A stretch of DNA of 22,183 nt, from positions 1-22,183 of the IMG/VR virus record IMGVR_UViG_3300031857_001552. One strand, written 5' to 3'. The position numbers were made by a program, and so were the translations under genes. Origin of the DNA: a virus. Shown in pieces: positions 1 through 22,183 of the stretch. How positions within the stretch are numbered: position 1 is the first letter of the stretch; each line of letters starts with the position of its first letter. The notes under the pieces were generated by a model. The model saw nothing but the letters and a program-made list of their open reading frames with translations. It was not told where the DNA came from and did not search any database.

Positions 1-290
1 CCGGTGCGAAAGAATACATCGCGGGCGAATACGGGTACACCATGAGTGTTGAAGGTATGTTCGAAGAAGATGCAAGCGTTGGCGCGGGCATCAGCTGGAA
101 AGAAATCATCACCGATTTGTTGGCCGGCACATCCGTGACAATCGTGATGACATCCAATGTTAGCGGCGATTTGAAATTGAGCGGATCAGCATTTTTCAAC
201 GAATTAAATTTGACCGCCCCACAAAACGATGTTGCGACATTCACTGCATCAATTCAGGGGACGGGCGCATTGACCGTTGGAACAATTTAA
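1..290 (+). CDS. Major tail (tube) protein, 3' part only
   Basis: The reading frame is open from the left edge (first complete codon at position 3), so the gene starts upstream; the ATG at 42 is internal. About 95 C-terminal residues are visible. They alternate hydrophobic and Thr/Ser/Gly residues (FNELNLTAPQNDVATFTASIQGTGAL), as expected for the beta-rich end of siphovirus tail tube proteins, which end in a 'decoration plus ATFTASFQGTGAL' type strand. The gene directly precedes the tail chaperone pair and the tape measure, the usual place for the tube gene. A strong hairpin plus T-run lies 47 bp after its stop codon. Family assignment rests on position and the C-terminal pattern and is inferred. 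Confidence 0.75.
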   Translation, partial: GAKEYIAGEYGYTMSVEGMFEEDASVGAGISWKEIITDLLAGTSVTIVMTSNVSGDLKLSGSAFFNELNLTAPQNDVATFTASIQGTGALTVGTI

Positions 291-306
291 TTTTGAATTT
301 GTTGCG

Positions 307-314
307 TATATTCG
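307..314 (+). promoter_or_regulatory. TAnnTTCG -7-like box 4 bp before the chaperone start
   Basis: TATATTCG matches the Bacteroidetes -7 consensus TAnnTTTG except for C at the seventh base, and sits 4 bp before the ATG at 319. No TTG or TTTG is found 17-22 bp upstream, so the -33 half is missing. It could be a weak promoter or chance. The same TAnnTTCG form occurs in front of the genes at 5791 and 20262. Confidence 0.25.
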
Positions 315-318
315 CGAC

Positions 319-666
319 ATGAACACGATTACAATCGGGGGTGTTCAACACCCCCTTTTTTTTAACATGCGCGCCATTGAAAACATAATGGCCGAATTTA
401 ATTTGGAAGATTTCACGCAGTTGGGCGAAAACATGACGGCCAACAACATTGCACATTCATTGAAATTTGCGCGAGCATGCGCATATTTTGGGATTCAATC
501 CGGTTGCAAAAAGCAAGGTCAAAAATTTCCATTTGTGGACATTGATGATTTTGCAGATGCTATTGAATCATTTAGCGAAATCGAACCCGTAATTTTGCAA
601 TTTACCAAAGCGGTCGAAGAATTTTTTAAACCCCGTCAAGGCACATCGGAAACGGTGGGAAAGTAG
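319..666 (+). CDS. Tail assembly chaperone (gpG-like), 115 aa
   Basis: This gene lies between tail tube and tape measure, the position of lambda gene G. An in-frame TTG at 277 would overlap the tube gene; ATG 319 is preferred because it gives the typical beginning MNTITIGGVQHPLFF followed by helical sequence (MRAIENIMAEFNLEDFTQLGEN). The protein is mostly alpha-helical and acidic. It stops at TAG 664-666, immediately after the slippery heptamer GGGAAAG (657-663). It is expected to bind the tape measure during tail assembly (known role of gpG; inferred here from synteny). Codons 7-15 also form a textbook terminator hairpin, so expression of this gene may depend on read-through. Confidence 0.75.
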   Translation: MNTITIGGVQHPLFFNMRAIENIMAEFNLEDFTQLGENMTANNIAHSLKFARACAYFGIQSGCKKQGQKFPFVDIDDFADAIESFSEIEPVILQFTKAVEEFFKPRQGTSETVGK

Positions 667-1004
667 ATTCGGCCAAATCTGAATCCCTAACATTTGACCG
701 ATTACGCGAAATCGCATTTGGCGAAATGGGAATGGATGACGCATCGTTTGATGATTGCCATCCAAAATATTTTCGTTTACGCTTGTTTGGGATGAGAAAT
801 GCCCAAGAACAACAATATCGCAATCAATGGGAATTGTCCCGGTGGATGGCGGCAACCATGATTTCACCACATTTGAAAAAACCAATCAGCCCACAAAAGT
901 TGATGAAATTCCCGTGGGAAAAATCAAACCATGACGATATTGTTGCAAAGGTTACGCGCTATGCGGATATATTTGCGAAGTTGACACCGCCCGCCGAAGC
1001 ATGA
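319..1004 (+). CDS. Tail assembly chaperone fusion (gpGT-like) by -1 frameshift, 228 aa
   Basis: Frame 1 (319-666) is followed without a gap by an open stretch in frame 0 that runs through 663 to TGA 1002-1004. The frame-0 stretch has no credible own start until ATG 726, yet the codons before it read as protein (DSAKSESLTFDRLREIAFGEM). A -1 slip on G GGA AAG at 657-663 joins the two parts: 115 residues of G plus 113 residues of T. The T part contains FDDCHPKYFRLRLFGMRNAQ and ends with a helical segment. In lambda the same GGGAAAG heptamer produces gpGT, whose T domain recruits tail tube protein. The stop overlaps the next start as ATGA at 1001-1004. Confidence 0.72.
337..363 (+). terminator. 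Intrinsic terminator inside the chaperone gene
   Basis: The stem GGGGGTG (337-343) pairs perfectly with CACCCCC (349-355) around the loop TTCAA, and eight T follow (356-363). This is the strongest terminator-like structure in the window. It lies 47 bp after the tube stop codon and inside codons 7-15 of the downstream gene, where it encodes GGVQHPLFF. It probably lowers transcription of downstream tail genes relative to the abundant tube protein. Confidence 0.75.
657..663 (+). promoter_or_regulatory. Programmed -1 frameshift slippery site GGGAAAG
   Basis: The heptamer reads G GGA AAG in the frame of the gpG-like gene and GGG AAA after a -1 slip. It is followed directly by the zero-frame stop TAG (664-666). 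It is the same heptamer as in lambda G/GT. No strong downstream pseudoknot or hairpin is obvious by eye. Confidence 0.72.
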
Positions 1005-1402
1005 AAGCAATAAACGCCATTTACAATGTTTTATCCAACAATTCCGCATTGACGGCCGTTGTTGGCACGAACATAAACCCATTGCGCATTGTGCAAGGTG
1101 TTCCATATCCGGGCATCACAATTCGCGTCACAGCGGTGACACCGCATCCATCCAAATCCGGTCATTCAAAAACGGATTGGGCGAATGTTGAAGTTAACAT
1201 ATATGCGACAACATACACGCAATGTGTTCAAATTGCAGATTTGACGCGCACGGCATTGGAGGTGACAACACCGGGGACATTCAACGGGGTGTATACATGG
1301 GAAATCGAATACATGAGCGAATCCCATTTGACCGATGACAATTCCGAAGAATACGGCGTCTATCAAATTATTCAAGATTATTCAATAAGTTACAACCGCT
1401 GA
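1001..1402 (+). CDS. DUF3168-like tail terminator / tail completion protein, 133 aa
   Basis: The sequence starts MKAINAIYNVLSNNSALTAVVGTNI, continues PYPGITIRV and has a late WEIEYMSESHLTDDN segment. This helix, 'xxVGTRIyp', 'p-ip-v-y' and beta-sheet pattern is typical of DUF3168 / gpU-like proteins of about 120-140 aa that cap the tail tube and join tail to head. Start and stop overlap the neighbours (ATGA at 1001, TGATG at 1400), so it is translated with the chaperones and the tape measure. The position is unusual: such genes more often lie upstream of the tube gene. The assignment is from sequence pattern only. Confidence 0.6.
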   Translation: MKAINAIYNVLSNNSALTAVVGTNINPLRIVQGVPYPGITIRVTAVTPHPSKSGHSKTDWANVEVNIYATTYTQCVQIADLTRTALEVTTPGTFNGVYTWEIEYMSESHLTDDNSEEYGVYQIIQDYSISYNR

Positions 1403-3240
1403 TGGCATTAAGTGCGATTAATATTGTTTTAAATGCGGTCACGGATCTATTCAATAGAGATGTGAAGGCCGCGGCCGATACGATGGAAAAGTCATCGGCC
1501 AAAATGCAGCAAAGCGCAAACAAAGCCGGTCAAGCCATTGAACAATCATTGGGGTCGGGCCAATTGCGCCAAAAGATTGCAGCCGTCACGGCCGAAATTG
1601 ACGAACAAAAACAAATCACCCGTGAATTCATGATGGAATTGGAAAAGTTGCGCCAAAAGCGTGACACCATGTCGAAAATGGATGTTCAGGGTCAAAAGCG
1701 AGTTCGTCAGGAAATCGAACAAACCAAAGCGGCAATCAAAGACCAGTCAATCGCCGTTTCTGAATTGACTGCAAAAAAACAAGGATTCACCCAACAATTG
1801 GGAATTACGAATCAAACATTGGGTGGAACACGCGCCGCATTGAATGGGTTGGCCACATCATTTTCATCAGTTAGTTCAATTATCGCAATTGTCGCAGACG
1901 ACAACAAAGCGTTGCGCAACACATTGATGGGTTTGAACGCGGCATTGAATTTCAGCGCGGCCGTCATGCAAGTCAAAGATTTGCAATCCCAATTTGGTGG
2001 GTTAACAAAGTTTTTGGCCAATCCATTTGTTATTGCCACGGTTGCCATTGGCGCAGCCGTTGCCGCCATTTATGCGTTTTCGGATGGTTTGGATGGGGTG
2101 AATGAAAAAGTCAAGGAGGCGCAAAAACAACAATCCGAATACAACAAACAAATCCGTGATTTTGCCACAAAGATTCAAGAATTGGGCGAAACGGAATTGG
2201 AAACGAATAAACGCCGTTTAGAAGAAACGCAAAGAATGCGCAAAAAATACAACGACAACATGCGATTGTTGTTTGATGATTTGACACGCGCAGAAGGCGA
2301 AGAAGATAGGGCCGCAATCAGAACAAAGATTCAAGCCGCAACGGCAAAGTTGACCGAACTTGAATACCTTGAAAAATCGTATCAAAAAAACATTGAAGCG
2401 ATAAACAAAGAAGCGACCGACAAACAAGCCAAATTGGATTCCGAAGCGGCAAAAAAACAAAGCCAAAGGCGAAAAACTGCATTGGCTGAAATTAAAAAAA
2501 GCGCAGAAGAAGTCAAAAAAGTTGAGGCCGATTTGATTGAGTGGTTGGACAAAAAGCGTTTTGAAGGTGGTGAAAAAGCAAAAAAGAAAGCGGCCGAAGA
2601 TTTAAAACAATTAACCGGTGCAAATCTGATTGGCGGGACGGCCGTTGCGCCCGTTTTGGTTCAAGTTAAAATTGACCCGAAGTCATATTCACAAATCGTT
2701 CAGGATTTTGACAATCTAATGGTTCAAATGGCAGCCGCCGTTGAAAAATTGGGCGAAGATATGGCCGTAACATTAGGTGAAACGCTTGGAAATGCGTTGG
2801 CGGGTCAAGGAAACGGCATCGAAGGGTTTGTCCGTTCAGTTGTTGGGCAATTGGGTGAATTTGTTAAAACAGTCGGCAAAATGTTGATTGCATACGGCAT
2901 AAGCGTTGAAAAATTCAAAACGGCGTTTGTTCAACCGGAAGCCGCGGTGGTTGCCGGTATTGCGATGGTTGCGTTAGGTACGGCGGTTGCAAGTCAAATG
3001 AGAACCGGCCCAAGCGTTAGCGCGTTTGCCGATGGTGGTATTGTAAGCGGACCAACATTGGGTTTGATGGGTGAATATCCCGGCGCGCGCAGCAACCCGG
3101 AAGTCATTGCACCTTTGGACAAATTAAAAACATTGATGAAGCCCGAACAATCATCCGGTTATGTTGCGCAAACGCACATCAGCGGACGCGATTTGGCCAT
3201 CGTTTTGGAAAGATACAATAAAGATTCACGGCGCGGATAA
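1402..3240 (+). CDS. Tape measure protein, 612 aa
   Basis: This long protein follows the chaperones and sets tail length. Residues 20-150 are coiled-coil-like and rich in Lys, Gln, Glu and Ala. A hydrophobic segment rich in Ala, Val and Ile lies at about residues 208-226, a second charged helical region at about 240-400, and another hydrophobic stretch (VVAGIAMVALGTAVASQM) at about 516-533. The C-terminus has the common phage tape-measure motif FADGGIVSGPTLGLMGEYPG with APLDKL. At roughly 0.15 nm per residue a tail of about 90 nm is expected (inference from known tape measures). The start overlaps the previous stop (TGATG) and the stop overlaps the next start (TAATG at 3238-3242). Confidence 0.9.
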   Translation: MALSAINIVLNAVTDLFNRDVKAAADTMEKSSAKMQQSANKAGQAIEQSLGSGQLRQKIAAVTAEIDEQKQITREFMMELEKLRQKRDTMSKMDVQGQKRVRQEIEQTKAAIKDQSIAVSELTAKKQGFTQQLGITNQTLGGTRAALNGLATSFSSVSSIIAIVADDNKALRNTLMGLNAALNFSAAVMQVKDLQSQFGGLTKFLANPFVIATVAIGAAVAAIYAFSDGLDGVNEKVKEAQKQQSEYNKQIRDFATKIQELGETELETNKRRLEETQRMRKKYNDNMRLLFDDLTRAEGEEDRAAIRTKIQAATAKLTELEYLEKSYQKNIEAINKEATDKQAKLDSEAAKKQSQRRKTALAEIKKSAEEVKKVEADLIEWLDKKRFEGGEKAKKKAAEDLKQLTGANLIGGTAVAPVLVQVKIDPKSYSQIVQDFDNLMVQMAAAVEKLGEDMAVTLGETLGNALAGQGNGIEGFVRSVVGQLGEFVKTVGKMLIAYGISVEKFKTAFVQPEAAVVAGIAMVALGTAVASQMRTGPSVSAFADGGIVSGPTLGLMGEYPGARSNPEVIAPLDKLKTLMKPEQSSGYVAQTHISGRDLAIVLERYNKDSRRG

Positions 3241-5747
3241 TGGCAAGGATTTACAAAGGTTCGTTTTTATCAATTACAAATGTTGAATACCGGGTTGAAT
3301 TATGGGATTCACCATCAGGAACAACACCGGAAATTGTTGCGCGTTTATACAATGCACGGGTTCAATCAGCCGGCGGATATATTGAAGGCCAAACATGTTG
3401 TTTTGACAAATTAGAAGCATTGAATTCATCGGTTGAATTAACATTGGCCGGTGATGGAATCAGTATTGAAAGGCAAGGCGAATCAGATTCAGTTTATTCC
3501 AATTTTATCAGGCCATCACGGGCAATTGCCCAATGGGTGATGCCGGATCAAAATACATTGGATGATTTTGTCGGCATTCAAACCGAAGCCGAAACCGCAT
3601 GGGCGATGTTGATTTATCGCAATGATTCATTGATCCATGTTGGCCGCGTATTGGCCGACCAAATGACGCGATTGCGCGAATCCATACAAAGCAAACCAAT
3701 CATTGATTTGGTGGCTGTGGATGGCCTTGAATTGATGGATGGGTACAAAGTACAATCATCATGGTTTTCGGATGAATACATCACAATCAACCAGTTGTTT
3801 CGCCGTTGTTTGGACACATTGGATTTGTCGGATTATTGGGTTGTCAATGGAACGCCACAACAATATTTGTATGATGGCACATTGTTAAACGAAGATAATG
3901 CGGCCCGATTAGGGTTCGACATGTATAAACTTTTTGAATATACATTTTTGGAAAATTTTGATCCGTTTACGGATGTCAAAGTTATTGACACGGTTGGATG
4001 GCAAATTGAACCAAATTATATTTCAGCAAAACAAGCGTTGGAAAATGTGTTGTTGATGTTTGGGGCGCGATTCACTCATGAAAATGGCGCGTATTATGTG
4101 ATCCCATTCAACGCGTATAATAACACGACATCAATCAATTTGCGTCAATATTCGTATACCGGGCAATATATCGGGACGACAACATATTCACACCGTCAAA
4201 CAATTGGCAACGATGTTCGGCCATTGTGGATGGCAAAACCATCATTGTACTATCAACCAGCTGCACAATCGGTGACAATAAACACGCATCGTCAAAATGT
4301 GGCAAAAGCGTTGCGCAGTTACCCAAATACATCATCATCAACATTGTCGTTGATTGCCACGGATATTCCAACCGGAACATCACCGGATGCCGCACCGATG
4401 CGCATTCGTTTTATGGCAAAATCATTCAAACGATCCGACACATTGGGTGGGGTTTTGTATGTCGAAGATTCAACCGATGTTTACTACAATATCAGGTTGC
4501 GGAATTCGGGTGGCTCTTATGTTTATTTGGACGCGAATGGATATTGGTCCGCATCGGGGAATTCGGGAAATCAATTGTATCGCATGCCAACCAAAGACAT
4601 CAAAGGCGGTTGGATCACATCGGAATTTGAATTGTCGGTGACAACCGCGCCGGTCGGTTACACCCGATTGGAAGTCAACATGTTTGTTCATGGTGTTATT
4701 CTTTCCTATTCGGGCGGTGGCAAATGGAAAAACGGCAATTCAGCGTTGAAGGATTTTTGGGGTTCAATTCAGGTTTCATTTGCAGATGCGTCACCATATC
4801 AAAATGCGGATTATATTTTTGACATCACGGAGGTCATCACCGCATCCACAGCCAATTTGGCGAATTCAACACCCATCACAATTGAATCGCCATATTATAC
4901 GGATTCCCTGAAATACGGAATTGGTAATTGGTTGGTGTTTAACGGCACAACCGATGTTTTGGCATCGGATTGGTATGGCGGTTGGGATTCAATTACACAC
5001 GGAACAATCACCAAAATGTTGGGGTTACAAATGGCATCGATTTACGCCAATTTTGTTCCGGTGGTTCGTGGAACATGGATTGATTCCGGGTCATTGACTG
5101 CAATCAAATCATTATATTTTGACAATTATTCATGGGTTTTGAACGGGGTCAAATACAATTGCCGTTCGGAACAATGGGATGGCGAATGGATTGGTGTTTC
5201 ACCAGTTTATACCTTGACAACATCATCCGGCGAAGGTTTAAAAGTCGAGCAATCACAAACCGGGAATCTGAATAATCGTTTGAATTATGTTGAATCAGCG
5301 GTGACAAATTTGAATTCAGCGATTTCCAATGTTCCGCAACAAGTTTTGGAACATTTGGTCAATGATGCCGAAGGCGCGCCCGCATCGCAGCCAACATTGA
5401 ACACCCGTTGGGAGGTGATGTTGAGTTATGACGATTCAACGGAATTGGTTAATTGGCGGATTCAGGAACACAATGCATCGGTGACATACACGGCCGGAAC
5501 GCACACAATTACGAACGGTTATGAATTGATAATTGGCGATAGTACGGATGGGAATGTAATTGTGAATTTACCAAATGCGACGGAAAGCAAGGGCAAAAAA
5601 TATTATTTCAAAAAGATTGCCAATCCACACACATTGACAATTTCGGGCAATGGATACAACATTGATGCCAATGCAACAAAGGTGTTAAATCAAAACTATG
5701 AAACATGCACCGTCATTTCAAATGGCGTTCAATGGTATTTGGTATAA
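3240..5747 (+). CDS. Large tail-tip / baseplate protein with C-terminal fibre-like domain, 835 aa
   Basis: The gene follows the tape measure, where distal tail and tail-tip genes lie. The N-terminal half (1-350) is a mixed alpha/beta protein with the pattern ISAKQALENVLLMFGARFTHENGAYYVIP, as in tail-tip proteins of Bacteroidetes phages. The middle (400-670) is beta-rich and has RSEQWDGEWIGVSP near its end. A short coiled coil (about 676-705, NLNNRLNYVESAVTNLNSAI) probably trimerises it. Residues 756-835 form a small beta domain (ITNGYELIIGDST, LPNATESKGKKYYFKKI, ISNGVQWYL) frequent at phage fibre ends. It probably combines a hub role with receptor contact. No enzymatic motif was recognised. 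Confidence 0.7.
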   Translation: MARIYKGSFLSITNVEYRVELWDSPSGTTPEIVARLYNARVQSAGGYIEGQTCCFDKLEALNSSVELTLAGDGISIERQGESDSVYSNFIRPSRAIAQWVMPDQNTLDDFVGIQTEAETAWAMLIYRNDSLIHVGRVLADQMTRLRESIQSKPIIDLVAVDGLELMDGYKVQSSWFSDEYITINQLFRRCLDTLDLSDYWVVNGTPQQYLYDGTLLNEDNAARLGFDMYKLFEYTFLENFDPFTDVKVIDTVGWQIEPNYISAKQALENVLLMFGARFTHENGAYYVIPFNAYNNTTSINLRQYSYTGQYIGTTTYSHRQTIGNDVRPLWMAKPSLYYQPAAQSVTINTHRQNVAKALRSYPNTSSSTLSLIATDIPTGTSPDAAPMRIRFMAKSFKRSDTLGGVLYVEDSTDVYYNIRLRNSGGSYVYLDANGYWSASGNSGNQLYRMPTKDIKGGWITSEFELSVTTAPVGYTRLEVNMFVHGVILSYSGGGKWKNGNSALKDFWGSIQVSFADASPYQNADYIFDITEVITASTANLANSTPITIESPYYTDSLKYGIGNWLVFNGTTDVLASDWYGGWDSITHGTITKMLGLQMASIYANFVPVVRGTWIDSGSLTAIKSLYFDNYSWVLNGVKYNCRSEQWDGEWIGVSPVYTLTTSSGEGLKVEQSQTGNLNNRLNYVESAVTNLNSAISNVPQQVLEHLVNDAEGAPASQPTLNTRWEVMLSYDDSTELVNWRIQEHNASVTYTAGTHTITNGYELIIGDSTDGNVIVNLPNATESKGKKYYFKKIANPHTLTISGNGYNIDANATKVLNQNYETCTVISNGVQWYLV

Positions 5748-5783
5748 ATGTTGCAAATGTTTATTGTTGTGATGTTATTTTCG
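5747..5783 (+). promoter_or_regulatory. Promoter-like element: AATGTTGCAAATGT with TATTTTCG box
   Basis: The 14-mer AATGTTGCAAATGT (5747-5760) overlaps the stop codon of the tail-tip gene. Its TTG (5751-5753) is followed after exactly 22 bp by TATTTTCG (5776-5783), 7 bp before the ATG at 5791. The same 14-mer and spacing recur at 11124 and 20221. It probably drives the adsorption gene block. Confidence 0.5.
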
Positions 5784-5790
5784 AAGCATT

Positions 5791-6069
5791 ATGGCAGAAG
5801 CATCAATTGACATCGTTGCCGGATACGATGGATTTAAATATCATTCCGCGGCGACCGTGACATCGGTAAGTTATGACGCGTTGGTTGTTCAAAGTGATAC
5901 CGTGTTCACATCGTTCACAGTTACGCAAGAAAACGGAACATCAACCAATGTTTTGTCGGCGCGTGGCATGTCGGGAATTACTTTTCAACAAGGCGCATAT
6001 TTGCCCGCCGGCAAAGGCAGCAAAATCACCGGATTTGTAATCAGCACCGGAAGCGTAATCGCATATTAA
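5791..6069 (+). CDS. Small structural protein, 92 aa (fibre-associated or decoration type)
   Basis: This is a short, beta-rich protein without signal peptide or membrane segment. The C-terminal part (FQQGAYLPAGKGSKITGFVISTGSVIAY) follows a pattern seen in small virion-associated proteins of Bacteroidetes phages, with a Gly-rich 'P-G-I-x-G-I-x-S-G-x-VIAY' ending. It lies between the tail-tip protein and the main tail fibre and has its own promoter-like element just upstream, so it is probably part of the adsorption apparatus. The exact function is not recognised. Confidence 0.55.
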   Translation: MAEASIDIVAGYDGFKYHSAATVTSVSYDALVVQSDTVFTSFTVTQENGTSTNVLSARGMSGITFQQGAYLPAGKGSKITGFVISTGSVIAY

Positions 6070-6070
6070 A

Positions 6071-6226
6071 ATGATTGGAATCAGCGCATTAGGAATTGGC
6101 ATTCGAAGCGCACAATATTTGGGGCAAGGTTGGCCCATCGTTGTTGCGTACAAAAGCCGCGTGACCGCCGATGGCGGTTTCTGTGAAGGTGTTTCATGTA
6201 TGTTAAACAAATTAAACAATCTATAA
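6071..6226 (+). CDS. Small 51-aa protein with AYKSRVTADGG motif
   Basis: ATG 6071 follows the previous stop by one base, and TAA 6224-6226 directly touches the ATG of the tail fibre gene at 6227, so the three genes look co-translated. The motif AYKSRVTADGGFCEG followed by a Cys and a Leu-rich end is a short signature met in peptides and fibre-gene neighbours of Bacteroidetes phages (general form 'AY..RV.ADGG..E...C'). The N-terminus (MIGISALGIGIRSAQYLG) is mildly hydrophobic but too short and polar for a clear membrane helix. Function unknown; virion-associated by position. Confidence 0.6.
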   Translation: MIGISALGIGIRSAQYLGQGWPIVVAYKSRVTADGGFCEGVSCMLNKLNNL

Positions 6227-7942
6227 ATGTCAGATTTATTGAATTCCGCGTCATTGGTCATGATACCAAGCGGATACAAAGAGGATGTTGTTTATTCTCA
6301 AATTCCCACAAACGGAAGTGGCGATTTGTCATTCACCCGTGCATCCAACGGAACCCGAATAAATAGTGCGGGGTTGGTGGAGGTTTGCCCGTGGAATTTG
6401 TATAGTTATTCGGAAATTTTTTCAGGGGGTGGGTGGTTTAACGATGGCACATCAACCGCAACCAACAATTTTGCAACTGCACCCAATGGAACTATGACCG
6501 CTGCAAAAGTGGTTGCAAATACTGCAAACGGCTATGCGTATAAAAGCACTATTGTAGCGCCAAATACATACACTTTAAGTTATTATGTCAGAGCGAGTGC
6601 AAATACAACGATGTCAATAGCAATCAATGACCCAGGTGGCAGCGGAAGTAGCGTTAAATCCAATATTGCAGTTACAACGCAATGGCAAAGGATTGAACAT
6701 TCGGCGTTAGTGACATTAGGGACAAGTTTTTATATTGATTATGCTGCATTACAAACAGGCGTTGATTATTTTATTTGGGGCGCTCAGGTCAATCTTGGAA
6801 GCACCGCCAAACCCTATTTCCCCACTACCGACCGCCTAAATGTTCCACGCCTTACCTACCAAAATGGGGGCGGGGGGTGTCCGAGTTTGTTGTTGGAGAA
6901 GCAGAGTACGAATTTGTTTACCTATTCGGAGCAAATGGATAACTCCGATTGGTTCAAAAATAATTTGACAATAACCGCAAATTCTACAACTTCACCCGAT
7001 GGAACGCAAAACGCGGATTTGTTGGATGACGGAACGGCATCAAGTACACAACATTGGATTTATCAAGGTACATCATTCTCAAATAGCACCGCCTACACTA
7101 TTTCATTTTACGCAAAATATGTAAGCCGTAAATATATGGCGGTAAACATTTACAATGGTTCGACATCGCAATATGTTGTTTACGACATTCAAAATGGTTC
7201 GGTGTATGGTTCAACGGGCGATGTTACTGCGTCAATTACAAGCGTTGGTAACGGATGGTATAGGGTTGTTTATACACGCACAATGTCGGCAAGTGGTTCG
7301 CCAAACTTTCGTATTGCAATGGCAGATGACACGGGAAATGAAACATACACGGGAAGCAATAAACAAGTTTATTTGTGGGGAATGCAATGCGAAGCGTCAA
7401 GTTATCCAACTTCGTATATTGTTTCCACATCATCAAGCGCAACAAGGGTGGCGGATGCTTGTTTTAAGACGGGCATTGGTTCGTTGATTGGGCAGACGGA
7501 GGGGGTACTTTTTGCGGATGTTAATTGGATAGTTAAACCAGAAGCGGGTTCGCCTATTGTTGGAATTTTAACTTTAAATAACAATGTTGCAAATCTAGAT
7601 AATTGTATAATTTTGGGCATTGAAAGACAATCGGGCGGAACTAATAGAGTTTATTCCTTCGTTCAAAATTCAGGGTCAACGGTTGCGGGATTATTTGGCT
7701 CAAACATTACAAATGGTCGTTATAAAATAGCATTTGCATACAAAAACAATGACTTTGTTTTATATGTGAATGGTGTACAAATTGCAACCGATACTAGCGG
7801 AACCCCTCCAACTACAAGTGAAGTTTTAGTTGGTCAAAGATTCCAAGGGGATAGTTTTTTAATGAATGATTCAATAAATGAAACCGTCCTTTTCAAAACC
7901 CGCCTAACCAACGCCGAATTGGCATCCTTAACAACTCTATAA
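6227..7942 (+). CDS. Tail fibre / receptor-binding protein with duplicated carbohydrate-binding-like module, 571 aa
   Basis: Residues 1-56 form a cap with the phrase SFTRASNGTRINSAGLVEVCP. Two related beta-sandwich modules follow: residues 57-207 (NLYSYSE, W, APNGTMTAAKV, TYTLSYYVRAS, IWGAQ) and 229-408 (NLFTYSEQ, W, SPDGTQNADLL, AYTISFYAKYVS, LWGMQCE). They resemble CBM_4_9-type jelly rolls. A Gly-rich linker (GGGGCPSLLLEKQSTN) lies between them. Residues 420-571 look like a LamG/concanavalin-A-like domain (YKIAFAYKNNDFVLYVNGVQIATD). The protein probably binds host surface glycans. Codon use is more mixed (TTA, AGT, GCA) than in the tail and replication genes, suggesting recent exchange. Confidence 0.8.
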   Translation: MSDLLNSASLVMIPSGYKEDVVYSQIPTNGSGDLSFTRASNGTRINSAGLVEVCPWNLYSYSEIFSGGGWFNDGTSTATNNFATAPNGTMTAAKVVANTANGYAYKSTIVAPNTYTLSYYVRASANTTMSIAINDPGGSGSSVKSNIAVTTQWQRIEHSALVTLGTSFYIDYAALQTGVDYFIWGAQVNLGSTAKPYFPTTDRLNVPRLTYQNGGGGCPSLLLEKQSTNLFTYSEQMDNSDWFKNNLTITANSTTSPDGTQNADLLDDGTASSTQHWIYQGTSFSNSTAYTISFYAKYVSRKYMAVNIYNGSTSQYVVYDIQNGSVYGSTGDVTASITSVGNGWYRVVYTRTMSASGSPNFRIAMADDTGNETYTGSNKQVYLWGMQCEASSYPTSYIVSTSSSATRVADACFKTGIGSLIGQTEGVLFADVNWIVKPEAGSPIVGILTLNNNVANLDNCIILGIERQSGGTNRVYSFVQNSGSTVAGLFGSNITNGRYKIAFAYKNNDFVLYVNGVQIATDTSGTPPTTSEVLVGQRFQGDSFLMNDSINETVLFKTRLTNAELASLTTL

Positions 7943-7943
7943 A

Positions 7944-8321
7944 ATGAAATTTCAAAAATTCGAGTTCACCCCTACCGAATGGGCAACACTCCAAAAAGAC
8001 ATACAACAAACCACAACCACACCAGACGGGGAAACCGTGACAACTTGGAAAGATTGCGCAGTTGTTGAAATTGGGTTTATTTGTTTACAATGGGGGCAAG
8101 TCGATGACAAACCCGTTTGTGTTAAGCAAAGCGACAAATGGGCGGTCGACATTCTATTCTATTCAGAACCCCCCGCATCATTTGCCCCGTTTGAGGTGTG
8201 GCCCGACCCGATGGGGATACACACATTCAGCGGTGATGATTCACTTTATTTGAAAGGGTATTGTGAGAAATTCCCCGATTCACCTTTTTGCGTAATCCCA
8301 ACACCAAATGAACAAATTTAA
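7944..8321 (+). CDS. Hypothetical protein behind the tail fibre, 125 aa
   Basis: ATG 7944 lies one base after the fibre stop codon. The protein starts MKFQKFEFTPTEWATLQKDIQ and is soluble and rich in Trp, Pro and acidic residues (PPASFAPFEVWPDPMGIHTF). It carries the same mixed codon use as the fibre gene and seems to belong to the same module. Proteins of this kind follow fibre genes in other Bacteroidetes phages and could be fibre-assembly helpers or virion proteins; nothing in the sequence decides this. The last 14 bp overlap the next gene. Confidence 0.5.
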   Translation: MKFQKFEFTPTEWATLQKDIQQTTTTPDGETVTTWKDCAVVEIGFICLQWGQVDDKPVCVKQSDKWAVDILFYSEPPASFAPFEVWPDPMGIHTFSGDDSLYLKGYCEKFPDSPFCVIPTPNEQI

Positions 8322-8490
8322 TAATGACACCACGGCGGCGATTGCCACGGCCATTTCAGGCAGTTCAGCAATTATCACCTTCACGCAAACTTATCAGCCA
8401 ATCCTTACCTTTGTGGTGGGCATTGTTGGTCTTATTTCGGGTTTGTTGGCGGTGGTTTATTACAGTAAAAAAATCAATCGCATCAAATGA
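8308..8490 (+). CDS. Small membrane protein, holin-like candidate, 60 aa
   Basis: The short N-terminus (MNKFNNDTTAAIATAISG) is followed by a weakly hydrophobic helix (SSAIITFTQTYQ) and a strong membrane helix (PILTFVVGIVGLISGLLAVVYY), then a basic tail (SKKINRIK). Size, topology and place at the start of the lysis block fit a small phage holin, but several other membrane proteins nearby fit too. It overlaps the previous gene by 14 bp and the next by ATGA. An alternative ORF at 8324-8509 in another frame has no membrane pattern and is rejected. Confidence 0.5.
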   Translation: MNKFNNDTTAAIATAISGSSAIITFTQTYQPILTFVVGIVGLISGLLAVVYYSKKINRIK

Positions 8491-8771
8491 CAGTAAAAAA
8501 GCAAGTTAACGCAAACGCATTGCCCGTTTCGTTTGACCAGTTCAAGAAAAACCCGGTGGCCGCGGTGGCATTTTGTATGTTGGCGGCCGTTTCATATTTA
8601 TACTACGATGTCAAAAGTTCGTACACCGAACAAATCGAAAAAGCCAATCAAAAAATTGACCAATTGGATTTGAAGGTTGACCGGATGTCATCAGCGTTGA
8701 AAAAATCGGATTCGGCATTGTCGGCCGCAATTACGGAATTGCGAATCATTAACACCGTTAAAAAGTTATGA
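8487..8771 (+). CDS. Membrane-anchored coiled-coil protein, 94 aa
   Basis: After about 26 polar residues, one membrane helix (AAVAFCMLAAVSYLYYDV, about 27-44) leads into a long coiled coil (EQIEKANQKIDQLDLKVDRMSSALKKS). An N-in topology with a periplasmic coiled coil is expected, which is an i-spanin-like shape, although a better spanin pair lies at 9457-9967. Overlaps of four bases with both neighbours (ATGA) show it is part of the lysis operon. Function not recognised. Confidence 0.5.
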   Translation: MTVKKQVNANALPVSFDQFKKNPVAAVAFCMLAAVSYLYYDVKSSYTEQIEKANQKIDQLDLKVDRMSSALKKSDSALSAAITELRIINTVKKL

Positions 8772-9118
8772 AAACGATTTTAACGGCCTTTGTTGCCATC
8801 ATTTTGACATTAGAAATGATTTACCCGGTCGGGGCTGTAAACACGCCCAATGTGGACGAAATCGAACAAATGTTGAAGCGCGTTGAAAACAACATGAAAA
8901 TGGCATCCAATGTTGTTTCCGCTGCAAAGAAGCAAGGCGAACAATTGGTTGAAAACAAAGTTGCCGAAAAGGCCGAATTAAAAGAAGCCGTTGCAACCGC
9001 CGAAACAAAAATCGAGGCGATGACATCAACCATGTTGTTCATGGGCGTTGACACCGGATTGGTTGGCATGGACACCGCATCAATCAACAACATGTTAAAA
9101 TTAAACGGCTTAAAATAA
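8768..9118 (+). CDS. Exported coiled-coil protein, 116 aa
   Basis: The N-terminus has a signal-peptide or anchor pattern (MKTILTAFVAIILTLEMIYPVGA, possible cleavage after VGA at about residue 23). The mature part is helical and charged (MLKRVENNMKMASNVV, AELKEAVATAETKIEAM), ending with LGMD-like repeats (MGVDTGLVGMDTASINN). It should act in the periplasm. It is embedded in the lysis block (ATGA overlap at 8768; its TAA overlaps the next ATG at 9118). No family recognised. Confidence 0.5.
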   Translation: MKTILTAFVAIILTLEMIYPVGAVNTPNVDEIEQMLKRVENNMKMASNVVSAAKKQGEQLVENKVAEKAELKEAVATAETKIEAMTSTMLFMGVDTGLVGMDTASINNMLKLNGLK

Positions 9119-9237
9119 TGGCAAAGGCAAAAACATCATCCGGTGTGAGTTGGCAACCAAAGCCAAAGCGCAAAAACAAAGGTGTTCACTCAAAAAATAA
9201 TAAACCCGCAAAAAAATATCGCGGTCAAGGCAGATGA
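9118..9237 (+). CDS. Small basic protein ending YRGQGR, 39 aa
   Basis: The gene starts at TAATG (9116-9120) and ends in an ATGA overlap with the next gene (9234-9237), so translation coupling supports it despite its size. The protein is very rich in Lys and Arg and ends HSKNNKPAKKYRGQGR. The combination 'H-(A/S)-K-...-K-K-Y-(R/K)-G-Q-G-(R/K)' is a recurring tail of small proteins in Bacteroidetes phages, typically near lysis or structural genes. It may bind nucleic acid or a virion component. Function unknown. Confidence 0.6.
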   Translation: MAKAKTSSGVSWQPKPKRKNKGVHSKNNKPAKKYRGQGR

Positions 9238-9470
9238 AAAAGATTTTTCAAATATTTCAGGGCGACAAAGGCGAATTCAGTTCCAAACGATTTGTTGGAA
9301 TTGTCGGATCATTCATTTTGTTTGGGACAATGGCCCACAATTCATTGTCACCCCAAGACATCGCGCCATCCAAAGAATTGGTTGAAGCGGTTGAATGGAT
9401 TGTGATTTGTTGTTTGGGATTCACATCCATCGACAAATTTGCAAACACCAAAAACGATGCGGAAAGTTGA
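9234..9470 (+). CDS. Two-TM holin-like protein, 78 aa
   Basis: The sequence MKKIFQIFQGDKGEFSSKRFVGIVGSFILFGTM followed by a short polar loop and a second hydrophobic helix (AVEWIVICCLGFTSIDKF) matches a recurrent Bacteroidetes phage membrane protein: 'gd-GefSSKRFvGi-g' then two helices and 'G-tsiekF'. Two helices and about 80 aa fit class II holins. It is the best holin candidate of the block because of its conserved form and its place just before the spanin-like genes and the endolysin. The last 14 bp overlap the next gene. Confidence 0.55.
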   Translation: MKKIFQIFQGDKGEFSSKRFVGIVGSFILFGTMAHNSLSPQDIAPSKELVEAVEWIVICCLGFTSIDKFANTKNDAES

Positions 9471-9759
9471 TTTGACCATTTTATTGTTGGTGTTGTTATT
9501 TGTTGGTGGGTTTGCCTATGTTCATTTTGCAGTTCCAAAACAAACCAATGTTGTTCATGGCCCGGCCATCAGAGTTGTTCAAAAAGAATTCGACACATTG
9601 CAAATCATTAAAAACAAATACAAAACACTACATGACACGCAAATACTTATTCAAAGCAAATATGAAACACTTTTTGTGGCTTATCATGGCGATACAAGTT
9701 GCGCAGCCACACGCCGCATCATCGCAATGCATCGATTCCTTGACAGTTGCGGAAAATAA
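9457..9759 (+). CDS. Inner-membrane spanin-like protein (Rz-like), 100 aa
   Basis: ATG 9457 is chosen over the upstream in-frame TTG 9439. One N-terminal membrane helix (LTILLLVLLFVGGFAYVHFAV) is followed by a periplasmic helical region (VVQKEFDTLQIIKNKYKTLHDTQ, then SKYETLF) and a Cys-containing end (SCAATRR, DSC). Single N-terminal TM plus coiled coil is the i-spanin plan. A second gene in the +1 frame starts inside it (9662), as Rz1 does inside Rz. Spanins link inner and outer membrane for the last step of lysis in Gram-negative hosts. Identification is by topology and context only. Confidence 0.5.
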   Translation: MRKVDLTILLLVLLFVGGFAYVHFAVPKQTNVVHGPAIRVVQKEFDTLQIIKNKYKTLHDTQILIQSKYETLFVAYHGDTSCAATRRIIAMHRFLDSCGK

Positions 9760-9967
9760 TTTATATTTATTAAAAGGCGCGGAGGCGCGCGAACAATTGG
9801 CGTTGTGCCGGGAATATCGCAAAATTGATTCCGAGGTCATCGCACAACAAGAACGGATCACAAACAAATTGTTGGATGAAATCAAAAAGCGTGACGAACG
9901 ATTTTACCAGCTGCGCAAAGTGACAATTGCATTGGGCGTTGGTTTAATTATCTTTGTATTGTTATGA
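9662..9967 (+). CDS. Overlapping exported protein with C-terminal TM, spanin-like, 101 aa
   Basis: This gene starts inside the preceding one in another frame; ATG 9662 gives a good signal peptide (MKHFLWLIMAIQVAQPHA), and ATG 9632 is an alternative. After the signal peptide comes SSQCIDSL, then a helical, charged middle (AREQLALCREYRKIDSEVIAQQERITNKLLDEIKKRDER) and a C-terminal membrane helix (VTIALGVGLIIFVLL). Exported N-terminus, coiled coil and C-terminal TM is the plan of a unimolecular spanin, but the residues before Cys (SSQ) are a poor lipobox. It could be the partner of the 9457 product. The stop overlaps the endolysin start (9964-9967). Confidence 0.5.
   Translation: MKHFLWLIMAIQVAQPHAASSQCIDSLTVAENNLYLLKGAEAREQLALCREYRKIDSEVIAQQERITNKLLDEIKKRDERFYQLRKVTIALGVGLIIFVLL
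9927..9956 (+). promoter_or_regulatory. Bacteroidetes-type promoter before the putative endolysin
   Basis: TTG (9927-9929), a 19-bp spacer and TATCTTTG (9949-9956, perfect TAnnTTTG) lie 7 bp before ATG 9964, inside the 3' end of the preceding gene. Because the box also encodes IIFV of a membrane helix, chance cannot be excluded. Confidence 0.35.
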
Positions 9968-10524
9968 TTACAATTGCAGATTTGAAACGCACAATGGCCG
10001 CCAAAGGTTATGCATTTTTTGAAAATGGGGATTTCAATTTGAACATCATTGGTGTTCGAAATTCAGCAACCGGGCAAAAGGTCACAAACGCATTTGATGA
10101 CAAAATCGTTGTTGCCTACAAAGAAAAGGACAATTGGTTCATCAAAGAATGGGCAATCACCACCGACAATGGCGCGGGGACGGCCCGAATGAAGCCCGGA
10201 CAATATCGCGGTTCACATCACATTGGATTGCATCAGGGCAAATATGAAGCGTTGAAACAATGTGGCCCGGTGACTGTATTCCGTGATGACATCAAAGATG
10301 GCGTGTATAATGAGAACGCAACGCAAACGGGCGTGTTTGGCATAAACATTCACAAAGCCGGTGTTGATTCCGTTCAAGTCAACAATTGGTCCGAAGGTTG
10401 TCAGGTGTTTAAACGCACAGCCGATTTCAACCAGTTTATGTTGTTAGCAAAAAAAGCGGCCGCCTTGCATGGCAACCGCTTCACATATACTTTGATTACT
10501 TCAAACGATTTCGCGTTAAAATAG
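9964..10524 (+). CDS. Putative endolysin with L,D-transpeptidase-like (YkuD-type) active-site pattern, 186 aa
   Basis: Visible blocks are FNLNIIGVRNS (25-34), TNAFDDKIVVAYK, MKPGQYRGSHHIGLHQGKYEAL (76-97), GVFGINIHKAG (123-133) and NNWSEGCQVF (140-149). The order His (H130), then Ser143-x-Gly145-Cys146, matches the HxG...SxGC arrangement of the YkuD L,D-transpeptidase fold, where the Cys is the nucleophile. Related proteins take the endolysin position in Bacteroidetes phages. There is no signal peptide, so export would need the holin. It lies at the end of the lysis block and overlaps the upstream gene by four bases. Fold inference is fairly good; bond specificity is unknown. Confidence 0.65.
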   Translation: MITIADLKRTMAAKGYAFFENGDFNLNIIGVRNSATGQKVTNAFDDKIVVAYKEKDNWFIKEWAITTDNGAGTARMKPGQYRGSHHIGLHQGKYEALKQCGPVTVFRDDIKDGVYNENATQTGVFGINIHKAGVDSVQVNNWSEGCQVFKRTADFNQFMLLAKKAAALHGNRFTYTLITSNDFALK

Positions 10525-10526
10525 GG

Positions 10527-11105
10527 TTATTTACCCATTTTCGCGTTGTTTGCTGCAATGTCGACCACTTCATCGGCCGAATATAACCCCATCATGATTT
10601 CGGGGGCGTATAAACGACCAAAAAAAGCCGCCGCCCGATATTTCAACATCAATTCGGGCATTGTTTTCCATTTTGATCCGGGTTTATCCAACCATCCTTC
10701 CAACTTTGCCATTTCCATCGTCACCGTTGGGCCTTCCAAAATTGCGCCTGATTGTTTATCCATTGTGACCGCCTTGCATGATGTTGGTGTTGATTCAAAC
10801 CGCAGCGTTCCAAATCGCCCGCATGAATTTAATGAGGCGATGATAAATGATGAACCCCATGATGGTCGTCCGTGGATGATGTGCAAATTTTGCATGACCA
10901 TCAAAGGCGATGCGTTCATCCGATGGGCCATTTCTAATGCCACCATCGTGTTTGCAATGTTTCCTTTGTACTGATTCGGAACAAGGTCGGATGATGACAA
11001 TAATTTTGCGATTCTTTGGGCGTGTTCAAATTGCGCCGGGGCAAACACTTGACCGGATTCACCAGTTGTGTTGCTGTTGATGATTGTTAATTCGTTGTTT
11101 TCCAT
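10527..11105 (-). CDS. RecT/Bet-like single-strand annealing protein, 192 aa
   Basis: This is the only convincing minus-strand gene in the window. After a disordered start, residues 40-103 contain LVPNQYKGNIANTMVALEMA, RMNASPLMVMQNLHII and GRPSWGSSFIIASLNSCGRF. The C-terminal half has WLDKPGSKWKTMPELMLKYRAAAFFGRLYAPE (138-169) and ADEVVDIA. The order 'A-x-R-x-G/A-x-x-P', 'hhhG+P', 'W-x-x-x-P-x-x-M-L-x-Y/H-+-A' is that of the RecT/Redbeta annealing superfamily. Such proteins pair complementary strands during phage recombination. No partner exonuclease lies next to it. It has its own strong promoter (11113-11143). The stop codons of this gene and the endolysin face each other two bases apart. 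Confidence 0.55.
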   Translation of the reverse strand: MENNELTIINSNTTGESGQVFAPAQFEHAQRIAKLLSSSDLVPNQYKGNIANTMVALEMAHRMNASPLMVMQNLHIIHGRPSWGSSFIIASLNSCGRFGTLRFESTPTSCKAVTMDKQSGAILEGPTVTMEMAKLEGWLDKPGSKWKTMPELMLKYRAAAFFGRLYAPEIMMGLYSADEVVDIAANNAKMGK

Positions 11106-11112
11106 TGTTCAG

Positions 11113-11143
11113 CAAATATACACAATGTTGCAAATGTCAACAA
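11113..11143 (-). promoter_or_regulatory. Promoter of the RecT/Bet-like gene
   Basis: On the minus strand TTTG is followed by 20 bp and a perfect TATATTTG (plus-strand 11113-11120), then 7 bp to the ATG. An alternative TTG gives a 17-bp spacer. Transcription would start about 4 bp before the ATG, so the mRNA would be almost leaderless. The spacer overlaps the 14-mer AATGTTGCAAATGT of the divergent plus-strand element, so the two promoters may compete or share a regulator. Confidence 0.65.
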
Positions 11144-11160
11144 AGGATGCGCGATATTTG
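11124..11160 (+). promoter_or_regulatory. Promoter-like element AATGTTGCAAATGT with GATATTTG box
   Basis: The 14-mer (11124-11137) is identical to those at 5747 and 20221. Its TTG (11128-11130) is again exactly 22 bp from a -7-like octamer, here GATATTTG (11153-11160), one mismatch from TAnnTTTG. No gene start follows; instead two terminator hairpins follow at 11205-11257. Confidence 0.4.
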
Positions 11161-11164
11161 CGCA

Positions 11165-11236
11165 GATTCATCCAAACTTATCGTTGTTTCATCATTGTTG
11201 ATTTAAGGGGCGGCCGCCGATGGTTGCCCCTTTTTT
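11165..11236 (+). ncRNA. Candidate short RNA between promoter-like element and terminator
   Basis: A plus-strand transcript starting a few bases after GATATTTG (11153-11160) would end at the hairpin and T-run at 11231-11236, giving about 70 nt, or about 93 nt at the second terminator. It contains no credible ORF. It could be a phage small RNA, or the leader of the early operon with an attenuator. Purely inferred from flanking signals. Confidence 0.25.
11205..11236 (+). terminator. Intrinsic terminator 1 of the control region
   Basis: AAGGGGC (11205-11211) pairs with GCCCCTT (11226-11232) around a 14-nt loop containing GGCCGCC, and the T-run extends to 11236. It acts on the plus strand; the minus strand lacks a T-run. 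It would end read-through from the lysis block or a short RNA from the element at 11124. Confidence 0.6.
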
Positions 11237-11257
11237 CGTTCAATACGAAAATTTTTT
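11233..11257 (+). terminator. Intrinsic terminator 2 of the control region
   Basis: TTTTCGT (11233-11239) pairs with ACGAAAA (11245-11251) around TCAAT, followed by six T (11252-11257). The symmetric A/T flanks (AAAAAA on the opposite side) could let it work in both directions. It shares bases with the T-run of terminator 1, so the two hairpins form a tandem, partly exclusive pair. Confidence 0.45.
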
Positions 11258-11279
11258 AAAAAAATGTCACAAATGTTTT

Positions 11280-11307
11280 TTTGTTTGCAAAATGTGTTTT
11301 AACATTG
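11280..11307 (+). promoter_or_regulatory. Possible promoter of the early operon
   Basis: TTTG (11280-11283), a 16-bp spacer and TAACATTG (11300-11307, one mismatch from TAnnTTTG) lie 23 bp before ATG 11331, directly downstream of the terminators. It is weaker than the other promoters but in the expected place for driving 11331-17177. Confidence 0.35.
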
Positions 11308-11330
11308 CATCAACAATTAAGAAAAACGAC

Positions 11331-11537
11331 ATGGATTTAATCTACCTTATCATTTTAACGCCCATTACCATTGCGGTGATGTATGGCGCGCATTGCATCA
11401 AATTGAATTCAAAGCGATTCAACGAAATGCCGGAGGCCAAACCCTATCAATTTGAACGCGATGAATACATCCCGGAATTCAATGAATTCACGCAAATGTT
11501 GGTTCAACGCAGAATGTACAAAGGCAAAAACAAATAA
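11331..11537 (+). CDS. Small membrane protein, first gene of the early operon, 68 aa
   Basis: ATG 11331 is chosen because upstream in-frame sequence runs through the terminator and promoter-like elements. A single N-terminal membrane helix (LIYLIILTPITIAVMYGAH) is followed by a charged cytoplasmic or periplasmic tail (FERDEYIPEFNEFTQMLVQRRMYKGKNK). No family recognised. Being first in the operon, it could act on the host soon after infection, but this is only positional inference. Confidence 0.5.
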   Translation: MDLIYLIILTPITIAVMYGAHCIKLNSKRFNEMPEAKPYQFERDEYIPEFNEFTQMLVQRRMYKGKNK

Positions 11538-11547
11538 AACAACGATA

Positions 11548-11868
11548 ATGATTTACATTTTTTTAACCATCAGTTGCGTCACCGCATTCATTTTGTGGTT
11601 GATGTACAATGCCAGTCGCGCGCAAGTTCGCGGCCTTGAAAAAAGCGTTTGGAAACAAAACAAAGTCATTTTTGACAATGAATCAAATTTGATGGCGCAG
11701 AAATCGCAGATTGCCGGATTGACCGACAAATTGCACACATTTTCAAATTTGTATCAGGATGTTCAACGCAAATACGAAGATTCGATGATCCGTGATGCCG
11801 CCATCCGTGAAAAAGCCCGCATTGCAAAACAAAAGCAACGCGCAAAGAAAAAGGAGGCCGGCAAATGA
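11548..11868 (+). CDS. Membrane-anchored coiled-coil protein, 106 aa
   Basis: ATG 11548 lies 11 bp after the previous stop; the open frame extends upstream but overlaps the neighbour. An N-terminal membrane helix (IYIFLTISCVTAFILWLMYNAS) is followed by a long coiled coil (VRGLEKSVWKQNKVIFDNESNLMAQKSQIAGLTDKL...) and a very basic end (KARIAKQKQRAKKKEAGK). The basic tail might touch nucleic acid or membrane. The stop overlaps the next start (ATGA 11865-11868). Function unknown. Confidence 0.5.
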   Translation: MIYIFLTISCVTAFILWLMYNASRAQVRGLEKSVWKQNKVIFDNESNLMAQKSQIAGLTDKLHTFSNLYQDVQRKYEDSMIRDAAIREKARIAKQKQRAKKKEAGK

Positions 11869-12251
11869 GCGCAAAAATAATGGCGTTCATGCGCCAAATA
11901 AACGAAGGCAAAGTTGAAACCAACCGCGCCAAAATCTTTGTGGCAATCCAAAAATGGAATTGCGTTTCCACAAAAACATTGATTGACAATTTCGGATTGC
12001 ATCCAACCGTGACATCGGTTTTGTCATCACTTGAATCAGATGGTTTGATCCGCAAATGTGGTGAAATTGAAATTGGGGGGCGCGTATTTTCACAATGGGC
12101 GGCGCATTCCAATATTGATGGAATCATGGCGCATAAACGCGACATCGAAGAAAAGAAAAAAGCGCAATGGATTAAGCGGGCGCAAAATGCCGGATGGATT
12201 GACAATCAAGTTGCGTATTTTTTAACAAAACATGTATTGGATGGAAAATAA
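11865..12251 (+). CDS. Winged-helix DNA-binding protein, 128 aa
   Basis: Residues 20-75 have the pattern of a winged helix: NRAKIFVAIQKWNCVSTKTLIDNFGLHPTVTSVLSSLESDGLIRKCGEIEIGGRVFSQW. The recognition helix would be HPTVTSVLSSLESDGL, followed by a two-strand wing. The C-terminal part is helical (IEEKKKAQWIKRAQNAGW). It is early in the replication operon, so a transcriptional regulator or replication accessory role is possible. It lacks metal-binding or ligand-binding features. Confidence 0.6.
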   Translation: MSAKIMAFMRQINEGKVETNRAKIFVAIQKWNCVSTKTLIDNFGLHPTVTSVLSSLESDGLIRKCGEIEIGGRVFSQWAAHSNIDGIMAHKRDIEEKKKAQWIKRAQNAGWIDNQVAYFLTKHVLDGK

Positions 12252-12255
12252 AGTC

Positions 12256-12438
12256 ATGACACCAATGGCCCAGTTGATTGAATTCATGGAGGCATTTGAA
12301 AAAGTAAAATTCAGGGATTCAGAAAAGGAATATTGGTTGATGAAAGAAAAGATTGAAAACCAAATGGCCTACAATGCCGGTTTCAGTTTTGCCCACAAAA
12401 GATGCAAAGAAAAGTTTATTTGGTCGCATGAATCATGA
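12256..12438 (+). CDS. Small helical protein, 60 aa
   Basis: ATG 12256 is 4 bp after the previous stop; in-frame ATGs at 12232 and 12241 would overlap it. The protein (MTPMAQLIEFMEAFEKVKF...YWLMKEKIENQMAYNAGFSFAHKR) resembles the short 'TxxxxLIexxE' helical proteins frequent in Bacteroidetes phage early regions. It ends in an ATGA overlap with the next tiny gene. Function unknown. Confidence 0.45.
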   Translation: MTPMAQLIEFMEAFEKVKFRDSEKEYWLMKEKIENQMAYNAGFSFAHKRCKEKFIWSHES

Positions 12439-12539
12439 GTTGGAAAATCATTTTATTAATACAATTGCACATTTTGGTGGCGTATGTCATCGGGTATAAA
12501 TTAGGGAAACAAGATGCAAAGAATCACGGAAATGGTTGA
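12435..12539 (+). CDS. Tiny membrane peptide, 34 aa
   Basis: The gene starts at an ATGA overlap (12435-12438) and overlaps the next gene at 12514. It encodes one membrane helix (IILLIQLHILVAYVIGYKLG) and a polar end (KQDAKNHGNG). Coupled start and clean TM support it as a real small gene. It may be a membrane modulator in early infection; function unknown. Confidence 0.45.
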   Translation: MSWKIILLIQLHILVAYVIGYKLGKQDAKNHGNG

Positions 12540-12708
12540 AATCGCAATTGGCGATGAACCAACAATCACAAAAACACAATTAAAAGCCATTTTAAGCGTA
12601 ATTAAGGACACCGAAACGAAAATTTTGGTTAAGGTACACAAAGACGGTAAAAACACAATTTTAAGCAATGAAACAAGCCACAACGCAATCAAAAGATTAT
12701 TTTCGTGA
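12514..12708 (+). CDS. Hypothetical protein, 64 aa
   Basis: The protein begins MQRITEMVEIAIGDEPTITKTQLKAILSVIKDTETKILVKVHKDGKNTI. It is soluble, helix then beta strands, with no motif I recognise. It overlaps the upstream tiny gene by 26 bp and the downstream DnaA-domain gene by 41 bp in a different frame, unusually deep overlaps for this genome; one of the starts may be misassigned. Confidence 0.4.
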   Translation: MQRITEMVEIAIGDEPTITKTQLKAILSVIKDTETKILVKVHKDGKNTILSNETSHNAIKRLFS

Positions 12709-13177
12709 ATTTGTCAAAGAACGCAGCAAAAACGCGCGGTTGTCATTAGACATCATTCGAATGCGTGACCAGTACGAACGCGAAATCGCTACATTAAAAA
12801 ATGAAATTATTTATCCCAAAGTAAAATTTAAAACAACATTGGACATTCAACATGAAAACGCCGTTAGCCGGTTGGATTTGATGAATCAGGTGTTGCAATG
12901 TCTTTGTGAAGTCGGATCAATGACACCGGGAAAAATAATGGGTCGATTGCGCGAAGGTGATGTCATAATGATTCGGCACATGTATTCATTTATTTTGCGC
13001 CGTCATTATCATTTTACATTTGAGCAAATCGGAAACAAATTGGGGCGCGACCATTCGTCAATCATTCACGCCGTGAACACATTTGAATCATGGAAAAAGA
13101 CCGACCGACATGCGCGCCAGCTGTACAAAAAAGCGTTGGAAATTTTAAAATTGGAAAGCGATGGAGAAAGCGAGTAA
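12668..13177 (+). CDS. DnaA domain IV-like DNA-binding protein, 169 aa
   Basis: Residues about 100-140 match the DnaA C-terminal DNA-binding domain: MIRHMYSFILRRHYHFTFEQIGNKL then GRDHSSIIHAVNTF (126-139), the GRDHTTVIHA signature that contacts DnaA boxes. The N-terminal 95 residues are a charged helical region and contain no AAA+ ATPase (no Walker motifs). The protein therefore could bind DNA like DnaA but not use ATP. It stands just upstream of a helicase-loader-like gene and DnaB, so it may be the phage origin-binding protein or interfere with host initiation. ATG 12668 overlaps the preceding gene by 41 bp; a start further inside is possible. Confidence 0.75.
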   Translation: MKQATTQSKDYFREFVKERSKNARLSLDIIRMRDQYEREIATLKNEIIYPKVKFKTTLDIQHENAVSRLDLMNQVLQCLCEVGSMTPGKIMGRLREGDVIMIRHMYSFILRRHYHFTFEQIGNKLGRDHSSIIHAVNTFESWKKTDRHARQLYKKALEILKLESDGESE

Positions 13178-13619
13178 CACATACAAAGAACGCCAAACAG
13201 TCGCAAACATGTCGGAAATGTGGTTTGTTGATTACATGGAATCGGTTGGAATGCCAGTTCAAAGGGTTGGGTTTAACGAAAAAGAAATGAACATCAATGG
13301 GTTTTGGAACATTCATCGGTTGATCCGGTCATTGCCTGATTTTGTATATTTCAACGCCAAAAAACAACGCATGATGTATTTCCATATTAAAGGAACAAAT
13401 AAGATGAAAATTGACGATGTTATTAATTACAGCGCATTTGAATTCCTTTTTGGTTTGAATGCTGATTTGTTCATTGTTTTTATGTTTGAACCGGGCAAGC
13501 CAATCAAACGAACCATGCGCCAAATACGGGAAATGATGACCGGATTGACAATCGCAAAATGGCATGATGGCAAACAATATGTTGCATTGAATTTAAAACA
13601 ATTAGATGGCAAAGGATAA
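13161..13619 (+). CDS. Hypothetical protein, possible divergent nuclease, 152 aa
   Basis: It overlaps the DnaA-like gene by 17 bp and the next gene by 14 bp. The central part reads LIRSLPDFVYFNAKKQRMMYFHIKGTNKMKIDDVINY. 'PD' (59-60) followed about 15 residues later by a strand with x-x-K (HIK, 75-77) resembles the PD-(D/E)xK nuclease core, but the acidic residue before x-K is replaced by His, so catalysis is doubtful. The following beta strand LFIVFMFE fits the fold. It may be a recombination or replication nuclease-like protein; this is a weak inference. Confidence 0.45.
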   Translation: MEKASNTYKERQTVANMSEMWFVDYMESVGMPVQRVGFNEKEMNINGFWNIHRLIRSLPDFVYFNAKKQRMMYFHIKGTNKMKIDDVINYSAFEFLFGLNADLFIVFMFEPGKPIKRTMRQIREMMTGLTIAKWHDGKQYVALNLKQLDGKG

Positions 13620-14184
13620 AAAATCATTTGTGTTGTATTGCGATATTATACACACAATCGAACAATTAACGGATGAGCAAGCCGGACACCTATTCAAACA
13701 TGTTTTGTATTATGTGAACGACCTGAATCCCGACACCGATAATGTCATCACCAAAATTGCATTCGAGCCAATCAAACAACAATTGAAACGCGATTTGGTG
13801 CGATACGAAAAAATCCGTGAACGCAATTCATTAAGCGCACGCATGCGATGGGATGCGAACGCATGCGAACGCATGCCAAACGATGCAAAAAATGCCGATA
13901 ATGATAATGATAATGATAATGATATAAATATAGTATTGGAACAAAAAGCAAAAAAGCCAAAAAGGTTCAGCAAACCGCCGGTTGATGATGTGCGTCAATA
14001 CATGGCCGAATTAAACATGAATGACATGTCACAACGATTTGTTGATTACTACGAATCAAATGGATGGAAGGTTGGCAAAAATCCGATGAAGGATTGGAAG
14101 GCAGCCGTTCGAACATGGAAACAACAAAACAATGATAAACAACCAAAACAAGAATCTTTTTACAAACCCTTAAAATTTGACTAA
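13606..14184 (+). CDS. DUF6291-like protein with replisome-organiser/helicase-loader architecture, 192 aa
   Basis: The N-terminal domain (1-75; KSFVLYCDIIHTIEQLTDEQAGHLFKHVLYYVND...FEPIKQQLKRDL) fits DUF6291 proteins of Bacteroidetes phages. A flexible linker with the repeat DNDNDNDND (about 97-105) follows. The C-terminal 70 residues (DVRQYMAELNMNDMSQRFVDYYESNGWKVGKNPMKDWKAAVRTW) match the short C-terminal helical domain common in phage replication initiator and helicase-loader proteins. It is located between a DnaA-like protein and DnaB. The linker-coding DNA carries GCATGC-containing tandem repeats and an AT-rich GATAAT array that look like a replication origin. Confidence 0.65.
   Translation: MAKDKKSFVLYCDIIHTIEQLTDEQAGHLFKHVLYYVNDLNPDTDNVITKIAFEPIKQQLKRDLVRYEKIRERNSLSARMRWDANACERMPNDAKNADNDNDNDNDINIVLEQKAKKPKRFSKPPVDDVRQYMAELNMNDMSQRFVDYYESNGWKVGKNPMKDWKAAVRTWKQQNNDKQPKQESFYKPLKFD
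13841..13876 (+). repeat. Iteron-like direct repeats with GCATGC cores
   Basis: ATGCGAACGC occurs twice in tandem (13853-13862 and 13863-13872) followed by ATGCC. The palindrome GCATGC occurs at 13841, 13861 and 13871, so spaced 20 and 10 bp, close to helical turns. The 10-bp period is not a multiple of three and so is not explained by a peptide repeat. Confidence 0.6.
13897..13923 (+). repeat. GATAAT hexamer array, AT-rich
   Basis: Four perfect GATAAT units (13897-13920) plus GAT, followed by ATAAATATAG. It encodes alternating Asp-Asn in the linker of the replication protein. Unit gain or loss keeps the reading frame. It is adjacent to the GCATGC repeats and easily melted. Confidence 0.8.
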
Positions 14185-14186
14185 TA

Positions 14187-14303
14187 ATGTGGATTGAAGA
14201 AATTAACCAAAACACCGCCGTGGTGGTATTCAACGGCAACCATTTATTCACCGGGACATGGTATGAATGTTCGCTATTTATCAAACAATACAATGAGCAA
14301 TAA
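14187..14303 (+). CDS. Small hypothetical protein, 38 aa
   Basis: ATG 14187 follows the previous stop by two bases. The peptide MWIEEINQNTAVVVFNGNHLF continues TGTWYECSLFIKQYNEQ. It is soluble, Trp- and Asn-containing, with a beta-like pattern. The last 11 bp overlap the next start. Tight spacing supports it; function unknown. Confidence 0.4.
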   Translation: MWIEEINQNTAVVVFNGNHLFTGTWYECSLFIKQYNEQ

Positions 14304-14574
14304 AAAAACAACAATGTTGACACCGCAACAAAAAGCCGACCAGTTAATCAATAAATTCCTTTTTGTCAATTCAGAATCAGTTGAATTGGTGACGGGTGAA
14401 TGTGATGTGATTTTTTCATTAAACAAAAGCGATGCGATTGAATGCGCGTTGATTCATGTCAATGAGTTAATCGCAGAAATGCGCGACAATGAATTAAATT
14501 TCCAAATCAAAACACCGCATGGCGTGTTTGTTTATTGGGATGTCGTGAAACACGAAATCAAACAAAAACAATGA
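14293..14574 (+). CDS. Hypothetical early protein with KADxLINKF / CALIHVNE pattern, 93 aa
   Basis: ATG 14293 is chosen because it overlaps the upstream stop in the style of this genome; ATG 14314 is an alternative. The sequence LTPQQKADQLINKFLF and the later DAIECALIHVNELIAEM resemble a family of short Bacteroidetes phage proteins with 'T-x-x-x-K-A-x-x-L-x-x-K-F' and 'K-x-C-A-L-I-x-V-D-E-I'. The middle (ELVTGECDVIFSL) is beta-like. No biochemical role is known to me. Confidence 0.5.
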   Translation: MSNKKTTMLTPQQKADQLINKFLFVNSESVELVTGECDVIFSLNKSDAIECALIHVNELIAEMRDNELNFQIKTPHGVFVYWDVVKHEIKQKQ

Positions 14575-14596
14575 GCAACAATAAACAAAGTATGAA

Positions 14597-14929
14597 ATGA
14601 AAACATTCATAATCACAATCGAAATCGAACACACCGACCGTCAATTCAATTCTTATCCGGTGCAAACATTCATTGCGGAAATTGGTTCACCAGCTGCAAA
14701 TTGGGTCAAAACAATGAAAAAAGCATTTCGGGAAACAACATTGGGTGAAAAAGCCGAATCGATAACCGTTGAATATGCGATCCGCGAACAAACAAACCAT
14801 GTCCGAATTGTCATGGGCAATGTAAACAACATTGACAAATGGCGCGTGTATGTCAATCAGGAATTGAAATTTGAATCCGAAAATTACACACACGCATTGG
14901 CAATCGCACAATACTACAAACAACAATGA
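14597..14929 (+). CDS. Hypothetical protein, 110 aa
   Basis: The protein starts with a beta strand (MKTFIITIEIEH), then SPAANWVKTMKKAFRE, further strands (AESITVEYAIRE, HVRIVMGNV, WRVYVNQEL) and a final helix (YTHALAIAQYYKQQ). It looks like a compact alpha/beta protein, but I do not recognise the family. Its stop overlaps the DnaB start (ATGA, 14926-14929), so it is probably translated with the helicase. Confidence 0.45.
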   Translation: MKTFIITIEIEHTDRQFNSYPVQTFIAEIGSPAANWVKTMKKAFRETTLGEKAESITVEYAIREQTNHVRIVMGNVNNIDKWRVYVNQELKFESENYTHALAIAQYYKQQ

Positions 14930-16164
14930 CGAACGAAGAATATATCATCAGTCAATTAGCGTTTTATTCTGAATTGCATCATCATTTGCCAAAGATTCAA
15001 TCAAAATGGTTTACAAATAAATCATTGGGCAAAATAGTTAAAGCGATGCGCATTGTCTATGAATCAGGCGAAACCGTCAACCCGTTCACCATTCGGAAAT
15101 ATTTGGATCGAGCGGAAACAATATTGGCCGCGCAATTATCGGCCGCATGTTCGGGATTGCCATCAATCAAAAATCAGGTCATCGAACTACAATACAATTT
15201 TGTTTTAAACAATATCAAAAACCGGGTCATTGGTTTGAATTTTGACGGTGGGTTGATTGAAGCAAAGGCGCAATTGCAATCAATTATTGATGAAGCACAA
15301 ATTGACATTGGCCATGAGCCGAAAGACATCAACGCCGTTTCCAAAGATGTCATGACCAACATTGTCGATGCAATGTCGCGCGGCAACCAGTTGACCGGAA
15401 AACCATCAGGTTGGCGCAAACTTGACAAAGCGATTGGAGGTTACAACGCCGGTGACATGATTGTTGTGGCCGGTCGCCCCGGAATGGGAAAGACGGCAAT
15501 TGCATTGACATTCGCCCATGATTTCGCGTTGCGTAATGGCCGCGCATTGTTCCTATCATTGGAGATGTCAAACGAACAATTGGCCAAACGCTATGTATCA
15601 CTCATTGGTGAAATACCAAATGGACGCATTCGTAATCATTCATTGTACAAAGAAGAAATCGACAATGTTCAACAATTCCTAAATACACCACCGATGACAT
15701 TCCACATTGATGACGATCCGGATAATTCATTGCAAATGATTCGTGGCAAATGCAAATTGCATAAGGCAAAACACGGATTGGATTTGATTATCATTGATTA
15801 CATTCAGTTGATTCGAGTAAACAAAAGCCATTCGCGTGAACAAGAAATCGCAGAGATTTCACGCGGGTTGAAGTTGATGGCAAAGGAATTGAAATGCACC
15901 GTGATGATATTGGCGCAGTTATCACGCAAACCCGAAGAACGCGCAGACAAACGCCCATTGTTATCAGATTTGAGGGAATCAGGTGCAATCGAACAAGATG
16001 CGGATGTTGTGTTGTTTCCGTTCCGTCCGGCCTATTATGACAAAGAACAACCGCCAATTGAACAAGCCGAATTGATTATCGCAAAGAATAGGCATGGGGA
16101 ATCCGGGGTGATTGATGCGACATTCGATGGCAAGTTAACGAAGTACACGGAGATAAAAACATGA
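14926..16164 (+). CDS. Replicative DNA helicase, DnaB family, 412 aa
   Basis: The protein has a short N-terminal helical domain (1-100), a linker and a RecA-type motor: Walker A GRPGMGKT (183-190), catalytic-Glu strand ALFLSLEMSNEQL, Walker B LIIIDYIQL (287-295), Gln loop LAQLSRKPEER (329-339), LRESGAIEQDAD (349-360) and the arginine-finger region KNRHGESG (387-394). These are all hallmarks of DnaB helicases, which unwind DNA 5'-3' at the fork and recruit primase. At 412 aa it is slightly shorter than bacterial DnaB, as usual in phages. It follows the loader-like gene in one operon and overlaps the methyltransferase start (ATGA 16161-16164). Confidence 0.93.
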   Translation: MTNEEYIISQLAFYSELHHHLPKIQSKWFTNKSLGKIVKAMRIVYESGETVNPFTIRKYLDRAETILAAQLSAACSGLPSIKNQVIELQYNFVLNNIKNRVIGLNFDGGLIEAKAQLQSIIDEAQIDIGHEPKDINAVSKDVMTNIVDAMSRGNQLTGKPSGWRKLDKAIGGYNAGDMIVVAGRPGMGKTAIALTFAHDFALRNGRALFLSLEMSNEQLAKRYVSLIGEIPNGRIRNHSLYKEEIDNVQQFLNTPPMTFHIDDDPDNSLQMIRGKCKLHKAKHGLDLIIIDYIQLIRVNKSHSREQEIAEISRGLKLMAKELKCTVMILAQLSRKPEERADKRPLLSDLRESGAIEQDADVVLFPFRPAYYDKEQPPIEQAELIIAKNRHGESGVIDATFDGKLTKYTEIKT

Positions 16165-17177
16165 GGCACGGATCGTTATTTAGCGGAATAGGCGGGTTTG
16201 ACCTTGCATCAGAATGGATGGGGTGGGAAAATGTTTTCCATTGTGAATGGAATCCGTTTGGGCAAAAAGTATTGAAACATTATTGGCCAAAGGCCGAATC
16301 ATTTGAAGACATAACAAAATCAGATTTCACAAAATATGCAAACAAAATTGACATTCTCACAGGAGGATTCCCATGCCAACCATACTCCCAGGCAGGGCAA
16401 CGCAAAGGCAAAGAAGATGAACGCCATTTATGGCCACAAATGTTACGAGCAATACAAGAGATTAAACCAAAGTACATCGTGGGGGAAAATGTTTTTGGGT
16501 TGCTTAATTGGAATGGAGGGATGGTATTCGACGAGGTGCATTCTGACTTGGAATCTGCGGGGTACGAAGTCCAGGCCGTGGTTATACCTGCGGCGGCGGT
16601 CAATGCCCCACACGGACGAGATAGAGTATGGTTCGTTGCTACCAACACCCAATTCAAGTCCGAGGGAAGTGACGGAGGAACAAACGATGAAACGCAAAGA
16701 AACATACGGAGGGGAAACGAGGGCGATGTACTTGGAACATTACGCAGTGATGGGATTATTACCGACACCAACGGCATCAGCAATTGGGGAAAGTCAAAGC
16801 AATCACCAGCTGCACATAAGCAAGGACGGAGTAGCAAAACCAATACGGGAATCGGGAATGAAGGGGAACAGCAATTTATACGCGACATTGCAAGTGAGGG
16901 GGATGCTACCAACACCAACGGCCCAGGAGGGGCAAAAGATAACGGGATTGGAAAATCAGGATTTAATGACCAAACGAGTTCGGCAAATAGTTGGGACAAC
17001 TTCCCAACTCAATCCCCGATTTGTGGGGGAGATGATGGGCTTCCCACCGAATTGGACGGAATTACCTTTTCAAAGTGGCGAGCAGAATCAATAAAAGCAT
17101 ACGGTAATGCCATCGTTCCACAGGTTGCATTGGAGATATTCAAAGCCATTGAACGCGTTGACAATGAGATGTTGTAA
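16161..17177 (+). CDS. C5-cytosine DNA methyltransferase, 338 aa
   Basis: SAM-binding motif I FSGIGGFD (7-14), catalytic motif IV GGFPCQPYSQAGQ with Cys72, motif VI GEN (108-110), motif VIII GRDRVWFV (152-159) and motif X KAYGNAIVPQ (312-321) are present, so it should methylate cytosine C5, possibly to protect phage DNA. Residues 161-300, where the target recognition domain and motif IX should be, are instead low-complexity and rich in Gly, Asn, Thr and Asp (e.g. TNTNGPGGAKDNGIGKSG). Motif IX-like sequence lies in another frame of the same DNA. The start overlaps DnaB; a promoter for the next gene lies directly after its stop. Target sequence unknown. Confidence 0.85.
   Translation: MRHGSLFSGIGGFDLASEWMGWENVFHCEWNPFGQKVLKHYWPKAESFEDITKSDFTKYANKIDILTGGFPCQPYSQAGQRKGKEDERHLWPQMLRAIQEIKPKYIVGENVFGLLNWNGGMVFDEVHSDLESAGYEVQAVVIPAAAVNAPHGRDRVWFVATNTQFKSEGSDGGTNDETQRNIRRGNEGDVLGTLRSDGIITDTNGISNWGKSKQSPAAHKQGRSSKTNTGIGNEGEQQFIRDIASEGDATNTNGPGGAKDNGIGKSGFNDQTSSANSWDNFPTQSPICGGDDGLPTELDGITFSKWRAESIKAYGNAIVPQVALEIFKAIERVDNEML
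16633..17094 (+). other. Second-frame methyltransferase recognition region with motif IX (possible overprinted or frameshifted coding)
   Basis: In frame +1 relative to the methyltransferase, the DNA encodes three similar phrases, SLLPTPNSS (16633-16659), GLLPTPTAS (16753-16779) and MLPTPTAQEG (16903-16932), and then LNPRFVGEMMGFPPNWTELPF (17008-17070). The last phrase has the form of C5-methyltransferase motif IX ('R-x-x-x-x-x-x-G-F/Y-P'). The stop at 17092-17094 comes about 22 codons' distance after GFP, exactly where motif X (GNAIVPQ) begins in the main frame. The open frame extends upstream to 16336, but there it is only a shadow of the main frame. Confidence 0.5.
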
Positions 17178-17206
17178 TTGTTTACAAAAATTTTAATATA
17201 ACTTTG
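17178..17206 (+). promoter_or_regulatory. Bacteroidetes-type promoter of the HNH/packaging block
   Basis: TTG (17178-17180), an 18-bp AT-rich spacer and TAACTTTG (17199-17206, perfect TAnnTTTG) lie in the short gap between methyltransferase and HNH gene, and only 4 bp before ATG 17211. Transcription would begin at or next to the start codon. This is the clearest promoter in the window. Confidence 0.7.
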
Positions 17207-17210
17207 CATC

Positions 17211-17501
17211 ATGCCGACATTCCCATCAAAGAAGATTCAGAACAAAGAAGTTCACACGGCGCATCGTCATCGTGAACCACGGTATCACACAACCGCATGG
17301 CGCGCGTTGCGTCAATCGATATTGCGTGACGAACCTTTGTGTCGTCAATGTCGTGACAATGGCATCATCAATGTTGCGCAAATGGTCGACCATATCAATC
17401 CCGTTCGATTGGGTGGATCGTTCCATGATGTCGACAACTTGCAACCATTGTGCAATTCATGTCATGCGGTGAAGTCAGGCAAGGAATCAAAACAATTCTA
17501 A
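17211..17501 (+). CDS. HNH endonuclease, 96 aa
   Basis: A small HNH protein with metal-binding Cys pairs C44-x2-C47 and C81-x2-C84, the DHI motif (60-62), Asn76 and HNH-type end LQPLCNSCHAVKSG (78-90). The N-terminus is basic (HTAHRHREPRYHTTAWRALRQ). Short HNH enzymes directly upstream of terminase genes are typical of phages with HK97-like packaging, where they assist the large terminase in cutting concatemers. Position next to the terminase and separate promoter support that role. Confidence 0.9.
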   Translation: MPTFPSKKIQNKEVHTAHRHREPRYHTTAWRALRQSILRDEPLCRQCRDNGIINVAQMVDHINPVRLGGSFHDVDNLQPLCNSCHAVKSGKESKQF

Positions 17502-17685
17502 TTCTGGGATGAAATACGCACGCACGCACACCGACACCAAGAAAAACGCGCATTGTGACCGATATGTTGACCGGGTGGGGGGTGTTTATTCCCACGGCGA
17601 CCGATGGTTAACCGCTGGGTCATTCTTTTTCACACCCGTGCAAAAATAGGAACAAACCATTTTAAGGCGATTTAAGACAACCAAA
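17502..17685. other. Gap before small terminase, candidate packaging site region
   Basis: This 184-bp gap, large for this genome, contains a CGCACGCACGCAC tract (17518 on), a G-rich GGGTGGGGGGTG tract near 17573, the palindrome GGTTAACC near 17607 and the inverted pair GGGTGT ... ACACCC. Gaps between HNH and TerS often hold cos or pac sites. No direct evidence shows a cleavage site here. Confidence 0.3.
17509..17649 (+). CDS. Possible small ORF in the gap, 46 aa
   Basis: ATG 17509 to TAG 17647 encodes a basic, Gly- and Asp-containing peptide (MKYARTHTDTKKNAHCDRYV, then GGVYSHGDRWLTAG). It is unlike neighbouring genes in composition, includes the G-rich tract, and may be only a chance ORF in the packaging region. 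Confidence 0.2.
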   Translation: MKYARTHTDTKKNAHCDRYVDRVGGVYSHGDRWLTAGSFFFTPVQK

Positions 17686-18153
17686 ATGAGAGGACGACCC
17701 AAAGTGCCAACCGAAGTCAAAAAATTAAAAGGAACGGCGCAAAAGTGCCGAATTCTTGAAAATGAAATGACCATGACAACAACCAAAGAAGAACCAACCA
17801 CGGAAATTGAATTTAAAACGCCACGCGCCAAAAAGATTTTTGACGAAATGTGTTTTGAACTGAAAAAAATCAACATGTTGGTTGGCGTGGATTTGGGAAT
17901 CATCGCGATGTATTCCGAAGCGGTGGCCAATTATTATGTTGCCGTTGAAAAATGCGAGGAACAAGGCATGGTCATTGAAACGCAGCAAGGCCCAAAGGTC
18001 AACCCGTGGTTTACAACAAAACAAAATTGCGTGAAACAAGCGATGCAATTAGGGCAATTGATTGGCGTGACCCCATCAGCGCGCGCCCGAATTCCAAACA
18101 CAAATCAAAAGCCGGTTTCAAAATTAGAATTACTCAAATCAAAATCAGCATGA
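17686..18153 (+). CDS. Terminase small subunit, P27 family, 155 aa
   Basis: The start MRGRPKVPTEVKKLKGTAQ is the hallmark 'GRPx-P-x-x-x-K-x-L-x-G-T' of P27-type small terminases. The central helical part (FKTPRAKKIFDEMCFELKKINMLVGVDLGIIAMYSEAVANYYVAVEKCEEQGMV) and the end (GVTPSARARI, KLELL) follow the family as well. It recognises phage DNA and feeds the large subunit at the start of packaging. HNH and large terminase genes flank it. The stop overlaps the next gene (ATGA 18150-18153). Confidence 0.9.
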   Translation: MRGRPKVPTEVKKLKGTAQKCRILENEMTMTTTKEEPTTEIEFKTPRAKKIFDEMCFELKKINMLVGVDLGIIAMYSEAVANYYVAVEKCEEQGMVIETQQGPKVNPWFTTKQNCVKQAMQLGQLIGVTPSARARIPNTNQKPVSKLELLKSKSA

Positions 18154-18386
18154 AAAAGATAAAACACAAACCCGCATTTGAAATCGAGCAACAACTGGTT
18201 GTTCCAAAATTCCGAATTGTTGGGAATGGGAATTGTTGGCAAATTGAACGCCACGATGGCGAAGGATATAAACCAATCCACCGCGATGGTTCGTTCATTG
18301 ACATGGATCAGTTCGAATTGCCGTTTGTTTATCGCAACGAATCAATTGCCAAAGACAATTTGAAATTCCTTGAAAACCGGAATTGA
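18150..18386 (+). CDS. Hypothetical protein between terminase genes, 78 aa
   Basis: ATG 18150 overlaps the small terminase stop. The frame is open upstream to 18006, but that part is a shadow of the small terminase. The protein (IVGNGNCWQIERHDGEGYKPIHRDGSFIDMDQFELPFVY) is acidic and beta-rich with 'G-N-C-W' and 'K-P-I' phrases. No family recognised. Its last 17 bp overlap the TTG start of the large terminase. Confidence 0.55.
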   Translation: MKKIKHKPAFEIEQQLVVPKFRIVGNGNCWQIERHDGEGYKPIHRDGSFIDMDQFELPFVYRNESIAKDNLKFLENRN

Positions 18387-20010
18387 AAACACAAAGGCGC
18401 ATCAATATGCGTTGAATGTGATTGATGGCAAAATTCACGCATGTGAATTGGTGAAACACGCATGTCAACGATATATTGATGATTTATCGCGTTTTGAATT
18501 TAACGCGGCATTTGCGCAACATGCCATTAATTTCATCGAAGAATTGGAACACACCACCGGCGAGCATGCCGGACGCAAATTTTTGTTGGAAGGATGGCAA
18601 GCGTTTATCATTTGGAATCTTTTTGGATTTTTGAATCCGGATGGATCACGCAGATTTTCACGCGCATATGTTGAAGTTCCGCGCAAAAATGGGAAATCGA
18701 CATTTTCATCCGCGGTCATGTTGTATGGCCTGATTGCCGATGATGAAGCCGGCGCGCAGATTTATTCAGCGGCCACAAAGTTGGATCAGGCCATGATGGT
18801 GTTTGGCGAATCCGTAAGGATGGCCCAAAACACGGAATGGTTGAAGGATGCAGTTGTTGTCAATAATTCAGTTAACAACCGCAGAATCATCCACGAACAA
18901 AATTTGTATAAACCATTAGAGTGGAATCCAAACAAACAAGATGGATTGAACACGCACATGGCCGTGATTGATGAATACCACGCGCATCCAAATGATGAAT
19001 TGTACAATGTAATTTTCAACAGTATGGGCGCACGCCGTCAACCATTGTTGTTCACCATCACAACGGCCGGGTTCAACCGCGAATCGGCGTGTTATCGCCA
19101 CCGGGGCTATTGCGTCAATGTGTTAAACGGCGCAATCAAAGACGATGCATTGTTTTCGGTGATTTACACATTGGATGATGGCGATGATTGGATGGATGAA
19201 AAAGTATGGGCAAAAGCGAATCCCAATTGGGGCGTTTCAGTTTACCCGCGCAAATTGCAGCAAGCGTTGACCGAAGCCAAAGAATACACATCGAAAGAAG
19301 TTGAGTTCAAAACAAAGTTGTTGAATGTATGGACCGACACGGAACAAACATGGATTTCAGACAACATTTGGAAACAATGCGATGGCGATGACGAATTAGA
19401 AGGTGAACAATGTTTTGGTGGATTGGATTTGGCATCAACTGGTGATTTTTGCGCATTCACTTTGTATTTTCCGCACAATCACGCGGTGCGAACATGGTAT
19501 TTTTTACCCGAAGAATCGGTCAAAAAAAGAAATGACGCAGCCGGGCAAGCGATTCGCGAATGGGTGGCCAAAGGTCACATTATTGCAACCGATGGGAATG
19601 TCACGGATTACGGGTTCATAAAAGCCAAAATTTGTGAACTTGCCACAAAATTCGACATTAAGGATGTAGCATTTGACCGTTTTAACGCTTCGCAGCTGGT
19701 AATTGAATTGCAAAACGAAGGGTTGACCATGTTTCCATTTGGTCAAGGTTTTGTAAGCATGTCAACGCCAACAAAGGAATTGGAAAGATTGGTTAAGGAT
19801 GGGAAATTGCGTCATGCCGGGAATCCGGTCACGCGATGGATGATGTCAAATATTTTGTTGCGCACCGATCCGGCCGGCAACATTAAAATTGACAAAGGCA
19901 AATCAGGTGACAAAGTGGATGGCCCGGTTTCCATTGTCATGGCATTAGGAACGGCAATGCAATCCGCATCAAAAGAAAACAATTCCGATTTTTGGTTTGT
20001 AACTTTGTAA
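18370..20010 (+). CDS. Terminase large subunit, 546 aa
   Basis: The ATPase domain shows Walker A VEVPRKNGKST (101-111), Walker B MAVIDEYHAH (197-206) and coupling motif FTITTAGFN (228-236). The RNase-H-like nuclease has GLDLASTGDFCA (351-362; first Asp 353), FDRF (435-438) and KVDGPVSIVMALG (515-527) with a late Asp. This is the HK97/Terminase_1 type that packages DNA into proheads and cuts it. The only plausible start is TTG 18370, because an in-frame TGA lies at 18361-18363 and the first in-frame ATG is well inside the ATPase domain; its N-terminal sequence (YALNVIDGKIHACELVKHACQRYIDDL) is typical, so nothing is missing. Confidence 0.93.
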   Translation: MKTGIENTKAHQYALNVIDGKIHACELVKHACQRYIDDLSRFEFNAAFAQHAINFIEELEHTTGEHAGRKFLLEGWQAFIIWNLFGFLNPDGSRRFSRAYVEVPRKNGKSTFSSAVMLYGLIADDEAGAQIYSAATKLDQAMMVFGESVRMAQNTEWLKDAVVVNNSVNNRRIIHEQNLYKPLEWNPNKQDGLNTHMAVIDEYHAHPNDELYNVIFNSMGARRQPLLFTITTAGFNRESACYRHRGYCVNVLNGAIKDDALFSVIYTLDDGDDWMDEKVWAKANPNWGVSVYPRKLQQALTEAKEYTSKEVEFKTKLLNVWTDTEQTWISDNIWKQCDGDDELEGEQCFGGLDLASTGDFCAFTLYFPHNHAVRTWYFLPEESVKKRNDAAGQAIREWVAKGHIIATDGNVTDYGFIKAKICELATKFDIKDVAFDRFNASQLVIELQNEGLTMFPFGQGFVSMSTPTKELERLVKDGKLRHAGNPVTRWMMSNILLRTDPAGNIKIDKGKSGDKVDGPVSIVMALGTAMQSASKENNSDFWFVTL

Positions 20011-20024
20011 AAAATTGAACGACA

Positions 20025-20222
20025 ATGAAATCCGATGCATGGTTGACCTACATTGACGAATTCATGAATGAATACTATCGTGAGTTACCAAATTTTAAGT
20101 CATACAAAGATTGTTATGAAGCAATCGAAGAAAGACACAAGGCCATTTTTGACCGGCCGCGATTTAGTTCGTACACCGTTTTTCGGTCAATGTTGTCGCG
20201 TTGGCTGAAAACAAATAGATAA
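20025..20222 (+). CDS. Small hypothetical protein between terminase and portal, 65 aa
   Basis: A soluble helical protein (MKSDAWLTYIDEFMNEYYRELPNFKSYKDCYEAIEERHKAIFDRPRFSSYTVFRSMLSRWLK), rich in aromatic residues. The C-terminal phrase FSSYTVFRSMLSRWLK looks like a small DNA- or protein-contacting helix pair. No family recognised. A -7-like TAACTTTG lies at 20000-20007 in the terminase end, without a matching -33. Its stop overlaps the 14-mer element of the portal promoter. Confidence 0.5.
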   Translation: MKSDAWLTYIDEFMNEYYRELPNFKSYKDCYEAIEERHKAIFDRPRFSSYTVFRSMLSRWLKTNR

Positions 20223-20257
20223 TGTTGCAAATGTTAATTCACAAAATAATAAATTCG
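20221..20257 (+). promoter_or_regulatory. Promoter-like element AATGTTGCAAATGT with TAAATTCG box before the portal gene
   Basis: The 14-mer (20221-20234), then TTG (20225-20227), 22 bp and TAAATTCG (20250-20257), which ends 4 bp before ATG 20262. The arrangement is the same as at 5747. It probably starts transcription of the head genes. Confidence 0.55.
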
Positions 20258-20261
20258 CCCC

Positions 20262-21545
20262 ATGCAGTTTAGCATGAAAAGATTGTTTCAAGGCAAAGGC
20301 GTTGAAAAACGGTCATCGTTGGCATACCCAACGGAATGGTTGGTCAATTCCTTGAATTCCGTATTTGGGTATCAAACCAAATCGGGGCAAGCCGTAAACC
20401 CACGCACCGCATTGTCAATTGCAAGCGTTCACGCATGTGTTCGCGTGATTGCAGATGGAATCGCGGGGTTGTCACTCAAATTGTATTATGATGATGGCAA
20501 AACGCGTGAAACAAAAATGGTTCATTATACCACACCGGTATTGAACGAGCCAAACCCATACCAAACCAAATTTGATTTTGTTAAATACATGGCATCGGAT
20601 TTGGCGTTGCGGGGCAATGCTTATGCATTCATTAACCGCGATGCACGATATTTGGCCATCGCGTTACATCCGATTTGTCCTGATTATATCACACCGGTGA
20701 TGCAAGATGGCCAACTGTTTTATCATTGCACGGCAAAAGGATTCCCAAACACCATCCCCGCAACCGACATGTTGCATTTCAAAGGGCAATGTTTGGACAA
20801 TCCGTTGGTTGGTGTTTCACCAATCGTGTTGCATGCGGAAACATTGGGAATTGATTTGGCTGCAATTTCAGGCAATGCCGGCGTGTTCAAAAACGGCGTT
20901 TTAAAATTCCTTTTGACATCAGATTCGCAAATCAAACCCGAGCAAGCCGGACCGCTGAAAAAAGGTTTGGACGATGTGATTGATGGCGCGGCCCGTTCGG
21001 CGGTTTTGCCAAATGGAATCAAAATGGAAAAATTGTCATTGACACCCGAAGAAGCGCAATATTTAGAAGTTCGGAAATTCGATGCCGAAGAAATTGCCCG
21101 GATCTTTGGTGTTCCGGCATCCATGATTGGCGCAAAAGACGGCATCAAATCGAGTGTTGAACAAGAATATCAGGATTTCTACATGAGAACATTGATGGCA
21201 TACGCAATCAATATGGAACAAGAAATGGCGCGCAAATTGTTGACCGAAGTTGACAAAATGACCCATTATTTCAAATTTAATTTCAACTCATTGTTGCGTG
21301 CATCAGCAAATGACCGCGCGGATTTTTACAACAAAGGCATCCGCGGTGGTTGGTTGTCACGCAATGAGGCACGCGAATTCGAAGATGCAAACGGATTTGA
21401 TGGTGGTGATGAATATTTAATTGAAACCAATTTGATGCCATCATCAAAGATTGACGCATACATGGATGCAAAAATTGAACAATTGATGGCAAGCGCAGAC
21501 AAAAACAACAACCCCTATGGGGTAAATAATACCGAAGTAATTTAA
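20262..21545 (+). CDS. Portal protein, HK97 type, 427 aa
   Basis: Typical segments are AYPTEWLVNSLN, NPRTALSIASVHACVRVIADGIAGLSLKLY, LRGNAYAFINRD (about 116-127), ATDMLHFKG, GVSPIVLHAETLGIDLAAI and AEEIARIFGVPASMIGAKDGIKSSVEQ (about 275-301). These identify an HK97-like portal, the dodecameric ring at the unique vertex through which DNA enters. Length is normal. ATG 20262 is preferred because the -7-like box ends 4 bp before it; ATG 20274 (MKRLF) would also be acceptable. The protein is followed within two bases by the prohead protease. Confidence 0.92.
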   Translation: MQFSMKRLFQGKGVEKRSSLAYPTEWLVNSLNSVFGYQTKSGQAVNPRTALSIASVHACVRVIADGIAGLSLKLYYDDGKTRETKMVHYTTPVLNEPNPYQTKFDFVKYMASDLALRGNAYAFINRDARYLAIALHPICPDYITPVMQDGQLFYHCTAKGFPNTIPATDMLHFKGQCLDNPLVGVSPIVLHAETLGIDLAAISGNAGVFKNGVLKFLLTSDSQIKPEQAGPLKKGLDDVIDGAARSAVLPNGIKMEKLSLTPEEAQYLEVRKFDAEEIARIFGVPASMIGAKDGIKSSVEQEYQDFYMRTLMAYAINMEQEMARKLLTEVDKMTHYFKFNFNSLLRASANDRADFYNKGIRGGWLSRNEAREFEDANGFDGGDEYLIETNLMPSSKIDAYMDAKIEQLMASADKNNNPYGVNNTEVI

Positions 21546-21546
21546 A

Positions 21547-22158
21547 ATGAAACAAGAACGCAGAACCATCACCGGAACAGTTCACGCACGCGCCATCGGC
21601 GATGGCATGCCCAAAGAAATTGGAGGTATTGCCGCCGTTGTTAACAGCGTGACCGATTTAGGGTATTTCGAAGAAGTCATCACCCCCGGTGCGTTTGATT
21701 ACGCATTATCACGCGAATATGACATCCGCTGTTTGTTCAACCATGAAGCGGAATTGATTTTGGGCCGTACAAAGGCCGAAACATGCAAAGTGTTTGTCAA
21801 TGCTGATGGCAATTTGGAATACACATGGATTCCCGATTACGAAAACCCAACACACATGTCCGTGGTTCGTTCAATCATGCGTGGTGACATCACACAATCA
21901 TCATTTGCGTTCACCATCAAAGAACAAACATGGACCGATTCAACCAAATATGGAACAATGGGCAAACGCACAATCACAATGATTGATGAATTGTTTGATG
22001 TTTCGCCGGTAACTTATCCCGCCTATTCAGAAACGGAAGCCGATGCGCGTTCAATCATCAAAATGCGTGATGAAGAATTGCAAATCCAAGCCGCGGAACA
22101 ATCACAAATTGATGCGGACATTTTGAAAGTTGCATTGTTGAGATACAAAAACCTTTAA
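21547..22158 (+). CDS. Prohead protease, HK97 type (S78), 203 aa
   Basis: The N-terminal strand (MKQERRTITGTVHARAIG) and GYFEEVITPGAFDYAL are followed by the catalytic His phrase LFNHEAELILGRT (His66) and the catalytic Ser phrase GDITQSSFAFTI (probably Ser119), then LFDVSPVTYPAYSET, the family's C-terminal signature. The enzyme cleaves scaffold or capsid delta domains during capsid maturation. The final 40 residues are charged and helical (ADARSIIKMRDEELQIQAAEQ). The gene lies between portal and the expected capsid gene. Confidence 0.92.
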   Translation: MKQERRTITGTVHARAIGDGMPKEIGGIAAVVNSVTDLGYFEEVITPGAFDYALSREYDIRCLFNHEAELILGRTKAETCKVFVNADGNLEYTWIPDYENPTHMSVVRSIMRGDITQSSFAFTIKEQTWTDSTKYGTMGKRTITMIDELFDVSPVTYPAYSETEADARSIIKMRDEELQIQAAEQSQIDADILKVALLRYKNL

Positions 22159-22173
22159 AACAAACAAAAAATC

Positions 22174-22183
22174 ATGAATAAAA
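22174..22183 (+). CDS. First codons of the next gene, probably major capsid protein
   Basis: ATG 22174 starts 15 bp after the protease stop behind an A-rich stretch, and only three full codons (Met, Asn, Lys) are inside the window. In this gene order the next gene is nearly always the major capsid protein. Identity is positional only. Confidence 0.35.

Follow-up and report, generated by a model that had tools for sequence, protein, structure and literature searches.

A putative replication origin nested within the DUF6291 initiator gene of an uncultured phage

The putative initiator gene, its neighbours and its repeats

The window, a 22,183-nucleotide linear fragment of an uncultured phage (IMG/VR record IMGVR_UViG_3300031857_001552), carries on its plus strand a gene for a 192 aa putative initiator, situated between a gene encoding a DnaA-domain protein and one encoding a DnaB-like helicase. 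The features of the locus are as follows:

12668-13177, plus strand: neighbouring gene, protein with DnaA domain IV only (Bac_DnaA_C, PF08299, E 5.9e-11)
13606-14184, plus strand: putative initiator gene (192 aa); DUF6291 N-terminal domain (aa 7-82), disordered linker, C-terminal module (approximately aa 126-176)
13646-13654, plus strand: DnaA-box-like 9-mer TTATACACA, the only one in the window; rejected as a conserved part
13804-13851, plus strand: candidate DNA-reading segment YEKIRERNSLSARMRW, codons 67-82, at the end of the long helix
13843-13938, plus strand: synonymously frozen block, the proposed origin core (codons 80-111, synonymous identity 0.91)
13843-13896, plus strand: iterons, with ATGC in register at 13843, 13853, 13863, 13873, 13883 and 13892
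13897-13938, plus strand: candidate AT-rich unwinding element, (GATAAT)4.7 running into GATATAAATATAG, of lowest duplex stability
14926-16164, plus strand: DnaB-like replicative helicase (PF03796, E 6.4e-84), the downstream partner gene

The product of the 13606 gene matches DUF6291 (PF19808) over residues 7-82 (E 3.1e-22; 79 bits against a curated cut-off of 27.2); this is its sole Pfam match, with none to the lambda O family. Its AlphaFold model (pLDDT 72.8) contains helices at residues 14-19, 23-37 and 47-87, a low-confidence stretch at approximately 94-117 that corresponds to the linker and is predicted to be disordered, and a folded region at 126-176. Among viral proteins, the only fold matches to this model are other DUF6291 or replication-like proteins, and the PDB contains no relative by sequence or fold, so that a DNA-binding fold is unsupported by a solved structure. 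A literature search returned no paper on DUF6291 and none on the origin of a Flavobacterium phage. The DUF6291 gene adjoins replication genes (helicase or primase) both in the window and in isolates; among the 45 loci with enough flanking sequence, a relative of the 12668 gene lies upstream in 24 and a relative of the DnaB-like helicase gene lies downstream in 31. A further frame at 13161-13619, located between the DnaA-domain gene and the initiator gene and overlapping both, encodes a 152 aa protein with no Pfam or PHROGs match.

A sequence-only reading of this DNA had proposed a phage origin within the 13606 gene on the basis of three GCATGC palindromes, a tandem repeat and a series of GATAAT units that runs into GATATAAATATAG, all of them in linker-coding DNA between a DnaA-domain gene and DnaB. 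The palindromes are present as claimed (13841, 13861 and 13871), the two repeat arrays are real and correctly placed according to the sequence itself and Tandem Repeats Finder, and Pfam and AlphaFold bear out the position within the linker and between those genes. Tandem Repeats Finder reports a period-10 array at 13835-13876 (score 56) and, after a gap of 20 bp, (GATAAT)4.7 at 13897-13924 (100%, score 56), these being the two strongest arrays in the window. The ATGC words are spaced at approximately one per helical turn, in 10-bp register, and perfect ATGCGAACGC units occupy the middle of the array (13853-13862 and 13863-13872). With the protein held fixed, redrawing of synonymous codons equalled the period-10 repeat in 21 of 20,000 trials, and when 715 coding blocks from 11 genes of the window were scored for repeats, the top-scoring blocks all fell within 13822-13983. 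The palindrome did not survive as the functional unit, and we reject it: GCATGC occurs 8 times in the window against 12.3 expected, and relatives keep GCAT-N-CG instead. What is conserved is a direct 10-bp repeat, ATGCGAmCGC, accompanied by degenerate copies.

Nearest-neighbour energies calculated across the whole 22 kb place the least stable 30-bp window at a start of 13904 and the least stable 45-bp window at a start of 13897, within the AT-rich tract directly downstream of the iterons. Of 102 relatives, 88 have the matching tract within the bottom 1% of its surroundings for duplex stability. The residues that it encodes differ among these relatives (DN, VN, SV, TD) while its codons remain AT-rich, the third positions of Asp and Asn codons being nearly always T, and the number of GATAAT repeats varies as well (one relative, L013, has one more).

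Constraint on DNA among relatives

Synonymous codon identity was scored, at positions where residues agree, in 31 non-redundant relatives that carry an RW-type segment (the segment types are described below). It is 0.51 over codons 2-79, 0.91 over codons 80-111 and 0.53 over codons 112-192, and the best 20-codon block (0.93) was reached in none of 20,000 permutations. At the protein level this block is, if anything, less well conserved in these 31 type-A relatives. The residues K-N-A-D at 95-98, for example, are encoded as AAA AAT GCC GAT in all 31, even though Lys, Asn and Asp codons are mixed elsewhere in the gene. Because synonymous codons are frozen over 80-111, the constraint acts on DNA. 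An equivalent block is found in 23 relatives with a second iteron, type B (ACCCAA), and a GGRP-type segment, where the best block has an identity of 0.91 compared with 0.52 in codons 2-80.

The repeats themselves were evaluated against a null model of synonymous resampling in 43 protein clusters. Linker repeats exceed the null (p<=0.05) in 24 clusters, while about half of the 43 individually fall short of significance; control regions reached the same threshold in 2 of 43 clusters (N-terminal) and 5 of 43 (C-terminal). The lags of all 24 significant clusters lie near multiples of 10 bp (9-10, 19-21 or 29-30 bp). Loci L082-L133 had been fetched by DNA pattern and supply seven of the 43 cluster representatives (L086, L089, L093, L097, L100, L111, L117); when these seven are removed, significance persists in 17 of the 36 clusters left, where chance would give about 2. 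The sequence-only reading had proposed, as a check, to look for iterons and an AT-rich zone at the same place in relatives, and recur they do, strongly so by synonymous identity, by the repeat null and by duplex stability. Repeats in linker-coding DNA, an adjoining AT-rich tract and conservation as DNA, three of the marks of a lambda-type intragenic origin, are found at this locus.

The iteron word is closely associated with initiator genes. The exact 20-bp pair ATGCGAACGCATGCGAACGC has 23 matches in 2.9 million viral contigs, all in initiator linkers: 15 in near copies of the window gene and eight more in DNA coding for linkers of proteins that resemble initiators. A looser pattern, GATGCGACCGCATNCGACCGCAT, recovered 36 stretches, of which six were already found as DUF6291 relatives and the 30 newly fetched all read as initiator genes, and across type-A loci 109 of 112 type-A iteron pairs lie within the initiator gene. 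Cellular genomes contain three matches to the 20-mer, one in an initiator-like gene and two outside initiator genes; because of these last two, the association is strong but not absolute. The initiator-like case (L101, positions 2992-3516 of a Chitinophagaceae contig) is a DUF4373-like gene with ATGCGAACGC in both the region coding for its N-terminal domain and the linker. On an uncultured Oscillospiraceae contig (L103, 6700-6830), three ATGCGAACGC units adjoin a degenerate array of trinucleotides and do not fall in any obvious initiator gene; the same genome has a DUF6291 gene with matching iterons elsewhere (L217), and the stretch at 6700-6830 may be a remnant or a second origin. BLAST of a 41-bp iteron array matched only Microcystis phages, which carry an intergenic CGAACGCA array, and gave no match in E. 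coli. In Microcystis phage Mwe-JY07 (L233, 1801-1858) this array is located approximately 900 bp upstream of a putative replication protein O gene, and is possibly the same iteron outside the gene.

The same anatomy is present in the isolates lillamy, RAP44, elemoA, phi19:3, Harreka_1 and 11b, including a 20-bp TCGCATAGCGATAAAAATAA repeat in elemoA and TCAACA or TCAACT repeats in 11b; the candidate lies near 30.8 kb in the Olleya phage Harreka_1 and near 14.0 kb in the Flavobacterium phage lillamy. Detrended GC-skew minima of six complete or near-complete phages lie 1.3-6.6 kb upstream of the candidate and follow the direction of transcription, being located in the six isolates at transcription divergence points where such points exist.

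The candidate reading segment and alternative roles of the block

The type of iteron can be predicted from the stretch of protein that the DNA immediately upstream of it encodes. An RW segment is accompanied by iteron A in 53 of 53 cases and a GGRP segment by iteron B in 45 of 53. Iteron type therefore tracks the adjacent 15-20 residues and not the swappable C-terminal module, the largest C-terminal class being an even mixture of iterons A and B (32 and 35). As protein, segment 67-82 is conserved; its DNA, as far as codon 79, for the most part is not, codons 70-79 varying synonymously. In some genes the segment appears swapped: L035, L036, L079 and L111 have a GGRP-like core, yet carry the RW segment and iteron A, and in the opposite direction L081 combines an RW-like core (0.83 to the window) with a GGRP segment and CCCAAA repeats. 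Since such genes carry the iteron of their segment, the determinant is placed at approximately residues 65-84, where the long helix ends, and it is these residues that would contact DNA.

Synonymous constraint and co-variation of reader and site indicate a DNA element to which a protein binds but do not single out an origin, and so the block could instead be a cis-acting site of the gene's own product with another function, such as an autoregulatory operator or other regulatory site. We consider this unlikely. The block lies mid-gene and is always followed by an AT tract of record-low stability, which an operator would not need, and the setting of these genes beside helicase or primase genes would be left unexplained.

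A smaller probability still attaches to the element being a binding site of the 12668 protein and not of the DUF6291 protein. The 12668 gene is close by and DnaA domain IV is a DNA-binding domain, but the iterons are unlike TTATCCACA, an upstream relative is present in barely more than half of the loci that could be inspected, and iteron type tracks DUF6291 residues. The window holds no cluster of TTATNCACA boxes, only one near-match in 22 kb: a single 9-mer within one mismatch of TTATCCACA, against 8.1 expected in shuffled sequence (none of 100 shuffles gave fewer). That 9-mer, at 13646, is rejected as a DnaA box, as codons 14-17 have a synonymous identity of 0.45 in relatives. The scarcity of such 9-mers may perhaps reflect avoidance, given that the phage encodes a DnaA-domain protein. 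As no DnaA box is conserved, the DnaA-domain protein is the less likely reader, and of the two products that the sequence-only reading had named as possible binders, the evidence favours that of 13606 as the putative reader of the iterons.

It is very unlikely that the block is primarily a recombination hotspot for exchange of C-terminal modules. These modules (at least eight) do change just downstream of the block, and the phage encodes a RecT-like annealing protein, but this would account neither for iteron types that are specific to lineages nor for the way these types are coupled to upstream residues; serving as a recombination junction may be a secondary property, or side effect, of the block.

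Least credible are the two explanations that require no DNA-level function. Repeats could be incidental to the low complexity of the protein linker (slippage, DNDN and similar), as the predicted disorder of the linker and the variable GATAAT number might suggest, but repeat lags of 10, 19, 20 and 29 bp are not codon multiples, an identical DNA word is read in different frames (phases 1 and 2 in most DUF6291 genes, 0 and 1 in L097), and synonymous identity of 0.91 versus about 0.5 excludes a coding by-product. A structured mRNA element is just as implausible and is rejected, since folding is not significant (z-scores of -1.5 and -1.8 for type A, +0.1 for type B) and the constraint continues through the AT-rich tract, although type A could form hairpins containing GCAUGC.

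Origin model and comparison with known systems

Because its letters are preserved across relatives far beyond the needs of the protein, the origin very probably lies inside the initiator gene, with 13843-13938 as the core of a lambda-like origin nested in the gene for its own DUF6291 initiator. Comparative sequence analysis thereby supports the origin proposed by the sequence-only reading. For this block we infer protein binding, melting, helicase recruitment and origin activity, in the following scheme. The DUF6291 protein would bind the direct repeats, one helical turn apart, via the basic end of its long helix (approximately aa 65-84); the assembled complex would strain and then open the (GATAAT)n tract directly downstream; and the linker, together with the swappable C-terminal module, would recruit the phage DnaB encoded next door or, in relatives, another helicase or loader.

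Whether initiator-origin cassettes are general in tailed phages we regard as an even call; if they are, the DNA word would be encoded directly behind the 15-20 residues that read it, reader and site would always travel as a unit, and one iteron, ATGCGAACGC, would be common to DUF6291, DUF1376 and DUF4373-like initiators, in different frames and in hosts of different phyla, with specificities changing by swaps of a short segment. DNA letters preserved beyond coding need at a predicted origin give DUF6291, a large family of unknown function, a likely role in origin binding. The origin is predicted to within approximately 100 bp for well over a hundred Bacteroidota-type phages with known sequences, and their naturally matched combinations of reader and site could be used to learn how initiators achieve specificity. 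In other initiator families, too, testing for synonymous constraint can reveal origins that are hidden in the genes.

In lambdoid and Stx phages, origins of the lambda type occupy the middle of gene O, where an AT-rich tract comes after the iterons (PMC7466680). The candidate resembles ori-lambda in its position mid-gene, in the linker between two protein modules of the initiator, and in the order of direct-repeat iterons and AT-rich tract. It differs in that the initiator is DUF6291, which by sequence does not belong to the lambda O family, the iterons are repeated at 10-bp intervals, a phage-encoded DnaB lies next door, and several types of iteron are exchanged along with a segment of the protein. 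Francisella phage KIRK provides a putative intragenic origin outside the lambdoid group, with four repeats and an AT-rich region inside a replication gene, argued by comparison with lambda (PMC7924643); its protein is Phg_2220_C, and the proposal, as set out in the relevant part of that report, comes from the sequence of one phage with no comparative test.

Phage proteins of the DUF1376 type are also similar: in 35 of 37 clusters their linkers are more repetitive than the synonymous null allows, and the ATGCGAACGC unit is present in many of them. One such gene (L098, IMGVR_UViG_3300049919_000020, frame 253-1248) contains ten TGCGAACGC copies, with none elsewhere in 14 kb, and reads the iteron unit in all three phases. 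These genes differ in their dominant lag (7 or 11 bp) and downstream array, and the DUF1376 N-terminal domain has no sequence-level match to DUF6291. New here are the DUF6291 initiator, the proof by comparison of relatives that the constraint acts on DNA, the existence of several iteron types that change along with a short stretch of protein, and an iteron shared with DUF1376 initiators.

Follow-up and report, generated by a model that had tools for sequence, protein, structure and literature searches.

How is a C5-methyltransferase made from a locus in which one reading frame carries motifs I–VIII and X and a second, overlapping frame carries motif IX? The locus lies in a window of 22,183 nucleotides, the whole stretch of DNA analysed here. 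We refer to the main-frame open reading frame (ORF) as alpha and to the +1-frame ORF nested in it as beta. Their features are as follows.

16161..17177, + strand: alpha ORF, C5-methyltransferase with motifs I–VIII and X; 338 amino acids; matches to PF00145, phrog_363 and M.HhaI.
16362..16382, + strand: motif IV, GGFPCQP with Cys72, read from the sequence; G68–P74 invariant in alignment A2.
16513..17094, + strand: beta ORF, lying within alpha in the +1 frame, with an N-terminal part, three LPTP modules and motif IX; 193 amino acids from ATG 16513, a candidate start.
16513..16635, + strand: beta N-terminal part, WYSTRCxLTWKL..., overlapping the motif VIII region of alpha; both frames constrained.
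16636..16755, + strand: beta module 1, LLPTPNSSPREV..., 40 amino acids, cluster 0; 39 copies in 95 parsed loci, first or second in the array.
16756..16902, + strand: beta module 2, LLPTPTASAIGE..., 49 amino acids, cluster 3; 11 copies, first, second or fourth in the array.
16903..17007, + strand: beta module 3, MLPTPTAQEGQK..., 35 amino acids, cluster 1; 36 copies, last in the array every time (36 of 36).
17008..17091, + strand: motif IX of beta, LNPRFVGEMMGFPPNWTELPF, with a tail; MMGFP and a number of neighbouring residues do not vary in alignment A1 (62 rows).
16641..17000, + strand: alpha frame of the module stretch, read as a low-complexity linker from the substitution pattern and the avoidance of alpha stops.
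17103..17120, + strand: motif X, GNAIVP, in the alpha frame only; third-position variation resumes right after the beta stop.

Upstream, a gene that resembles a DnaB-type replicative helicase by sequence reading (14926–16164) overlaps the start of the methyltransferase gene by 4 bases. Directly downstream is an HNH endonuclease gene (17211–17501; phrog_144, E 6e-25), possibly for a homing or packaging nuclease.

Alpha has the hallmarks of a catalytic subunit. PF00145 matches its residues 1 to 331 (E 8e-49, 167 bits with a cut-off of 22), and the alpha family profile matches M.HhaI (E 3e-29) over profile positions 3–170 of 330, the part that holds motifs I–VIII. An earlier note on this DNA, made from the letters alone, had described a main frame that is open throughout, with its motifs in frame and a Gly/Asn/Thr/Asp stretch where a recognition domain belongs. 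This description holds: GGFPCQP, ENV and GNAIVP all lie in frame within the open 16161–17177, and alpha residues 160–280 are rich in Gly, Asn, Thr and Asp. We take GGFPCQP to be motif IV, with Cys72 as the catalytic residue, and GNAIVP to be motif X. Across the 65 rows of alignment A2, GGFPCQP and ENV are invariant, as in the catalytic domain of PF00145 C5 DNA methyltransferases, and so are G315, N316, A317 and P320 in the motif X region. Alpha departs from the usual monomeric form of these enzymes, in that motif IX was not seen in the alpha frame and lies in the +1 frame, outside the alpha chain.

The +1-frame ORF (16336–17094) carries LLPTPN, LLPTPT and MLPTPT, the three LPTP phrases that the note had reported, followed by the motif IX-type sequence QLNPRFVGEMMGFPPNWTELPF. 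Its stop codon (17092–17094) falls 8 bases ahead of GNA (17103), and the distance from the GGC of GFP (17038) to the GGT of GNA is 65 nucleotides, the latter as described earlier. Searched separately, as had been suggested, the two frames match different methyltransferase families: the main frame matches phrog_363 (DNA methyltransferase, E 9e-73) and the +1 frame matches phrog_1008, also named DNA methyltransferase (E 5e-11 for 16627–17091 and 8e-16 for 16513–17091). This difference supports a reading in two subunits.

We propose that the locus very probably encodes a two-subunit C5-methyltransferase of the M.EcoHK31I kind, with catalysis in alpha and with recognition and motif IX in beta. Alpha would be translated from 16161, fold into the AdoMet-binding and catalytic domain (motifs I–VIII) and continue across a tolerant linker to motif X, which it would also supply. 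Beta would be translated separately, probably by internal initiation near 16513, and would supply the small domain, consisting of the N-terminal segment, the tandem LPTP modules and motif IX. The modules presumably read the DNA target, and one target per module is a guess. Motif IX of beta would dock the small domain on alpha in a predicted alpha–beta association, and the phage may use the enzyme to shield its own DNA against host restriction.

The layout recurs widely. Scans of virus contigs with main-frame and +1-frame queries returned at least 597 and 491 relatives, respectively; the best 80 of each, together with the window (L001), form a set of 161 virus loci, not all of them distinct. 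The +1 relative sits in relative frame +1 in all 161. In an HMM test of motif frames, an alpha with motif X and a nested +1 motif IX were found in 158 of the 161, a count that includes three loci with an interrupted alpha (L110, L119 and L133). The other three are L130, in which alpha is stopped before motif X, and L140 and L157, in which the N-terminal part of alpha is missing from the sequence used. The same layout is present in 71 of the 80 best loci, out of 86, from genome contigs, which are mostly Bacteroidota by title. Both nested ORFs are annotated in the GenBank records of Paenibacillus phage Bloom and E. coli phage K1G, the inner ORF of the latter being called Mte8-like. Compensating sequencing or assembly errors that shifted the middle of the gene, a possibility raised by the earlier note, are contradicted by this recurrence in virus and genome loci and by the annotation of both ORFs in named phages. 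The window is an IMG/VR virus record and probably metagenomic; we found no point that supports such an artefact and give it practically no credence.

More distant relatives show further arrangements. Among 17 phage records that were hand-picked for diversity (not at random), with layouts read from the frames, ten are nested (L162, L163, L164, L165, L166, L170, L171, L173, L176 and L177). Three are split (L169, L174 and L175): their alpha stops beyond motif VIII and the +1 ORF continues. Two (L167 and L168) encode one chain, with the LPTP modules and motifs IX and X all in a single frame, and two encode ordinary enzymes without LPTP modules (L172 and L178). The layout HMM scored only 5 of the 17 as nested because it was built on relatives of the window and misses distant members. 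With the inner ORF of K1G as query, matches were found in 226 phage records and in 14 plasmid records, none of the latter with 80% coverage. A second group of short methyltransferases (L305–L321, L323–L330 and L335) has an alpha frame that ends like MDDGVAARVDRLKAIGNGQVP.

Could the +1 frame be open by chance? We compared 100 distinct alpha genes, comprising the window, 73 genes that the main-frame query retrieved and 26 that came from the +1 query; 10 of them have an aligned start other than ATG. In every one, the +1 frame has no stop between alpha codon 118 and the end of motif IX (73 of 73, 26 of 26 and the window), and the recognition-region modules and motif IX that the earlier note had placed there are thus conserved. 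Under random synonymous recoding of the window alpha, the +1 frame stays open with P = 0.006 (mean of 4.45 stops); calculated gene by gene, the mean is 0.0067 (about 0.7%) and the maximum 0.048. The reverse recoding, with beta synonyms, leaves alpha open in 0.16% of trials. As controls, neither the +1 frame over alpha codons 1–118 nor the +2 frame over the beta region is open in any gene (0 of 100 each).

The pattern of substitutions changes along the gene in step with the two frames. In a codon-position profile of 557 gene pairs, which are not independent of each other, differences up to about alpha residue 120 fall mainly at alpha third positions. From about residue 120 to the beta stop, alpha first positions, which are the wobble positions of beta, gain variation. 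Over the modules and motif IX, first-position variation mostly exceeds third; in blocks 141–160 and 301–310, alpha third positions still lead. Most third positions of alpha residues 283–302 hardly vary, and the first positions there do. After the beta stop, alpha third-position variation returns. Constraint on the beta frame thus precedes the LPTP stretch and starts near alpha codon 121.

Substitution ratios from 39 independent pairs agree with this profile. In DNA read only in the alpha frame (residues 5–110), the ratio for changes that are synonymous in alpha and non-synonymous in beta (a-syn/b-NON) is 0.305, compared with 0.046 for the opposite class (a-NON/b-syn). The corresponding values are 0.175 and 0.090 where beta overlaps motif VIII (alpha residues 122–157), which indicates that both frames are constrained there, and 0.102 and 0.181 in the motif IX region. 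Within the modules the values are 0.040 and 0.332 for 81 pairs from beta-based clusters. In a repeat count with 50 module pairs picked by nucleotide identity alone, to avoid the beta-based clusters (module parsing unchanged), they are 0.015 and 0.201, and the differences at beta codon positions 1, 2 and 3 number 59, 31 and 282. Changes that are silent in beta and create a stop in alpha were observed once in the modules, compared with about 24 expected (121 opportunities × 0.20). The substitution pattern and the avoided stops indicate that the modules evolve as beta protein, with alpha there as a linker that is kept open to reach motif X.

Judged by these ratios, purifying selection on the beta frame is at least as strong as that in alpha-only DNA; and, on the evidence of the alignments, conservation and constraint are seen in both frames, with motif IX found only in beta and motif X only in alpha. 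These results refute a second frame due to chance, which the earlier note had named among the outcomes that would undo its reading. They do not bear out its suggestion that overprinting gave the main frame a new recognition domain, as the alpha amino acids in the modules change about as freely as silent sites. It is also extremely unlikely that protein is made from the main frame only, with the likeness in the +1 frame left over from an ancestral frame or arising as a side effect of constraint on the main frame. Alpha alone does give a PF00145 match along almost its whole length; against this stand the strength of purifying selection on beta and the open +1 frame in 100 of 100 genes, compared with 0.67% expected. 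The locus and its relatives provide a natural example, on a large scale, of gene overlap with constraint on one frame and, for the other, no more than the need to remain open.

How beta would be translated bears on a further alternative. ATG 16513 is present in 62 of the 100 genes, ATG 16489 in 68 and neither in 17, and in 8 genes no ATG, GTG or TTG occurs between codons −9 and +2 of 16513. A single conserved start codon for beta was rejected: ATG 16489, ATG 16513, GTG and TTG were checked in the 100 genes and none is universal. The beta profile found no relative among PDB sequences (the sole match, E 1.6, is irrelevant), and AlphaFold2 (AF2) gave no confident model of beta alone (pLDDT 49, pTM 0.18). 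The lack of a universal start, the poor model and the lack of a PDB sequence relative all count against the two-subunit reading. A programmed +1 frameshift near motif VIII would need no beta start, and would yield a second chain that joins motifs I–VIII to the recognition region and motif IX, possibly shifting back to motif X. The spacing from motif IX to motif X (65 nucleotides) suits a single chain, all 100 genes have an open +1 frame between alpha codon 118 and the end of motif IX, and single-chain relatives give examples of such a design. However, constraint on beta sets in near alpha codon 121, before a shift would be of use, and a shift after motif VIII would bypass these constrained residues, which makes recoding less likely than two subunits. 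Split relatives also stand against it, among them Mycobacterium phage Artemis2UCLA (L174), in which gp90 and gp89 are two separately annotated overlapping genes. We consider the frameshift, and with it the earlier proposal of recoding into two enzyme forms, unlikely.

Loci with a damaged alpha also count against two subunits: alpha is interrupted in L110, L133 and L119, and stopped just before motif X in L130. The stop in L130 is a TAA at 2567, in FPT*SPICGG, ahead of motif X, where beta is open. In L119, a frame change within 1503–2400 breaks alpha between residues 29 and 70 and beta is intact. In L110 (1613–1632) and L133 (1727–1746), motif IV is split precisely between GGFP and its catalytic Cys by an insertion of six bases, TTAACY in form, and an in-frame TAA results. 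A scan for TTAACY-type patterns found 38 virus contigs, 27 with the pattern in unrelated frames and 11 with it in methyltransferase motif IV (L350, L352, L356, L357, L359, L364, L367, L375, L377, L379 and L386, with L110 and L133 lying on contigs L359 and L377, respectively). Alpha continues in frame past the inserted stop in 10 of these 11, and soon stops in L367. The insertion may have arisen more than once, because L364 and L379 look like divergent enzymes by sequence; silencing, recoding and a mobile scar are candidate explanations.

Relatives in actinophages suggest what beta does. They have modules of the window type and motif IX in one chain with motif X. The chain of Mycobacterium phage Rita runs from motifs I–VIII through LPTP modules and RLAPAFSEWMMGWPAGW (motif IX) to GNGVVPQQ (motif X), and its residues 196–388 match phrog_1008 (E 2e-61), the family of the window beta. 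We read beta as the probable recognition subunit; its role in DNA recognition is inferred from position and motif order. Virus contigs hold further single-chain forms (L259–L274, L277 and L290) as well as split forms, and the existence of single-chain relatives makes an ancestral single frame plausible. The AF2 model of one of them, L261 (pLDDT 78, pTM 0.79), superimposes on M.HhaI over model range 1–372 (Z 21.0, r.m.s.d. 3.2 Å, 239 aligned residues). Block means are 66–98 for residues 246–330, which include the second LPTP module (from residue 245) and motif IX (from 317); confidence is low for the first module (from residue 220) and the stretch that precedes it, with residues 181–236 under 50. 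Beta could instead be a real protein with another job, such as a regulator, as might fit the want of a PDB relative by sequence and of a confident model. This is very unlikely, given that beta-type modules and motif IX fill the motif VIII–X half of single-chain methyltransferases and that alpha has no visible motif IX.

Beta arrays could be parsed in 95 of the 100 loci (the motif IX pattern missed the other five) and contain 261 modules, with a median of 40 amino acids and 1–6 modules per array. The modules form 69 clusters at 50% identity, and the window array is [0-3-1]. Counting all clusters, 21 of the 69 occur at two or more array positions, and last modules come from 25 different clusters. 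Modules from one cluster recur in several arrays and at several positions, and beta is, by its module content, a mosaic. Recent exchange between distant lineages has little direct support: among 131 module pairs with at least 92% nucleotide identity (from the 85–98.5% range), 5 lie in alphas that are less than 80% identical over codons 1–117, so such exchange is seen in a minority. The modules are tandem and mosaic, and the reading of a target by each, as in multispecific phage C5-methyltransferases, is putative. We hold only tentatively, at a little under an even chance, that the overprinted frame is a cassette library of DNA-target readers, in which each LPTP module would specify one methylation target and recombination would re-mix modules while both frames stay open, hiding the phage DNA from changing host restriction enzymes. 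Should single modules prove to be target readers, matching module content to methylomes could serve to decode the natural arrays, and the probable two-part enzyme would be one with targets that can be re-mixed between phages.

Several of the records lack one or both ORFs. Only alpha is annotated in L163, L166, L173 and L177; L176 has beta alone, labelled a hypothetical protein; and L165 and L171 have neither ORF. Databases may thus be without the recognition subunit for many phage methyltransferases. In PHROG, alpha falls in phrog_363 and beta in phrog_1008, listed as separate families, and the entries as printed give no indication that one locus encodes both in two frames. We found nested LPTP arrays described neither in the accessible parts of PMC3404938, PMC3439449, PMC9409062, PMC6070908 and PMC5582158 nor in a wider literature search, which mostly did not extend to subscription papers and is no proof of novelty.

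Several known enzymes share parts of this design. The multispecific C5-methyltransferases of Bacillus subtilis phages, among them SPR and phi3T, carry several recognition domains of about 40 amino acids in tandem. The window locus resembles them in having several tandem modules of about 40 amino acids in a phage enzyme. They are built as one chain in one frame, whereas the window modules are of the LPTP type and lie in a nested second frame; modules and catalytic domain share one chain in relatives such as L167 and L261, and not in the window. The small polypeptide of M.EcoHK31I is encoded within the large one in another frame, and M.EaeI is likewise a two-polypeptide C5-methyltransferase. The nesting of M.EcoHK31I is matched here by beta (16513–17094), which lies inside 16161–17177 in the +1 frame.

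In PMC3404938, M.AquI is described as a split C5-methyltransferase whose small subunit has motifs IX and X. The window locus is similar in that one methyltransferase is predicted to be divided over two polypeptides, and differs from the AquI type in that motif X stays in alpha; gp90/gp89 of Artemis2UCLA is closer to M.AquI than to the nested layout. The same paper describes M.EcoHK31I as two polypeptides, the larger with motifs I–VIII, motif X and a predicted recognition domain and the smaller with motif IX. The window has the same division, known here from reading frames: motifs I–VIII and X on the large frame and motif IX on the small. Unlike M.EcoHK31I, as described there with its predicted recognition domain in the large subunit, the window has its modules in beta, and the corresponding stretch of alpha is unconstrained. 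Beta of the window type is, moreover, a mosaic array of 1–6 modules, and the two systems are likened by frame layout and published description. The layout resembles that of M.EcoHK31I with a variable recognition array in beta, and we therefore regard the locus as a variant of the known two-subunit enzymes: the nested two-subunit layout is of a known kind, and what may be new is a beta that forms a mosaic array of modules in an overprinted frame, with specificity re-assorted by cassette exchange.
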